60,080 nucleotides of DNA, from contig NZ_AOIS01000013.1 of assembly GCF_000337495.1 (NCBI RefSeq), positions 88,704-148,783 of the forward strand, in the 5' to 3' direction. Both the position numbers and the translations under genes were made by a program. The DNA is from Haloterrigena salina JCM 13891 (lineage in GTDB: Archaea > Halobacteriota > Halobacteria > Halobacteriales > Natrialbaceae). Every line of letters starts with the position of its first letter. Position 1 is the stretch's first letter. Shown piece by piece: positions 1 to 60,080 of this stretch. The notes beneath the pieces were generated by a model. It did not search any database, was not told the origin of the DNA, and worked only from the letters and a program-made list of their open reading frames with translations.

Positions 1-164
1 ATGATAAAGCCGGTGATGGCGCCGACGAGCAGTTCGCCGCCTTCGGGAGAGAGTGTGCCGCTGGACCCGCCGTACTGGGTCCCGATAGCAATCATGGTGC
101 CGAGCATCAGCACGACCATCGAGACGGAGACGCCAATTTCGATGATCTGTTCGCGGTCGAGCAT
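1..164 (-). CDS. Small membrane protein, partial (cut by window edge)
   Basis: The 54 residues in the window are the N-terminus of a minus-strand gene that runs off the left edge. Translation begins MLDREQIIEIGVSVSMVVLM and shows one hydrophobic segment at about residues 10-28. A Gly/Ser-rich turn follows, and a second hydrophobic stretch (LLVGAITGFI) starts at the edge. This fits a small two-helix membrane protein of a type common and uncharacterised in haloarchaea. The ATG at 164 is the only start in frame before the divergent intergenic region. I do not recognise a function. Confidence 0.6.
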   Translation of the reverse strand, partial: MLDREQIIEIGVSVSMVVLMLGTMIAIGTQYGGSSGTLSPEGGELLVGAITGFI

Positions 165-523
165 TGATTCGTTGCTTTCGGCGGCCGAAGCAAAAGCGCT
201 TCGAAGGGCGCGCTACCGATACCGAACTTGGAACGAACGTCGCGGCTGTACGGTGTCGGGAACGATCGGTAGGCCTGTTGAACGCGCTATAAGCGATGCG
301 TACGGCTCTTCGGTCTCGTAATCACCTCGCCGTGTTACTGCCCTCTGCGGAGGCGGACGAGACTGGCTCGGACACCGGCCGAGTCCGGCGATGAGTTCCG
401 AGGGCGCCCGAATCCCGTATCGCGTACGAACTATCAACACCGTTCGTCGGCGAGAGAGAACCGTTCGACGAGGGACCAAAGCCGCTCATACCAAAGCCGT
501 AGCCGCCGCTGAGTTGCAGTGGA
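165..523. other. Divergent intergenic region without a clear gene
   Basis: This is 359 bases between a minus-strand gene and a plus-strand gene, so it should hold both promoters. Reading frames here (for example an Arg-rich 88-codon frame on the minus strand) have no recognisable protein character. A TATA-like CTATAAG lies near 288, but it is far from either start. I see no RNA gene or repeat. Confidence 0.5.
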
Positions 524-1594
524 ATGTCAAATGGTAATCATCAGGAGGCGGTTGACCGACGATCGTACCTCGCCGGAAGCGCCGTAGCACTGAGTGCCCT
601 CTCGATGGGGTCCGGAATCGCGGCCGCTGGTGACGGGAAGAAAAAGGGAAACCACGATTCCGCGGACGGGGAGCGAACCGAGATCACCGAGTGCACGACG
701 ATCACCGAATCCGGCTCCTACGTGCTCGCGGACGACCTCGAGACGGCGCCGGAGTCGGCCTGTATCACCGTTCGGGCCAGCGACGTACTGATCGACGGAC
801 GGGGCCACTCGATCACCGGTCCGAACGGACAGGGGGTCGAGGGCGTCGGCGTGTTGGTCCAGCCGCCGGGCGACGAATCGATTTCGAACGTGACGGTCAC
901 GGACCTCACCCTCGAGCGCCTCCGTACCGGGGTCATTTTCGACGACGTGACGGACGGCGTGATCAAAGCAGTCACGAGCGAGATGACGACGATCGCCGGC
1001 ACCAGCTTCGTCCTGATCGACGCCGACCGAAACGTGCTCGTCGACAACGACCTCGAGCGCGGTGGATCGGGAATATACCTCATCAACGCGAACGAGAACG
1101 TTTTAGTTGGTAATTCCACAGCCAATACGTTTTTCCCCGGTCTCGATCTCCTCGAATCGGACGGGAATACGCTCGTCGGGAACACCGTCACCAGCGTCGA
1201 CGGAGTCGGCATCCTCCTCCAGCGGTCGAACGGGAACCACCTCCTGCAAAACATCGCGACGCTGAACGCCATTGGGATCTCCCTCGTGGGCTCGAACGAC
1301 AATCGCCTCGACCTGAACGCCGCGAACGAGAACATCGCCGTGGGAGGCGGTTCGGGCTTCAACTTATCGGGATCCGATCGGAACAGCGGCCGCGGCAACA
1401 CCGCAGAGGAGAATCCGTTCGGGCCGATCAGCGTCAGCGGCGCCGGGAACGCGATCGAAGTCAACGGGACGGTGTACACCGGCGACCCCGCGACGGAAAC
1501 GGTCGAGGCGGAGGCCGACGACGACACCGTCGAAGCGGATCTGACTGAGGCGAAAAACGAGATTCTGGCGTTCACCGACGCGAACAGGTCGTAG
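524..1594 (+). CDS. Tat-exported right-handed beta-helix (NosD-like) protein
   Basis: This 356-residue protein begins with a Tat-type signal: DRRSYLAG at residues 11-18, a hydrophobic stretch, and an Ala-rich cleavage region near residue 35. A short Lys/Asp-rich linker follows. The rest is built of roughly 22-residue parallel beta-helix repeats with recurring N-x-L-x-x-N ladders (for example NVLVGN, NTLVGN, NHLLQN), as in the NosD/PbH1 superfamily. It is probably a folded extracellular or cell-surface protein. Such helices occur in carbohydrate-active enzymes and surface proteins, and no catalytic residues can be assigned. The C-terminal tail is acidic. The gene appears monocistronic. Confidence 0.75.
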   Translation: MSNGNHQEAVDRRSYLAGSAVALSALSMGSGIAAAGDGKKKGNHDSADGERTEITECTTITESGSYVLADDLETAPESACITVRASDVLIDGRGHSITGPNGQGVEGVGVLVQPPGDESISNVTVTDLTLERLRTGVIFDDVTDGVIKAVTSEMTTIAGTSFVLIDADRNVLVDNDLERGGSGIYLINANENVLVGNSTANTFFPGLDLLESDGNTLVGNTVTSVDGVGILLQRSNGNHLLQNIATLNAIGISLVGSNDNRLDLNAANENIAVGGGSGFNLSGSDRNSGRGNTAEENPFGPISVSGAGNAIEVNGTVYTGDPATETVEAEADDDTVEADLTEAKNEILAFTDANRS

Positions 1595-1746
1595 ATCGGG
1601 GGCTACTCGAGCCCGCTGTGCAATCCACAGCGCAGCCGGGATTGATAAACCGGCGGCCTGCAACCGCCGGCGCACCCGTTATATCGCTCGATCCCCTACT
1701 ATCGTCGAATAGTCAGCCGACCAGTTGCGATCCCTCTGACGCACCT

Positions 1747-2370
1747 ATGAACACAACAGCGTCACCGAAAACAGCTCTGCCAGTACCGTCAAGCGACCAC
1801 CTCGAGGAGCGCTCGCGCCGCGCTCGCAGCGAACCGATGTCCGTGCTGGCGCTGGGCGACGGCCTCTACGAGGTCGAGTCGGCCAGCGACCACACCTACC
1901 TCGTCGACCTCGAGGCGGGTCGCTGTACCTGTCCGGATTACGTCTTCCGGAAGGCCCGTTGCAAGCACATCCGCCGCGTCGCGATCGAAATCACCCACGG
2001 CCGAACGCCGCCGCCGGGCGAAATCGCCGTCGCGTGCCACGACTGCGGCGAGACGGCCTTCGTCGACGAAGACGCCAGCGGGCCGTTCTACTGCGAGGCC
2101 CACGAACTCCACGCCGGCGACGCCGTCCGCGACCGCGAGACCGGCGATCGGCTCACGGTCGTCGACGTCTCCGACCTGCGGGCCGACGCCGTGACGATCG
2201 GCGGGAGCGACACTACCGTCGCCGACTACGCGACCAACAAGGACTACGACCCCGACGTGCCCGTCGTCGGCGCCGTCTACCCCCACGCCACCGTCGCGAC
2301 GAACGGCGTCGTCCCCGGCTCGCTGAAGGTCTACGTCTTCCCGCGAACTCGACTCGAGAAAGCGACGTAA
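1747..2370 (+). CDS. SWIM zinc finger domain protein
   Basis: The 207-residue protein carries a SWIM finger at about residues 55-75: CTCPDYVFRKARCKH, the C-x-C...C-x-H pattern. A second putative zinc site follows (CHDCG, then CEAH). SWIM domains mediate DNA or protein contacts in bacteria, archaea and eukaryotes, so a nucleic-acid role is likely but not shown. The ATG at 1747 is preferred over an upstream in-frame start at 1618, because the added 43 residues look non-conserved and Pro/Ser-rich. Downstream lies the palindromic repeat element, so the gene is probably transcribed alone. Confidence 0.7.
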   Translation: MNTTASPKTALPVPSSDHLEERSRRARSEPMSVLALGDGLYEVESASDHTYLVDLEAGRCTCPDYVFRKARCKHIRRVAIEITHGRTPPPGEIAVACHDCGETAFVDEDASGPFYCEAHELHAGDAVRDRETGDRLTVVDVSDLRADAVTIGGSDTTVADYATNKDYDPDVPVVGAVYPHATVATNGVVPGSLKVYVFPRTRLEKAT

Positions 2371-2442
2371 GCGACCGAAGCGGTCCACTCCATTTTCGAG
2401 CGGTCGATCGATCGACGAGCGCCGCCAGTTTACGGTATCAGC

Positions 2443-2811
2443 GTGCAGTGGCGCGCGCTGAAGCGCGACGAGCGATAGCGAGGCGCGATAAAAAGACGCG
2501 CGAGGGATGAGTGAGCGACAATAGGAGCGAGCGAATCGGCTGGGGAGGGCGTGGTATTTCCCCGTTGCCATGTGAGCAGGACGCTCTCTTCTGTCAGTAC
2601 TGCCGAGGAGAACAGAACCTCCGCTCCTATCGTGGCGACTATGGTTTCCACACCCTCCCCAGCCGATTCAATCGCTCCCGCTGGTCGCTCACTCATCCAC
2701 TGTCAGAACGAGTGCTGACACGCCTTCGTTCACTCCGTTCACGAAGACCTCGCACGGCTTCGAGCCACAGTTCACCAGCGGTTCACCGCGGCCCAGCGCG
2801 CGCCACTACAC
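2443..2811. repeat. Palindromic MITE-like element with terminal inverted repeats
   Basis: Bases 2443-2460 and 2794-2811 form an 18-base terminal inverted repeat with one mismatch (GTGCAGTGGCGCGCGCTG at the left end). Inside, a second inverted pair is visible: 2529-2549 (GAGCGAATCGGCTGGGGAGG...) is mirrored at 2653-2675. The 369-bp unit therefore reads as a non-autonomous, hairpin-forming element with no transposase gene. A shared left half occurs at 19621-19775. The flanks share only AGC, so a target duplication is not convincing. Short frames on both strands across it are by-products of the palindrome. Confidence 0.7.
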
Positions 2812-2895
2812 AGCGGTTCACCAACGCCGATGGGAGAGCGGTCGATCCTCGAGTCCCGGAAACGCTCGAGAATCGACGCCGCGTTCACTCACGGC

Positions 2896-2903
2896 CGTTT
2901 TAT
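2896..2903 (+). promoter_or_regulatory. TATA-like box of the acyl-CoA dehydrogenase gene
   Basis: The AT-rich run GTTTTATT is centred about 30 bases before the ATG at 2930, in otherwise GC-rich sequence. That is the spacing expected for an archaeal TATA box driving a nearly leaderless transcript, and it supports the choice of the 2930 start. Confidence 0.45.
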
Positions 2904-2929
2904 TGCCGTTCGTCAACAACCACCAAGCC

Positions 2930-4867
2930 ATGAGCACAGGGATCGATCACGGCCGGTTCGAGGAGGGACGGGCGGTCAACTACTGGACCCTCGATCGGCC
3001 CCTCGAGCGCGAACTCCGTCGAATCTATACGGGCGAGGCGTTCGAGTGGGCCGAGTCGCGGCTGGCCGAGTTCGGCGCGGTCGTCGGCCACGCGATCGCG
3101 GACAACGCCGACTACGTCGACGATCACGGACCGGAACTCGAGCCCTACGACGCCCACGGAGAGATTTGGAACCGCGTCCGCTACCCGGCCGAACAACTCG
3201 AGAACGACCGACTGGCCTACGAGCGGGGGATCGTCGCCGACGCGTTCGAGGCGCCGCCCGGCCGCGACGAGCCGATGCCGCTGGCCCACACCCTCGCGAT
3301 GCAGTACCTGCTGAGCTACGCCGACGTGGGCTTTGACTGTCCGGTCGCGATGACCGCCGGCGCCGCGCTCGTCCTCGAAAAGTTCGACGACGGCTCGCTC
3401 GCCGAGTACGACGAAGCCCTGACGAGCCGCGACTACAACGACCTGATCGAGGGGGCGATGTTCCTCACCGAGAAGCAGGGCGGCAGCGACGTCGGAGCGA
3501 ACGAGAGTCGTGCCGAGTACGATGAAGGCGTCGGATACTGGCGCCTCTCCGGCGAGAAATGGTTCTGTTCCAATATCGACGCTGAGGGCACCCTCGCGCT
3601 CGCTCGAACCCCGGACGCGCCGGAGGGAACCGCCGGCCTCTCGATGTTCCTCGTCCCCCACTCGGATCCCGCGTCCGACGAGACGCCGAGCGACGGGCCG
3701 TACACGAAGGGCGATCGCCTCGAGGACGGCCCGCTCGAGCCCGACGCCGTCAACGACCAGTTCTACCGGCGGCTGAAGGACAAACTCGGTACCACGGCGG
3801 TCCCGACCGGCGAGGTGGAGTTCACCGGCGCGAAGGCCGTCCTCGTCGGCGAGGAGGAAAACGGTTTCAAACAGATGACCGAGATGCTCACTCTCGAGCG
3901 GCTCTCGAACGCCGCGGCTGCCTGCGGACTGATGGGCCGTGCAGTGCTCGAGAGCACGATCTACGCCGCCAACCGGGAGGCGTTCGGCGACACCATCGAT
4001 CAGTATCCCCTGATGCGTGCGGATCTCGTGGACATGACGGTCGCCCACGAGGCCGCGGCGGCGTTCACCTTCGAAGCGGCGCGGCTGTTCTCCGAGCGCG
4101 AAGCGGCGGAACGGCGCGCTCGCTCCGACGCCGCCGCGAACGCAAACGAGAAGGCCCTGAGCGCGACTACGGACGAAACCGCCGACGACGCCTCCCGACT
4201 CATGCGACTGCTGATCCCCATCGCCAAGCTCCGAACGGGTCGGATGGCCGTCGACACCGCCTCCTACGCGATGGAGGTCCACGGCGGCAACGGCTACGTG
4301 AACGACTTCGTCACCAACCGCCTGCTCCGGGACGCGCAGGTGCTGCCGATCTGGGAGGGAACCGAGAACGTCCTCTCGCTGGACGTTCTCCGGGCCCTCG
4401 AGCGCGAGGACGCCCACGAACCGCTGCTCGAGACGATCGAGGAGCGACTCGAGACGGTCTCCCACCCGGCGCTCGCGGACGCCGCCGAGACCGTCGAAGC
4501 CGAGTACGAGCAACTCGCGGCCGCCCTCGCGACGCTGGCGGCCGAGGACGGCGAGTACGCACAGCTGTCGGCCAAGCGTCTCGCCCACTACGTCTTCGAC
4601 GTCTTCACCGCCGCGTTGCTGCTCGCGCAAGCGCAGACAGGTCTCGGGGCCGACGGCGAGACGGAACGTGAGGAGAGCGGCGAGAACACCCAGAACGGCC
4701 GGATCGCGCTGATCGCACGACGGTTCGTCGCGACCGAACTCGAGGAGCGGCCGGCCCGCGGAATCACGAGCGGCGATCGGGACGTCCTCGAGGCCTTCGA
4801 GCCGATCGTCCGCGGCGGGCCGGTCGACCCGGAGATTCTCTCGGCGACGGCTCCGGCGGACGACTGA
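2930..4867 (+). CDS. Acyl-CoA dehydrogenase, AidB-like subgroup
   Basis: This 645-residue flavoprotein has the hallmarks of acyl-CoA dehydrogenases. FLTEKQGGSD (about residue 180) contacts flavin, and GEKWFCSN and GYVNDFVTNRLLRDAQ follow. IWEGTENVLSLDVLRAL resembles the W-E-G-x-x-N...LDVLR signature of the AidB clade rather than the I-Y-E-G-T of ordinary family members. It is also longer than the usual 380-400 residues, as AidB-type enzymes are. It likely oxidises an acyl-CoA thioester or binds flavin near DNA as AidB does, and the substrate cannot be read from sequence. The ATG at 2930 is supported by a TATA-like box about 30 bases upstream. Confidence 0.8.
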   Translation: MSTGIDHGRFEEGRAVNYWTLDRPLERELRRIYTGEAFEWAESRLAEFGAVVGHAIADNADYVDDHGPELEPYDAHGEIWNRVRYPAEQLENDRLAYERGIVADAFEAPPGRDEPMPLAHTLAMQYLLSYADVGFDCPVAMTAGAALVLEKFDDGSLAEYDEALTSRDYNDLIEGAMFLTEKQGGSDVGANESRAEYDEGVGYWRLSGEKWFCSNIDAEGTLALARTPDAPEGTAGLSMFLVPHSDPASDETPSDGPYTKGDRLEDGPLEPDAVNDQFYRRLKDKLGTTAVPTGEVEFTGAKAVLVGEEENGFKQMTEMLTLERLSNAAAACGLMGRAVLESTIYAANREAFGDTIDQYPLMRADLVDMTVAHEAAAAFTFEAARLFSEREAAERRARSDAAANANEKALSATTDETADDASRLMRLLIPIAKLRTGRMAVDTASYAMEVHGGNGYVNDFVTNRLLRDAQVLPIWEGTENVLSLDVLRALEREDAHEPLLETIEERLETVSHPALADAAETVEAEYEQLAAALATLAAEDGEYAQLSAKRLAHYVFDVFTAALLLAQAQTGLGADGETEREESGENTQNGRIALIARRFVATELEERPARGITSGDRDVLEAFEPIVRGGPVDPEILSATAPADD

Positions 4868-4972
4868 GCGGAGACGATCGAGCGGACGCGAGTACGAACG
4901 GACGCCGGCGGGAACGACCCGCAGCGACGGCTCGAGCGCAGCGATCGAGCCGAGCAGGGGAAACGGCTCCGC

Positions 4973-5128
4973 TCACGAGAGCCGACGGAACTCGGTTCCG
5001 CCGCAGGGGCAGTTCGCCGGCGACCCGATCGGCCGAATCCGCCCGTCCGGCCAGATGCGGGCCGCAAATACGGAGCCACAGTTCTCGCAGACCGCCGTCC
5101 CGCGTGCGACTGTCGTCGAGTCGGTCAT
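4973..5128 (-). CDS. 51-residue zinc-finger protein (two CxxC-type knuckles)
   Basis: A short minus-strand frame encodes 51 residues starting MTDSTTVARGTAVCENCGSV. It has one CENCG knuckle near residue 14 and a CPCGG motif near residue 40, the four-cysteine layout of the very small zinc-finger proteins abundant in haloarchaea. It lies between the acyl-CoA dehydrogenase and hjc, with the same orientation as hjc. Its function is unknown; comparable small CPxCG proteins in Haloferax have regulatory phenotypes. Codon use matches its neighbours, which supports it as a real gene despite its size. Confidence 0.65.
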   Translation of the reverse strand: MTDSTTVARGTAVCENCGSVFAARIWPDGRIRPIGSPANCPCGGTEFRRLS

Positions 5129-5218
5129 CGTCGTGGTGTAGCGCGATCGACGGGAAGTCGATTGACCCCAACTAGTTGGGAACGACGGCGGGCGGCGATA
5201 GCGCTCGAGCGGGAGCCC

Positions 5219-5746
5219 CTATTCGAGCAGGTCCGCGGCTTCCTCGACGTCCATGACGTCCTGTTTGACGGCGTTGAGCACGCGGAGAATCTCCTCGTCG
5301 GGGCCGTCGTCGCCGCCGTCGCCGACTTCCTCGAGGGTGACCTTCTCGGAGCGGCCGACGAACTCGTCGAAGTCGGTGCCGTCGGCGATGGCGGTCTCCT
5401 TCTTGACGCGGTAGTTACCGCCGTCGGTGACGTGGAGGTCGCCGGGGTGGAAGAAGTACCAGTCCTCGCGGTCGAAGCGGACGCCGATACGGGGTTTCGC
5501 GCCGAAGTTCTGCGCGAAGAAGATCAGCGCTTCGACCTCTTCGCCGGTGAGATAGATGGGGTCGCCGGCGCTCGATTTCGCTTCGATCGCGTAGAACACC
5601 TCGCCGTCGCCCGCGAGGACGTCCGGGAGTTCGCGTTCGGTCGCAGAGCCGCTGGCGGGCGCGCGCATCACCGCGAAGCCGGCCGCGTCGAGTTCGTTGA
5701 CGAGTTCCCGCTCGCGGCGGTCGCCCTTCGCCTGAGACATACGCAT
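5219..5746 (-). CDS. hjc: Holliday junction resolvase Hjc
   Basis: This 175-residue protein matches archaeal Hjc, which cleaves four-way DNA junctions during recombination and repair. The N-terminal [10 protein letters not shown] contains the catalytic Glu. ELPDVLAG supplies the metal-binding Asp and AIEAKSS the E-x-K pair of the nuclease fold. The C-terminus (about residue 125 on) is an acidic extension typical of haloarchaea. Two ATGs lie 6 bases apart (5746 and 5740). The box TTTAAG at about 5765-5772 sits roughly 23 bases before the first, favouring a leaderless transcript from 5746. The MSQAKGDRR start at 5740 is equally plausible. Confidence 0.9.
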
Positions 5747-5764
5747 CGTTCGGGCCGGGAGACG

Positions 5765-5772
5765 CTTAAATT
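5765..5772 (-). promoter_or_regulatory. TATA-like box of hjc
   Basis: On the minus strand the sequence reads AATTTAAG, centred about 23 bases before the ATG at 5746, surrounded by GC-rich DNA. The position implies a leaderless hjc mRNA. Confidence 0.45.
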
Positions 5773-5833
5773 GGACGAAGTGCTAGCCGCCGGCGGCGTG
5801 CGGGCGTCGCGAGGGCAGTCGATGACGAGACGA

Positions 5834-6664
5834 CTAGAGCGACAGCGCCGCGACGATGATCTCGCTGACGGCCATCCCCGTCTCGGTCTCGAGGTCTTCG
5901 GGGGCGAACCGAAGCGCGAGATAGAGCAGGCCGAACTGGATGGCGTTGAACGCGGCGTGGGCCGCGATCGGGACCATGATGTTGTCCGTCCGTGCGTAGA
6001 GGTAGCCGAAGATGATCGAGCCGCCGAAGACGACGGCGAGCGAAACGCCGATTGCGCCCAGCGGAGCGATGCTGCCGTCGGGAGCCAGCCCGTAGGACGG
6101 AATGTGGACCAACGCGAAGATCGCGCTCGCGACGACGACTGCCTGCGTGCGACCGAACGCGGCGTACAGGCGCTTCTGGATCACGTTTCGGAACAGAAAT
6201 TCCTCAGCGGGGGCATTCAGGAAGAACACGATGACGATCATAATCAACACCATGTTCGGGTCGTCGCCGATCAACTCCATCACCTGATTCTCCGAGGACG
6301 GCAAATCGAACAGTAACGAAACCCCGTTGACGACCATCACGAACGCGATACTGGCGACGACGCCGATGGTGACGTAGCGCCAGCCGCGCCGCGACGGCCC
6401 CTCGAGGTCGAGCCAGTCCCAGCCGCGACCTGTCAACCGGAGATACGCGCCGCCAACGAGGAAGAAGCCGACGAAGTTCAGGGCGAGCAGGGCGACGATT
6501 GCGACGGTCGATGCGTCACTCGGCGTTTCCAGAAGCGTGGGATCGATCGCGAACGCCGGCAGGGTGACGAACTGTCCGGCGAGCAAGCCAAGCAGAGCGA
6601 GCCCGAGGCCAACGAGTGTCGACCGAATCGGTCCGTCCGTCCGCTTCCGTGGGGCCGTTTCCAT
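5834..6664 (-). CDS. CPBP-family intramembrane metalloprotease
   Basis: The 276-residue protein has about seven or eight membrane segments and the three CPBP (CAAX protease / Abi) motifs. These are AEEFLFRNVIQ (EExxxR), a His in LVHIPSYG, and HAAFN (HxxxN). These residues form the intramembrane metal site of Rce1-like proteases. In prokaryotes such proteins process peptides or give immunity to bacteriocins, and the substrate here is unknown. The start at 6664 (METAPRKR) gives a short basic cytoplasmic tail before the first helix. It lies downstream of the large sensor gene on the same strand with a 112-base gap. Confidence 0.85.
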   Translation of the reverse strand: METAPRKRTDGPIRSTLVGLGLALLGLLAGQFVTLPAFAIDPTLLETPSDASTVAIVALLALNFVGFFLVGGAYLRLTGRGWDWLDLEGPSRRGWRYVTIGVVASIAFVMVVNGVSLLFDLPSSENQVMELIGDDPNMVLIMIVIVFFLNAPAEEFLFRNVIQKRLYAAFGRTQAVVVASAIFALVHIPSYGLAPDGSIAPLGAIGVSLAVVFGGSIIFGYLYARTDNIMVPIAAHAAFNAIQFGLLYLALRFAPEDLETETGMAVSEIIVAALSL

Positions 6665-6775
6665 ACTACGGCGTTCACCTGCCGGCCCCTTGGGCGTTCC
6701 TCTCTTGGTTCCCCGACGGGAGCATCGACCACGTCGTGTCCCGCTTCAACGCGGCGAGACCCCGCGAGAGTGTCG

Positions 6776-9700
6776 CTACGAACCGTCGGCGATCGAGAGC
6801 GTCTCGTCGTCGAACAGGCGCGACAACAGCCGCTGCTGGCCGATCCGGAGGTGGCGGTTGACCGTCGGCTGGGTCACCTCGAGCATCTCGGCGATCTCCT
6901 CGCCGGTGCTCTCGCGGGGCCACTCGAAGAAACCGGCCAGATACGCCGTCCGAAGCACCTCGAGCTGTCGGTCGGTCAGGTCCTCGAACAGCGACGTCAC
7001 CAGCTCCTGGCGGGTGTGCATCGTCCGCTGGACGTGCCGGCGCGACCGGAGGTCGACGCGCTCGTACCGATCCCGGAGCATCTCGACGAACTCGCGAACG
7101 TCGGTCGTCACGGGGACGTCGACGGTGACCTCGGTCCGGCCCTCGTCGGCCGTGATCGACCGCGGGCTCCCGCCGTGGCGGACCAGCCGCGAGGCGAGGA
7201 CGTCGCCGGTGACGGTCGCCTCGAACAGACAGCGCGAGTCGGATTCGGTGACGAGGCGAGCGGACGTCACGGAGACGAGGCCGTCGAGCGCGTCGCGGAC
7301 GGCCTCCGACGACGCCCCTCGAGTCTCGAAGAACAGGGACGTCTCCGACTCGCTGCGGGTGCCGAGCCCCTCGTAGGTGACCGCGGCGCCGGTCGCCGTC
7401 GCGATCCGCGACAGGACGTCGTCGGTCTCGAGGTCGAGGGTCAGTTCGACGAGCGTCTCGGCGTGGAGGGCTTCCTGGGTCTGGGCCGCGTTGATCGCGT
7501 TCGCGATCCCCTCGCCGAGTTCGGCGAACACCGAGCGCTCTAAGTCGGTGAACGCGTCGGGTTCGTCGGCGTAGACCGTCAGGACGCCGTAGCTGTACTC
7601 CTCGAAGGTGAGCGGGACGGCGACGGCCGACTGAAACCCCGCGTCGAGCGCGTTCGTTCGCCACGCCTCACCCTGGAGGCCCTCGACGACGTTCTCGACG
7701 ACCGTCGGCGTCCCCGACCGAGCGGCCCGGACCGCGGGTTCCCGAGACTCGCCGTCGAGACCGAAGTCGACCGCGTCCAGGTACTCCGGCTCGTCGCCGG
7801 CCCAGGTGCGCGCCTCGAGGGTCGAGCCGCTCGCGTCGAGGTCGCCGATCCAGGCGAAGGAGACGTTGTCTGCCGCGACGAGTCGCTCGGGGACGGTTTG
7901 CTCGATCTCGTCGCGGCCGTCGGCGCCGATGAGCGACCGGTCGATCCCGCGGATGATCTCCGTGATCTGAATCTGGCGGCGAAGCCGACGGTTCTGGGCC
8001 GCCAGCTCCGCGTCGCGCTCCCGGAGGTTCGCCTCGCTCTCGAGGCGGTCGAAGGCCGCTTCGGTGGTCGCGACGAGCGTCTCGAACAGCCGCCTGGTTT
8101 CGTCGTCGATCGTCGCGGGCGAGGCCAGCAGGACGAAGACGCCGTAGTCGCCGATCGGGACGAGCAGCCCGCCGGAGGCGTCGCCGCCGAACAACGGCGA
8201 TCGGTCGCCGATCTCGGCGTCGTCGACGACGGTCTGGGTGCCCGTCACGTAGGTCGTCCAGAGCACGGAGTCGCCGTCGCCGACCGCGACGGACGGTGCG
8301 CCGCCGGACCGATCGGCGAAGCCGGCCGTCGACGAGACCGGTTCGAACCGGTTGGTCTCGGAGTCGAGCAGGTAGACGCCCGCGCTGACGTCGCCGGTCT
8401 CGAGCAGTTCAGCGGCCGTCTCGACGACCAGGTCGGTAACCGTCGACTCCGTCTCCGCGTTGAGCAGGCCGCGTGCGGTCTCGTGGAGCGACTCGAGGGC
8501 CAGTTCCCGGCGCTTCCGGTCGGAGATGTCCTGCACCGTGCCCCGGTACTTGTAGAGTTCGCCGTCCTCGTTCCGGATCGGTTCGCTGATCGCGCGGACC
8601 CACCTGATCTCGCCCTCGCGGGTTCGGATCCGCCCCTCGAGATCGTATCCCGTCCCCGTCTCGAGGGCCGTCTGGACTTGCTCGCGAACGAACGCCCGGT
8701 CGTCGGGATGGTAGCACTCGATCGTCTGCTCGAGGTCGGGCATGACGTCGGGAGGGAGATCGTGAAGCCGATACATCTCGTCGGTCCAGACCCCGGTCCG
8801 CGTCTCGGGCTCGAGGTCGACTTCCCAGCCGCCGATCGCTGCCATCCGCTGGACCCGCTCGAGCAGATCCGTCGTCCGCTCGAGTTCGCGTTCGCGTCGC
8901 TTGCGGTCGGTGATGTCCTGCATCGAGCCGCGGACGGCGACGACCTCGCCGTCCTCGACGATCGGCTCGCCGATCGTCCGCATCCACCGCAACTCGTCGT
9001 CGTACGTGTACATCCGGACCTCGAGATCGTAGCTCTCGGCGCGCTCGACAGCGGCCTCGACGGCCGAGCGGACGCGGGATCGATCGTCGGGGTGGTACCG
9101 CCCGAGCGCCGCCGAGACGTCCCGTTGGGTGGCGCCGGACGGGTCGCGACCGAACAGGCGCTGGAGCTGGGGGCTCACGGTCAGATCGTAGGGATCGGTC
9201 GTCACGTCGAGTTCCCAGCCGCCGACGCCGGCGATCCGCTGGGCCTGCTCGAGTAACTCGGTCGTCCGCTCGAGTTCGCGCTCGCGTTCCTTGCGCTCGG
9301 TGATGTCGCGGACGACCCCCGCCGTGCCCGCGAACTCGCCGTCCTCGGACGGCAACAGCGCCATGTGGTTTTCCGCCTCGATCACGTCGCCGTCGGCGGT
9401 CTCGAGGTCCATCTCGAAGGTCTCGTAGAGCTTGTCCTCCCGGAGTAGCTCCCGGACCAGCTCCCGGGCGGTCTCGAGGTTCGACGGAGAGATCACGTCC
9501 TCGATGTCCGACCCGATCAGCGTCTCGGGCTCGTACCCCGCCAGCGGCTCGATCGCGTCGTTGACGAACCGAAACGTTCCCGACGCGTCGAGCGTGTAGA
9601 CCGGGTCGCCGATCGCCTGGATGATCGTCTCGTAGCGCTCGAGTTCGCGCTCGCGTTCCTTGCGCTCGGTGATGTCGCGGACGACCCCCGCCGTCCCCGC

Positions 9701-11920
9701 GAACTCGCCGTCCTCGGACGGCAACAGAGCGATGTGCGTTTCGGTCTCGATCACGTCGCCGTCGGCCGTCATGAAATCCGTCTCGACAGTGGCGTACGGT
9801 CCCTCCTCCTCACGGAGCAGCTCCCGTACCTGTTCGCGGGCCCGCTCGAGGTCCGGGGGCGGCAGGAGCGCCGAGACGTCGTCGCCGATCAACGCCTCGG
9901 GATCGTACCCCGCCAGCGTCTCGATGGCGTCGTTGATGAACCGAACCGTCCCGTCCTCGTCGAGCGTGTAGACCGGGTCGCCGATCGACTGGACGATCGT
10001 CTCGTAGCGCTCGAGTTCGCGCTCGCGCCGTTTGCGGTCGGTGACGTCCTGCATCGACCCCCGAACGGCGACGGTTTCCTCGCCTTCGCGGACGGGATCG
10101 CCGATCACCCGAACCCAGCGCGGCTCGTCGTCGGTCGATCGGAGCCGCGCCTCGAGATCGTACGTCTCGCCGTCCTCGACGGCGCCGGAGAGTGCCGACC
10201 GAATCGCCGGCCGATCGTCCGGACGGAACTGCGCGAGCATCTTGTCGGGCGTCAGGGTCGTTCCCGGCTCGAGGCCGAGTTGTCGGTAGAACTCGTCGGA
10301 GGCGGTCACCTCGTAGGGGTCCTCGCGGACGTCGATTTCCACACCGCCGACCGACGCCAGCCGCTGGGCCTGCTCGAGCAGTTCGGTTGTCCGCTCGAGA
10401 TCGCGCTCGTAGCGGGTCCGTTCGGAGATGTCGCGACCGATGCCGGTCACGACGGTCTCGCCCTCGAGGTCCTCGAGTCGGGTCGCGGCGAACTCGTAGG
10501 GAATCAACTCTCCGTCGGCGGTCCGGATCGGCACCTCCACGCGAGCCGTGCCGGTCTCGAGGACCTCGGCGATCGTCTCGTCGATGGCCGGCCGATCCGC
10601 CTCGGCGAAGAACTCGATGGCGTCCATCGAGTCGATCTCGTCGGCGTCGTAGCCGCTGACCGTGGCGAGCGACTCGTTCCACCGCAGGAGGGTCCCGTCC
10701 TCGTCGATCACGTAGAACACGTCGTCGATGGCGTCGAGGACGTCGTCGGTGTAGGCCTTGTATCGCTGCAGTTCCCGCTCGCGCTCACGCAACCGCCGCT
10801 CGTCGGCCTTCCGGTCGGTCACGTCGCGACTGATCGCCAGAAACCGGTTCTCGTCGGCGAAATCGATCCGGATCAGGTGGACCTCGACGGGGAACGTCGA
10901 GCCGTCGCGGCGGCGGTATCGGCCCTCGAACTTGCGCCGCTCGCCGACCGAGAGCTCCGCGAGCAGCGCCTCGACGTCGGCGGCGTCGAACAGCGCTTCG
11001 TACTCCCAGATCTTCGTGCCGACCAGCTCCGACTCCTCGTACCCCAGCATCTCGCAGAACCGGTGGTTCGCCTCGACGATCGTCCCCTCGGTATCGAGCA
11101 CGTCGATCATGTCGGGGGAGTTCTCGAACAGCGCCTCGAGGCGCGCGCTCGTCGACTCCAACCGGCGTTCGCGGTCCTTGCGCTCGGTGATGTCCTCGAG
11201 GGCGCCCATCGTGCCGCCGATCTCGCCGTCGGCGCCGTGGATCGGGGCGGCGGAGATACTCACGTCGATCCGCTCGCCGTCTTTCGTCACCCGCCGGGTC
11301 TCGAGCCCGGCGATCGACTCGCCATCGAACAGTCGGTCGAAGATCTCGCGGTGGTCTTCCGCCCGGTCGTCCGGAACGAACGGCAGCGGTTCGCCGAGTA
11401 CCTCGTCCTCGCTCCAGCCGAAGACACGTTCGGCGGCGGGGTTCCACAGCGTCACCGTCTCGTCGGTGTCGAGCGCGACCAGCGCCGACGGGGAGGCCTC
11501 GATCACCGCCCCGAGGCGCTCGTTCGTCTCTCGGAGCTCCCGTTCGCGCTCCCGGACCGCCGTCGTCAGTTCGTCGATCGCCGTCGAGAGGCGACCGAGG
11601 GCGTCCTCGCGGTCGAGTTCGAAGTCGACGGCTTCGGCGTCCGCTTCGGGGCCGGCGATCGCTTCGTCGACCTCGCCGTCGCGAATCCGCGAGACGAACG
11701 TCTCGAGTTCGCCCGCGAGGCGCGCGAGCGTCGACTCCCGATCGGCGCCGCCGCGAGCGGCGAGTCCGAGGACGAACGGGAGCGGAACGATCAGCGGGTC
11801 GTGGAGTTGCGGTCCAAGACCGAGGAGTAGCGCACCGACGAAAATCACCCCGAGGAGGACCGGCAACCGCCGGTCGAGAGATCCGTCGAGGATGCCGCTG
11901 CGTAACGAACGACTGGCCAT
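6776..11920 (-). CDS. Eight-PAS, two-GAF membrane sensor with Bat domain and HTH_10
   Basis: This 1714-residue protein starts at ATG 11920. A longer frame upstream reads through Arg-rich non-coding sequence. One or two hydrophobic segments lie near residues 20-55, followed by a coiled linker. Eight successive PAS domains run from about 137 to 1155, each ending with an ITERKxRE or VTDRKxRE PAC-type linker. Two GAF domains follow, then a Bat-type domain, and finally HTH_10 (LTDRQLEVLRTAYLAGFF...TQPTVNRHL). There is no kinase core, so it is probably a one-component sensor-transcription factor like the bacterio-opsin activator Bat. PAS domains 5 and 6 are close copies. The divergent HalOD1 gene may share regulation. 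Confidence 0.85.
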   Translation of the reverse strand: MASRSLRSGILDGSLDRRLPVLLGVIFVGALLLGLGPQLHDPLIVPLPFVLGLAARGGADRESTLARLAGELETFVSRIRDGEVDEAIAGPEADAEAVDFELDREDALGRLSTAIDELTTAVRERERELRETNERLGAVIEASPSALVALDTDETVTLWNPAAERVFGWSEDEVLGEPLPFVPDDRAEDHREIFDRLFDGESIAGLETRRVTKDGERIDVSISAAPIHGADGEIGGTMGALEDITERKDRERRLESTSARLEALFENSPDMIDVLDTEGTIVEANHRFCEMLGYEESELVGTKIWEYEALFDAADVEALLAELSVGERRKFEGRYRRRDGSTFPVEVHLIRIDFADENRFLAISRDVTDRKADERRLRERERELQRYKAYTDDVLDAIDDVFYVIDEDGTLLRWNESLATVSGYDADEIDSMDAIEFFAEADRPAIDETIAEVLETGTARVEVPIRTADGELIPYEFAATRLEDLEGETVVTGIGRDISERTRYERDLERTTELLEQAQRLASVGGVEIDVREDPYEVTASDEFYRQLGLEPGTTLTPDKMLAQFRPDDRPAIRSALSGAVEDGETYDLEARLRSTDDEPRWVRVIGDPVREGEETVAVRGSMQDVTDRKRRERELERYETIVQSIGDPVYTLDEDGTVRFINDAIETLAGYDPEALIGDDVSALLPPPDLERAREQVRELLREEEGPYATVETDFMTADGDVIETETHIALLPSEDGEFAGTAGVVRDITERKERERELERYETIIQAIGDPVYTLDASGTFRFVNDAIEPLAGYEPETLIGSDIEDVISPSNLETARELVRELLREDKLYETFEMDLETADGDVIEAENHMALLPSEDGEFAGTAGVVRDITERKERERELERTTELLEQAQRIAGVGGWELDVTTDPYDLTVSPQLQRLFGRDPSGATQRDVSAALGRYHPDDRSRVRSAVEAAVERAESYDLEVRMYTYDDELRWMRTIGEPIVEDGEVVAVRGSMQDITDRKRRERELERTTDLLERVQRMAAIGGWEVDLEPETRTGVWTDEMYRLHDLPPDVMPDLEQTIECYHPDDRAFVREQVQTALETGTGYDLEGRIRTREGEIRWVRAISEPIRNEDGELYKYRGTVQDISDRKRRELALESLHETARGLLNAETESTVTDLVVETAAELLETGDVSAGVYLLDSETNRFEPVSSTAGFADRSGGAPSVAVGDGDSVLWTTYVTGTQTVVDDAEIGDRSPLFGGDASGGLLVPIGDYGVFVLLASPATIDDETRRLFETLVATTEAAFDRLESEANLRERDAELAAQNRRLRRQIQITEIIRGIDRSLIGADGRDEIEQTVPERLVAADNVSFAWIGDLDASGSTLEARTWAGDEPEYLDAVDFGLDGESREPAVRAARSGTPTVVENVVEGLQGEAWRTNALDAGFQSAVAVPLTFEEYSYGVLTVYADEPDAFTDLERSVFAELGEGIANAINAAQTQEALHAETLVELTLDLETDDVLSRIATATGAAVTYEGLGTRSESETSLFFETRGASSEAVRDALDGLVSVTSARLVTESDSRCLFEATVTGDVLASRLVRHGGSPRSITADEGRTEVTVDVPVTTDVREFVEMLRDRYERVDLRSRRHVQRTMHTRQELVTSLFEDLTDRQLEVLRTAYLAGFFEWPRESTGEEIAEMLEVTQPTVNRHLRIGQQRLLSRLFDDETLSIADGS
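9270..10007 (-). repeat. Tandem duplication of a PAS-coding unit (period 369 bp)
   Basis: Within the large sensor gene, two successive 369-bp units code for PAS domains 5 (9639-10007) and 6 (9270-9638). Their last roughly 90 bases, at 9270-9361 and 9639-9730, are almost identical and encode the same ALLPSEDGEFAGTAG segment and linker. This suggests an in-frame tandem duplication or gene-conversion tract. Confidence 0.7.
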
Positions 11921-12194
11921 AACCGACGTATGCGAGGACCGTACATGATCTGCAGGGATCGTATCGCCCGTTCGCTGGCGAAATTTACCGCGCGACTGCG
12001 CTCCGTAGCGGCCGTCCGGCAACTCGGGCACGACGACCGCTCGCGATCGGATCGACTGACCGACGAGACGCCCCCTCGAGCGGTCCAACTCGGCCGATTC
12101 GGCCCGGTTTCTATATGTGTAGTGTCTCGATCGCGGCGGGTTTACGTGTATAATGAATAGCCGGATAGCCACCGCTGCTCTTTGAACGACTAAC

Positions 12195-12452
12195 ATGTCC
12201 GGAACGACGCTCGACTACCACAACGATTCGCTCAGTCTCTCAGTGATCGAGGCCATCGCCGACGCGACCGACACCGACCCCGTCGACCTCGAGCCGCTGT
12301 ACCACGTCGTCGACCCCGAGGCGCTCGATCAGCTCTTTCAGGGAACCACGCCGGCAACCGCGCGCGTCCAGTTCAGCTACGGCGAGCACACCGTCGAAGT
12401 TCGAGGCGACGGAACCATCCTGGTCGACGGAACGGTCCATGAGAGCCCGTAA
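12195..12452 (+). CDS. Stand-alone HalOD1 output-domain protein
   Basis: This is an 85-residue acidic protein with the halobacterial output domain 1 core LEPLYHVVDPEALDQLF, followed by a short beta-rich stretch (VQFSYGEHTVEV...GTILV). HalOD1 occurs either fused to receiver/PAS modules or alone. It is thought to be a signal output or binding module, with no proven activity. The gene is divergent from the eight-PAS sensor, with 274 bases between starts, and lies just upstream of a PAS protein. This points to a signalling locus. A second stand-alone HalOD1 gene is at 33599-33907. Confidence 0.8.
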   Translation: MSGTTLDYHNDSLSLSVIEAIADATDTDPVDLEPLYHVVDPEALDQLFQGTTPATARVQFSYGEHTVEVRGDGTILVDGTVHESP

Positions 12453-12533
12453 GCGGTGCGGTCGAACAACGACGGGGCCGATCGACCCCTCCAACACCGA
12501 GCCCGGCGGCGCGAATCGATCGAGGGGACGCCG

Positions 12534-13325
12534 ATGACGCCGGCGACGGTCGCGCCCGCCCTCGACGGTCCGTCGCCGATCGCCGGGGAGCTCACGGCCC
12601 TCGCCGTCGGCGATCGACGGCACACCGAGCGGGTCGAAGCCGCAGTCGACGACGACGATCGGATCGCGGTTCGGACCGCGCCCTCGGTGGCGGACGCCTT
12701 CCCGGAGCTCGACGACGTCGACTGTTTCGTCGGCTCTTACCCGCCGGAAAACGGCACCGGCCTCATCGAGCGGGTCACCGAAGGGGCGATCGACCTCCCG
12801 GTCGTCCTCCTCGTCGACGAGGGAGCGACGATCGGCGACGAGGTGCGCGCTCACGGCTGGCTCGACTGGGTGGACCGCGCCGCGGCGATCGAGGACGGCG
12901 AGCGGCTGCGTCGCCGGATTCGGTCGCTCGTCGAGCGGCGGCGCCTCGCCGGACTCACCCGGCGCTCGCTGGCCGGCATCGAACTCGCCGGGGACGCGAT
13001 TGCTATCGTCGCGCCCGACGGCACCGTCCAGTTCGCGAACCGCGGGTTCGCGATGCAGTTCGGCTACAGCCGGGACGACCTCGCCGGACGCTCGTGGCGG
13101 ACGCTGTTTACCGACGACAGCGTCGATCGCCTCGAGACGGCCGCGGTGCCGACGGTCGCGGACGGCTGGCGCTGGACTGGAAGCTGTACCGGCCGTCGAA
13201 ACTCGGGGGTGACGTTTCCGGTTCGGGTCCGCCTGGGCGGTCCCGAGGACGGGGGGCTGGTATTCGTCGTCGAACCCGTCGAGACGGACGCCGAACGGGA
13301 AGGCGGCGCGGGCGACTCGAGCTAG
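12534..13325 (+). CDS. PAS-domain protein with degenerate receiver-like N-terminus
   Basis: This 263-residue protein has an N-terminal half (about 15-125) that resembles a response-regulator receiver. It shows alternating strands such as ELTALAVGD, DCFVGSYP, LPVVLLVDE and a conserved-looking spacing, but the phospho-acceptor Asp is not evident. A PAS domain (about 135-255) begins GIELAGDAIAIVAPDGTVQF. No output domain follows. The ATG at 12534 has a purine-rich GAGGGG six bases before it. An in-frame GTG at 12456, four bases after the HalOD1 stop, would add 26 Arg-rich residues and is the alternative. It is probably cotranscribed with the HalOD1 gene. Confidence 0.65.
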   Translation: MTPATVAPALDGPSPIAGELTALAVGDRRHTERVEAAVDDDDRIAVRTAPSVADAFPELDDVDCFVGSYPPENGTGLIERVTEGAIDLPVVLLVDEGATIGDEVRAHGWLDWVDRAAAIEDGERLRRRIRSLVERRRLAGLTRRSLAGIELAGDAIAIVAPDGTVQFANRGFAMQFGYSRDDLAGRSWRTLFTDDSVDRLETAAVPTVADGWRWTGSCTGRRNSGVTFPVRVRLGGPEDGGLVFVVEPVETDAEREGGAGDSS

Positions 13326-13540
13326 GTCGGTTTCCCGCTGTTCTGTCTCCGACGCCTTCTCCGTCTCAGTAGCGGCGAGGGCGTTACCAGTGTGGCCATT
13401 CGCGTCCCCGATAGCGGTCAGAAACGGCGTGCCGAGTACAGAGCGCGTATCTTGCGATCGGTTCGGGACTGATCCTCCTGAGAGTCACAACATCGGGTTT
13501 GGGTCGCATCCCCTTTGGCCGAGAGGTGGAGTTCCCCAGC

Positions 13541-13548
13541 GTTAAATG
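13541..13548 (+). promoter_or_regulatory. TATA-like box of the lipoprotein gene
   Basis: GTTAAATG is centred about 27 bases before the ATG at 13571, consistent with a leaderless archaeal transcript. Confidence 0.4.
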
Positions 13549-13570
13549 TGGGATTGTTGAATAGTGTCCT

Positions 13571-14389
13571 ATGCGTACGTCTCCGCTCTCAGCGATCGCC
13601 GTCGTTGTCCTCCTGGTCTTCGCGGGATGTATTGGACTTCCAGGCGCAGACGAGAGCCCGTCGACTAACGCGTCTCCCGACGTGTCCCCTGACGAGTTCC
13701 CGAACGCGTCGGCCATCGACCAGTCGGTGTTCGATAGACACGCAACCATGATGGCGAACACGAGTTTCACGCTCTCGACCGAGAAAAACCGAACGGATCG
13801 CGTTCTCCACCCTTCGGAGAAGGACGTCAGGCACATGAACGACACGAGCCGGTTTCTCGCCGAGCCCAGCAATTCGCAGTACCTCGTACACACCACCGGT
13901 TACTTTTCGGGGAACGGGAGCACCTACTCGAACGGAAGTGCGGAGTACGTGCTGTTCGAGGACGACCGCACGACGGTGCGGGAACTCTCCCCCGCGTCGG
14001 TGTTCAACGAATCGAGCGACCGGTACCTCTGGCGGGGGTTGTTCAGCAACGACAGCATGCGCCAGCTCGATCACGCTGCGATTGACGCCACCTACCAGCG
14101 CGAAGGCGTCGAGACGTTCCAGGGCGTTCCGGTGATGCGGTACGAAGCCACCGGCGTCGACGCGCTGTCCGACTCGTGGGCGGGAGGCGAGAACGCGAGT
14201 TCGACGTACGAGGAGTTCGCAGCGACACTCCTGCTCGACGAGGACGGCGTCATCCGCCACTACGAGTACGAATTCGTCTGGGCCGAATCCACGACCCGGA
14301 GGATTACGCAGTCGTACACGCTGTCCGACGTGGGGAGCACCGACGTCGAGAAACCGGACTGGGCGGGAGACGCGACGTCGGGGTCGTAA
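13571..14389 (+). CDS. Secreted haloarchaeal lipoprotein of unknown function
   Basis: This 272-residue protein has a signal sequence MRTSPLSAIAVVVLLVFAGC with lipobox FAGC, so Cys20 is the probable lipid anchor. A Ser/Asn/Pro-rich linker follows, then a soluble domain with many N-x-S/T sites (potential N-glycosylation). The pattern of aromatic and acidic residues is typical of a widespread family of haloarchaeal lipoproteins known only by a DUF number (I believe DUF7537, not verified). No enzyme motif is visible. It is flanked by 245 non-coding bases upstream and faces the convergent ahcY gene downstream. Confidence 0.75.
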   Translation: MRTSPLSAIAVVVLLVFAGCIGLPGADESPSTNASPDVSPDEFPNASAIDQSVFDRHATMMANTSFTLSTEKNRTDRVLHPSEKDVRHMNDTSRFLAEPSNSQYLVHTTGYFSGNGSTYSNGSAEYVLFEDDRTTVRELSPASVFNESSDRYLWRGLFSNDSMRQLDHAAIDATYQREGVETFQGVPVMRYEATGVDALSDSWAGGENASSTYEEFAATLLLDEDGVIRHYEYEFVWAESTTRRITQSYTLSDVGSTDVEKPDWAGDATSGS

Positions 14390-14464
14390 CGGCTCGAGCA
14401 GTCATAGCGAGCGTTGTAACGGACCCTCCAAAACGGCTACTGAAACCGCGGTATCGACTCCGGC

Positions 14465-15754
14465 TTACGTCCCGTGGTCCCAGGAGTCCATGTACTCGCG
14501 CTGGGTGTCCGTCAGCGAGTCGTGGTCGACGCCCTCGGCCTCGAGTTTGATCTCGGCGATCTCCTTGTCGAGTTCGTCGGGCACGTCGTGGACGCCCGCG
14601 TCGTACTGGTCGCCGTTCTCGAGCATTTCACGGACGCAGACGGCCTGGACGCCGAAGCTCTGGTCCATCACTTCGACGGGGTGGCCCAGCGAGACGGGCG
14701 CGGCGAGGTTGACGAGTCGCCCCTCGGCGATGACGTTCAGTTTGCGGCCGTCCTCGAGTTCGTAGGCCTCGACGCCGTCACGGGCCTCGTAGCGGTCGAC
14801 GGCGAGGTCGTCGAGCGCCTCGAGGTCGATCTCGATGTCGAAGTGGCCCGCGTTGGCCAGCAGGACGCCGTCCTGCATCTTCTCGAAGTGCTCCTCGACG
14901 ATGACGTCGCGGTTGCCAGTCGTCGTCAGGAAGACGTCGCCGACTTCGGCGGCCTCGGCCATCGGCATGACCTCGTAGCCCTCCATGTGGGCCTCGAGGG
15001 CGCGCCGGGGCTCGACCTCGGTGACGATGACGTTCGCGTTCTGGCCGGCGGCCTTCTTCGCGACGCCCTTCCCGCAGTAGCCGTAGCCCGCGACGACGAC
15101 GTTCTTGCCGGCCCACGAGAGGTTCGTGGTCATCGCGATGGAAGCCAGCGAGGACTCGCCGGTGCCGTGGACGTTGTCGAACAGCCGCTTCATCGGCGTG
15201 TCGTTGACCGCGAAGACGGGGTACTCGAGGGCGCCGTCGGCGTCCATCGCGCGCAGGCGGTGGACGCCCGTGGTCGTCTCCTCGGCGCCGCCGACGATGC
15301 CGTCGATCAGCTCGGGGTAGTCCTCGTGGATCGCGGCGACGAGGTCCATCCCGTCGTCGACGGTGATCGTCGGCTCGTGGGCGATGACGGCCTCGATGGC
15401 GGCGTAGTACTCCTCGTCGTCGACGCCGCGTTTCGCGTAGCTGGTGATGTTCTCGTGGGTGTCGAGCGCGGCGGAGACGTCGTCGTGGGTCGAGAGGGGG
15501 TTACAGCCGGTGACGGCCACCTCGGCGCCGCCCTCCGCGAGCGTCTCGACGAGCATCGCCGTCTTCGCCTCGACGTGCATCGCCATCCCGATGCGCTCGC
15601 CCTCGAAGGGCTGGTTGGCGACGAACTCCTCGCGGACGGACTCGAGGATGGGCATGTGCTGGGCGGCCCAGTCCATCTTTCGACGACCCTCCTCGCGCGC
15701 AAACTCGAGGTCGTCGAGTTGCTCGCTGATCGGCGGATACGCAGTGTCGGTCAT
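14465..15754 (-). CDS. ahcY: Adenosylhomocysteinase (S-adenosylhomocysteine/S-inosylhomocysteine hydrolase)
   Basis: This 429-residue NAD-dependent hydrolase of the methyl cycle reversibly splits S-adenosylhomocysteine (or the inosine analogue) into homocysteine and the nucleoside. Seen in the sequence are the substrate-domain motifs GMAMHVEAKTAMLVETL and CNPLSTHDD. The NAD-binding Rossmann motif VVVAGYGYCGKGVA and the conserved NAGHFDIEID are also present. The length is normal for the family. The ATG at 15754 (MTDTAYPPI) is chosen over an upstream start that adds nine Arg/Pro residues. An MTA/SAH deaminase lies 1.4 kb away on the same strand, with a secreted protein gene between. Confidence 0.93.
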   Translation of the reverse strand: MTDTAYPPISEQLDDLEFAREEGRRKMDWAAQHMPILESVREEFVANQPFEGERIGMAMHVEAKTAMLVETLAEGGAEVAVTGCNPLSTHDDVSAALDTHENITSYAKRGVDDEEYYAAIEAVIAHEPTITVDDGMDLVAAIHEDYPELIDGIVGGAEETTTGVHRLRAMDADGALEYPVFAVNDTPMKRLFDNVHGTGESSLASIAMTTNLSWAGKNVVVAGYGYCGKGVAKKAAGQNANVIVTEVEPRRALEAHMEGYEVMPMAEAAEVGDVFLTTTGNRDVIVEEHFEKMQDGVLLANAGHFDIEIDLEALDDLAVDRYEARDGVEAYELEDGRKLNVIAEGRLVNLAAPVSLGHPVEVMDQSFGVQAVCVREMLENGDQYDAGVHDVPDELDKEIAEIKLEAEGVDHDSLTDTQREYMDSWDHGT

Positions 15755-16048
15755 ACGTCGACTGAGTGGAAGGGGCGCCAAAACGCTACCGAAGTGATGT
15801 CAGGCGCGGAACGGCTATCCGAAGCGAAACGATCGGTCGACGAGCGGCTCCCGATCGGGAACTGTCGCTCGATCAGTATCGATTTCGGTCGAAAAAGTCG
15901 TTCGAACGGCAACTACAGGGTGTCGGTCGACGATCGAAGGCGCCCGAACCGCCTCGAGCGCGTTCGATCGAAGCGGACGGCGACGACGGAGTTCGTGCCT
16001 CTGACGAGCCGAACGCCGCGCCGTCGACCGCCGTCCGTCGATCGGTCG

Positions 16049-17008
16049 TCAGTTGTCCGGACCGGCGTTGGCCGGCGGACCGCCGCCGTTTCCGTCGTCT
16101 TCAACGTCCTCCTCGTCGTCTTCATCGTCCTCGTCCGGCGGACCGGCGTGTTCCGGCGGACCCTGACGCTTCTCGTCGTCGTCGTCGACGTCGTTACCGT
16201 CGTCGCTCGGCGGGCCGGCGTGGCCCGGCGGGCCCGCGTGATCGGGCGCGTTACCCGGGTTGTGCTCGACGACGAAGCCGGCCAGCCTGACGCCGAACGG
16301 TTCGTCGCTCTCGTTGTCGGAGGCGTTCTCCTCCATGAACTGTCCGACGAGCGCGCCGAAGTTGCCCGGGAGGCCGTCGTTGGTCTCCTCGGCCGGCGAG
16401 AGCGTCGCCGTCGTCTCGAGGCTCTCGTTCCCGACCGTCGCCGAGAACGCGACTTCGACGCTCTCGTTGCCGTCCGGCGCCGAGAGCGTCAGCGTGCCGT
16501 TCTCGTCGGTCGCGTGCGTGCCGCTGTCCGCGTAGCTGGCGTTCTCGTCGACCGTCGAGACGGCGACGTCCGTCGCGACGCCCTCGCCGTCCTCGGTGAC
16601 CGTGACGGAGACGTCGGCGCCGTCCTGCGCGACGTCGATCCCGGTGCTACCCGATTCTTCGGAGGCCTCGAGAGTCGCCGTCGTTTCGGCCGTCTCGTTG
16701 CCGAGCGTCGCGGTGACGGCCACCGTCACGTTCTCCTCGGGCGTCGGGAGGACGACCGTGCCGTCGTCGGCCACGTCGTACTCGCCTGCGCCCGCGTAGG
16801 TCGCGTTCTCGTCGACCGTCGCTACGTCGACGGTCGCGTTCGCGGTCGATTCGTTCGCGTCTACCGTTACGATCACGTCATCCGCCTGCGAGACGGACAC
16901 CGAGAGGTCGCCGTGGTCAGTCGTCGCGGCCGCCGCACCCATCGGTGCGAGCGCCGTACAGACCATGACGGCAGCCAGTGCCGCCGCAAGCAGTCGATAG
17001 CTCTTCAT
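16049..17008 (-). CDS. Secreted protein with two tandem domains and Pro/acidic tail
   Basis: This 319-residue protein starts at ATG 17008 with a Sec-type signal (MKSYRLLAAALAAVMVC, ending near AAAA at residues 25-28). Two homologous beta-rich repeats of about 85 residues follow. Both contain a TVDENA(T/S)YA motif and end in GNE-x-x-ETTATL. The C-terminal 65 residues are low-complexity: three HAGPP units mixed with long Asp/Glu runs. It has many N-x-S/T sequons. It is probably an exported or surface-associated protein of unknown role. AT-rich sequence with TTTTAACGTTTATAA lies about 90 bases upstream, a likely promoter. Confidence 0.7.
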   Translation of the reverse strand: MKSYRLLAAALAAVMVCTALAPMGAAAATTDHGDLSVSVSQADDVIVTVDANESTANATVDVATVDENATYAGAGEYDVADDGTVVLPTPEENVTVAVTATLGNETAETTATLEASEESGSTGIDVAQDGADVSVTVTEDGEGVATDVAVSTVDENASYADSGTHATDENGTLTLSAPDGNESVEVAFSATVGNESLETTATLSPAEETNDGLPGNFGALVGQFMEENASDNESDEPFGVRLAGFVVEHNPGNAPDHAGPPGHAGPPSDDGNDVDDDDEKRQGPPEHAGPPDEDDEDDEEDVEDDGNGGGPPANAGPDN

Positions 17009-17168
17009 TCCGGTCGATACATTCAGGGTTTCGTGAATAAACCCCCGCGGCGGTTCGGGACGTTTCTTTCGCACCGAAACGTATCAAGAGACCGTTTTAA
17101 CGTTTATAACTAGTTCTGAACGTTCAGATTTTGAGACGGACGTCGGCGCTCGCCGGCCGCGAACCGCC

Positions 17169-18467
17169 TCACTCTTCGGCCGCGGTGACCAGCGTCTCGG
17201 CGGCCTCGCTCGCCCGCGCTCGAACTGCATCCTCCTCGAGCGTCAGCACCTCGCGGTCGCGCATGAGGACCTGCCCGTCGCAGACGGTGTGGCGGACGTC
17301 CGCCGCCGCGGCAGCGTAGGCGAGGTGGCTCACGAGGTCGTGACGCGGCGTCAGGTGCGGCTCCTCGAGGTCGATCACCGCGAGGTCGGCGGGGGCGCCT
17401 TCCTCGAGGCGGCCGGTGTCGAGACCGATCGCCTCGGCGCTGCCCCGAGTCATCATCTCGACGACCGCCTCCGCGGGGACGGCACTGGCGTCGTCGGCCG
17501 CGAGTTTGCCGATCATGGCCGCGTCGCGGGCCTCGTCTAACATCGAGAGGTCGTTGTTCGAGGCCGCGCCGTCGGTGCCGAGGCCGACGGTGACGCCGGC
17601 CTCGCGCATGCGCTGAACGGGGGCCATCCCGCTGGCCAGTTTCATGTTCGAGGCCGGGCAGTGGATCACGCTCGTCCCCGCCTCGGCGAGCAGGCCGATC
17701 TCGCTCTCGTCGACGTGGACGCCGTGGGCGACGAAGTCGCCGTCCTCGAGCATCCCCTTTTCCGCGGCGTAGGCCAGCGGCCGCACGCCCTCCTCCTCGA
17801 CGATCGGGACGACCTCGTCCTCGGTCTCGTTGGCGTGGTAGTGGATCGGGACGCCCAGATCGCGGGCCTGCGGGACGAACTCCTCCAGGTACTCCCCGTC
17901 GACGGTCGTCAGCGAGTGAGGCATGAACGCCGACGCGATGCGCCCGTCGGCCATCCCGTCGATCTCCGCCGCGACCTCGAGGCCCTCGCGGGCGTCCTCG
18001 CGGGCCGCGTCCGCGTCCTTGGCGACGGAGATCACGCCGTGGCCGAGGCGGGCGCGCAGCCCCGCGTCGGCGACCGCCTCGGCGATCGTCGGGACGAAGA
18101 AGTACATGTCCGCAAAGGCGGTCGTCCCCGACTTGATCATCTCGAGGGCGCCGAGTTCGGTGCCCGCGCGGACGGTGTCGGCGGTCAGTTCGGCCTCGAC
18201 GGGCCAGATGTCCTCCCGCAGCCAGGCGTCGAGGGGCTTGTCGTCGGCGTACCCGCGCAACAGGGTCATCGCGACGTGACAGTGGCCGTTGACGAACCCC
18301 GGCGTGACCAGGGAGTCCGCCGCGTCGAGCGTCTCGTCGGCGTCGGCGGCGAGGTCGTCGCCGATCTCGAGGATCTCGCCGTCGTCCTGGTCGATCAGTA
18401 CGTCCGCACGGGTCACCGTGATGTCGGGCAGCAAGACCTGCCCGCCGGTGATTGCCAGCGTCGTCAT
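17169..18467 (-). CDS. mtaD: 5-methylthioadenosine/S-adenosylhomocysteine deaminase family amidohydrolase
   Basis: This 432-residue amidohydrolase belongs to the MtaD/DadD branch. The metal ligands are visible: NGHCHVAMTLLRG (HxH, about residue 61), HYHANET, GVHVDESE, and GLGTDGAASNN near residue 300. Such enzymes deaminate adenine in SAH, methylthioadenosine and 5'-deoxyadenosine. In Methanocaldococcus the related DadD feeds an S-inosylhomocysteine hydrolase. Proximity to ahcY fits that pathway, but substrate choice cannot be read directly. The length is normal and the start at 18467 (MTTLAITGG) is unambiguous. Confidence 0.85.
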   Translation of the reverse strand: MTTLAITGGQVLLPDITVTRADVLIDQDDGEILEIGDDLAADADETLDAADSLVTPGFVNGHCHVAMTLLRGYADDKPLDAWLREDIWPVEAELTADTVRAGTELGALEMIKSGTTAFADMYFFVPTIAEAVADAGLRARLGHGVISVAKDADAAREDAREGLEVAAEIDGMADGRIASAFMPHSLTTVDGEYLEEFVPQARDLGVPIHYHANETEDEVVPIVEEEGVRPLAYAAEKGMLEDGDFVAHGVHVDESEIGLLAEAGTSVIHCPASNMKLASGMAPVQRMREAGVTVGLGTDGAASNNDLSMLDEARDAAMIGKLAADDASAVPAEAVVEMMTRGSAEAIGLDTGRLEEGAPADLAVIDLEEPHLTPRHDLVSHLAYAAAAADVRHTVCDGQVLMRDREVLTLEEDAVRARASEAAETLVTAAEE

Positions 18468-18583
18468 GGCTCGGCGTTTCGCGCGGAGGTGCCTTATACT
18501 GTCGACCCGGGACCGGGACGGGTCCGCCGCTGGACTCCGCCGACGGCCCGGAGATTTATCCGTTATTTCGATGAACCGCCATC

Positions 18584-19573
18584 ATGAGCGGGAGCGACGA
18601 CGACCGAACGGGCAGGTCCGAAGCGACGGCCGGCCGCGAGGAGCGGCCGCCGGCCGATCGCCGCAACGACTCGCGGACCGACCGGCCGGCGGTCGACCTG
18701 CAGGACGATCGGGAGCGAGCCGTCTCGAGTCCGGAGCCGGACCGCGGCGACTCGGAGCCGCCGGCCGCTCCCGGCTCCCGGCGGAATCGAGTCTGGGCCG
18801 CGCTCTTGCTCTCGCTCGCAGTCGTCGCCGTCGGCACCGCGGGGACGATCCTCGTCGCCCACGACGCGCCGACGGCGGCCGCCGGCGCCGCCGTGCTCGG
18901 CGTCGGACTGGGCGCGGCCGGTCTCGTCGGTCGGACGATCGCACCGTCGCTGCTCTCTACTCTCGAGTCCGGGTGGGCCGAGCACCGGCCGTACGTCTGG
19001 TTCTCGGCGGCGCTGTTCGCCGTCGGGATCGCGCTCGGCGTCGCGCTGTACGCCGCCGGCGTCGACCTGACCGAGCTGCTGCTCGAGATGCTCACGGAGG
19101 ATCTCGGCGAGGGCGAACTGCCCGGCGGCGGCGTCGATCCCGTCGGCGAGATCACGTTCGAGCCCACGGCGTCGTTTTTCATCGCGAACAACACGCCGCC
19201 GTTCCTGGCCGCGATCGCCGGCGGACTCACCCTGGGGCTCGCGACGCTGCTGATCATGGTCTTCAACGGACTCCTCATCGGCAACGTCGCGGCCGTCCTC
19301 GGCGCCGAAACCGGACCGGTTTTGATCCTCGCTCTGATCGGCCCCCACGGGATCTTCGAGCTCCCGGCGCTGTTTATCGCCGCCGGCGTCGGCTTCCGGT
19401 TCGTCCACCGGGTCGGCCAGCGGATCGCCGGCTCCCGCGACGCGCTGTTCACCAAAGCCTACCTCGCGCGGACGACCGCGCTGGTCGTCTTCGGCTGGCT
19501 GCTGCTCGTCCTCGCCGCGTTCGTCGAGGCCTACGTGACGCTGCTCCTCGCGGACGCGCTCGTCCCGCTGTGA
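18584..19573 (+). CDS. Stage II sporulation protein M-like integral membrane protein
   Basis: This 329-residue protein has a charged disordered N-terminus (1-65) and then six or seven membrane helices. The family signature is clear: FFIANNTPPFLAAIAGG, GLATLLIMVFNGLLIG and GPHGIFELPALFIAAG near residues 195-270. These are typical of SpoIIM/DUF95 proteins. Archaea do not sporulate, so the role is unknown; members often accompany RDD or transport proteins, but none is adjacent here. It is divergent from the deaminase gene and followed by the half copy of the repeat element. Confidence 0.8.
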   Translation: MSGSDDDRTGRSEATAGREERPPADRRNDSRTDRPAVDLQDDRERAVSSPEPDRGDSEPPAAPGSRRNRVWAALLLSLAVVAVGTAGTILVAHDAPTAAAGAAVLGVGLGAAGLVGRTIAPSLLSTLESGWAEHRPYVWFSAALFAVGIALGVALYAAGVDLTELLLEMLTEDLGEGELPGGGVDPVGEITFEPTASFFIANNTPPFLAAIAGGLTLGLATLLIMVFNGLLIGNVAAVLGAETGPVLILALIGPHGIFELPALFIAAGVGFRFVHRVGQRIAGSRDALFTKAYLARTTALVVFGWLLLVLAAFVEAYVTLLLADALVPL

Positions 19574-19620
19574 GAGCAGAACTCGACACCCGGCGTTCGA
19601 CGCTTCGAACTAACTTTGCT

Positions 19621-19775
19621 GTGCGGTGGCGCGCGCTGTCGGCTGGTCGAGTGATACCGAGACCAGCCGAAACTATCGTGCGAGGGATGACCGAACGCTC
19701 GAAGAGCGTGAGCGAATCGGCTGGGGAGGGTGTGGAATTCCCCGTTACCACGGTATGCAGAACGCTCGCCGTTGC
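19621..19775. repeat. Half copy of the palindromic repeat element
   Basis: Bases 19621-19638 repeat the terminal sequence of the element at 2443 with one change (GTGCGGTGGCGCGCGCTG). Bases 19680-19750 repeat its inner block, including GAGCGAATCGGCTGGGGAGG at 19710. The mirrored right half is missing. A private hairpin (CGGCTGGTC...GACCAGCCG) sits at 19640-19673. The copy lies in the 268-base gap between the SpoIIM-like gene and copA. Confidence 0.65.
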
Positions 19776-19841
19776 TCGACGGTTCGTCACCGAATCAGGT
19801 GAAGTCCGCCAGAAGGTAGAATTCGCAGATACCACACGCGA

Positions 19842-22451
19842 CTAGCGTCGCAGCCGACCGAGCAGTTCGTAGTCGCGGTCCGGCGTGTACCGCCGGAACA
19901 GCAGGCTGTTCGAGAGCACGGACACCGACGACAGCGCCATCGCGCCGGCCGCGAGCACGGGCTGGAGCAGCCCGAGCGAAGCCAGCGGGATCATCGCGGT
20001 GTTGTACCCCAGCGCCCAGACGAGGTTCTGCTTGATCTTCGCCAGCGTGGCCTCCGAGATCCGGATCGCCTTCACCACGTCGAGCGGGTCGTCGCGCATT
20101 AGCGTCACGTCCGCGGCCTCGATGGCCACGTCCGTGCCGGAGCCGATAGCGGTGCCGACGTGGGCGACCGCCAGCGCGGGCGCGTCGTTGACGCCGTCGC
20201 CGACCATCATCGCCTTGCGACCCGTCGATTGGACGTCCTCGAGGGCGTCGGCCTTGTCCTCGGGCAACACGCCGGCGCGGACGTCGTCGGGGTCGATGCC
20301 AACCCGCTCGGCGACCGCGCGGGCCGTCCGCTCGTTGTCGCCGGTGATCAGCATGACGTCCAGTCCGCGCTCGCGCAGGTCGGCGACCGCGTCGGCCGAG
20401 CTCTCTTTCACCGTGTCGGCGTCGGCCACCACGCCCGCGACCGCGCCGTCGACCGCGACCAGCATGGCGGTCTTGCCCTCGCGCTCGAGGCGTTCCATCT
20501 CGTCGGCGGCGGGCGCGGGATCGACGCCGTCGCCCTCGAGCAGCCGCCGGTTTCCGACCAGCACCTCGCGGCCGTCGACGGTCGCCCGGACGCCCTGTCC
20601 GGGGACGTTCTCGAAGGAGTCGGGAGCGGAGAGGTCGAGGCCGCGCTCCGCGGCGCCCTCGACGATGGCCTGGGCGAGCGGGTGTTCGCTGTCGCGCTCG
20701 GCGCTGGCGGCCAGTCGGAGCACCTCGCTCTCGTCGAGTTGCGATCGAGTCGCCACCGCGCCACCGTCTGCGGCCGCGTCACCGCCGTCGGCGGCCGCTC
20801 GAGCGCCTTCTCCCTCGTCCTCGAGCGCGACCACGTCGGTCAGCGTCATCTCGCCGGTCGTCAGCGTCCCGGTCTTGTCGAAGACGACGGTGTCGACGTC
20901 CTTCGCGCGCTCTAAGACGTCACCGCCCTTGAACAGGACGCCGTTCTGGGCACCCAGCGTGGAGCCGACCATCGTCGCGGCGGGCGTCGCCAGCCCGAGC
21001 GCGCAGGGACAGGCGATCAGCACCGCGGAGGCGAAGACGACGACGGCGAACTCGAACGTCGAGAGGGCGGCCGGGCCGCCGCCGACCAGCCCCAGCACGG
21101 GCACCGCGTCCACGACGCTCGCGAGCGCCTCGGGGAAGAGGAACCAGACCAGCCCCCAGACGGTCGCGTTGAGGATGACCGCGGGGACGAAGTACGCCGA
21201 GATGCGGTCGGCGAGGTTCTGGATCTCGGGCTGGCGCGACTGGGCCTCCTTGACGGTCTGGACGATTCCCTGAAGCGCCGTGTCCTCGCCGACCTTGGTC
21301 GCCTCGACGACCAGCACGCCGTTCTCGTTGATCGTCGAGCCGATCACCTCGTCGCCCTCGTCCTTCTCGACCGGCACAGACTCGCCGGTGACCATCGACT
21401 CGTCGACCGCCGACTGGCCGTCCACGACGACGCCGTCGGTCGGCACCTTCTCGCCCGGACGGACCTTCATCCGGTCGCCGACCGCGACGTCCTCGAGTGG
21501 CACCTCCCGCTCGTCGCCCTCGTCGTCGACCAGCGTGGCCGTCTCGGCCTCCATCTCGAGGAGTTTCCGCAGGGCCTCGCCGGCCTGGCCCTTCGAGCGG
21601 GCCTCGAGGTAGTTGCCCAGCGTGATGAACACGAGGATCATCGCAGCGGTGTCGAAGTAGAGATTGCCCGCCAGCAGGCCCAGCAGGACCACGAGGCTGT
21701 AGAGGTACGCCGTCGAGGACCCCAGCGCGATCAGCACGTCCATGTTGGCGGTCCGGTTCCTCGCGAGCGCGGTGTAGGAGTTCTCGAGGAACTCCCGTCC
21801 GAGCAGGACGTAGACCGGCGTCGCGAGCAGGAACTCGACCCAGCCGAACGAGACGCCGAGGACCGTCTCGGGCAGAATCGCCCCGTCGAGCAGGAGCCGA
21901 TCGGCCATGAACAACAGGAACGGGGCCGACAGCACGGCGCCGAAGATCGTCAACCGGCGCTGTTTGCGGATCTCGGCTTGGCGGGCTGCGTCGCGACGGT
22001 CCCGATCCGACTCGTCGCTCCCGTCCGCATCGTCGCGAACGGGCGTGTATCCGGCGTCCTCGATCGCCGCGTAGAGGTCCCCGAACGAGGCGTCGGCGGG
22101 ATTGTACGCGACGGAGGCCTCGTCGGTCGCGTAGTTGACCTCCGCGTCGATGACGCCGGGGACGGACTCGAGCGCCGACTCGTTCGTTTCGGCGCAGTTC
22201 GCACAGGACATGTCCGTGATCCCGATCGACCGACTCGTGCGGTCGGCCTCGTAGCCGGCCTCGTCGATCGCCGCGTAAATCTCGGCGAGCGAGACGGCGT
22301 CGGGGTCGTACTCGACGGTGCCTTCATCGGTGGCGAAGTTGATGGTCGCCTCGCTGACGCCGTCTTTGGACTCCAGGGCATCGCTGATCGTCTGCGAACA
22401 GTTCGCACAGCTCATGCCCCGGATATCCAGGTGTGCGGTCCGGGTGCTCAT
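19842..22451 (-). CDS. copA: Copper-translocating P1B-type ATPase (CopA)
   Basis: This 869-residue Cu(I) exporter has two N-terminal heavy-metal domains, GMSCANC near residue 13 and DMSCANC near residue 80. The other P1B-1 signatures follow: TGES, the intramembrane CPC at 481-483, DKTGTLT with phosphorylated Asp525, and [10 protein letters not shown] near the C-terminus. An Ala/Asp-rich insertion lies after the phosphorylation site. The gene is preceded by a TRASH-domain regulator on the same strand. Its promoter gap of 84 bases contains a 13-base palindrome. It forms the core of a copper-handling group with the divergent CopZ-like gene at 23253. Confidence 0.93.
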
Positions 22452-22492
22452 TACTAGCTACTACGCGGTGGTGACTTACCCCCTTTATTGGT

Positions 22493-22500
22493 TCGAACGC
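22493..22500 (-). promoter_or_regulatory. TATA-like box of copA
   Basis: On the minus strand CAATAAAG lies about 45 bases before the copA ATG, implying a short leader. It sits between the palindrome at 22522 and the gene. Confidence 0.35.
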
Positions 22501-22521
22501 AAAGTTTCGGGCCGCGGTTTC

Positions 22522-22534
22522 TTTCGAGTCGAAA
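22522..22534. promoter_or_regulatory. Perfect 13-base palindrome upstream of copA (candidate operator)
   Basis: TTTCGAGTCGAAA is a perfect dyad around a central base, located about 25 bases upstream of the copA TATA-like box and just past the stop of the TRASH regulator. A dimeric Lrp-type regulator would be expected to bind such a site. The related half site GTTTCG recurs at about 22504. Binding is inferred only from position and symmetry. Confidence 0.4.
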
Positions 22535-22535
22535 C

Positions 22536-23126
22536 TCAGACGCCTTCCTCGAGCCGATCGTATCGGCCTTCGAACCGGCTCGAGCAGGACGGACAACAGA
22601 AGTGGTACACCTCGCCGTCGATCCGCGTCGATTCTCCCTCGCTGTCGACGGTGTTCCCACACTCCGCGCAGGTGAGCGCGAACTGCGTCCCCTCGAGCGA
22701 GGGCGTCCACTCGGCGTCGTCCAGCAGCGTCACGTCGTACTCGCAGTCCGCCCCGTCGGGGAGCAGTCCCTCGAGCCACTCGCGGACGCGCTGGACTTGC
22801 GCGCGGGCGTAGAACCAGATCTCGCCGTCGGCGGTGACGAACACGTGCTCGACGGCGTCGGCCTCGGCGGCCGCCGTCCGGCAGTCCTCGACCGTGCCTG
22901 CGGGAGCGGTCACCTGCACGAACACCGGAACGCCAGCACGAAGCTGGGACTGGTCCACGTCGAGGGTGAACCGGTTGATGATTCCGGCCTCCTCGAGGCG
23001 CCGGACGCGGTCCGAAACCGCGGGCCCGGAGAGGTCGACTTCGTCGGCGATCTCGCTGAACGGCCGCCGGGCGTTCTCGCCCAGCAGCCGCAGGATTTCC
23101 ATGTCGGTCTCGTCGAGGTCGCGCAT
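22536..23126 (-). CDS. Lrp/AsnC-type regulator with C-terminal TRASH metal-binding domain
   Basis: This 196-residue protein has an N-terminal winged helix typical of Lrp/AsnC (MRDLDETDMEILRLL...LSGPAVSDRVRRLEEAGII). A middle ligand/dimer domain follows. The C-terminal TRASH motif has cysteines CAECGN...FCCPSC at about residues 155-185. In Halobacterium the Lrp-TRASH protein next to the copper ATPase controls its copper-induced expression, and the same arrangement is seen here. Start 23126 is used because the longer frame adds 33 Arg-rich residues. It probably regulates copA and the divergent CopZ-like gene. Confidence 0.88.
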   Translation of the reverse strand: MRDLDETDMEILRLLGENARRPFSEIADEVDLSGPAVSDRVRRLEEAGIINRFTLDVDQSQLRAGVPVFVQVTAPAGTVEDCRTAAAEADAVEHVFVTADGEIWFYARAQVQRVREWLEGLLPDGADCEYDVTLLDDAEWTPSLEGTQFALTCAECGNTVDSEGESTRIDGEVYHFCCPSCSSRFEGRYDRLEEGV

Positions 23127-23252
23127 ACGCTTCGTTCGGACCGGCCGCCAAAGAGAGTAGCGACGGTGGCTTTGGAATCCGAAGTCAGATCCGTCGACGC
23201 GCTGGCATCGAAAGGAGTAACGCACAAAGACCAGGCGTCCCTATACCCTCTT

Positions 23253-23450
23253 ATGAGTCAGACGATCACCGTCGAAGGGATGTCCTGCGAACACTGCGAA
23301 CAGACCGTCGAAGACGTGCTCGAGGGCGTCTCGGGCGTCGAGTCGGTCGACGTCGACCGCGAAGCAGAGCAAGCCACCGTCGACGGAGACGCGGACCCGC
23401 AGGCGCTCGTCAAGGCGGTCGACGAGGCCGGCTACGACGCGAGCGCGTAG
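23253..23450 (+). CDS. Heavy-metal-associated copper chaperone, CopZ-like
   Basis: This 65-residue protein is a single ferredoxin-like HMA domain. The metal-binding loop is GMSCEHCEQTV with Cys12 and Cys15, and the usual pattern ends in VDEAGYDA. It would bind Cu(I) in the cytoplasm and hand it to CopA. It is divergent from the TRASH regulator, with 126 bases between starts, so both may respond to one regulator. CTATACC lies near 23241, close to the start. The length is exactly typical for CopZ-type chaperones. Confidence 0.9.
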   Translation: MSQTITVEGMSCEHCEQTVEDVLEGVSGVESVDVDREAEQATVDGDADPQALVKAVDEAGYDASA

Positions 23451-23496
23451 TCCCGATCAGCGCCCGACTCCCGATTTTCCGTGCAGTCCGTTCGGC

Positions 23497-24393
23497 TCAC
23501 CCGAGATCCGCGTCTTCGAACAGCCGGTAGCCCGCGAGGACGGGGACGAGCCCCCACGCGAGCAATACGACCACCGAGAACCAGTCCGCGAGGTAGAACG
23601 GCACCTCGCCCGCGAGCCGGTTCGAGAGCTCGAGTGTCTCGGCGGGCGCGTTCGCGGGAACGTCTTCCAGCGGAAACTCGGGAACCGCGTCCACCCGCTC
23701 GTCGAGAACCGCGCCGGCGACGACGCGGTAGGCCTCGAGCGGATTGAGTCGCTTCAGGAGGAAGTACCAGGATTCGGCCCGAACCCCCGGTAGCGAGCCG
23801 GTAACCGCGTAGTAGATCCCGACGACGACCGGTTTCCAGAAGAACACCATACCCACGAACGAGCCGATGGTGAGCGTCCGCGCCCGTCCCCGAGTCGACG
23901 CGGCGGCCGATCCGCCGACCGCGAGGGCCGTGAACGTCAGCCCGAGCAGGACGCCGACCGCCACGAACCCGACGAACGTCGCCGCGTCGGGGACGCCGTA
24001 CAGGGCCACGACAAGGACGCTGGCCGCGGCGAACCCGATCGTCAGCGCCGTGCCGGTGACGAGCAGCCGGCCGGCGAATTTGCCGGCGACCACCTCGCCC
24101 CGCGAGAACGGATAGCTCAGCAGCACCCGCAGGCTCCCGGAGCGGCGTTCGCCGACCACGGCCGTGTAGCCGACGGCCAGCGCGATGCCCGGGACGAACA
24201 GTTGTGCGAGCATCGCGACGCCCGACAGCGCCATCGCGGCATCGACGGTCACGGGCTCCGGGAAGAGCTGTTCGGCCGAGAGCAGCGACATCGTCAGGAA
24301 GGCGACGAAGACGGCGGTGAGCCCCCAGAGCAGTCGCGAGCGGACGGCGTCCTCGAAGTCCTTGCGGGCGACGTCCCGCCAGGAGACCGTCAC
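23497..24393 (-). CDS. ABC-2 type transporter permease (NosY-like)
   Basis: This 298-residue membrane protein has about six helices and the ABC-2 permease pattern. ERRSGSLRVLLSYPFSRGEVV (about residue 82) is the cytoplasmic coupling segment that contacts the ATPase. The C-terminal third has a long extracytoplasmic loop (about residues 190-255) between the last helices, as in NosY-type exporters. It overlaps the upstream ATPase gene by four bases, so the two form one transport unit. The substrate is unknown. The position beside copper genes and similarity to NosFY permit a role in metal-protein assembly, but this is an inference. Confidence 0.85.
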   Translation of the reverse strand: MTVSWRDVARKDFEDAVRSRLLWGLTAVFVAFLTMSLLSAEQLFPEPVTVDAAMALSGVAMLAQLFVPGIALAVGYTAVVGERRSGSLRVLLSYPFSRGEVVAGKFAGRLLVTGTALTIGFAAASVLVVALYGVPDAATFVGFVAVGVLLGLTFTALAVGGSAAASTRGRARTLTIGSFVGMVFFWKPVVVGIYYAVTGSLPGVRAESWYFLLKRLNPLEAYRVVAGAVLDERVDAVPEFPLEDVPANAPAETLELSNRLAGEVPFYLADWFSVVVLLAWGLVPVLAGYRLFEDADLG

Positions 24394-25346
24394 GGAACCA
24401 CCTCCTCGACGGGAACGGAAGCCTCCGACTCCGTATTACCGACGCCGCCGTTCGTCGTGTACGCCGTGAACACGTCCTCGAGCGACGCGTCGTCGGAATC
24501 GACGTCGAGGATCTCGACACCGGCGGTCGTCAGCCGAGTCACGACCCGCGCTTTGGCGCGCGGATCCGAGCAGGCGACCCGGAGGAAGCCGTCCGCCGAC
24601 CGAACCAACTCGACGCCGTCGATCGCGGCGATATCGACGCCGGGATCCTCGGTCACGCGCAGGCGGAGCTCCGAGCCGGCGCCGACGGTCTTCCGCAGTC
24701 CCTCGACGGTGTCGACGGCGACGAGGGCGCCGTCCGCCAGGATCCCGACGCGGTCGCAGACCGCCTCGACCTGGCCGAGAATGTGACTCGAGAAGAACAC
24801 CGTCGTCCCGCGCTCGGCCTCCTCGCGAACCAGGTCTCGCATCCGGCGAATCCCGTGGGGGTCGAGCCCCGAGGAGGGCTCGTCCAGAACGAGCAGGTCG
24901 GGATCGCCGACCAGCGCCATCCCCAGCGCGAGCCGCTGTTGCATGCCTTTGGAGTAGTCGCCGACCGACCGCGCCGCGTCGCGGTCGTCCAGCCCGACGC
25001 GGTCCAGTATCGCGTCGGGATCGTCGGCCGCGTCCGTCCACTCGATCGCGAACTCGAGGTGACGGCGACCGGTCAGGCGATCGTAGAGGCCGATTCCGTC
25101 GGGCAGCACGCCGACGCGCTCGCGGAGCGCCTCCGAGTCCTCGCGGACGTCCATCCCGAGCACCGTCGCGGTCCCGTCGGTCGGGCGGACGTAGTCCAAC
25201 AGCATGTCGATGGTCGTCGACTTCCCGGCGCCGTTCGGTCCGAGGAAGCCGAACACCTCGCCCTCGCGGACGCGCAGGTCGAGCCCGTCGACGGCGACGA
25301 CGTCGCCGAAGCGTTTGGTCAGGTCGGTAGTTCGGATCGCAGTCAT
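24390..25346 (-). CDS. ABC transporter ATP-binding protein
   Basis: This 318-residue ATPase has all ABC motifs: Walker A GPNGAGKST near residue 40, signature YSKGMQQRLALG, Walker B LLVLDEPSSGLDP, and the switch His in FFSSHILG. The last 90 residues form the extra domain common to ABC-2 drug or membrane-protein exporters. The ATG at 25346 is chosen over a GTG three bases upstream. Its end overlaps the permease start by four bases, showing translational coupling. The divergent HTH_10 regulator starts 171 bases away and may control it. Confidence 0.88.
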   Translation of the reverse strand: MTAIRTTDLTKRFGDVVAVDGLDLRVREGEVFGFLGPNGAGKSTTIDMLLDYVRPTDGTATVLGMDVREDSEALRERVGVLPDGIGLYDRLTGRRHLEFAIEWTDAADDPDAILDRVGLDDRDAARSVGDYSKGMQQRLALGMALVGDPDLLVLDEPSSGLDPHGIRRMRDLVREEAERGTTVFFSSHILGQVEAVCDRVGILADGALVAVDTVEGLRKTVGAGSELRLRVTEDPGVDIAAIDGVELVRSADGFLRVACSDPRAKARVVTRLTTAGVEILDVDSDDASLEDVFTAYTTNGGVGNTESEASVPVEEVVP

Positions 25347-25486
25347 CACTCCGTCGTACCGGCCCGGACCGCATGGGCCGTGCTCCGAGTATACTGGGAC
25401 GGTTTATACGGGCTCGAGCGAGCGCTGCGAAGCGGACGACAACCGCCGAAACGGGTCCGGGCCAGGGTAGTGATCGGTGGACAACG

Positions 25487-25494
25487 CTTTACCC
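25487..25494 (+). promoter_or_regulatory. TATA-like box of the HTH_10 regulator
   Basis: GCTTTACC is centred about 27 bases before the ATG at 25517, the normal place for a leaderless haloarchaeal transcript. Confidence 0.35.
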
Positions 25495-25516
25495 AATTAT
25501 CGTGGTAGCAACAAAC

Positions 25517-26149
25517 ATGAGGGAGGCTCACGTGTCACTGTCCGATCCGGCGTTCGATCGGATGGGCATCGCGGAGCTCGTCTCACTGAGTCGCGACGCG
25601 GGGGTTCTGGGATTCGAAGAACTCGCGTGTCACGGGACCGGCGCCGTCGTCCAGGTCGCGGTCGAGACGCCGATCGACGAGGACCGGCTGTCCGACCTCG
25701 AGTGCGTCGACTGGTGGGAGCGGATCGCCGACTCGGGCGGCGATCACCGCTACGTGATCGCGTTTACCGCGCCGGAACTTCCCGAGGGGCTCGCCGAGCG
25801 GGCGGACGAGTTGATCGGGACCTGCGAACCGGACGTGACCGATCGGGGGGCCACCCTGTCGCTGGTGGGCTCGCAGGAGACGATCGCCGCGACCGTCGAC
25901 GAGTACGAGACCGCGGGAATTTCGCCGGAACTGCGGAGATTCGGGACCTACGACGGTCGCGACCATCCGCTGGCCGAGCTGACCGACCGCCAGCGCGAGG
26001 CGGTCCGGACCGCCCACGAGATGGGGTACTACGAGGTGCCGCGGACGGTGACGAGCGAGGACGTCGCCGCCGAACTCGAGGTCGATTCGTCGACGGTCGC
26101 CGAACTGCTCCAGCGAGCCGAGCGGAACCTGTTGGAACGGCACCTGTAA
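25517..26149 (+). CDS. Bat-type HTH_10 transcriptional regulator
   Basis: This 210-residue regulator ends in HTH_10: LTDRQREAVRTAHEMGYYEVPR, then SEDVAAELEVDSSTVAELLQRAERNLL. The N-terminal 155 residues form a ligand-sensing domain, as in DmsR/Bat-like one-component regulators of haloarchaea. The ATG at 25517 is favoured because a longer frame reads through promoter sequence. It is divergent from the ABC exporter and convergent with the MerB-like gene, so either may be its target. The metal-rich context hints at stress or metal sensing but is not proof. Confidence 0.8.
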   Translation: MREAHVSLSDPAFDRMGIAELVSLSRDAGVLGFEELACHGTGAVVQVAVETPIDEDRLSDLECVDWWERIADSGGDHRYVIAFTAPELPEGLAERADELIGTCEPDVTDRGATLSLVGSQETIAATVDEYETAGISPELRRFGTYDGRDHPLAELTDRQREAVRTAHEMGYYEVPRTVTSEDVAAELEVDSSTVAELLQRAERNLLERHL

Positions 26150-26189
26150 CGGCGGGCGACGAACCCGGCGTCGGTCGATCCCTGCTCGG

Positions 26190-26825
26190 TCAGGCCAGGA
26201 GCGCGGCCGCCAGGTCGGTGGCGCCCTCGAGGGGCATCGCGACGGTCGCCGCCGGGACGGCGTCGGCCCACCGGTCGTACGACTCGCGGTCCGGGAACGC
26301 CCTGACGAACGGACAGACTGCGGCGTAGACGTCCGCGTGCGACGGCTCGCCGTCCGACGGCGGCGAGACGGTTTCGTCGACGCCGAACGAGACCGCGGCC
26401 GTTTCGGGGACGACCGTCAGATCGGCGATCCCCGCGGCGCGCGCTTCGATTGCCGTCCCGGCCGGACTCTCGGTCCGAATCGCGACCGGTCGCTCCGCGA
26501 GCGCCGACAGCAACACCGCGTCGTAGAAACACCGGAAGTAGTACCGTTCGCCGTCGATCTCGCCCCAGTGGGCCGTCTCCTCGTCGGCGTGACACAGATC
26601 GTCGACCGCGATCGACCCGCCGGTTCGACGGCGGACCGCGGCGACCCACTCGGCTAGGGTCTCGATCGACCCCCCGCCGAGGAGCCGTCCCAGTCCCGCC
26701 TGGACGTCGCTCGGCAGCGGGGTCTCGAGCCGCTGCGAACCGCCGAGCCACCGGTCGGAGGCCGACTCGAGGTCGTTCGATCGACCTTCACACGAACTGC
26801 CGCAGGTACACGGATCGTCCGTCAT
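26190..26825 (-). CDS. MerB-like organomercurial (alkylmercury) lyase
   Basis: This 211-residue protein resembles MerB, which breaks carbon-mercury bonds by protonolysis and leaves Hg(II) bound. The catalytic set maps well: Cys99 and Asp102 in CFYDAVLLSAL match Cys96/Asp99 of plasmid R831b MerB, and Cys171 in AAVCPFVRAF matches Cys159. The N-terminal 15 residues carry an extra CTCGSSC cluster that could bind metal. No mercuric reductase (MerA) gene is in the window. Its neighbours are an HTH_10 regulator and the CopB-type ATPase. The fold assignment is strong; the substrate could be another organometal or the protein may have a non-mercury role. Confidence 0.75.
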   Translation of the reverse strand: MTDDPCTCGSSCEGRSNDLESASDRWLGGSQRLETPLPSDVQAGLGRLLGGGSIETLAEWVAAVRRRTGGSIAVDDLCHADEETAHWGEIDGERYYFRCFYDAVLLSALAERPVAIRTESPAGTAIEARAAGIADLTVVPETAAVSFGVDETVSPPSDGEPSHADVYAAVCPFVRAFPDRESYDRWADAVPAATVAMPLEGATDLAAALLA

Positions 26826-26935
26826 ACTGCCGTCTACGGCCGCCTGCGGCTATCAGCGTGACTCCCAACGTGCTGGGACCATTTACCCCGTCCGCGAGAA
26901 CGATTCGACGAAGTCGAAACGGACCGATCGCTCGC

Positions 26936-29308
26936 TCAGTCCGCCGGCCGGGGTTCCCGCGGCGCGGCAACGCCCGGCAGGCTCGGCACCGAGAGATCGG
27001 TCCGCCGGAGGAACTGCGCGTTGATCGCGACGATCACGGTGCTGAGCGACATGAGCAGCGCCCCGACGGCCGGCGAGAGCAGGATTCCGATCGGCGCGAG
27101 CACCCCCGCTGCCAGCGGGAGCGCGAAGACGTTGTAGCCCGCGGCCCAGACGAGGTTCTGTTGCATCTTTCGGTAGCTCGCCCGGCTCAGCTTGACGAGC
27201 CGAACCACGTCCATCGGGTTGTTCTGGACGAGGATGATGTCCGCCGACTGGACGGCGACGTCCGTCCCGCTCCCGATCGCGATCCCGATGTCGGCTCTGG
27301 TGAGCGCCGGCGCGTCGTTGACCCCGTCGCCGACCATCGCGACCGATTTCCCCTGCTCCTGGAGTTCCGTGATCTTCTCGTCCTTGTCCTCCGGTAACAC
27401 CTCGGCGAAAACCGTGTCGATCCCGAGGTCGTCCGCAACGGCGCGAGCCACGTCTTCGGAGTCTCCGGTCATCATCGCCACCTCGAGTCCCAACTCGTGG
27501 AGCGCGTCGACGACGCGGTAGCTCTGCTCGCGGACGACGTCGGCGAGCGCGAACGCAGCGACCGGCTCGCCCTCGCGGCTCGCGTGTCGCTTCGTTCCCG
27601 CTCGCACCTTCGAGGACTCACTGCGTTCGTCCTCGCGGACCAGATAAACCACCGTCTGCGCGTTCTCGCCGGCTCGATCGGCGAATCGCTCGAGCGCCGG
27701 CGGAACGCCGCCCTCGAGTTCCGAGAGGAGGTTCGGCCCGCCGACGTACACCCGTTCCCCGTCAACCGTCGCGCGGACGCCCCTCCCTTTCAGCGCCTCG
27801 AAATCGGTGGCGGTCCGCCTCGAGACGCCGCGGTCGTCGGCCGCCTCGCGGATCGCCTGGGCGATCATGTGTTCCGAGTCGCCCTCCACGGTGGCCGCCA
27901 GCGCGAGGGCCTCGTCCTCGGAAACGCCGTCGACTGTCGCGATATCAACCACGCCCTGTTCGCCCTCGGTGAGCGTCCCGGTCTTGTCGAAGACGACGGT
28001 GTCGAGGGTTCGAGCCCGTTCCATCGCGATGCGGTCCCGAACGAGCATCCCGTTGCGCGCGGCCAGCGAGGTGTTGATCGCGACCACCAGCGGGATCGCC
28101 AGCCCGAGCGCGTGCGGACAGGCGATGACGAGAACGGTGACGACCCGCTCGATCACCGCCGAATCGAAGCCGGTCGCGATCGTCCACGCGAGCGCCGTGA
28201 CGACGGCCGCGCCGAGGGCGACGTAGAACAGCCACCCCGCGGCGCGGTCGGCCAGCGCCTGCGTTCGCGATTTGCTCCCCTGGGCCTCCTCGACCAGCCG
28301 CATGATGCCGGCCAGCGTCGTCTCCTCGCCCGTCGCGCTGATGCGCACGCGGAGGCTGCCGTCGCCGTTGACCGTCCCGCCGATGACGTCGTCGCCGGGC
28401 TCCTTCTCGACCGGCGTCGACTCACCGGTGATCATCGACTCGTTGACGTCTGACTCGCCCGTCTCGACGACGCCGTCGGCGGGGACGCTCGCGCCCGGTC
28501 GGACGAGCACCAGGTCGCCCTCCTCGAGTTCGTTCGCCGGAACCTCCTCCGTTTCACCGGGCTGCGCCCGGTTGTCCGCGGGACGTGGTCCCGCGCTCTC
28601 ACCGTCGTCCGTAATCCGCTCGGCCGTGTCGGGCATCAGCTTCGCCAGTTCGTCCAGCGCGCTCGAGGCCCGCCGGACGCTGCGCATCTCGATCCAGTGG
28701 CCCAGCAGCATGATGTCGATCAGCGTCACCAGCTCCCAGAAGAAGGCCGCCTCGGTGGGAACGACGACGCTCGCGAGGCTGTAGACGAACGCGACGGTGA
28801 TCGCCATCGAGATGAGCGTCATCATCCCCGGCGCGCGCTCGCGCAGTTCCGGGACGGCCATCCGAAGGAAGGGGACGCCGCCGTAGGCGAAGACGATCAC
28901 CGCGAAGACGGGGCTGATCCACTCGCTGCCGGGGAACGCCGGCACCGAGAAGCCGAGCCACCCCTGAAGCGCCTCGCTGTAGAGCAGGACGGGAATCGAG
29001 AGCAGCGTCGAGACAAAGAATCGGCGCCGGAACATCGTCTCGTGGCCGGCGTGCATCCCGCCACCGTGATCGCCGTGACCACCACCGGAATGCATCCCGT
29101 CGCCGTGATCCTCGCCGTGGCGACCACGCTCGTGGCCGACGTGACCCCCGCGTTCCTGCCGATCGCGGATCTCGGCTCGCCCCCGCTCGGCGTCGTCGGC
29201 CTCGTCCTCGAGCAGCGACCGTTCGGTCCGGTCGGCCCGCTCGCCGTCGTCTCGAGCGGCATCGAACGGCTCCGGACCGTCCTCGGCTCGGTGATCGTGA
29301 TCGTCCAT
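26936..29308 (-). CDS. copB: CopB-type heavy-metal P1B ATPase with His-rich N-terminus
   Basis: This 790-residue ATPase lacks HMA domains. It has an N-terminal region (1-95) rich in His, Asp and Gly ([13 protein letters not shown]), a feature of the P1B-3 class. TGES, the intramembrane CPH at 397-399 (not CPC), DKTGTLT with Asp441, and [10 protein letters not shown] confirm the class. CPH-type pumps export Cu(I), Ag(I) or Cu(II). It belongs to the metal cluster, 110 bases upstream of the MerB-like gene on the same strand, so the two may be cotranscribed. The length is normal. Confidence 0.88.
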
Positions 29309-29442
29309 CGGTCGATTCGGTCGGACGGTATGCGGTCTGTCATCAAGGAAGTGGGGCTGGCGGCTCCCGGGCGCGGCGCCGCGAGACCGACCGTTCGCCC
29401 GGATGAAAAGACAATTCCCCGCCGACGACCAACGGGGTGCAT

Positions 29443-30321
29443 ATGCGAATCGCCGTTCCCAACAAGGGCCGCCTGCACGAGCCGACGATCGACCTCCTCG
29501 AGCGGGCGGGGCTCCACCTCGAGAACGGTGCCGACCGGAAACTGTACGCCGACACCGTCGACCCGGACGTCTCCGTCCTCTTCGCCCGGGCGGCTGACAT
29601 CCCGGAGTACGTCGCCGACGGCGCGGCCGACCTCGGCATCACGGGGTACGATCAGGTCTGCGAAGCGCGCGTCGACAACGTCTCCGAACTCCTGAATCTG
29701 GAGTTCGGGCGCTGTCGGCTCGTCCTCGCGGCGCCCGAAGACGGCGACATCGACGGCGTCGACGACCTCGAGGGCGGCATCGTCGCCACCGAGTTTCCGA
29801 ACATCACGGAAGACTTCTTCGCCGAGACCGGCGTCGAGCCCGACATCGTCGAGGTCTCCGGTGCGACGGAGCTGACTCCCCACGTCGAGATGGCCGACGC
29901 CATCGTCGACATCACGAGCACGGGGACGACGCTGAAGATGAACCGGCTCGCGGTGGTCGAGGAGGTGCTCTCGAGTTCCGTCCGGCTGTTCGGTCGCGAG
30001 GACGTCCTCGACGACCCGAAGGTCGAGGAGGTCCGGACGGCGCTCTCGTCGGTCAAGCAGGCCGAGGGCAAGCGTTACCTGATGATGAACGCGCCGCGAG
30101 ACCGACTGGACGAGGTCCGGGACGTCATCCCCGGGATGGGCGGGCCGACGGTGATGGACATCGCCGGCGAAGGCGGGGAGACGCAAGCGACGGCTGACGA
30201 CGAGATGGTGGCCGTCCACGCGGTCGTCGACGAACGGCGGGTCTTCGAGACGATCACCGAGGTCAAAAACGCCGGCGCGAGCGACATTCTGGTGACCGAA
30301 ATCGAGCGATTGGTCGAGTAA
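29443..30321 (+). CDS. hisG: ATP phosphoribosyltransferase, long form
   Basis: This 292-residue HisG catalyses the first step of histidine synthesis (ATP + PRPP). [16 protein letters not shown] is the typical N-terminus. The PRPP-binding stretch is [14 protein letters not shown] near residue 160, and the C-terminal 80 residues form the ACT-like regulatory domain found only in long HisG. The long form does not need HisZ and should be inhibited by histidine. The ATG at 29443 is preferred to a GTG two codons upstream. Other his genes in the window (hisB, hisA) are 24-25 kb away. Confidence 0.93.
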
Positions 30322-30380
30322 TCGCGGCCACGCGGCGCCCGCGGTTCGCACGAAGCGACCGCGGCCCCGACTCTTCCGAG

Positions 30381-30836
30381 CTACGGCCCCGACGACAGCC
30401 CCGCAGTGTCCGGGCCGCCGAGGGCCTCGAGGTCGAGAACCGATTCGAACGCCGAGAGCCGCGCCCCGGGAGCAACACAGCCACACCCCTCGTCGTAGTC
30501 GAGCACGCGGTAGTTCTCGAGCAGCGGCAGGTGGGTCCGGCACAGCGAGACGTGGACGCGCTGGCGCAGGTCCAGCAGCGAGGTGACGGCCGTCGAGTCG
30601 TGTTCGGCGTCGGCGATCCGAGCGACCAGCGCCGGCAGCTCGAGGGAGTCGTCCGCGTCGAGCAGGCAGCGCAGCAGTTCGCGGCGGCGATCGCTGTCCA
30701 GCACGCGGCGGACGGCAGCCTGCGGGATGGAGTCGTCGACCGCGACCGCAGTCCCGTCCGCGCGGTCGTCGCCGTCGTCCGCGCGCCGACGGCTGGCAGG
30801 TGACCCGGTCGTCGGCTGGTCTGTGTGGATCGTCAT
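30381..30836 (-). CDS. Haloarchaeal winged-helix protein (DUF7344-like)
   Basis: This 151-residue protein has a disordered N-terminus (1-30) and then a predicted winged helix: AAVRRVLDSDRRRELLRCLLD, and VSLCRTHLPLLENYRVLDYDEG, the recognition and wing part. This composition matches a large haloarchaeal family usually labelled DUF7344, thought to be DNA-binding, though none is well studied. A TATA-like GGTTTATCC on the minus strand (30864-30872) is about 32 bases before the start, supporting ATG 30836. It is convergent with hisG. Confidence 0.7.
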   Translation of the reverse strand: MTIHTDQPTTGSPASRRRADDGDDRADGTAVAVDDSIPQAAVRRVLDSDRRRELLRCLLDADDSLELPALVARIADAEHDSTAVTSLLDLRQRVHVSLCRTHLPLLENYRVLDYDEGCGCVAPGARLSAFESVLDLEALGGPDTAGLSSGP

Positions 30837-31201
30837 CGATACTGGACACTCAGCGCTGGCGAGTGGATAAACCGGGTCGGTCGTTGGGCTACCTGAGACC
30901 GAATTCAGCCCACTCTGGACCGTTCAACAGAGTTCGAACGGTCGAAATCCGGCAGAAGAGTGGTGAATCGACGCCAAAACGGTTTCCGGGCTAGTGATCG
31001 ACGAAAGCCGCAAAATCGATTCAACGACCGACCGAAAGCGACCACTAATGTAAATGAAGAGAACGGTTCGCGACCGCGATGGCGTCCGTCCGCGGTGGTT
31101 CGAGCCCTGTCGGTGGCGGTGTCGCGAGCGCGGCGCGGTGCGCCGCGGAAAATGACACGGCCGGTACCCGCGAGCCGGCGAGCGGGCGAAAACGGGTGGC
31201 G
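30837..31201. other. Intergenic region without a gene
   Basis: This is 365 bases between the winged-helix gene start and the end of the TBP gene. It contains the TATA-like box of the winged-helix gene near 30868. The remainder shows no convincing reading frame, hairpin or RNA gene. Confidence 0.5.
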
Positions 31202-31762
31202 TTACTCGAGCAGGCCGAGGTCCTCGAGGCGGGAGACGATCTTGTCGACCGCGTGTTCGGCGTCCTTGGGCTTCTTGCCGCCGGTAATGACGAGCTTCCC
31301 GGAGCCGAACAGCAAGGCGACGACTTCGGGCTCGTCGAGGCGGTAGACGAGGCCGGGGAACTGCTCGGGCTCGTACTCGATGTTCTCGAGGCCCAGCCCG
31401 ATCGCGATGGCGTTCAGGTTGAGGTTTCGGCCGAGGTCGGCGCTGGTGACGATGTTCTGGACGACGATCTCGGGGTCCTCGTTGACCTGAATCTGGAGTT
31501 CGCGGAGTTTGTCGAAGACGATGCGCAGGCTCTCGTGGACGTCGTCGGTGCTCTTGGCACCGGTACAGACGATCTTGCCCGAACGGAAGATCAGCGCGGC
31601 GGACTTGGGGTTCTGGGTGCGGTAGACGAGGCCGGGGAACTGCTCCGGATCGTAGTCGGCGCCCTCGAGGTCCATCGCGACGCTCTGAAGGTCGAGTTCC
31701 TGCCCGATACCGGTCGACGCCACCACGTTTTCGATATTGATGGTGTCCTTGGGATCCGTCAT
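31202..31762 (-). CDS. tbp: TATA-box-binding protein
   Basis: This 186-residue TBP is the basal transcription factor that bends promoter DNA for TFB and RNA polymerase. Two direct repeats of about 90 residues are plain: EQFPGLVYR occurs in both halves (near residues 40 and 131), followed by LIFRSGKIVCTG and LLFGSGKLVITG. The length is normal and there is no acidic tail beyond LGLLE. Haloarchaea often have several TBPs; only one is in the window. Its promoter carries more than one TATA-like element, hinting at autoregulation or high expression. Confidence 0.97.
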   Translation of the reverse strand: MTDPKDTINIENVVASTGIGQELDLQSVAMDLEGADYDPEQFPGLVYRTQNPKSAALIFRSGKIVCTGAKSTDDVHESLRIVFDKLRELQIQVNEDPEIVVQNIVTSADLGRNLNLNAIAIGLGLENIEYEPEQFPGLVYRLDEPEVVALLFGSGKLVITGGKKPKDAEHAVDKIVSRLEDLGLLE

Positions 31763-31769
31763 AAGTCGC

Positions 31770-31799
31770 TTAAAAAGACGTATTTAAGGTTTATAAAGG
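31770..31799 (-). promoter_or_regulatory. Tandem TATA-like boxes upstream of tbp
   Basis: On the minus strand the order is TTTATAAA (near 31790-31797), TTAAATA (near 31781-31787) and TTTTTAA (near 31770-31776), in about 30 bases before the ATG. The middle and distal boxes sit 22 and 32 bases before the start, so either could give a nearly leaderless mRNA. Confidence 0.5.
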
Positions 31800-31991
31800 T
31801 TAGTACCGCCACCTGATATATCCGGTATATTCGACGGCACCGGAAGATCCTTATACGCCAATTTAACCGGTGTCACTGGCTCGCAAGCGGGTTTAAGTCG
31901 GGACGAATGTGCGGTCGATCGGCGTTCGAAACGCCGCGGCGACGACCGCGAAGCGGTAGGCTCATGGCCGCCGCCGCGGTGAGCTACGGGC

Positions 31992-33113
31992 GTGTACCTG
32001 CTCGAGCTCGGCGGCGAGGACGACGCGTTCGCGGCCCGCGAAGCGACCAGCGCCGCGACCGGCGTCCGGCGGATCGCCCCCGGTCTGGCCGTCGCGAACG
32101 CCATCAACCCCGAGCGCGTCCGCGGACTGGCCTATACGCACCGCGCGAGCGACCTGCTCGGGCGCACCGACGCCGACCTCGAGACCGCGCGCGCCCTCCT
32201 CGAGACCGCACCGATCGACCGCGAGGGGAGCGTCGCGGTGCGCGCGACCGACGTCCACGGCTCGACTGGCGTCAGCACGGCGCGCGCGGAGCGCGAACTC
32301 GGGAGCGTGCTGGTAGAGCGTGGCTTTACCGTGGACCTCGACGACCCCGATCACGTGCTGCGCGCGGCGTTTTCCGAGGGACCGCTCGAGGGCGGCGGGG
32401 AACTCGAGGCCGACGCCGAGACCGGCGATCTGTTCGCCGACGCCGACGCGGGCGCGGAGACGGACTCGCTGGAGGAACGCGTCTCGGTCTGCGCGCTCGG
32501 CTGGCTCGCGGCCGAGAGCGTCCGCGACTTCGGGGACCGCGCGCCGACGGACAAACCCTTCTTCCAGCCCGGCAGCATGGACCCGCTACTGGCTCGGGCG
32601 GCGGCGAACATCGCCGGCGCAGGTCCCGGCGCGACGATCCTCGATCCGATGTGCGGCACCGGCGGCGGTCTCGTCGAGGCCGGTCTCGTCGGCGCCGACG
32701 TCGTGGGGACGGACGCACAGGAAAAGATGGTCCGCGGCGCACGGGAGAACCTCGAGCACTTCCTCGAACCCGACGAGCCGTCGCCGACCGGCGTTACCCG
32801 CGGGGACTGGGCCGTCGCCCGCGGAGACGGGACCCGGCTCCCGCTGGCCGACGACAGCGTCGACGGTGTCGTCTTCGACGCGCCCTACGGCCGCCAGTCG
32901 AAGATCGAGACCCACCGCCTCGAGGACCTGGTCGCGGGCGCGCTCGCTGAAGCGCGGCGGGTCGCCCCGCGGGCCGTGATGATCGCCGACCGGTCGTGGG
33001 CGAGCGAGGCCCGGGCCGCGGGGTGGGAACTCGAGGCCGCGTTCGAACGCCGCGTCCACCGCTCGCTGACGCGGTACGTGCTCGTCCTCGAGCGGCGGGA
33101 GCCGTCGACGTAG
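31992..33113 (+). CDS. tRNA (guanine(10)-N(2))-dimethyltransferase
   Basis: This 373-residue SAM-dependent enzyme of the archaeal Trm-G10 (Trm11-like) family methylates G10 of tRNA. An N-terminal THUMP-like RNA-binding region (1-165) contains a long acidic insertion. The methyltransferase domain shows FFQPGSMDPLLARAAANIAG, motif I DPMCGTGGG near residue 219, GTDAQEKM, and catalytic DAPYGR near residue 296. The start is a GTG at 31992, as the first codon of MYLLELGGE. It is divergent from tbp. The length is slightly above average because of the acidic insert. Confidence 0.88.
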   Translation: MYLLELGGEDDAFAAREATSAATGVRRIAPGLAVANAINPERVRGLAYTHRASDLLGRTDADLETARALLETAPIDREGSVAVRATDVHGSTGVSTARAERELGSVLVERGFTVDLDDPDHVLRAAFSEGPLEGGGELEADAETGDLFADADAGAETDSLEERVSVCALGWLAAESVRDFGDRAPTDKPFFQPGSMDPLLARAAANIAGAGPGATILDPMCGTGGGLVEAGLVGADVVGTDAQEKMVRGARENLEHFLEPDEPSPTGVTRGDWAVARGDGTRLPLADDSVDGVVFDAPYGRQSKIETHRLEDLVAGALAEARRVAPRAVMIADRSWASEARAAGWELEAAFERRVHRSLTRYVLVLERREPST

Positions 33114-33180
33114 CGGCGAGTCTCCGGGACGCGAACGCGATCGTCTCGGACCGCGGCGGCGAGCGCCGGAGGGACGGGGG

Positions 33181-33327
33181 CTACTGCTCGACGTCGCAGG
33201 TGACCGTCGACGAGATCCACGCGCAGTCGTTTCGCGGATCGGTGATGACGCCGACGACGTCGCCGTCGGCCGTGTATTCGCTGTACTCGTCGCGAATTCG
33301 ATCGTCCTCGGTCTCAGTGTCTGTCAT
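33181..33327 (-). CDS. 48-residue acidic protein, unknown
   Basis: This minus-strand frame of 48 residues begins MTDTETEDDRIRDEYSEYTA and contains GDVVGVITDPRNDCAWISS. A Asp-Pro-Arg-Asn...Ala-Trp-Ile core of this kind recurs in tiny haloarchaeal proteins that carry only a DUF name (I think DUF7331, unverified). It sits between the tRNA methyltransferase (convergent) and a 66-residue zinc protein on the same strand, 39 bases apart. It is possibly part of a small operon. No function can be proposed. Confidence 0.6.
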   Translation of the reverse strand: MTDTETEDDRIRDEYSEYTADGDVVGVITDPRNDCAWISSTVTCDVEQ

Positions 33328-33366
33328 CGGAGGGCAGCGGCGTTACCCGCGGTCGTCGGTGTTCGG

Positions 33367-33567
33367 TCACGAGTCGTCGGTACCCTCGCGAGGCGGACGC
33401 CACTCGTCGCGACACGCGTCGCTACAGAACCGGGCGATACGGTACGTGTCGTCCGAATCCGTCCACCCGACCGTCGGGTGCCAGTCGCCCCGATCGAGGC
33501 GCGTTCCGCAGTTCTCACAGCGGGCGGGAGCGTCGGATGCGGCGGCCGACGGATCGTCGTCATCCAT
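33367..33567 (-). CDS. 66-residue zinc-finger protein
   Basis: A 66-residue protein has two cysteine knuckles: CENCGTRLDRGDWHP near residue 17 and FCSDACRDEWRPP near residue 48. The FCSxxCxxEW ending resembles the TRASH/MYM-like zinc ribbon of small haloarchaeal proteins. It is probably zinc-binding and may act in protein or nucleic-acid contacts. The start at 33567 gives MDDDDPSAAAS. It lies upstream of the 48-residue gene and 31 bases downstream of the HalOD1 gene, all on the minus strand, so a three-gene transcript is likely. Confidence 0.65.
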   Translation of the reverse strand: MDDDDPSAAASDAPARCENCGTRLDRGDWHPTVGWTDSDDTYRIARFCSDACRDEWRPPREGTDDS

Positions 33568-33598
33568 CGAACCCGCCGTGGCTGGCGTTACGCATCGC

Positions 33599-33907
33599 TC
33601 AGTTCGCGCTGGCGTGCGCCGAGGCGGTTCGGTCGTCGGGCGTCTCCGCGCCCGGACTGACGACGACGGCGCCGTCGCGGATGCTGACGGTGCACCCCGC
33701 CATCACGAAGGAGACGTGCGTTCCCGCCGGCGGACGATCGCCGTTGCGCGGCTGGAAGATATCGTTGAGGGCGTCGGGATCGATCACCGAGTACAGCGGC
33801 GGCAGTTCGTCGACCGGCGTCTCCGTCGCGTCCGCGACCGCCAGCGCGACCGTGGTACACACTTCGTCGGCCCGAGAGAGTTGTCGGGTCGTCTCTGTTG
33901 CGCTCAT
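33599..33907 (-). CDS. Second stand-alone HalOD1 output-domain protein
   Basis: This 102-residue protein carries the HalOD1 core PPLYSVIDPDALNDIF (compare LEPLYHVVDPEALDQLF in the gene at 12195), then a beta-rich segment (VSFVMAGCTVSIRDGAVVV). About 20 residues of leader and a short Ala/Ser tail flank it. It is on the same strand as, and 153 bases upstream of nothing but, the two tiny zinc/acidic genes. The large REC-GAF-Bat regulator lies 154 bases away on its upstream side. A signal-output role is inferred from the domain family. Confidence 0.78.
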   Translation of the reverse strand: MSATETTRQLSRADEVCTTVALAVADATETPVDELPPLYSVIDPDALNDIFQPRNGDRPPAGTHVSFVMAGCTVSIRDGAVVVSPGAETPDDRTASAHASAN

Positions 33908-34060
33908 CTGTTATCTACTCGGCAAAACGGAACGTTCGGGGAAAGCCGTACTAGCTCAACTGAGAGGTGCGCGCTTGAGCGGGTACTATCAGTTGAGATG
34001 TCCGCGCCAGATCGCCGCGACCGGGACCCGATCGGCGCGCTCAGGTGACGGGGTCGCCGG

Positions 34061-36223
34061 TCAGTCCGTGTAGAGCAGCATCAGCAGCTTGCGCAAGGCC
34101 GCGCGGAGGTGGTGGTTGAACGTCGGTTGCGTGATGTCGAGCGTCGCCGCCACGTCCCGCCCGCTGCTCGCGCGCGGCGATTCGAAGTAGCCGCTGAAGA
34201 AGGCCGTGCGCAGGACTTCCGCCTGCCGATCCGTCAGTCGATCCGCCAGCGTCGTCTGGAACGCCTGTCGCGTCTGTACCGATCGCTCGTCCTCCCGACT
34301 CGCCACCAGCGACGACTCCGGGTACGTCGACCGAAAGCGCTCCGCGAACCCCCTGACGTCCGCGTCGCTGGAGAGTTCGACCGTCAGCTGACCCGTTCCG
34401 TCGTCCGCGATCAGCGTCTGCACCGTCACTCCCCGCTCGAGACAGAACGAGATGACGTTCGATTCTCGCAGCGTGCACTCGAACACGCACTCGTCCTCCC
34501 GCTCCGCGACGAGCGTGAACTCCTCGATAGCGAGCGCTCGCTCGGCGAACGCCGCCACCTCGTCGACCGACGCGCCGTCGGTCGAGAAGAACACACGGAG
34601 CCGATCGTCCATCCGCGGAACGACGCTCTCGACGGAACACTCGCAACCGATCTCCGCGGTCAGGGCGAGAAAAACGATATCCGTGTCGCGGATCTCGAAC
34701 TTGAGTTCGACGACACGGTCGCTGATCAGCGCCTTCTTGCTTTCGGCCGCGTTGATGGCGTGGGCGATCGTCTCACCGAGTTCGGTCAGCACGGCCTGCA
34801 CTCGCTCGGTGAAGATCCCCGGGCGGTCCGCGTAGATCGTGAGGACGCCGTACAGTGTCTCCGCGTACACGAGGGGGATACTGGCGATGGACCGATAGCC
34901 GCGTTTCATCGCCTCTTCGCGCCGCGACGCGGACGACAGTTCCCGGACCACGTCCCCGACGACCCGGAGTTCGCGCGTCCGCACGGCGGCTCCGACCGGA
35001 CCGCCCTCGTCCGACTCCCCGTCGGTCGTGAGCGGGACGCTGTCGAGATACCCGTCCTCGACGCCCGATCGAGCGTGCGGCGTCACCGTCCGCTCGAGTT
35101 CGTCGTGGACGCCGATCCAGGCGAAGCGAAACGAGTCGGCGGCCGCCAATCGATCACAGACGGCCTGCTCGATTTCGGTCCGCGTCGTCGCGTGGACGAC
35201 GCTCTGGACGACGTCGCGGATCATGGCGTTGATCCGATTGAGTTGCTCGAGGGACTCGGTCTGCCTCTCGAGTTCGGCCTCCCGCTCTTGCAGCCGCTGC
35301 TCGCGGCTGAGCCGCTCGAGCGCCGCCTCCGTGTTCGTCGCCAGAATCGTCGCGTAGTCGACGGCGGTGGACGGGATCGTCGATTCGGTCGGCGAGCCGA
35401 CGAGGAACACACCGTGGGTCCCGAGCGGGAACGCGAGCCGACTCCGCAGCGGGGAGTCGGCGTCCGGGAGGGACGCGTCGGGATCGTCGGCCGCGGCGAC
35501 GTCGGCCCGTTTCGTGGCGAAGACGCGCTCGACGACCGCCGCACAGGGCGTCGACAGGCGGGACGAGCCGCCGGTCGAACCCGACGGTTCCGCGGCGAGC
35601 AGCACTTCCTCCGCTCGATCGGTGGCGGCTCGAGGCCGCAACTCGCCGCGGTCGTCGTAGAGACAGACCACGGCGACGGGGAACTCGAGAGACTCCGCCG
35701 CCGCGGTGACCGCTCGGTCTGCGATATCGTCGAAGGCGGTCATCGACATCAGTTCCCGCGAGACCGTCGACAGCGCGGTCAACTGCGTTTCGCGCTGGTG
35801 GCGTTCGAGCGCGTGGCGAAGCGAACGGGTCAGCAGTGCGCTGGTGATCTCGTCTTTGACGAGATACGCCTGCGCGCCCTGCTGGACGGCGCGGACGCCG
35901 ACCCGCTCGTCGGAGAGGCCCGTCAACACCACGATCGGGACGGTCGCCGAGTGCTCGAGGACGCTCGTGAGCGTATCCAGGCCCGAACTGTCCGGAAGCC
36001 CTAGATCGAGCAACACGATATCGATCGACGACGACAACCGGTCGAGCCCCGCCTCGAGGCGATCGGCGCGGCGGAGAGTCACCTCCCGGGTCTCCCGGCC
36101 GACGTCCGCCTCACCGACCGACGATAGCGGAACAGTCGTCTCCCGGAGCATCTCTTCGATCAGGCGGGCATCGCCCGGATTGTCCTCGACGAGGAGGATA
36201 CGGAAATCGTCGTCTGCCATCAT
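34061..36223 (-). CDS. Receiver-GAF-GAF-Bat-HTH_10 response regulator
   Basis: This 720-residue protein starts with a complete receiver domain: acidic pair Glu13/Asp14, phospho-acceptor Asp73 in DIVLLDLGLPDSSG, and Lys123 in YLVKDE. Two GAF domains follow (about 140-295 and 325-475), joined by a coiled stretch rich in Glu/Arg. A Bat-type domain (about 480-640) and HTH_10 (LTDRQAEVLRTAFFSGYF...TQPTFNHHL) end the protein. Unlike the eight-PAS sensor it can accept a phosphoryl group, so it likely serves an unlinked histidine kinase. Two adjacent ATGs (36223, 36220) exist. The upstream sequence is AT-rich. Confidence 0.85.
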   Translation of the reverse strand: MMADDDFRILLVEDNPGDARLIEEMLRETTVPLSSVGEADVGRETREVTLRRADRLEAGLDRLSSSIDIVLLDLGLPDSSGLDTLTSVLEHSATVPIVVLTGLSDERVGVRAVQQGAQAYLVKDEITSALLTRSLRHALERHQRETQLTALSTVSRELMSMTAFDDIADRAVTAAAESLEFPVAVVCLYDDRGELRPRAATDRAEEVLLAAEPSGSTGGSSRLSTPCAAVVERVFATKRADVAAADDPDASLPDADSPLRSRLAFPLGTHGVFLVGSPTESTIPSTAVDYATILATNTEAALERLSREQRLQEREAELERQTESLEQLNRINAMIRDVVQSVVHATTRTEIEQAVCDRLAAADSFRFAWIGVHDELERTVTPHARSGVEDGYLDSVPLTTDGESDEGGPVGAAVRTRELRVVGDVVRELSSASRREEAMKRGYRSIASIPLVYAETLYGVLTIYADRPGIFTERVQAVLTELGETIAHAINAAESKKALISDRVVELKFEIRDTDIVFLALTAEIGCECSVESVVPRMDDRLRVFFSTDGASVDEVAAFAERALAIEEFTLVAEREDECVFECTLRESNVISFCLERGVTVQTLIADDGTGQLTVELSSDADVRGFAERFRSTYPESSLVASREDERSVQTRQAFQTTLADRLTDRQAEVLRTAFFSGYFESPRASSGRDVAATLDITQPTFNHHLRAALRKLLMLLYTD

Positions 36224-36461
36224 GTAGCTATAACGTTATTTATCAGATAGATATGGACATGCACCAATTGTTCTCCAAAATACATTTTCGTTCTAACTAT
36301 TCTACTTCCAATCTTCTCGACGGTGAATACAGGATGATGGCACGGAGACAAATAAATCCACAGGGGATTACAACCGGTTAGTTGGCTTTCGATGGCGCTA
36401 CCGGCGACTACTGTCACACTAATGTTACTTTATGTAATCCGTCACTGGCGACTTAGTGTAT
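36224..36461. other. AT-rich intergenic segment
   Basis: The composition drops sharply to AT-rich here relative to the genes on both sides. It includes a TATA-like ATAAATAA (minus strand, near 36237-36244) that could serve the REC-GAF-Bat gene. The 65-codon frame at 36220-36417 shows no protein character. No repeat or RNA gene is recognised. Confidence 0.5.
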
Positions 36462-36970
36462 TCAAAGAAACAAAACGGGGCGGTTCGCTCGCTCGACTTC
36501 GCTCCCGTTCGAGTCGCTCACGGCGCCGCCCACTCGCGTGATCGTCTCGCGCGTTATCGCACCGTGAGCGAGTCGCGACACGTCAGGCGTCCGAGCCCCG
36601 GTCACAGCGGGCGACCGTTCGGTTCGACTCGCCGCGGAGAACTCGAGCGTCCGATCGGCGGCGCCGCTCTTCAGCGTCAGCGTCGGGTCGCGGGTCGTCT
36701 CGACGCGGACCGCGAGCGACTCCGTGGTGTCGATCCCGGCGTCGACGTACGGCGCGGCCGCGGCTCCGTCGACGCCTCCTCGAACTCCTCGGCGACGGGC
36801 TCGCAGCCGTCGGTCAGCGAGAGCGCGTCGAGTCGGTGGCGGGAGCCGTGCTCAACGAGGTCGTCGCGGTGGTTGCGGACGCCTCGGTAGGGGACGAGTT
36901 CGTCGACCATCTCGGTCCACGTGAGCAGCGGCACGTGCCGGAGGTCGTCCGATTGCGGCAAATGCGTCAA
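36462..36970 (-). pseudogene. Frameshifted gene remnant of unknown family
   Basis: On the minus strand the first part reads SDDLRHVPLLTWTEMVDELV, and on through ALSLTDGCEPVAEEFEEASTE, with good protein character. It then degenerates into Arg/Ser. Shifting frame within the GC-rich run near 36760-36775 restores a sensible sequence (APYVDAGIDTTESLAVRVET, then TLTLKSGAADRTLEFSAAS) down to the stop at 36462. The span is 509 bases, two more than a multiple of three, so one indel explains it. There is no ATG; the frame opens with a TTG at 36970. A sequencing error or a second missing N-terminal piece are alternatives. I do not recognise the family. Confidence 0.4.
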
Positions 36971-37040
36971 AACGTACGACGGTGTCGATCACCGACCGGT
37001 TCGAACCGCCGGAGCGGGTCCGGGAAGCGGGGGAACGGAC

Positions 37041-37772
37041 TCACACACCGGTCGTCTTGACCAGCGACTCCAGTTCTCGGGCGACCTCGGGAGGCACGAC
37101 GAGCCGGCGCGGGCCGGGAACGTACTGGCCGTCGGGCTGGGCGTACTCGAGGGTCACGATCGCCGCGTCGCCGAATCGCCGAGTCGAGGCGTTCCGGATG
37201 ACCGCGAGGTCGATCGCCTGGTCGGGATCGTAGAGGTAGATCGTCCCCTCCTCGGGGTCGAGCGCGCCGACCGACCGCAGGAACGAGGCGAGCACGAGCG
37301 CGACGAGGGCCAGCGGGAGCAACAGCGCGGCCAGCCCGGTAAACGGGCCGGCGCCGACGGCCAGCAGTTCCCGCTGGGAGACGATCCGGCCGGCGGCCAT
37401 CAGCGATCCCATGACCGCCAGCATCGCGACCGTTCCGAGCGCGACGTCCACCGCCCGCTCGAGGCCCGGTCCGGATGGCGCGTCGACGGGGAGCGGTCCG
37501 GTGAGGGTCGCGAGGTGTCGTTCGGTGTCGCCGACGGTGGCGACGGCCAGCACCGTCACGACGAGCGCGGCGAACAGCGCGACGATGAGAGAACCGGCGC
37601 CAGCCTGCCGGGCGAGGTCGTACAGCCGCCAGAAGACGATGATAGAGGCGGTCGCGAAGAACGTTCCGACGCCGAGCGACCACAGGAGCCGAACGGTGCG
37701 AGACGTCGAGGCGTCGCGTCGCCACTGGATCGCCTCGGCGTCGCTCGAGTTCGCGGACACGTCCTCGTCCAT
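37041..37772 (-). CDS. Integral membrane protein with PH-like C-terminal domain
   Basis: This 243-residue protein has four membrane helices at about residues 28-48, 58-82, 108-130 and 140-166. A soluble C-terminal domain follows (EEGTIYLYDPDQAIDLAVIRNAS...GPRRLVVPPEVARELESLV), with the beta-rich look of bacterial PH-type domains. Similar proteins are frequent in haloarchaea and functionally unknown. A PiT transporter lies immediately upstream on the same strand (48 bases away), so cotranscription is possible. The start at 37772 (MDEDVSAN) gives a short acidic cytoplasmic tail. Confidence 0.65.
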   Translation of the reverse strand: MDEDVSANSSDAEAIQWRRDASTSRTVRLLWSLGVGTFFATASIIVFWRLYDLARQAGAGSLIVALFAALVVTVLAVATVGDTERHLATLTGPLPVDAPSGPGLERAVDVALGTVAMLAVMGSLMAAGRIVSQRELLAVGAGPFTGLAALLLPLALVALVLASFLRSVGALDPEEGTIYLYDPDQAIDLAVIRNASTRRFGDAAIVTLEYAQPDGQYVPGPRRLVVPPEVARELESLVKTTGV

Positions 37773-37820
37773 ACGCTCACTCGCGACCGATCGTGTAAAG
37801 CCTGTTCGATGTCGACCGAC

Positions 37821-39014
37821 TCAGCCGAGAACGGCGGCGACCGCGGTGAAGGCGACATAAGAGATGACGATCGAACCGGCCAGCGAGCCGATCCACGCGA
37901 GGACGGTGTACCCCATCTTCCGGGCGCTGACGCCGCCGCCGGCGCCCGCTGCGGCGTAGCCGCTCCCGATGATCGCGCTGACGATGATCTCGTTGAACGA
38001 GACGGGGATCCCGAAGAGCACCGCGCTCTGGGCGATCATAAACGAGGGGATGAGCGCGGCGATCGAGCGCCGCGGCCCCAGCGAGGAGTAGTCCTGCGAG
38101 ATCGCCTTGATCATCCGCGGCGCGCCGGTCCACGAGCCCAGCAGGAGCCCGAACCCGCCGCCGACGAGCAGCGCGATCAGGGGTATCTCGAGATCGCCCG
38201 ACAGCGGGATCAGCGGCCCGACCGCCAGTCCGACCTGGCTGCCGCCCGCCGAGAACGCGACCAATCCGCCCAGCACGAGCAGGAAGTGACGCTCGCCGCT
38301 CTCGAGGCCGCTCCGGATATCGAAGCCGACGACCGCCGCCCAGAGGACCGCGATGGCACCCGTCATCGCGACGGTGCCGGCGATTTCGGGGCCGGGAACC
38401 CACCCGCTCAAGGCCTGAGCGATCGACGCCCCGCCGGCCCCCGCCGAGCCGAGGATGGCGAACTCGATGTTGGCGACGAGGACGCCGACGAAGGCGGCCA
38501 GGAGCATAATGAGATACCGCTCGGCGATCAGTTCGGCTCGGAGCAGGCGGGCGATCGTATACGCGATCCCGCCGCCGACGAACGGCGTCAGGATCCACAG
38601 CGTGGCGATCTCCGTGTACTTCGCCCACGCGGGATCGCCGCCCATCGCCAGCCCGACGCCGATGACCGCTCCCGTCACGGTGAAGGCGGTCGCGATGGGG
38701 TACCCCGCGAAGACGCCGAGCGCGACCAGCCCGGCCGCGATCGTCAGCGCGATCGTCGCCGCCATGGGCGTCAGTGACGGGCCGAGGATCAGGTCGGAAC
38801 CGACCGCCTCCGAGACGTTCGCGCCCTGTAACACGGCGCCGGCGAAGCCGAGAATGCCGACGAGAAAGCCCGCTCGCATCACCGAAATCGCGTTCGCGCC
38901 GACCGCCGGGGCAAAGGGCGTCGAGCCGCTCGAGCCGGCGCCGATCGCCCAGGCCATAAAGAGGCTGGCCAGTGCGGCCACCAGAAACGTCGCGATCGTC
39001 ACGAGCTCGACCAT
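37821..39014 (-). CDS. PiT-family inorganic phosphate (anion) transporter, divergent signature
   Basis: This 397-residue protein has about ten membrane helices in two inverted halves, as in PiT transporters. The first half contains WAIGAGSSGSTPFAPAVGANA in place of the usual GANDVAN motif. The second half has FSAGGSQVGLAVGPLIPL where canonical members have FSHGANDVANAIGPL. The loss of both Asn-Asp pairs suggests a changed substrate (sulfate, another anion, or altered ion coupling). It is 92 bases downstream of an acidic soluble gene on the same strand. A second PiT-like gene occurs at 57964. Confidence 0.8.
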   Translation of the reverse strand: MVELVTIATFLVAALASLFMAWAIGAGSSGSTPFAPAVGANAISVMRAGFLVGILGFAGAVLQGANVSEAVGSDLILGPSLTPMAATIALTIAAGLVALGVFAGYPIATAFTVTGAVIGVGLAMGGDPAWAKYTEIATLWILTPFVGGGIAYTIARLLRAELIAERYLIMLLAAFVGVLVANIEFAILGSAGAGGASIAQALSGWVPGPEIAGTVAMTGAIAVLWAAVVGFDIRSGLESGERHFLLVLGGLVAFSAGGSQVGLAVGPLIPLSGDLEIPLIALLVGGGFGLLLGSWTGAPRMIKAISQDYSSLGPRRSIAALIPSFMIAQSAVLFGIPVSFNEIIVSAIIGSGYAAAGAGGGVSARKMGYTVLAWIGSLAGSIVISYVAFTAVAAVLG

Positions 39015-39106
39015 CTATCCCGCCATACCAGCTAGCCCTACAAGTGTGTGCCGACCTCGATCCCCGTTCGAGGGGCAGCGACGCCGTCTCGGTCCCGGAT
39101 CGACGC

Positions 39107-39829
39107 TCAGTTCGTCGTCGACCGCGAGTCGTCGTCGGGCTCCGGCGGCGGCTCGGCACCCTCGATCGCCTCGGCCGCGTCGGTGTCCTTCTCGACGCCG
39201 ACGTGCCAGCGGTCGACCTCGTCCTCGTACTCGGCCAGCAGGTCCGAGACGTCCTCCTTGAGGATGTCGTCGTTGACGTTGACCTCGAAGACGAACTGCT
39301 CGCCGTTGTCGCCGTTGCGGGTCGACTGCTGGATGTTTGCGCTGATCAGTTCGTTGTCGAAGTAGTACGGCGCCAGCTGGGTCATCACGTTCTGGTAGAC
39401 CGTGTCCTCGACGCGACGGAGCGCCTTGCGGCTCGCCGAGTCGGCCGCGCGCGCGACGTAATCGATCGATTCCCGCCAGTTCCCGACCGCGCCCTCGGCG
39501 TCGTCGTCCTCGAGTCGCTCGTAGGACTCCGAGAGCTTCTCGCCGGCGGTCTTGATGTCCTCGTCGGGTTCCTTGCCGGCCTTCTCGCCTTTCCCTTCCT
39601 CGACGCTGGCCTGGTCGGCCGTCTTCTCACTGACGTCGGTATCGAGGGTTTCGTGGGCCTTGGGCCGCCATTCCTCCCACTCCTCGAAGGCGTCGACCAA
39701 GCGGGTGTCGTCGGCGCCGTCGGGATCGTGGACACCGGCGTCCCGGAGCGCGCGGGTGATGCGCTCGCCGTGTTCGACGACGTCGCCCCAGTCACCGCGA
39801 ACCTTGAAGCCCGAGATACTCTCTTCCAT
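39107..39829 (-). CDS. Acidic soluble haloarchaeal protein (DUF5828-like)
   Basis: This 240-residue protein begins MEESISGFKVRGDWGDVVEH and has a strongly charged helical middle (Lys/Glu/Asp-rich, about 75-130). A C-terminal alpha/beta region includes YYFDNELISANIQQS and FVFEVNVNDDILKEDVSDLL. I believe this belongs to a conserved haloarchaeal family labelled DUF5828, but I cannot verify the number. Its position just upstream of a PiT transporter resembles the DUF47 regulator-PiT pairing, although no DUF47 motif is visible. Function unknown. Confidence 0.65.
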   Translation of the reverse strand: MEESISGFKVRGDWGDVVEHGERITRALRDAGVHDPDGADDTRLVDAFEEWEEWRPKAHETLDTDVSEKTADQASVEEGKGEKAGKEPDEDIKTAGEKLSESYERLEDDDAEGAVGNWRESIDYVARAADSASRKALRRVEDTVYQNVMTQLAPYYFDNELISANIQQSTRNGDNGEQFVFEVNVNDDILKEDVSDLLAEYEDEVDRWHVGVEKDTDAAEAIEGAEPPPEPDDDSRSTTN

Positions 39830-39900
39830 TCGGTTGCCGCGGTCCTAGGGGACGGATCGCTATAAACTTCGTTACTGCGCAAGACTGGCCGCCGCCGCGA

Positions 39901-40845
39901 TCAGTATCGCTGTCCAATCACCTCGGAGCCGCCCCTCGGCTGGCCGCTCATTCCCTGTCCGTCCCGTCCCCGTTCGGCCATCCCTTGCATCCCTCGAGAC
40001 CCGGTCGATCCGACGCCGGTTCCGCTCCCCTGACGACCCCGAGAGCCGCCGCCGACCCGCCGGAGGAGGCTCTCGCAGGAGTTCATCGTTCGCTCGATCG
40101 TCGCCACCGTCTCGAGGACGTGCGGGTGGCGCTGCTGGAACTGCCGAAGCGTCGGGAGCCCCTCGTCGGCGACCCGTAGGAACGCGGTCGCGAGCTCCGG
40201 GCCGAACATCGAGTCGCGGGCGATCAGCAGCTCGTTGAGCGCCGCGATCTCGGCGAGATCCTGACAGATTCGGGCGCAGCGTCCGAGCTCCGGTCCGCCG
40301 CTGGCACACCGCGTGGCACACCAGGCGGCGACGTGGGAAAGTTCGCCGAAGTCCTCGAGGGCGATCCACAGCTCGTTGGTCATGTGGTCCTCGAAGAAGG
40401 GGGCCTGGCCGGTCTGCCCACCGCCCTGCTGGTGCTGCATCCCTCGCGTCTCAGTTCGGCGGGCACCCTGTGTTCCGGTTTGATGGGGTCCCTGCATCCC
40501 CATCTGGTGGGAGTCCGTCCGCTGGCCGTCCCGGTGGCCGCTTATTTGCTGCCCGCCTTGCTGACGACCGCGCATCGGTTCGCTCCCCCGATCGGCTATC
40601 GGTCGACCGGCCTGCTGTCGGGGATCCCCCTGCTGGCCGGTCGTTGACCGGCTGGTGCTCGGTCCCCGGTCACGTGTCATGTTCGGCTCCTGGCCGCCCG
40701 TCTCGGACCGTTCGGACGAGCCGCCGAACTGCGGCTGGGTGTCCATTCCGGTTCCCGTGCGCGTCCCCGGTCCCCTCGCCTCGGGCAGTTGGCCGTACTG
40801 TTCGCCGGTTCGGTCGTGCTGTTGCTGATCCGAGTGATGAGTCAT
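39901..40845 (-). CDS. Gln/Gly-rich protein with degenerate four-helix Cys domain
   Basis: This 314-residue protein has three parts. The N-terminal 145 residues are low-complexity Gln, Gly, Arg, Met and Thr. A helical domain spans about 150-265. A Gly/Arg/Gln tail follows. The helical part reads AAWCATRCASGG...GRCARICQDLAEI...LIARDSMFGPELATAFLRVADEG, which follows the layout of four-helix Cys-rich copper-binding (DUF326/Csp-like) proteins. Only Cys176, 180, 190, 194 and 257 remain; most expected cysteines are replaced. It may therefore keep the fold but bind less or no metal. The skewed ends suggest a disordered or condensate-forming protein. Confidence 0.55.
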   Translation of the reverse strand: MTHHSDQQQHDRTGEQYGQLPEARGPGTRTGTGMDTQPQFGGSSERSETGGQEPNMTRDRGPSTSRSTTGQQGDPRQQAGRPIADRGSEPMRGRQQGGQQISGHRDGQRTDSHQMGMQGPHQTGTQGARRTETRGMQHQQGGGQTGQAPFFEDHMTNELWIALEDFGELSHVAAWCATRCASGGPELGRCARICQDLAEIAALNELLIARDSMFGPELATAFLRVADEGLPTLRQFQQRHPHVLETVATIERTMNSCESLLRRVGGGSRGRQGSGTGVGSTGSRGMQGMAERGRDGQGMSGQPRGGSEVIGQRY

Positions 40846-41114
40846 GAATAGTGTACCTCGGGTGTGCCGGCGGCTACGCCGATCCCTCGATTAAACCGGT
40901 TCTACCGTTTCGTCCGTTTACGTCAGAAAACGACTGGCTTTCGCGGTCCCAGCGGCCGATAACGACCGAAACCGCGCGGGCGCGCTCGAGTAATCGCGGA
41001 TTGAAACGCGCCGCCGGAGGGAAGTTTGCGGGATGGCAGCCGGAACCACGGGAGATTCCGCCCCGGCCGCGGCTGATCGACAACGTGAACTACCCGGCGA
41101 CAGGCTGTACGGGT

Positions 41115-41792
41115 ATGACGATCGAAGACCGGGAAAACGCCTATCTCGTCACGCACGCACTGGCGAAGGACACGCTCTCACGGCTCCGCGATGTCGAAAC
41201 CGAGCAGGTCAGCTTCCGGAAGGGCCTCGTGAAGCTCGGCCGGATCTGCGGCTACGAGATCATCGACGGCCGGATGGAAACGGAGTACGTCGAGATCGAG
41301 ACTCCCCTCGAACAGACCATGGGCGAGCGCGTCCGCGGGCTGGACGACGTCGTGATCATCAACGTCCTCCGCGCGGCGACGCCGTTCGTCGAGGGGCTGT
41401 TGAAGGCCTTCCCCCGCGCTCGACAGGGCGTCATCAGCGCGAGCCGCGACGAAGAGGCCGGCCGCGAGGAAGACGGCTCGTTCCCCATCTCCGTCGACTA
41501 CGTGAAACTGCCCGAGATCACCGAGGAGGACACCGTGATCATCGCCGACCCGATGCTCGCGACCGGATCCACGATGTGTACCGTCCTCGACCACGTCATC
41601 GAGAACTCGCCGGAGCCCGAGAACCTGATCGTCCTCTCGGCGGTCTCCGCGCCGGAGGGACTGCTCCGCGTCGGCGATACGTTCCCCGAGGCCGACCTGC
41701 TGACGGTCTCGATCGACGACCGCCTCGACGACGACGGCTTCATCGTGCCCGGGCTGGGCGACGCGGGCGACCGGGCGTTCCGCACCACGTAA
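41115..41792 (+). CDS. upp: Uracil phosphoribosyltransferase
   Basis: This 225-residue salvage enzyme converts uracil and PRPP to UMP. The PRPP loop [14 protein letters not shown] is at about residues 139-152. The motifs [13 protein letters not shown] and, near the C-terminus, [15 protein letters not shown] (uracil-binding) are intact. The length is normal. The ATG at 41115 ([12 protein letters not shown]) is preferred, because the in-frame extension upstream is Arg/Gly-rich and non-conserved. Archaeal Upp is GTP-activated and CTP-inhibited in the best studied case; nothing here contradicts that. A cupin gene follows 65 bases later. Confidence 0.93.
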
Positions 41793-41857
41793 CCGTCCGT
41801 CGCCGACCCGCCGCCGGTCGCCGTCGACTTTTTGTGAGCGAGCCGTAATCGCTCCGT

Positions 41858-42235
41858 ATGGAGTACTCCGTTATCGATCCGGACGACGGGGAGCCCGTCG
41901 AGGGTCGCCCCTGCGATCTGCGCCGGCTGAGCGACGCGGCCGACCTCGAGAACGTTGCGATCAACCGGTTTCGCGCGGACCCAGGCGAACAGCTGCCGCT
42001 GGCCTACCACTACCACGAACAGCAGGAGGAGGCGTTCGTCGTGCTCTCGGGGACGCTTCACGTCGAGACGCCCGAGGGCGAACTCGAGGTACCGGAGGGA
42101 TCGATGTTCGCGGCCCCGCCCGAAGCGCCCCACCGCGCGTACAACCCCGAGGACGCCGAGGGGTCGGTCGAAGTGATCGCGATCGGCGCGCCGCCGGTCA
42201 GCGACGACGCCATCCCCTACGAGCCCGACGAGTAG
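41858..42235 (+). CDS. Small cupin-domain protein
   Basis: This 125-residue single-cupin protein has the first motif (PLAYHYHEQQEEAFVVLSG, His-x-His...Glu) near residues 45-63 and the second, with His, in AAPPEAPHRAYNP near 88-98. The metal ligands are therefore present. Small cupins bind a metal and often small sugars or acids, so the substrate is unknown. It lies 65 bases downstream of upp and may be read with it. The next gene is convergent. Confidence 0.8.
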   Translation: MEYSVIDPDDGEPVEGRPCDLRRLSDAADLENVAINRFRADPGEQLPLAYHYHEQQEEAFVVLSGTLHVETPEGELEVPEGSMFAAPPEAPHRAYNPEDAEGSVEVIAIGAPPVSDDAIPYEPDE

Positions 42236-42271
42236 CGATTCGGCCGCGAACCGGGCGCTCGATTCTGCCAC

Positions 42272-42472
42272 CTACTCGGCCGAACAGGTATCGATCCCGA
42301 GGACGGCGTTGACCGGACAGCGCCGAATGATCGCGGTCGCGACGATATCGCTGCCGGCGACGAACGCGAGCGTGCCGGCCGTTCGATCCCGGTTTCGGTA
42401 GCCGATCAACAGCAGTGCCGCGCCGAGGGCGATCCGCAGCGCGCGGTCGAAACCGCCGACGTTTCTATCCAT
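42272..42472 (-). CDS. DUF2892/YgaP-like small membrane protein
   Basis: This 66-residue protein begins MDRNVGGFDRALRIALGAAL with one to two short helices (GAALLLIGY and LAFVAGSDIVATAII). It ends with the motif RRCPVNAVLGIDTC seen in YgaP-like DUF2892 proteins, where C-P-x-x...G-x-x-T-C is conserved. Such proteins often accompany rhodanese or sulfur proteins, none of which is beside it. Function unknown. It is convergent with the cupin gene. Confidence 0.75.
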   Translation of the reverse strand: MDRNVGGFDRALRIALGAALLLIGYRNRDRTAGTLAFVAGSDIVATAIIRRCPVNAVLGIDTCSAE

Positions 42473-42688
42473 ACGCGGACGAACGGGCGAGACGCCCGTA
42501 GGGATTTCCTTGCACCGGCGGGCGGTCGCGACGTGGCGGTCCGCGCGACGGCGTCGTCGATCGCGAAGCGAACCCCTTCGTTTCCGGTCGAACCGGCCCG
42601 AACGGCCGTTTTCGGACGGTTCGACGGTCGCGGGTCCAGACGAAACGCTGCTCCGACCGCCGGGGATCGCGTTCCGACGCCGCGAGTC

Positions 42689-44827
42689 TCACTCCTCGTT
42701 TCCGTCGTCTTCGCCTCCGCTGGAGAGCCCGGCGTCACGCTCGCGCTCGAGCGCCGGTGGTGCCTCGTGATACGCGGAGTAGCCGTCGAACCAGCGGGCG
42801 ATACGCTCGAGTCGGTCGACGACGTGAGCGGGTTCGCCCGACCGGGAGAGTTCGTGGCTCTCGCGGGGATACCTGACCAGCCGCGTGTCGACCCCGTGTT
42901 TCTGCAGCCCGCGGACGAACAGTTCGGCCGTGTTGGCGGGTGTCCGGTAGTCCCGATCGGAGTGCAACACGAGCGTGGGCGCGTCGACGTCGGCGACGTG
43001 GGCGGCGGGCGACCGGTTCCACAGGAAGTCGGGGTCCTCCCAGGGCGTCGTCCCGAAATCGTCTTCGACGAGTGTGAACGCGTCGCTCGAGCCGTAGAAC
43101 CCGGTGAGATCGTAGACGCCGCGCTGGGAGACCGCCGCCTCGAAGCGGTCGCTGTGGGCGACCGCCCACGCGGTCATGAACCCGCCGAAGCTGCCGCCGG
43201 TGACGAAGACCTCGTCGTCGTCCACGAACTCCCGCTCGCAGACCGACTCGACGCCCGCGAGCACGTCCGCGAGCGTCACCTCGCCCCAGTCGCCTTCGAT
43301 GGCCGTCGCGCGGTCCTCGCCGTACCCCGTCGACCCTCGCGGGTTACACCAGAAGACGACGTACCCTCGCGCCGCGAGCGTCTGGAACTCGTGCCACATC
43401 GTCCCCGCGGTCGTCCAGTGGGCGTGGGGCCCGCCGTGAATCTCGACGATCAGCGGGTACCGCTCGCCCGGCGACGCGTCGGCGTTGAACTCGGGAGGCG
43501 TCAGGAGCCAGCCCTGGATCGACTCGCCGTCGCTCCCGTCGTCGGCTTCCACACCACCGCCGTCGACCTCGAACCACACCTCCTCGGGCCGGCGTACCGG
43601 CCGGTCCGCGAGATAATCGTCGTTGACCCGCGTCAGCCGGTGGACTTCGTTCCCGCCGCGGGTCGTGACGAAGACGTCGCCGGGATGGTCCCACTCGCTG
43701 TAGACGTAGGCGACGGCGTTCTCGCCGACCGAGAAGTCGGCGATCGTGACGCCGTCGCCGTAGACTCGCGTTGGTTCTTCGCTCGCATCGGCGGGCACCG
43801 ACCAGCAGACGCGCGAGCCCTCGTCGGGCGTCGTGAAGTACAGCGTCTCGCCGTCGGGAGCCCACTCGAAGCCACAACGGTGGCCGACGGTCCGATCGAG
43901 CGACTCCGTCGGCGTTCGCTCCTCGCCGGTGTCGCGGTCGTGTACTCGGAGCTCGGTCTGGCGCATCGAGGCCCGGTACTCGGGCGTGAATTCGACGGCG
44001 ACGCGACCGTCTTCGGTGGCGTCGATCGATCCGGACTCGAGCCAGCCCGTCGTCTGCGCGAACGCCTCGCTCTCGTCGGACTCGAGGCCGTGCTCGTACA
44101 GGTCGTACGTCAACGTGTCGTCAGGGTTCTCGTCGGCCGCGGCGGCCTTGGCGGCGTAGTAGACCGTCTCGTCGTCACCCCACGTCGGAGAGACGTAGTC
44201 GACGGCCGAATCGGCCGGCCCGTCGTCGGTGAGACGGGTGATCGTCGTTCCGTTCGGATCGTCCTCCGGATCCCTCGAGAGCGCGGCCTCGACCTCGAGG
44301 ACGTAGACGTGGCGCCGCCGGTCGTCGAAATACTCGGTTCCGGCCCGGTAGACCGTCCGGTCGATCACCCGCGGATCGGGGGCCTCGCGCTCGTAGTCGG
44401 GATCGACCGCGCGATCCCGGCCGGCCTCGCGGTCCTCGGGCGCGACGCGCTGGGAGAATAACAGTCTGGAGCCGTCCGGACTCCACTCGAGATCGTCGAT
44501 CCCGCCGACGACCGACGTGAGCCGGCGCGCTTCGCCGCCGTCGGTCGGGACGAACCAGACCTGCTCGCGGTCGCCCTCGCCGCGGGTGCTGGCGAAGGCG
44601 AGTCGGTCGCCGTCGGGGCTCCAGCGAGGCTGGGAGTCGACGCCGTCGCTCGCGGTGAACTGCGCGGCCTCGTCGCCGCCGACGGGGACGGTGTAGATCG
44701 ACGCCGCGTACGACTCGTCGTCGGCGGGCGTCCGGCGGACGAACGCCACCCGCTCGTCGCTCGGCGAGAGCCGCGGCTCCTCGACGTGGACGATCTCGTG
44801 GTAGTCGACCGCCTCGATCCCGTTCAT
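42689..44827 (-). CDS. S9-family serine peptidase (acylaminoacyl-peptidase-like)
   Basis: This 712-residue protein has an N-terminal seven-bladed WD40-like beta-propeller of repeating ...SPDGSRLLF/SPDGDRLAF/APDGETLYF units (about 1-420). A C-terminal alpha/beta hydrolase follows. The catalytic triad is Ser546 in GGSFGGFMTAW, Asp626 in LHSDRDYRTP, and His658 in YPRESHELS. The propeller gates access to short peptides. It is predicted to be cytoplasmic because no signal sequence is seen. The last 20 residues are acidic. The start at 44827 is MNGIEAVDYHE. Confidence 0.9.
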   Translation of the reverse strand: MNGIEAVDYHEIVHVEEPRLSPSDERVAFVRRTPADDESYAASIYTVPVGGDEAAQFTASDGVDSQPRWSPDGDRLAFASTRGEGDREQVWFVPTDGGEARRLTSVVGGIDDLEWSPDGSRLLFSQRVAPEDREAGRDRAVDPDYEREAPDPRVIDRTVYRAGTEYFDDRRRHVYVLEVEAALSRDPEDDPNGTTITRLTDDGPADSAVDYVSPTWGDDETVYYAAKAAAADENPDDTLTYDLYEHGLESDESEAFAQTTGWLESGSIDATEDGRVAVEFTPEYRASMRQTELRVHDRDTGEERTPTESLDRTVGHRCGFEWAPDGETLYFTTPDEGSRVCWSVPADASEEPTRVYGDGVTIADFSVGENAVAYVYSEWDHPGDVFVTTRGGNEVHRLTRVNDDYLADRPVRRPEEVWFEVDGGGVEADDGSDGESIQGWLLTPPEFNADASPGERYPLIVEIHGGPHAHWTTAGTMWHEFQTLAARGYVVFWCNPRGSTGYGEDRATAIEGDWGEVTLADVLAGVESVCEREFVDDDEVFVTGGSFGGFMTAWAVAHSDRFEAAVSQRGVYDLTGFYGSSDAFTLVEDDFGTTPWEDPDFLWNRSPAAHVADVDAPTLVLHSDRDYRTPANTAELFVRGLQKHGVDTRLVRYPRESHELSRSGEPAHVVDRLERIARWFDGYSAYHEAPPALERERDAGLSSGGEDDGNEE

Positions 44828-44996
44828 ACTCGAGGTCGTACCCGCCGGCCCATATAGCTCGGCGAGGCGGCAGACGGACGCATCCTCGGTCGGGCTCCTC
44901 GAGCGCCGGTCGAATCACCCGTCGCTGATCCAGAGTCGACGACTGCCGGCGCTCGGGTCCGGTAGCGTTTTGTCAGTTCGCCGTCGTCTATCGAGT

Positions 44997-45854
44997 ATGG
45001 CAACGCGAAACTCGACCGAGCGCGTCGCGCTCGGCGACGGCGGTGATGGACCGTCAGACAGGCGATTTCGACTCGCCGTCGCCGTCTACGCCGGCGCCCT
45101 CGTCGCGGGCGTCGTCTCGGTCGCGGCCGTCCTGACCGCGTTCGTCCCTGGTCCCCTCTCCGCCGTCTACGCGGCCGGATTCGCCGGCGGGTTCGTCGGC
45201 GGACTGGCGGTGGCGGCCGCGGATCCGCGGCTTCCCGTCCGCCTCGGCCGCACGCTCGGCCGACGGGCGGCGATCGTCGTCCCGACCGCGCCGTTCGTCG
45301 TCGTCTGGTTCGCCCCGCTCGAGGCGGCCGTCGACGTCGTCGCGCTCTGGGCGGTGATCACCGTCTTCGCCTCGGGCTACGCCCTCTCGCAACTGGCCGG
45401 GAACCGGTACGTCGACGCGGTTACCACCGGCGAGCCCGCGGAACGGTGGCGGTGGACGCCGCCCGGATCCCCGGTCGTCGACGCCCTGCTCGCCGGGATG
45501 TGGCTCGTCATCGGAATCGGTGACGTCGTCACCGGGTCCCCGGCGCAGGGCCTGTTGTGGTTGGCACTCGCCGTCTTCTGGGTCGCGAGCTGTCTCGTCG
45601 AGGGCCGGTGGTCGTTCGGTCCGGGGCGGGACCGTTGCGAAGTCCAACTCTACGAAACCGGGCTCGTCAAACGGCGCCTGTACACGAAGACGTTCGTCCC
45701 GTGGAACGAGATCGGCCACACCCGCCTGCGCGAGGGTGAACTCGTCCTCGACCGCGGCCTGCGCGACGTCCGGTTCGATTCCGATGAGCTGGGGGATCCC
45801 GACGCCGTCCTCGAGGCCGTCGACCGCTGGCTGGAGACATCGGCCGAGCGGTGA
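44997..45854 (+). CDS. Membrane protein with PH-like tail
   Basis: This 285-residue protein has four or five helices between about residues 25 and 195. A C-terminal soluble segment (DRCEVQLYETGLVKRRLYTK...FVPWNEIGHTRLREGELVLDRG) resembles a bacterial PH fold. The ATG at 44997 is preferred over a TTG at 44970. It lies divergent to the S9 peptidase. The membrane-plus-PH layout is like that of the protein at 37041, but sequence similarity is not clear. Function unknown. Confidence 0.65.
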   Translation: MATRNSTERVALGDGGDGPSDRRFRLAVAVYAGALVAGVVSVAAVLTAFVPGPLSAVYAAGFAGGFVGGLAVAAADPRLPVRLGRTLGRRAAIVVPTAPFVVVWFAPLEAAVDVVALWAVITVFASGYALSQLAGNRYVDAVTTGEPAERWRWTPPGSPVVDALLAGMWLVIGIGDVVTGSPAQGLLWLALAVFWVASCLVEGRWSFGPGRDRCEVQLYETGLVKRRLYTKTFVPWNEIGHTRLREGELVLDRGLRDVRFDSDELGDPDAVLEAVDRWLETSAER

Positions 45855-46154
45855 CGGAGCCAGCGGCGATTCACTCGACGGCGGCTGCACCCGCTCGTTG
45901 CGCACCGGAGGCGGTTCCGGATGACATCGATCTTCTCGAGACGGACGGGATCGAACTCGTCGACGGTGTGACCCGTCTCGACCGTATTCGCTCGACGAGT
46001 CCCCGTTCCCTATAACGAGGTATTCACGCCAAATGAGGGATGGTTGAAAGTATAGTCACCTAACAATGATTTTCACAACATATCATCCGACTGTTCCGGA
46101 GATATGATTTACAATCAAAAATGTATAAATAGCTCCGACGAAACCGCTAGCGGT
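45855..46154. other. Intergenic region before the TRAP operon, AT-rich at its end
   Basis: The first half may code for a 54-residue frame at 45851-46015 starting with GTG that overlaps the preceding stop by four bases. The product (CAPEAVPDDIDLLETDGIEL...) has no recognised family. The second half is AT-rich and holds the TRAP promoter: TATAAATA at 46124-46131 and a CATATC...GATATG arm pair at about 46079-46115. Confidence 0.4.
46124..46131 (+). promoter_or_regulatory. TATA box of the TAXI-TRAP operon
   Basis: The sequence TATAAATA lies about 28 bases before the ATG at 46155, with AT-rich DNA upstream. It is the best TATA match seen in the window. Confidence 0.6.
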
Positions 46155-47102
46155 ATGAACCAGAATATTAATAGACGGACGTTCATCGCAGGCATCGGTG
46201 GGACCGGTATCGCCGCTCTCGCGGGCTGTTCCGGCGAGGGAGACGAGGACCAGCTCGCGTGGCACTCGGGCGGCACCGACGGAACGTACTATCCGCTTTC
46301 GGGCGAGTTCAAGACGATCGTCGAAGACCAGACGGACTACTCCCTGCAGGTCCAGTCGACCGGTGCGAGCGTCGAAAACGTCAGCAGCCTCAACAGGGAA
46401 GACGCCGAGTTCGCGCTGATCCAGAACGACATCGCTTACTTCGCGGTCAACGGCACCGGCATCGAGGAACTCGAGGGCAACGCGATGGAGAACATCCGCG
46501 GCGTCGCGACGCTGTACCCCGAGACGATCCACGTCATCACGCAGGCCGACTCGGGAATCGACGGCCTCGAAGACCTCGAAGGCGCCTCGATCAACACCGG
46601 TGACACCGGGAGCGGGACGCAGGTCAACGCCCTGCAGATCCTCGAGACCGCCGGCATCGGCGAGGACGACTTCGACGAGCAGAACGCCGACTTCGGAACG
46701 GCGGCCGATCAGGTCCAGGACGGCGACGTCGACGCGGCGTTTACCGTCGGCGGCTGGCCGGTCGGCTCCGTCGAGAACCTCGCGACCAACCAGGACATCG
46801 AACTGGTCGAGATCTCGGGCGACCTGCGCGAAGACATCATGGCCGACGCCGAGTGGTTCGCCGAGGACACCATCCCCGGCGGAACCTACGACGGCGTCGA
46901 CGACGACGTCGATACCGTCTCCGTCCAGGCGATGATCGCCACCCACGACGGCGTCGACGAGGAGACCGTCGAGGAGGTGACGACGGCGATCTTCGACAAC
47001 ACCGACGAGATCGGCACGAAGTCGGAGTTCATCGACGCCGACTCGGCCCAGGACGGGATGCCGATCGACCTGCACGCCGGCGCCGGAGCGTACTTCAACT
47101 GA
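46155..47102 (+). CDS. TAXI-family TRAP transporter solute-binding lipoprotein
   Basis: This 315-residue protein has a Tat lipoprotein signal NRRTFIAGIGGTGIAALAGC (Cys25 anchor), then the TAXI fold. ALIQNDIAYFAVNGTG, VATLYPETIHVIT, INTGDTGSGTQVNALQILE and AAFTVGGWPV fit the family that binds dicarboxylates, amino acids or related small anions. It feeds the permease encoded downstream. The start at 46155 is set by the Tat signal and the promoter. The operon order is SBP, DUF1850 protein and fused permease. Confidence 0.88.
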   Translation: MNQNINRRTFIAGIGGTGIAALAGCSGEGDEDQLAWHSGGTDGTYYPLSGEFKTIVEDQTDYSLQVQSTGASVENVSSLNREDAEFALIQNDIAYFAVNGTGIEELEGNAMENIRGVATLYPETIHVITQADSGIDGLEDLEGASINTGDTGSGTQVNALQILETAGIGEDDFDEQNADFGTAADQVQDGDVDAAFTVGGWPVGSVENLATNQDIELVEISGDLREDIMADAEWFAEDTIPGGTYDGVDDDVDTVSVQAMIATHDGVDEETVEEVTTAIFDNTDEIGTKSEFIDADSAQDGMPIDLHAGAGAYFN

Positions 47103-47138
47103 CGCTCGGTGAGGAGTTCCAACCCCCGGTTCACACTC

Positions 47139-47699
47139 ATGGAACGATCGACTAGATGGTACGGTAGCGCCGTCGTCGTCGCCATCCTCGTGGTTTTCGT
47201 CGCGACCGGAGCGGTCGTCGCGCCGGGAGCGACCGAACGCACGCTCGTCGTCGCCGACGCCGACTCGGGCGAGTCGCTGCTCGAGGTCCCCGTCGACGAG
47301 GGCGACGAGGTGATCCTCTCGTATACGCACAGCGTCGAGAAGACCCCCGTTCAGGACGTGTACGTCGTCGACGGAGCCGAACTGCGCGCGGATCGAATGG
47401 TGTTTCACTCCCACGGTGCGGGACTGCCGTCCGACGAACCGATCGAGCGGACCGACGAGGGGTTCGTCGTCGACGGCGAGGGCTCCCACGAGGAGATCGT
47501 GGTCTCTCCAGGCTCGATCGCCGGCCACGAACTCGTCGTCGACGGCGAACGATACGATCTCGTCGAGCGGTCGAACGGGTCCGTCGTCCTCGCGATCGAC
47601 GGCACCATCGGTGACCGTCTGACGGCCCTTCGCGGGAGCGACTCGGCCGTCGACGACCGAAGCGAGAGCGACGCGCGGTCAGGGAGACTACTAGTATGA
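47139..47699 (+). CDS. DUF1850 protein of the TAXI-TRAP operon
   Basis: This 186-residue protein has a signal anchor near residues 8-30 (SAVVVAILVVFVATGAVVAPG). A small beta-rich DUF1850 domain follows with the typical SYTHSVEKTPVQDVYVVDG motif and GLPSD. DUF1850 proteins travel with TAXI-TRAP permeases and may help assembly or substrate delivery; the mechanism is unknown. It starts 36 bases after the binding-protein gene. Its stop codon overlaps the permease ATG by four bases (ATGA), showing translational coupling. Confidence 0.8.
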   Translation: MERSTRWYGSAVVVAILVVFVATGAVVAPGATERTLVVADADSGESLLEVPVDEGDEVILSYTHSVEKTPVQDVYVVDGAELRADRMVFHSHGAGLPSDEPIERTDEGFVVDGEGSHEEIVVSPGSIAGHELVVDGERYDLVERSNGSVVLAIDGTIGDRLTALRGSDSAVDDRSESDARSGRLLV

Positions 47700-50386
47700 G
47701 TATAGACACGAACGATACGGACACGGTTTCGGACGAACAGACAGACGAGGTACTCGAGGAAATCGAGCGGCGGCGGACGCTTCGAGGGCCCGCGGCCATT
47801 CTCGTCGCCCTGATCGGCATCAGCTTCTCGGCGTTCCAGATGTGGATCGCCGCCCGCGGGCGCCAGTTCGGCGGAACGCTGCCAATGATCGGCGAGTTCC
47901 AGCTCATCTCGCTCCAACAGTTACAGGTCAACGCGATCCACGTCACGTTCGCGCTGGTGCTCGCCTTTCTACTGTTTCCGGCGAGCGAAGGCGACGGGTT
48001 CGTCGCCCGGCGGCTCGGTCGGATCCCGCCGGCCGTCCGCGACCGCTTGGGCGCCGACCACGCCGTCTCGAGGGGGATCACCCGGCTCGCGGACGGCGTC
48101 CGCTGGGCCGTCGTCGATCCGGAACGGGACCGAATCACGCCGCTGGACGTCGCGCTGATCGTCCTCGCGCTCTGGCCGGCCTACTACATCACCACCGAGT
48201 TCGACGAGATTCGGTCGCTCCCGATCATCGGCATCGAAAACGCCGGTGCGATCCACGATCTATACCCGTGGCTCGAGCCGCTCGTGGCGCCGCTCGCGTC
48301 CCTGGGGCTTCCGGTCGACTTCCCCGTCGCGTACCTCCTCGGGATCGTCGGCATCCTGCTGGTACTCGAGGCGACCAGACGGACGCTCGGCGCCGTCCTC
48401 ATGGCGCTGGTCGCGTCGTTTATCGTCTACGCCCGCTGGGGCTACATGATCCCCAGTGACTCGCCGATCGGCGCCCTGTCGATTCAGGTCATCGAGTGGG
48501 ACAATATCGTCTACAACCTCTGGTACACGGTCGAGGCGGGGGTGTTCAGCACGCCCGTCAGCGTCAGCGTCCGGTTTATCTACATCTTCATCCTCTTCGG
48601 CGCGTTCCTCGAGATGAGCGGCGCCGGGAAGTGGTTCATCGATCTCGCCTACTCGATGACCGGTACCAGAAAGGGCGGCCCGGCGAAGGCGAGCGTCGTC
48701 TCGAGCGGGTTCATGGGCATGCTCAGTGGGTCGTCGATCGCGAACACGGTGACGACGGGCGCCTTTACGATTCCGCTGATGAAGCGGTCGGGCTACTCCC
48801 CCTCGTTTTCCGGCGCGGTGGAGTCGTCGGCCTCCTCGGGTGGGCAGATCCTGCCGCCCGTCATGGGTGCCGTCGCCTTCCTCATCGTCGAGTTCACCGG
48901 GACGCCGTACTCGGACGTGATCGTGGCGGCCACCCTGCCCGCCATCGCCTTCTTCTTCGGAATGTGGGTGATGGTCCACTTCGAGGCCGTTAAGGGCGGA
49001 ATCGGCGGTATCCCGCGCGCGGAACTCCCCGACGTTCCCGCGGCGCTTCGTACCGGCTGGTTCTACCTCGTTCCGCTCGTCTTGCTGATCTATTTCCTCG
49101 TCATCGCTCGCTTCTCGATCAACCGCTCGGGCTGGTATACGATCGTCACTATCGTCGCGTTGATCGCGGTCGTGGCCGCGTACAACGAGCGAACGCGCAT
49201 CCCGTTGCTGGGATCGATCGCCGCGCTCTATCTCGTTCAGGTCGCGGCCTTCGCGAGTTACGGCACCGGCCTCGGCGGCGTAGTCGGTGGATCGACGACC
49301 GCAGCCTACTCCCTCGGCAACGCGGCGACCGCGGCGGCGTCGGATCTCGGTCTGATAGCGCTCCTCGTCAGTCTCGCATTCATGCTCGTTCAACCGCGGG
49401 GCGGGGCTCCGCTGCTCGAACTTGACGGGGCGGTCGACGACGCCGCGGACAAAACGGCGGCGTTGCTCGATCGGCCCACGCTCTCCCGAAACACCGGCTA
49501 CCGGTTCGGGGCGTTCGTCCTGAAATCGATGGACTCCGGCGCGCGGACCGCGACGACGGTCGTCGTCGCCGTCGCCGCCGCAGGCGTCGTCCCGGGAGTC
49601 ATCAGCGTCTCCGGGCTCGGCCCGAACCTCGCGGCACTCATCAACACCGTCAGCGGTAACTCCGTGTTGCTGTTGCTCGTCTTGACGGGCGTCGCGTCGA
49701 TCATCTTCGGAATGGGGATGCCCACCACCGCTATGTACATCATCCTCATCGCGATGCTCGGCGGCCCGATCGAGGACATCGGCGTCTGGGTGGTTGCCGC
49801 CCATCTCTTCGTCCTCTACTTCGGGCTGATGGCTGACGTCACGCCGCCGGTCGCCGTCGCCGCCTTCGCGGGCGCGGGGGTCGCCAAGGCCGACGAGATC
49901 AAGACCGCGAGCACCGCGTTCCTCCTCTCGCTGAACAAGGTTCTCGTCCCCTTCGCCTTCGTGTTCTCGCCGGGGATCATCCTCACGCGGAAAGTCGACG
50001 GCGAGTGGGGACTCATCGGCTGGAGCGACGTGGCCGACGTCGGCTTCTTCCTCCCCGAAGTCGTCATTCCCGTTATCGGAATGTTCGCCGGGGTGTACGC
50101 GCTCGGCGTCACCATCATCGGCTACCAGTACTCGGCGGTCGACTCGACCCGGCGCGCCCTATACGCCGTGGCGTCGATCCTGCTGATGGTCCCCGAGATC
50201 CCGCTGCTCGTCGTCGAGGGAGCGCTCGCACTGGCCGGGCTGTCGGTCGGACTGACCGGTGTCTGGGTAACCGTCTCCCTGCGGGTCCTCGGCCTCGCGA
50301 TCCTCGCCTCGCTGTCGTATCGCAACTATTCTCGGCTGTCCGACGGGTCGTCGGACCCCGCTACACCCACGGCGGGCAACGCCTAA
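47696..50386 (+). CDS. Fused TRAP transporter permease (DctQ-DctM type, TAXI class)
   Basis: This 896-residue membrane protein joins the small (four-helix) and large (about twelve-helix) TRAP subunits. The large part has the conserved SGSSIANTVTTGAFTIPLM (residues about 340-360), SSASSGGQILPPVMGAVAF, FGMGMPTTAMYIILIAMLGG and DVTPPVAVAAFAGAGVA. These motifs identify the TIGR02123-type fused DctM. It uses a Na+ gradient to import the ligand delivered by the binding lipoprotein. The N-terminal 30 residues are acidic and cytoplasmic. It is the last gene of the operon. Confidence 0.92.
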   Translation: MSIDTNDTDTVSDEQTDEVLEEIERRRTLRGPAAILVALIGISFSAFQMWIAARGRQFGGTLPMIGEFQLISLQQLQVNAIHVTFALVLAFLLFPASEGDGFVARRLGRIPPAVRDRLGADHAVSRGITRLADGVRWAVVDPERDRITPLDVALIVLALWPAYYITTEFDEIRSLPIIGIENAGAIHDLYPWLEPLVAPLASLGLPVDFPVAYLLGIVGILLVLEATRRTLGAVLMALVASFIVYARWGYMIPSDSPIGALSIQVIEWDNIVYNLWYTVEAGVFSTPVSVSVRFIYIFILFGAFLEMSGAGKWFIDLAYSMTGTRKGGPAKASVVSSGFMGMLSGSSIANTVTTGAFTIPLMKRSGYSPSFSGAVESSASSGGQILPPVMGAVAFLIVEFTGTPYSDVIVAATLPAIAFFFGMWVMVHFEAVKGGIGGIPRAELPDVPAALRTGWFYLVPLVLLIYFLVIARFSINRSGWYTIVTIVALIAVVAAYNERTRIPLLGSIAALYLVQVAAFASYGTGLGGVVGGSTTAAYSLGNAATAAASDLGLIALLVSLAFMLVQPRGGAPLLELDGAVDDAADKTAALLDRPTLSRNTGYRFGAFVLKSMDSGARTATTVVVAVAAAGVVPGVISVSGLGPNLAALINTVSGNSVLLLLVLTGVASIIFGMGMPTTAMYIILIAMLGGPIEDIGVWVVAAHLFVLYFGLMADVTPPVAVAAFAGAGVAKADEIKTASTAFLLSLNKVLVPFAFVFSPGIILTRKVDGEWGLIGWSDVADVGFFLPEVVIPVIGMFAGVYALGVTIIGYQYSAVDSTRRALYAVASILLMVPEIPLLVVEGALALAGLSVGLTGVWVTVSLRVLGLAILASLSYRNYSRLSDGSSDPATPTAGNA

Positions 50387-50603
50387 CTGCGATCCGAGAC
50401 GGCGAGCGGCGGATCGTCGGCGGAGCTATTTTCAGTTGAGGTCTCGAGGGAGAAACGACGGCGTACTCGAACGCGGACGCGTCCGCCGTCGGCTCGGGAC
50501 CCGTCGGTCGGACTCGCTGCACTCGGGTCGGTCTTCGCCGTCGAGAGTTCAGGACGAACGAGTCGACCGCAGGCTATTCGGTCACCAGTACGACCGCGAG
50601 GGC

Positions 50604-51254
50604 TCACTCGAGGTCCGCCCGCCCGCTCGTCGCGCTCCGCAGTCGATCACGGAACTCATCGGCTTCCTCGAGGGGGACGCGCACGTCGAACGAGACGGCT
50701 TCCTGATAGTCCGCCTCGAACTCGTAGCCCTCGCTCTCGAGAATCCCGCGGACCGTGCCGGAGTCGTCGTATTCGACGGAGATCGAGACGGTTTCGTGCG
50801 GTCGCTCCTCGACGACGCCGGCGGCCTCGACGGCCTCCTTGACGGCCCGCGAGTAGGCTCGGACGAGACCGCCGACGCCGAGGTTCGTCCCGCCGTAGTA
50901 GCGCGTGACGACGACCGCGCAGTTCTCGATCTCTTGCTGGGTGAGGACGTTCAGCGCCGGCTTTCCCGCGGAGCCGGAGGGCTCGCCGTCGTCGCTCGAG
51001 TACTCTCGAAGGAAGTAGCCCGCTCCCGCGGCGTTCTCGCCGTTCCCGCCGCTTTCGCCGCTCTCGTCGCCGACTCGCACCCGGTAGGCGGGGACGTTGT
51101 GGGTCGCGTCGGCGTACTCCTCGCTGACGGCGTCGACGAACGACTCGGCGGCGTCGACGGAGTCGACCGGTCGAACGCGGCCGATGAACTCAGAGCCCTG
51201 CACGACGAAGTCGGCGGTGGCCGCCCGGGCGACAGTTCGGTACGATCGACTCAC
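50604..51254 (-). CDS. YigZ/IMPACT-family protein
   Basis: This 216-residue protein of the YigZ (UPF0029/IMPACT) family contains FIGRVRPVDSVDAAESFVDAV, AYRVRVGD, DDGEPSGSAGKPAL and the signature NCAVVVTRYYGGTNLGVGGLVRAYSRAVKEA. The C-terminal DUF1949 ferredoxin-like part ends the protein. An inserted Gly/Glu/Asn segment (GESGGNGENAAGAG) is unusual. In bacteria and eukaryotes the family acts in translation-stress or ribosome-linked control; the archaeal role is unclear. Confidence 0.88.
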   Translation of the reverse strand: MSRSYRTVARAATADFVVQGSEFIGRVRPVDSVDAAESFVDAVSEEYADATHNVPAYRVRVGDESGESGGNGENAAGAGYFLREYSSDDGEPSGSAGKPALNVLTQQEIENCAVVVTRYYGGTNLGVGGLVRAYSRAVKEAVEAAGVVEERPHETVSISVEYDDSGTVRGILESEGYEFEADYQEAVSFDVRVPLEEADEFRDRLRSATSGRADLE

Positions 51255-51385
51255 GGCGACTCCCCTCGCACGATACGCGACGGTACGCCCGGTAGCGAAA
51301 AGAGCGCGTCGGTCCGTTCGTCCCGCGAACTATCATATTCTCGATGTTCAGTACGCTCTTGTCCCCCGCTGTGGTGGATGCGGGT

Positions 51386-51811
51386 ATGAGCGACGAAACC
51401 GAGCTCGAGACCGAAACCATCGACCGGACGCTCGCGGAGGAACTCCTCAGCGTCAGCCGAACCGCCGTCGGCGACGAGCTGCGGAGCATCACCTACTTCA
51501 CCGAGGACGAGGTCGAGCAGATCTACCTCCGTTCGGACCTCGAACAGACGGCCGACCTCGTCGGGTTCGCCGATCACGAACGGCTCGGCTTTCGCTCCCA
51601 GTCGGCCTACCGCAACACGCAACTCGGCGAGTACCAGGCGACGGTTCGGATGTTCGAGAACGGCTACCTCTCCCGGGTGATCCGCGGGCCCCACGGCGTC
51701 TGGGTGACGACCGACGACATGTCGATGGATCGGTTCAAGGAACTGACGACCGCGACCAAGTCGGTCCTGGACGACCACGCCGATACGGTGTCGACCGACG
51801 GCGACGACTGA
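51386..51811 (+). CDS. Small soluble haloarchaeal protein, unknown
   Basis: This 141-residue acidic protein begins MSDETELETETIDRTLAEEL and contains TYFTEDEVEQIYLRSDLEQTADLVGFADHERLG. It ends with a Lys/Asp helical stretch. It looks like a compact alpha/beta regulator-type protein seen in many haloarchaea under a DUF number (probably DUF7522, unverified). The ATG at 51386 is preferred over an upstream start. It is divergent from the YigZ gene and convergent with the HTH-ACT gene. Confidence 0.6.
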   Translation: MSDETELETETIDRTLAEELLSVSRTAVGDELRSITYFTEDEVEQIYLRSDLEQTADLVGFADHERLGFRSQSAYRNTQLGEYQATVRMFENGYLSRVIRGPHGVWVTTDDMSMDRFKELTTATKSVLDDHADTVSTDGDD

Positions 51812-51818
51812 CCGATCG

Positions 51819-52322
51819 TCACTGGAGTTCGATCTTGCGGACGAACTCGAGGTCGCGAATCTCGGTGATAACGCTGCCCGGCAGCTCCTGATCGGTGATC
51901 AGGTAGAGTTGCGGCTCGTCGGTGAACTCGGGGTCCTCGCTGATCGTCTGACGGATCGAGATGTCGTGTTCGGCCAGGAGACCGGTGATCCCCGCGACGA
52001 TTCCCTTCTGGTCGGCGTCGTCGGGCGTGACCGTCAGCACCGTCAGGTCGAGCACCGGCGCCAGATCCATCAGGCTCGGCACCTGCGAGATGTTCTGGAA
52101 GATGCGGCGCAGCTCGGGGTCGCCGAGGATGACGTCGGTTGTCGAGTCGACGACGCGCCGGTCGACGCCGATCTCGCGGGCGATACCCGTGTTCGGAATC
52201 TCGATCCCGCCCGAGACGACGCGGCCGTCGTCGTTGACCGAGAACCCCCGCTCTAACAGCAAGCGAATCACCGCCTGCTGGCTGGGCGACCCCTCGAACT
52301 TCTCCATGATCTCGTCGAACAT
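51819..52322 (-). CDS. HTH-ACT amino-acid-responsive regulator
   Basis: This 167-residue protein has an N-terminal helix-turn-helix (AVIRLLLERGFSVNDDGR...GIAREIGVDRRVVDSTTDVI) and a C-terminal ACT domain (LDLTVLTVTPDDADQKGIVAGITGLLAEHDISIRQ) that would bind an amino acid. ACT-HTH proteins control amino-acid biosynthesis genes in archaea. The gene is near hisB and hisA, but no direct link is seen. Its end is only eight bases from the preceding gene's end (convergent). The length is normal. Confidence 0.8.
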   Translation of the reverse strand: MFDEIMEKFEGSPSQQAVIRLLLERGFSVNDDGRVVSGGIEIPNTGIAREIGVDRRVVDSTTDVILGDPELRRIFQNISQVPSLMDLAPVLDLTVLTVTPDDADQKGIVAGITGLLAEHDISIRQTISEDPEFTDEPQLYLITDQELPGSVITEIRDLEFVRKIELQ

Positions 52323-52431
52323 TCGTTGGCGGATATACGGTGGCCGGCGTATAAGGCCCGGTGATCGACGTCATCGAGTGAACGGCGCGTCTGGCGGGCG
52401 ATTTTTGACGGTCCGGGCGAAACGGCACACC

Positions 52432-53292
52432 ATGCGCGAACTCCGACGTTGTGACTTCTGCGGTGGCGACGCGGCCGGGGCGTTCGAAATCGTCCCGCCC
52501 GAACTCGAGCCGACTGAAGCCGAACAGCGACGCGTCGTCCTCTGTACCGACTGCAAGGATCGTCTGCAGACCCTCATCGAACCGCTGCTCGCCCGCGCTG
52601 GCGCCGGCACCGGCGGCGAGTCGTCGGCAGCGTCCGCGGGGGACGGACGACCCTCCGACGAGGGCGACGACGGCGATCGTGCCGGCGGAAACGCGAGCGA
52701 GAGCGGGACCGTCGTCGCGTCGGCCGACGAGTCGACCCCGAAGCGGTCGCGAGCCTCGCGTCCCAACGCGACGGTGTCGGACGCGAGTACCGGCGAGAGC
52801 GACGCCGCCGGCGATGACGTCGGCGCCAATGACGCCGAATCCGACGACGCCGAAGCCGAAGCCGCCGAAACTGACAACAGCGCCGCCGACGCCGGCGGTG
52901 ACGCGGCGATCGATTCCGAGTCGCTGCTCGAGGATGGGATCACCTTCGAGCACGCCGAGCCCGCGGACGGGGAATCGAACACGCCGGAACCGGCGTCCAC
53001 AACCGGGGAAGAAACCGACGACGAAACCGAGTCAGACGACGAGCGCTCGAGCGACGCGGAGACCAGCGCGTCGGCCGATCGAGACGGCACGAGTCAGCCG
53101 CCGGCCGCGTACGGCAAGGTGCTTCGACTGCTGCGGAACCGCGAGTTCCCCATGCAGCGCAGCGCCGTCGAAAGCCTGGCCGCCGGCGCCTACGATCTCG
53201 AGTCCAGCGAAGTCGACGCGATCATCGACCACGCGATCGAACGGGACGAATTCGTCGAGAAGCGCGGCGAACTGCGCCGACCCGACGTCTAA
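52432..53292 (+). CDS. Zinc-finger protein with acidic linker and winged-helix-like C-terminus
   Basis: This 286-residue protein starts with a zinc ribbon, CDFCGGD...CTDCKDRL (about residues 8-42). A roughly 160-residue Asp/Glu/Ser/Ala-rich linker follows, likely disordered. The C-terminal 60 residues ([32 protein letters not shown]) look like a small helical DNA- or protein-binding unit. This arrangement is seen in haloarchaeal proteins of unknown function. It overlaps the end of convergent hisB by four bases. Confidence 0.65.
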
Positions 53293-53879
53293 AGCGTCCC
53301 CTTCGTGCTCGGGGTCCCCTCGCGGTGCTCGTCGAGTCGCGTCGCGTCGTCGAGCGTCCGCGCGAGCGCCTTGAACAGCGCCTCGACCTCGTGGTGGGCG
53401 TTCTCGCCGGCAACCACCTCGAGGTGGACGGTCAGGCCGGCGTTCATCGCCAGCGACTCGCCGAAGTGACGAGCCATATCGCTCGTGAAGTCGCCGATCT
53501 GCGCCTGGGAGAACGTCCCGTCGAAGTAGAACCGAGGGCGGCCGCTGACGTCGACGACGGCGCCGGCGACGGCCTCGTCCAGGGGCACCTTCCGGTCGGC
53601 GTAGCGGACGATCCCCGCCCGATCGCCCAGCGCCTCGTCGAACGCCTCCCCGAGGACGATGGCCACGTCCTCGACGGTGTGGTGGTCGTCGACCGCGAGG
53701 TCGCCGTCGCAGTCGACGGTCAGGTCGAACAGGCCGTGTTTGGCGAACGACGTCAGCATGTGATCGAAGAAACCGATCCCGGTGTCGACGTCGGCCTCGC
53801 CGGTGCCGTCGATCGCGAGTTCGAGTTCGATCGATGTCTCGGCCGTCTCCCGCGTTCGGGTCGCCGTTCGCTCGCTCAT
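53289..53879 (-). CDS. hisB: Imidazoleglycerol-phosphate dehydratase
   Basis: This 196-residue HisB catalyses dehydration of imidazole glycerol phosphate in histidine synthesis. The two Mn-binding motifs are visible: [11 protein letters not shown] near residue 60 and [15 protein letters not shown] near 160, plus [15 protein letters not shown]. The length is typical of single-function HisB. The ATG at 53879 (MSERTATR) is chosen over a start nine residues upstream. It ends by overlapping the convergent zinc-finger gene by four bases. Confidence 0.95.
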
Positions 53880-54195
53880 GTCGCTTCGATCGCACCGCCG
53901 GTACAAGGGAATTGCGCTCGACCGGTCTCCCCTCGAGGGAACCAGCGTCGACAGTGTCTATATACTGATACTGTCGGCCACGTTTCACTCTCGGTCGCTC
54001 GGGAGCCGAAAATAGCTTCGGATCGGTTTAGACTTCCTAAGGCCCTTATGAAAGATCTAACTGTTTCTAATCGGGTATCAAAATATCGTATTGACTCGTT
54101 ACCGAGGGTAAAACGAAGCGAAATGACGACAATATTCAGTCCATTATATGATGCGAGGGGAGAATGTCGTGTATACGAAGAGGTGACCCGAACCG
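53880..54195. other. AT-rich divergent intergenic region
   Basis: This is 316 bases between divergent hisB and a small membrane-protein gene. The right two thirds are AT-rich (TATATACTGATACTG, ATATTCAGTCCATTATATGATG). Several frames exist but none has protein character; the largest merely runs into the next gene out of frame. CATTATAT near 54143 is a plausible promoter for the next gene, about 50 bases from its ATG. I see no RNA gene. Confidence 0.45.
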
Positions 54196-54465
54196 ATGTC
54201 AAACCCCTCCCCGCTCTCGAACGAATCGATCGGTCCGTCCGGCCCTGAATCGGACCGACAACACGAGCAGCGCCTTCGCCGGCTCGTCCGCTCAGTCAAA
54301 GGCTCGACGCAGTTCCTCTCGTTCTGGGTCGCGATCGCCCTCCCGTTCGTCCACCTGCCGCTGCTCGCACAGGGGCTGGGCGATCCGCGGATCACCGCCA
54401 CGTTCCTCGTCCTCCTCGCCGTCAACGTCTGTGCCCTCTACGTCGGCCACGGCTACAAGCAGTAA
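54196..54465 (+). CDS. Small two-helix membrane protein
   Basis: This 89-residue protein has a Ser/Pro-rich N-terminus (1-30), then two helices (FLSFWVAIALPFVHLPLLAQ and ATFLVLLAVNVCALYVG) and a short His/Lys tail. No motif suggests a function. Similar tiny membrane proteins are common in haloarchaea. It stands alone between hisB and convergent hisA. Start ATG 54196 follows a purine-rich GAGGTG at about 54180. Confidence 0.6.
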   Translation: MSNPSPLSNESIGPSGPESDRQHEQRLRRLVRSVKGSTQFLSFWVAIALPFVHLPLLAQGLGDPRITATFLVLLAVNVCALYVGHGYKQ

Positions 54466-54578
54466 CGCGCTATCGACGCTCGCACCGGACTCGATCCCGT
54501 CGCCCAGCCAGTCACCTCTCGAGTACGTCGCGTCGCGATCTGCGATACCGAGCGTCGTTCGCTCCGCCGTTCCGGTCG

Positions 54579-55310
54579 CTACCCGTCGACTGCGTTCTGA
54601 GCGTCCGCGAGCGAGAACCGGCCTTCGTACAGCGCGCTCCCGACCACGACGGCGGCCGCGCCGGCCGCCTCGAGAGCCTGCACGTCCTCCAGCGTCGCGA
54701 CGCCGCCGCTGGCGATCACGGGAATGTCGGTCGCCTCGACCAGTTCGCGGACGGGTTCGGCGGCGACCCCCTCGAGTTGACCCTCGACGTCGACGTTCGT
54801 GAAGAGAATCGCCGCGGCCCCCAGTTCCTCGTAGCGCTCGGCGGCGTCAACCGGCGAGATCCCGGCGCCCTCGGTCCAGCCCTCGACGACGACCTCGCCG
54901 TCCTTCGCGTCGAGGCTGACGACCACGCTGTCAGGGTGGCACTCGCTGATCTCGGCGACGATCTCGGGGTTCTCGACGGCGGCGGTGCCGAGGATGACCC
55001 GGTCGACGCCGCGGTCGAGCAGGTCGACGGCGTCGTCGGCGGTCCGGATTCCCCCGCCCAACTGGGTGGGGACGTCGACGGTCTCGAGGACCTCGTCGAT
55101 GGCGTCGCCGTTCGCCCGCCGGCCCTCGAAGGCGCCGTCCAGATCGACGAGGTGTAACGCCTCGGCGCCCTCGTCGAGCCACCGCCGGGCGGCGTCGACG
55201 GGATCGCCGTAGGTCTTCTCGGTCCCGCGCTCGCCCTGGACGAGCTGGACGACCTCGCCGTCCTGCATGTCGACGGCGGGAATCACCTGAAATGCCGGAA
55301 ACGCGCTCAT
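54579..55310 (-). CDS. hisA: ProFAR isomerase (HisA)
   Basis: This 243-residue TIM-barrel enzyme isomerises ProFAR to PRFAR in histidine synthesis. VIPAVDMQDGEVVQL carries the catalytic Asp of the first half and GGGIRTADDAVDLLDRG a phosphate loop. ILFTNVDVEGQLEG and the second phosphate site VIASGGVATLEDVQ mark the second half. Both halves show the internal repeat of HisA/HisF. The ATG at 55310 (MSAFPAFQV) is clear; frames that extend upstream read through non-coding DNA. It is divergent from the SLC13-like transporter. Confidence 0.94.
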   Translation of the reverse strand: MSAFPAFQVIPAVDMQDGEVVQLVQGERGTEKTYGDPVDAARRWLDEGAEALHLVDLDGAFEGRRANGDAIDEVLETVDVPTQLGGGIRTADDAVDLLDRGVDRVILGTAAVENPEIVAEISECHPDSVVVSLDAKDGEVVVEGWTEGAGISPVDAAERYEELGAAAILFTNVDVEGQLEGVAAEPVRELVEATDIPVIASGGVATLEDVQALEAAGAAAVVVGSALYEGRFSLADAQNAVDG

Positions 55311-55484
55311 ACGATGGCGCAGGCCGGGCGCGGGCCTAAAGCCACCGACTTCGGCGCCGACGACGCCGCGTAGCGGCGCAGGCGACGGCCGCGTATCAGC
55401 GCCGATGACGACTCTCGAGCCGTTACAGTCCGAATCTCGTGGCGAGCGCTTACGGAACGGGACCGCGTGGGCTGTGATATCCGG

Positions 55485-57341
55485 ATGACGGCCCCCGTCG
55501 CGCTCGCGCAGGACCTCGCGATACGGCCCGAACTGACGACGGACGTCCTCGTCGTCTTCGGCGTCGTCGCGCTCGCCCTCGCGTTGTTCGTCACCGAACG
55601 GCTGCCGATCGACGTGACCGCGATCTCGCTGATCGTGATTCTGGTCGTCCTCGAGCCGTGGACCGGGGTCGATCCCGAAACCGGCATCTCGGGGTTCGCG
55701 AACGAGGCGACGATCACGGTGCTGGCGATGTTGATCCTCAGCGGCGGCATCAGCCGGACGGGACTCGTCCAGGAACTGGGACGGCGGATGGCCGCCTTCG
55801 CGGGCGAGAGCCTCCGGAAGCAGCTGTTCGCGACCGTCGGCGCGACCGCCCCGGTCTCCGGCTTTCTGAACAACACGCCGGTCGTCGCCCTGCTGGTGCC
55901 GGTCGTCACCGACGTCGCCAACCGCGGGAACACCTCGCCCTCGAAGCTGCTGATCCCGCTGTCCTACGCCTCGCAGGTCGGCGGGATGCTCACGCTGATC
56001 GGCACGTCGACGAACATCCTCGCCAGCGACATCAGCGCGCGGCTGGGCTCCGAGTACCCCGAACTCCACCGGTTCTCGATGTTCGAGTTCACGCAGTTGG
56101 GGGTTATCGTCGTCATCACCGGCTCGTTGTACCTGATCTTCGTCGGTCACTACCTCCTCCCTGAGCGCGTCCCGCCGCGGGCGGACTACCTCGAGGAGTA
56201 CGACGTCGGGGACTACATCGCCGACGTCGCGGTGGTCCCCGGCTCGCCGCTCGTGGGAGAGACGGTCGGCGAGGCGACCGACAGGTTCGGTCCCGAGATC
56301 GACGTCGTGCAGGTCGTCCGCGACGAGAACCGGTCGGTCGCGCCCCGCCAAAGCACCCACCTCACGGAGGGCGACGTCCTCGTCGTTCGCACGAATCGTG
56401 ACGCGATCACGACCCTCGAGGACGCCGAGGGCGTCGAACTCGTCGGTCGATCGGACTCCACCGCGACGCTGTCTCCGGACGGCGAGTCGGGGATCGTCAC
56501 GGAACTGGTCGTCGCGCTGGACTCGCAACTGATCGGCGAACGCCTCGATCCCGAGTCGTTTCGCGAGGAGTTCGGCGCCGCCGTCCTCGGCCTCCGGCGC
56601 CACGGCGCGCTCGTCGGCGAGCGGATCGTCGGCCGCCGGCTCGACGTCGGCGACACGCTGCTCATTCAGGCGCCGCCCGACACGCTGGATCGACTCTCGC
56701 GGCGCGACGGCGTGATCGTCGCCCGCGAACCGCCGCGGTCCGAGTACCGCGCTGATAAGGCGCCGGTCGCCGTCGCCATTATGATCGGGGTCGTCGCGAT
56801 CGCGGCCCTCGAGATCTATCCGATCCTGATCACCGCGCTCGCGGGCGTGGTCGCGATGGTCGTCACGGGCGTCTTAGAGCCCAACGAACTGTACGACGCC
56901 GTCGAGTGGGACATCATCTTCCTGCTCGCGGGCGTGATCCCGCTGGGTGTCGCACTCGAGGACTCCGGTGCGGCGGCGCTCCTCGCGTTCGCGATCGTCG
57001 AAGCCGCGGGGCTGTTGCCGACGATCGCGGTGCTCTGGGTGTTCTACATGTTCACGGCACTGTTGACGAACGTCATCAGCAACAACGCCAGCGTCGTGCT
57101 CCTGATCCCGGTCGCGGCCGCGGCGGCGGCGGGCATCGACGCGAACCCGTTCGCGTTCGTCCTGGCGGTCACCTTCGCCGCGAGCACGGCCTTTCTGGGG
57201 CCGATCGGCTACCAGACGAACCTCTTTGTCTACGGCCCCGGTGGCTACCGCTTCAGCGACTACGCGCGAATCGGCGCACCGCTGCAGGTGCTGCTCTCGG
57301 TGGTGACCGTCCTCGGCATCGCCGTGCTCTGGGGCGTGTGA
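55485..57341 (+). CDS. SLC13-type transporter with two RCK_C (TrkA_C) domains
   Basis: This 618-residue membrane protein has an N-terminal and a C-terminal transport half (SFNNTPVV-like GFLNNTPVVALLVP near residue 128, and ISNNASVVLLIPVA near 530). Between them lie two cytoplasmic TrkA_C/RCK_C domains (about 245-320 and 340-415). This layout matches the SLC13/DASS-related family of prokaryotic anion carriers. The substrate may be a dicarboxylate, sulfate or similar anion. The ATG at 55485 is favoured over the in-frame GTG at 55467. A single-helix coiled-coil gene follows. Confidence 0.85.
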   Translation: MTAPVALAQDLAIRPELTTDVLVVFGVVALALALFVTERLPIDVTAISLIVILVVLEPWTGVDPETGISGFANEATITVLAMLILSGGISRTGLVQELGRRMAAFAGESLRKQLFATVGATAPVSGFLNNTPVVALLVPVVTDVANRGNTSPSKLLIPLSYASQVGGMLTLIGTSTNILASDISARLGSEYPELHRFSMFEFTQLGVIVVITGSLYLIFVGHYLLPERVPPRADYLEEYDVGDYIADVAVVPGSPLVGETVGEATDRFGPEIDVVQVVRDENRSVAPRQSTHLTEGDVLVVRTNRDAITTLEDAEGVELVGRSDSTATLSPDGESGIVTELVVALDSQLIGERLDPESFREEFGAAVLGLRRHGALVGERIVGRRLDVGDTLLIQAPPDTLDRLSRRDGVIVAREPPRSEYRADKAPVAVAIMIGVVAIAALEIYPILITALAGVVAMVVTGVLEPNELYDAVEWDIIFLLAGVIPLGVALEDSGAAALLAFAIVEAAGLLPTIAVLWVFYMFTALLTNVISNNASVVLLIPVAAAAAAGIDANPFAFVLAVTFAASTAFLGPIGYQTNLFVYGPGGYRFSDYARIGAPLQVLLSVVTVLGIAVLWGV

Positions 57342-57457
57342 TGCAGTTCTCCCCAAGTGATTTCACACGCTACCCTGAAATGATACGACGTTATGAGCGT
57401 CCGTGTGGAACGAGTCCGAAACCGACCCGCGACTACGCTGAAGGGGCAGACCGAACG

Positions 57458-57841
57458 ATGAATCCGAGCCGTATCGACGCGATCATCGATCTCGCCTACG
57501 GGGTGCTGATTTTCGTCTCGGTCGTTCTGATCGTCGTCGAGGGAACGCGAGTCGGATTAGCGCTCGGGTTGGGCGTCCTCGTCTCGTACGCGTTGCACGT
57601 GATCTGGAAGATGGCGCGCTTCGATCCGGAGTGGATGACGAGGGAAGTAGAAGAGACGGTCGAAGAAGCCGTCGAACAGTCGATCGGCGAGCAGGTCGAC
57701 GCGGTCCAACAACAGATCGAAACCGTCGACGAGCGCATCGACCGTCGTCCGCGCGAAGACGAGATCGAGGACCTCCTCGAGGAGACGGTCGCCGACGAAA
57801 CGGCGGACGGCGGGGACGAGACCGGAGACACGACGCGGTAA
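57458..57841 (+). CDS. Single-helix protein with coiled-coil tail
   Basis: This 127-residue protein has one or two membrane segments near residues 8-50 (LAYGVLIFVSVVLIVVEG and LALGLGVLVSYALHVIW). A highly charged coiled coil follows (VEETVEEAVEQSIGEQVDAV...IEDLLEETVADET). The form suggests a membrane-tethered oligomer. It lies between the SLC13-like and PiT-like transporters on the same strand. The start at 57458 is preferred, since the frame upstream has no continuous protein character. No function is known. Confidence 0.65.
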   Translation: MNPSRIDAIIDLAYGVLIFVSVVLIVVEGTRVGLALGLGVLVSYALHVIWKMARFDPEWMTREVEETVEEAVEQSIGEQVDAVQQQIETVDERIDRRPREDEIEDLLEETVADETADGGDETGDTTR

Positions 57842-57963
57842 CCCCTCGCAGTCTCATCGGGTCACCGACGCGGGCGCCACCCGCACCCGACGGCTCGTCG
57901 ATTCTCGCGTCGTACACGACGGCACAACGAATATCCGAATCGACGTGAAAGCCGTATATCAGT

Positions 57964-59142
57964 ATGGTGTCCGTGCTGCTGCTCGTGGGGATTCTCGTGG
58001 CCGTCTTCGTGGGCTACAACATCGGCGGCGCGACGACGGGCCCGGCGTTCGGTCCGGCCGTCGGTGCCGATGCCATCTCGAAGACGACCGCCGGCGTACT
58101 GATGACGGTGTTTTTCTTCGTCGGTGCGTGGACGATCGGGCGTCGCGTCGTCGAGACCCTCGGGGGCGACCTCGTCTACGATCCCGGTGTCTTCACGCTC
58201 GAGGCGAGCGTCGGCGTGCTCTTTTTCATCGGCGTGGCGCTGTTCATCGGGAACTTCTTCGGCGTCCCCGCCTCGACGTCGATGACCGCCGTCGGCTCGA
58301 TCGCGGGACTCGCACTCGCCGCCGGGGAACTCAACTGGGTCGTAATGGGGCAGATCGCCATCTGGTGGGTCGTCTCCCCGTTCATCGGATTCTGGGTCTC
58401 GCTGATCATCGGCCGCTACTTCTACTCGTCCCTCAATCGAAAGCTCGCGATGGAACGCAGCGTCGGCCCGCTCGTTCGGATCGATCGGTCCGGTCGCGTT
58501 CCGATCCCGACTCCGAGCGACACCACCAACCGGCGCGAACTGGGCGGCGTGGCGATGGTGATCGTCATCGGCTGCCTGATGGCGTTCAGTTCCGGGACCT
58601 CGAACATCGCGAACGCGATCGCCCCGCTCGTCGGCAGCGGCGAACTCGAGATGAATCCCGCCATCCTCATCGGCTGTGTCGCGGTCGGGATCGGGACGGT
58701 CACGATCGCACGACGCACCCTCGAGACGATGGGGAACGAGCTCACGGAGCTGCCGCTGACGGCGGCGATCGTCACGGCGACGGTCAGCGCCTCGCTCGTG
58801 ATCTTCCTCTCCGCGATCGGCATTCCGGCGAGTTTCGTCATCATCGCAACGATGTGCATCATCGGTCTCGGCTGGGGGCGGGCGACGCGACCGGTGACGG
58901 TCTCCGAGGCGGTCCGCGGCGAGGAGTCGCCGCCGGTCTCGGTCGGCGCGCTGACCGCCGACCGGGAGGGAGAGGAGTTGCCGCCGATCGGCGAAGAGGA
59001 ACCCGAACGGATCCCGAGCGCGGCCGATCTCTTCGATCCGGCGACGACGGCCCGCGTCGTGCTCATGCAGAACGTCGTCCCGATGATCGCGACGGTCGGC
59101 GCGTACGCCACGTTTCGGTTCGTTCCCATCTTCGGACTCTGA
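57964..59142 (+). CDS. PiT-family inorganic phosphate transporter
   Basis: This 392-residue protein has about ten helices. The first signature reads GYNIGGATTGPAFGPAVGADA. The second reads MAFSSGTSNIANAIAPLVGSGEL, closer to the PiT consensus than the gene at 37821 because it keeps a SNIANAIAPL core. A cytoplasmic loop (about 150-200) and an acidic loop near residues 325-360 (ADREGEELPPIGEEE) are seen. It is followed after 109 bases by a UspA-like gene on the same strand, a common partner of transporters in haloarchaea. Confidence 0.82.
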   Translation: MVSVLLLVGILVAVFVGYNIGGATTGPAFGPAVGADAISKTTAGVLMTVFFFVGAWTIGRRVVETLGGDLVYDPGVFTLEASVGVLFFIGVALFIGNFFGVPASTSMTAVGSIAGLALAAGELNWVVMGQIAIWWVVSPFIGFWVSLIIGRYFYSSLNRKLAMERSVGPLVRIDRSGRVPIPTPSDTTNRRELGGVAMVIVIGCLMAFSSGTSNIANAIAPLVGSGELEMNPAILIGCVAVGIGTVTIARRTLETMGNELTELPLTAAIVTATVSASLVIFLSAIGIPASFVIIATMCIIGLGWGRATRPVTVSEAVRGEESPPVSVGALTADREGEELPPIGEEEPERIPSAADLFDPATTARVVLMQNVVPMIATVGAYATFRFVPIFGL

Positions 59143-59204
59143 CGCCGCCGCTGTCCGACGCGAGACGCCGACGGCGATCGGTATCGGTGCTCGCTTTCCT
59201 GCAG

Positions 59205-59215
59205 GGGGTATATTA
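59205..59215 (+). promoter_or_regulatory. TATA-like box before the UspA-like gene
   Basis: GGGTATATTAC lies about 42 bases before the ATG at 59252. It would give a leader of roughly 15 bases and suggests this gene has its own promoter besides any read-through from the transporter. Confidence 0.4.
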
Positions 59216-59251
59216 CCCGCTGTCCCGTATGCGAACCAGAGGCATTCGCCA

Positions 59252-60013
59252 ATGCCTGACACTGGCGATCACCGCGTGCTCGTTCCCGTCGCGGTACTCC
59301 GCGGGGAGAGCGTTCCCACGACCATCGTCGACGCGTTCGCGTCGATCCCGGTCGTCTTGCTCGGGTATCACGAAGTCCCCGAACAGACGTCGCCGGATCA
59401 GGCGCGCGATCAGTACCAGCGGCGAGCCGCGCGCGAACTCGAGGAGCGTCGGTCGGTGTTCGAAGCCGCCGGCTGTCCCGTCACCTCGCGACTCGTGTTC
59501 ACGCACGATCGCTTCAAGACGTTCGAACGCGTCGCGGTCGAAGCGGAGTGTGACGCCGTCTTGATTCTCAATCCGGCGCCGGTCCTCGAGCGGTTTCTCG
59601 TCGCGATCCGGAGCGACATTAACGTCGAGCACAAGGCGCGACTCGTCGCCACGGTACTGGACGGGACGGAAATCGACGTGACCCTCTTTCACGTCGTCGC
59701 GGACGAACGAGACCGGCATCGAGGGGACGAACTGCTCGCGACGACGGCCGACGCGCTCGAGGACGCGGGAGTCGACCCCGATCGGATCTCTCGCTCGATC
59801 GTCGTCGCCGACTCGCCGACGGAGGCGATCCTCGAGGCCGCGAGCGAGCACGACGCGATCGTCGCGGGCGAGAGCCGACCGTCGGTCCGTCGGTACGTCC
59901 TTCGAGACCGCGCCGAGCGGATCGCGAAGCGAACGGCCGATCCGGTCCTCGTCGTCCGCGGAGAGTACCTCGAACCCGCCGACGAGGAGGAAGGCGACGC
60001 TGCAGCCGAGTAA
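59252..60013 (+). CDS. UspA-like universal stress protein
   Basis: This 253-residue protein has two UspA-type alpha/beta domains in tandem. Each begins with a beta strand followed by helix (RVLVPVAVLRGESV; VTLFHVVADERDRH), and the last ends with the ADPVLVVRGEYL type strand. The nucleotide-binding G-x2-G-x9-GS motif is not intact, so ATP binding is doubtful. Such proteins often pair with transporters and stress genes. It follows a PiT-like transporter, which agrees with a link to transport control. The C-terminus is acidic. Confidence 0.75.
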   Translation: MPDTGDHRVLVPVAVLRGESVPTTIVDAFASIPVVLLGYHEVPEQTSPDQARDQYQRRAARELEERRSVFEAAGCPVTSRLVFTHDRFKTFERVAVEAECDAVLILNPAPVLERFLVAIRSDINVEHKARLVATVLDGTEIDVTLFHVVADERDRHRGDELLATTADALEDAGVDPDRISRSIVVADSPTEAILEAASEHDAIVAGESRPSVRRYVLRDRAERIAKRTADPVLVVRGEYLEPADEEEGDAAAE

Positions 60014-60036
60014 CCGAGTAAGTCTCGAGACGACCC

Positions 60037-60080
60037 TCACGACGAATTCGACGCCGACGCCGACGACGCGTCTCGAGCGG
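60037..60080 (-). CDS. C-terminal fragment of a minus-strand gene (window edge)
   Basis: The minus-strand frame ending at a TGA at 60037-60039 gives ARDASSASASNSS at its end, a Ser/Ala-rich tail typical of haloarchaeal protein C-termini. Only 14 codons are inside the window, so this is a tentative call. Confidence 0.25.
   Translation of the reverse strand, partial: ARDASSASASNSS

Follow-up and report, generated by a model that had tools for sequence, protein, structure and literature searches.

The stretch of DNA analysed here (the window, 60,080 nucleotides of a contig from Haloterrigena salina JCM 13891) holds a MerB-family gene, an HTH_10 regulator gene, the two genes of an ABC transporter and, on both sides of this group, genes of copper homeostasis (Table 1). 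The merB open reading frame begins with an ATG and ends with a stop codon within the interval listed.

Table 1. Features of the merB region, with positions in the window.
Feature	Position	Strand	Remarks
CopA with two HMA domains, Lrp-TRASH regulator, CopZ	19842..23450		Copper homeostasis locus hosting the cassette; kept where the cassette is absent
Four-gene cassette (merB, HTH_10, ABC ATPase, permease)	23453..26912		Missing as a block in G024
ABC-2 type permease (PF12679)	23497..24393	(-)	
ABC transporter ATPase (DrrA-like)	24390..25349	(-)	
Putative operator of the ABC operon	25380..25407	(-)	TATAAACCGTCCCAGTATACTCGGAG, core 25383-25398; same element as that of merB; matrix score 24.1 bits
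HTH_10 regulator	25517..26149	(+)	Convergent to merB; conserved Cys55/Cys120
MerB-family lyase, 211 aa	26190..26825	(-)	N-terminal Cys tail C6/C8/C12, invariant C78, triad C99/D102/C171
merB promoter and putative operator	26859..26886	(-)	TATA-like TAAA, then palindrome CCCAGCACGTTGGGAG, core 26862-26877; matrix score 31.0 bits
CopB-like copper P-type ATPase	26936..29308	(-)	Neighbour, outside the regulon

The 211-residue product matched the Pfam family PF03243 (MerB, alkylmercury lyase) with 59.8 bits (E 3.5e-16; gathering cut-off 27), and its gene is the only one of the MerB family in the 4.84-Mb assembly. The scores against the NCBIfam MerB equivalog models were below the respective cut-offs (35.2 versus 193 bits for NF009710 and 27.7 versus 200 bits for NF033555), which counts against the explanation favoured below; since the PF03243 cut-off was passed and those of the equivalog models were far off, we place the protein in the MerB family at large, outside the canonical equivalog. 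In an alignment of 18 sequences (R830b, Staphylococcus, Gordonia and other archaeal MerBs together with the window protein), only Met1, Pro36, Cys96, Asp99 and Cys159 (R830b numbering) were invariant in all 18, and the columns of the last three residues, the catalytic ones, are occupied in the window protein by Cys99, Asp102 and Cys171. These three residues and a fourth, Cys78, were unchanged in all 46 haloarchaeal homologues, which were collected through HMM and protein searches without the use of a motif, and whose identity to the window protein goes down to 39%. The original prediction, a MerB-like lyase with intact catalytic residues, is in this respect borne out. It overlooked that Cys78 is invariant, that the N-terminal CTCGSSC motif is itself variable among relatives and that Ser120 occupies the position of MerB Cys117, which PMC8261052 treats as a signature residue whose role is unclear. 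Ser, Ala or Thr stands there in 46 of 46 homologues, a further point against the favoured explanation. The haloarchaeal MerB-family proteins form one clade in the tree (support 100/99) and, judged from the alignments, this clade has lost Cys117 and gained the invariant Cys78.

An AlphaFold model of the window protein, computed from 25 sequences (pLDDT 82, pTM 0.78; residues 1-21 disordered), was compared with known structures, as the original prediction had proposed. MerB chains were the top Foldseek and VIA-align matches, and the MerB crystal structures reached Z scores of 11-15, the best being 3F0O (Z 14.9, rmsd 2.6 over 144 residues), followed by NosL (Z 4.8). Judging from sequence and model together, the assignment of the gene product to the haloarchaeal MerB-type lyases is well supported as regards enzyme class; the literature searched contained no report of C-Hg protonolysis activity for any haloarchaeal member.

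The protein shares PF03243, the fold and the equivalents of Cys96/Asp99/Cys159 with bacterial MerB (R831b/R830b type; PDB 3F0O, 3F2F), but it is only about 16-22% identical to it in structural alignments, has Ser in place of Cys117, an additional invariant Cys78 and a Cys-rich disordered N-terminal tail, lacks a MerA partner and is found in an HTH_10/operator setting instead of a mer operon. Among the closest described counterparts are the MerB-only genomes and the MerB-like '117alt' variants reported by Christakis et al. (2021; PMC8261052), in which the triad is kept, position 117 is altered and MerA is missing. Those variants are reported there from bacteria only and, as far as the available text goes, neither an operator nor a cassette, Cys78 or a thiol tail at the N-terminus is described for them. 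The same text lists a haloarchaeal MerB, that of Halobacterium sp. DL1, among the search queries. Genes of haloarchaea annotated in RefSeq as merB or 'organomercurial lyase' are members of this family too, with 38-59% identity in those plasmid records that were examined, as is the merB of Haloterrigena turkmenica (PMC3600143); in both cases there is an annotation only, to which neither a function nor a mode of regulation is attached. NosL, the copper chaperone of nos operons, has a related fold and differs in being an exported lipoprotein without the MerB triad; membership in the NosL family was rejected, given the Z score of 4.8 versus 14.9 for MerB and a window N-terminus (MTDDPCTCGSSC) in which no lipoprotein feature or hydrophobic export signal was found. 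Elsewhere in the tree, canonical-looking MerBs with Cys117 occur in other members of the phylum (L073, L074 and L075), on a branch separate from the haloarchaeal clade, and one genome carries a type-I merB that is frameshifted just past the first catalytic Cys (L072, G072:C3:2362217) and, in addition, an intact type-II copy (L070).

The extra CTCGSSC motif is indeed present, at residues 6-12. The exact pattern is not kept among relatives, which have CxCC, CxC, CC or none, and a few members (L052, L049, L076 and L108) have fewer tail cysteines or none, which counts against the favoured explanation. Two close relatives retain zero or one tail Cys. The tail was discarded as a universal trait. Nevertheless, 104 of the 1279 tail residues (8%) are Cys, versus 7 of 8562 (0.08%) in the body outside the three invariant cysteines, and this roughly hundredfold contrast in Cys-poor proteins suggests that the tail cysteines are under selection. 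Two thiols are needed to remove Hg(II) from MerB, a task that the Cys pair at the N-terminus of MerA performs in vivo (PMC4525700); a tail that accepts Hg(II) in cis would fit the absence of MerA. A canonical MerB encoded on a Staphylococcus aureus plasmid (L089, 2752-3399) ends in ...NGSCCNI, and this C-terminal Cys pair may be an analogue, at the opposite end, of the haloarchaeal thiol tail.

The description of the gene as an orphan, without merA, also holds: a profile search of the genome gave nothing above the TIGR02053 cut-off, and the two best MerA-like matches, considered as a hidden MerA, were rejected because they possess the redox Cys pair, lack the C-terminal Cys pair and score below the cut-off. 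No merR gene was found beside merB within the window, and a PF02411 search for MerT returned no match, as did its control search. Among 125 genomes of the family, MerB-family genes occur in 31, MerA in eight and both in one; this overlap is near the chance expectation (one observed, two expected, P = 0.36), so that MerB and MerA seem to be independent in these 125 genomes and an active avoidance between them is not significant. According to PMC8261052, MerB without MerA is already known from about half of the MerB-bearing genomes, and the field has yet to explain how such genomes survive the released Hg(II). Also noticed was a flavoprotein resembling dihydrolipoamide dehydrogenase (L033, G000:C36:55889-57325) that ends in a long tail of HGHDHSHG repeats; it may be a metal-linked reductase.

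Haloarchaeal merB promoters fall into two classes, which track the MerB tree. In type I, to which the window belongs, TAAA is followed by CCCA-N6-TGGGAG about 50 nt 5' of the ATG. In the window protein's gene the conserved element stands about 35-52 nt 5' of the ATG, which supports the start codon. Type II promoters, those of the other half of the family, have the form ACTTCGGAC..GACAGTATAA..ACTTCG, with an HxlR regulator nearby in many loci; they were found in L053, L055, L063-L065, L067, L070, L085-L087, L106, L109 and L112-L114, some of which add DoxX, a GST-like domain and a bile-acid-type symporter. Beside the TATA boxes of both merB and the ABC exporter operon of the window we identified a palindromic element, about CCCAGYATAYTSGGAG, placed in both cases between the TATA box and the predicted transcription start; the copy at the ABC promoter was first noticed by reading the spacer between the HTH_10 and ABC genes. 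A weight matrix was then built from the merB promoters of 21 loci from other genera, the window's own clade being left out to avoid circularity. Scanning the window with this matrix gave 31.0 bits for merB, 24.1 bits for the ABC operon and 10.2 bits for the third site, and sites above 15 bits numbered 59 in 28 type-I loci (31 beyond those of merB itself) versus one in 32 similarly sized control loci. Most of the additional sites precede ABC ATPase and SAM methyltransferase genes, one above 15 bits precedes an HTH_10 gene, and lower-scoring HTH_10 sites are present in other loci. With at most one mismatch, a consensus pattern matched only the merB and ABC sites in the 4.84-Mb genome, a figure that is descriptive, since the pattern was written from known sites.

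Type-I loci differ in their further content. A class I SAM-dependent methyltransferase gene with its own operator copy adjoins merB in several of them (L051, 7437; L059, 10351; L061, 10600; L066, 10337; L062, 9210; L084, 6626). Halegenticoccus soli (L096, 1600-8700) has an enlarged version of the regulon with at least six operator copies, located before merB, a second PF03243 gene and the genes of a PQQ-repeat lipoprotein, a small lipoprotein and a rhodanese-metallo-beta-lactamase protein, and also downstream of merB. In L049 and L057, merB with a type-I promoter is directly downstream of a gene identified by eye as a NorZ-type quinol nitric oxide reductase, and an ABC permease gene follows.

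Type-I merB genes are typically accompanied by an HTH_10 gene in convergent orientation, and in many loci genes for the ABC ATPase and permease come after it. Cys55 and Cys120 of the HTH_10 protein (numbered from the codon at 25466) are invariant in all 28 merB-linked copies; Cys80 is found in 18 of 28 only, and with at most two conserved cysteines a three-Cys sensor of the MerR kind was discarded. The cysteines are partly retained in a paralogue that is not linked to merB (L147), which counts against the favoured explanation. The permease is devoid of cysteines, so that transport of Hg by it is not a necessary assumption, a further point against the favoured explanation. A link to defence systems was also considered and dropped, since the PADLOC matches were only to the generic ABC ATPase. 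In a genome of the same genus (G024), merB, the HTH_10 gene and both ABC genes are all missing and about 316 bp of other sequence stand in their place, while the copper locus is intact and the flanking sequences share 94% identity towards copB and 92% towards copZ. As far as the literature was searched, this operator-defined cassette is undescribed.

The original prediction took the adjoining copper pump as a partner of MerB and suggested that an exporter handles the released Hg(II). The first part must be abandoned: copB adjoins merB in only eight of 40 loci, and these eight belong without exception to the clade of the window; it has no copy of the shared operator in the matrix scan, a promoter belonging to merB separates the two genes, and copB is kept where merB is missing in the same genus (G024, where the site is empty, and G023, which lacks the cassette). 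That the pump lies next to merB is coincidental. The second part stands in a modified form, in that an exporter is perhaps implicated, namely the ABC transporter (23497-25349) that shares the operator of merB. CopZ and CopA could be receivers of Hg(II), although the regulatory evidence gives no sign of such a role.

Based on the sequence evidence, the locus most likely serves to detoxify organomercurials by a route that needs neither MerA nor MerR, and we consider it probable that merB, the HTH_10 regulator and the ABC exporter constitute a dedicated detoxification cassette with the following mechanism. The HTH_10 protein would act as a repressor of merB and the ABC operon at sites immediately 3' of the TATA box, and the organomercurial, or a thiol adduct of it, would inactivate this Cys-bearing repressor, so that the CCCAGYATAYTSGGAG operators at both promoters are freed and repression is relieved by the thiophilic mercurial. 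The lyase would then cleave the C-Hg bond via Cys99, Asp102 and Cys171, as MerB does with Cys96, Asp99 and Cys159. Since there is no MerA, Hg(II) would have to be removed from the active site by thiols, and we infer that the likeliest built-in acceptor is the flexible N-terminal CxC(C) tail, possibly together with Cys78, in the manner of the MerA N-terminal Cys pair; Hg(II) would subsequently pass to cellular thiols or leave the cell via an exporter.

Three other explanations were weighed. The one that survives best keeps the MerB as described and has the operator bound by a regulator other than HTH_10, with an ABC transporter unrelated to mercury. Two genomes speak for it and count against the dedicated cassette: in G080 the operator is present with no close HTH_10 orthologue, and in G055 the HTH_10 gene, the ABC genes and the ABC operator persist where the adjacent merB is gone, another merB being located elsewhere in the genome. 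Against it, HTH_10 orthologues (at least 57% identity) occur in 18 genomes, and all 18 have merB (naive P 9e-14, with shared ancestry ignored), and operator copies are found upstream of the HTH_10 gene itself in L051, L059, L082, L083 and L084; we regard this arrangement as rather improbable.

Somewhat less probable still, and in our judgement unlikely, is a MerB-fold lyase that applies the same chemistry to a different natural substrate, an organometal or thiol-reactive electrophile such as an organotin or organoarsenical. The loss of Cys117 and the gain of an invariant Cys78 are in line with it, as are the co-regulated SAM methyltransferase of several type-I loci, the presence of an ABC exporter instead of MerA/MerT and the occurrence of type II/III copies beside HxlR regulators, some of them beside DoxX and a bile-acid/arsenite-type symporter; however, the complete Cys-Asp-Cys triad, the defining feature of C-Hg cleavage, never varies, and there is no consistent linkage to a gene specific to another metalloid. 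Finally, a copper-handling protein (a NosL-like chaperone or a copper sensor) serving the adjoining CopA/CopB/CopZ locus is very improbable, for although merB sits between copper genes, NosL is the second structural match and of common fold origin with MerB (PMC4999995), and a D99S MerB variant binds Cu according to PMC8261052, the window protein retains Asp102 instead of Ser, matches MerB far better than NosL and has no lipoprotein or export signal, and the copper genes show the limited synteny with merB, lack of operator and persistence without merB described above.

Returning to the dedicated detoxification cassette, what is new here is a regulon composed of merB and an ABC exporter operon, with the HTH_10 gene between them. 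We tentatively suggest, as a possibility to be held with some reserve, that it represents a response particular to haloarchaea and independent of MerA and MerR, in which a two-Cys HTH_10 protein senses mercurials at CCCAGYATAYTSGGAG and controls a thiol-tailed MerB and an ABC exporter, joined in some lineages by a SAM methyltransferase, and in which Hg(II) is unloaded onto MerB's own CxC(C) tail. The tempting interpretation of the copper pump as a partner is corrected and, with an operator, a candidate sensor, an exporter and a thiol-tailed enzyme, the cassette offers a concrete archaeal candidate answer to how Hg(II) can be survived without MerA. Should the activity be confirmed, the known reach of methylmercury degradation would widen to hypersaline sites.
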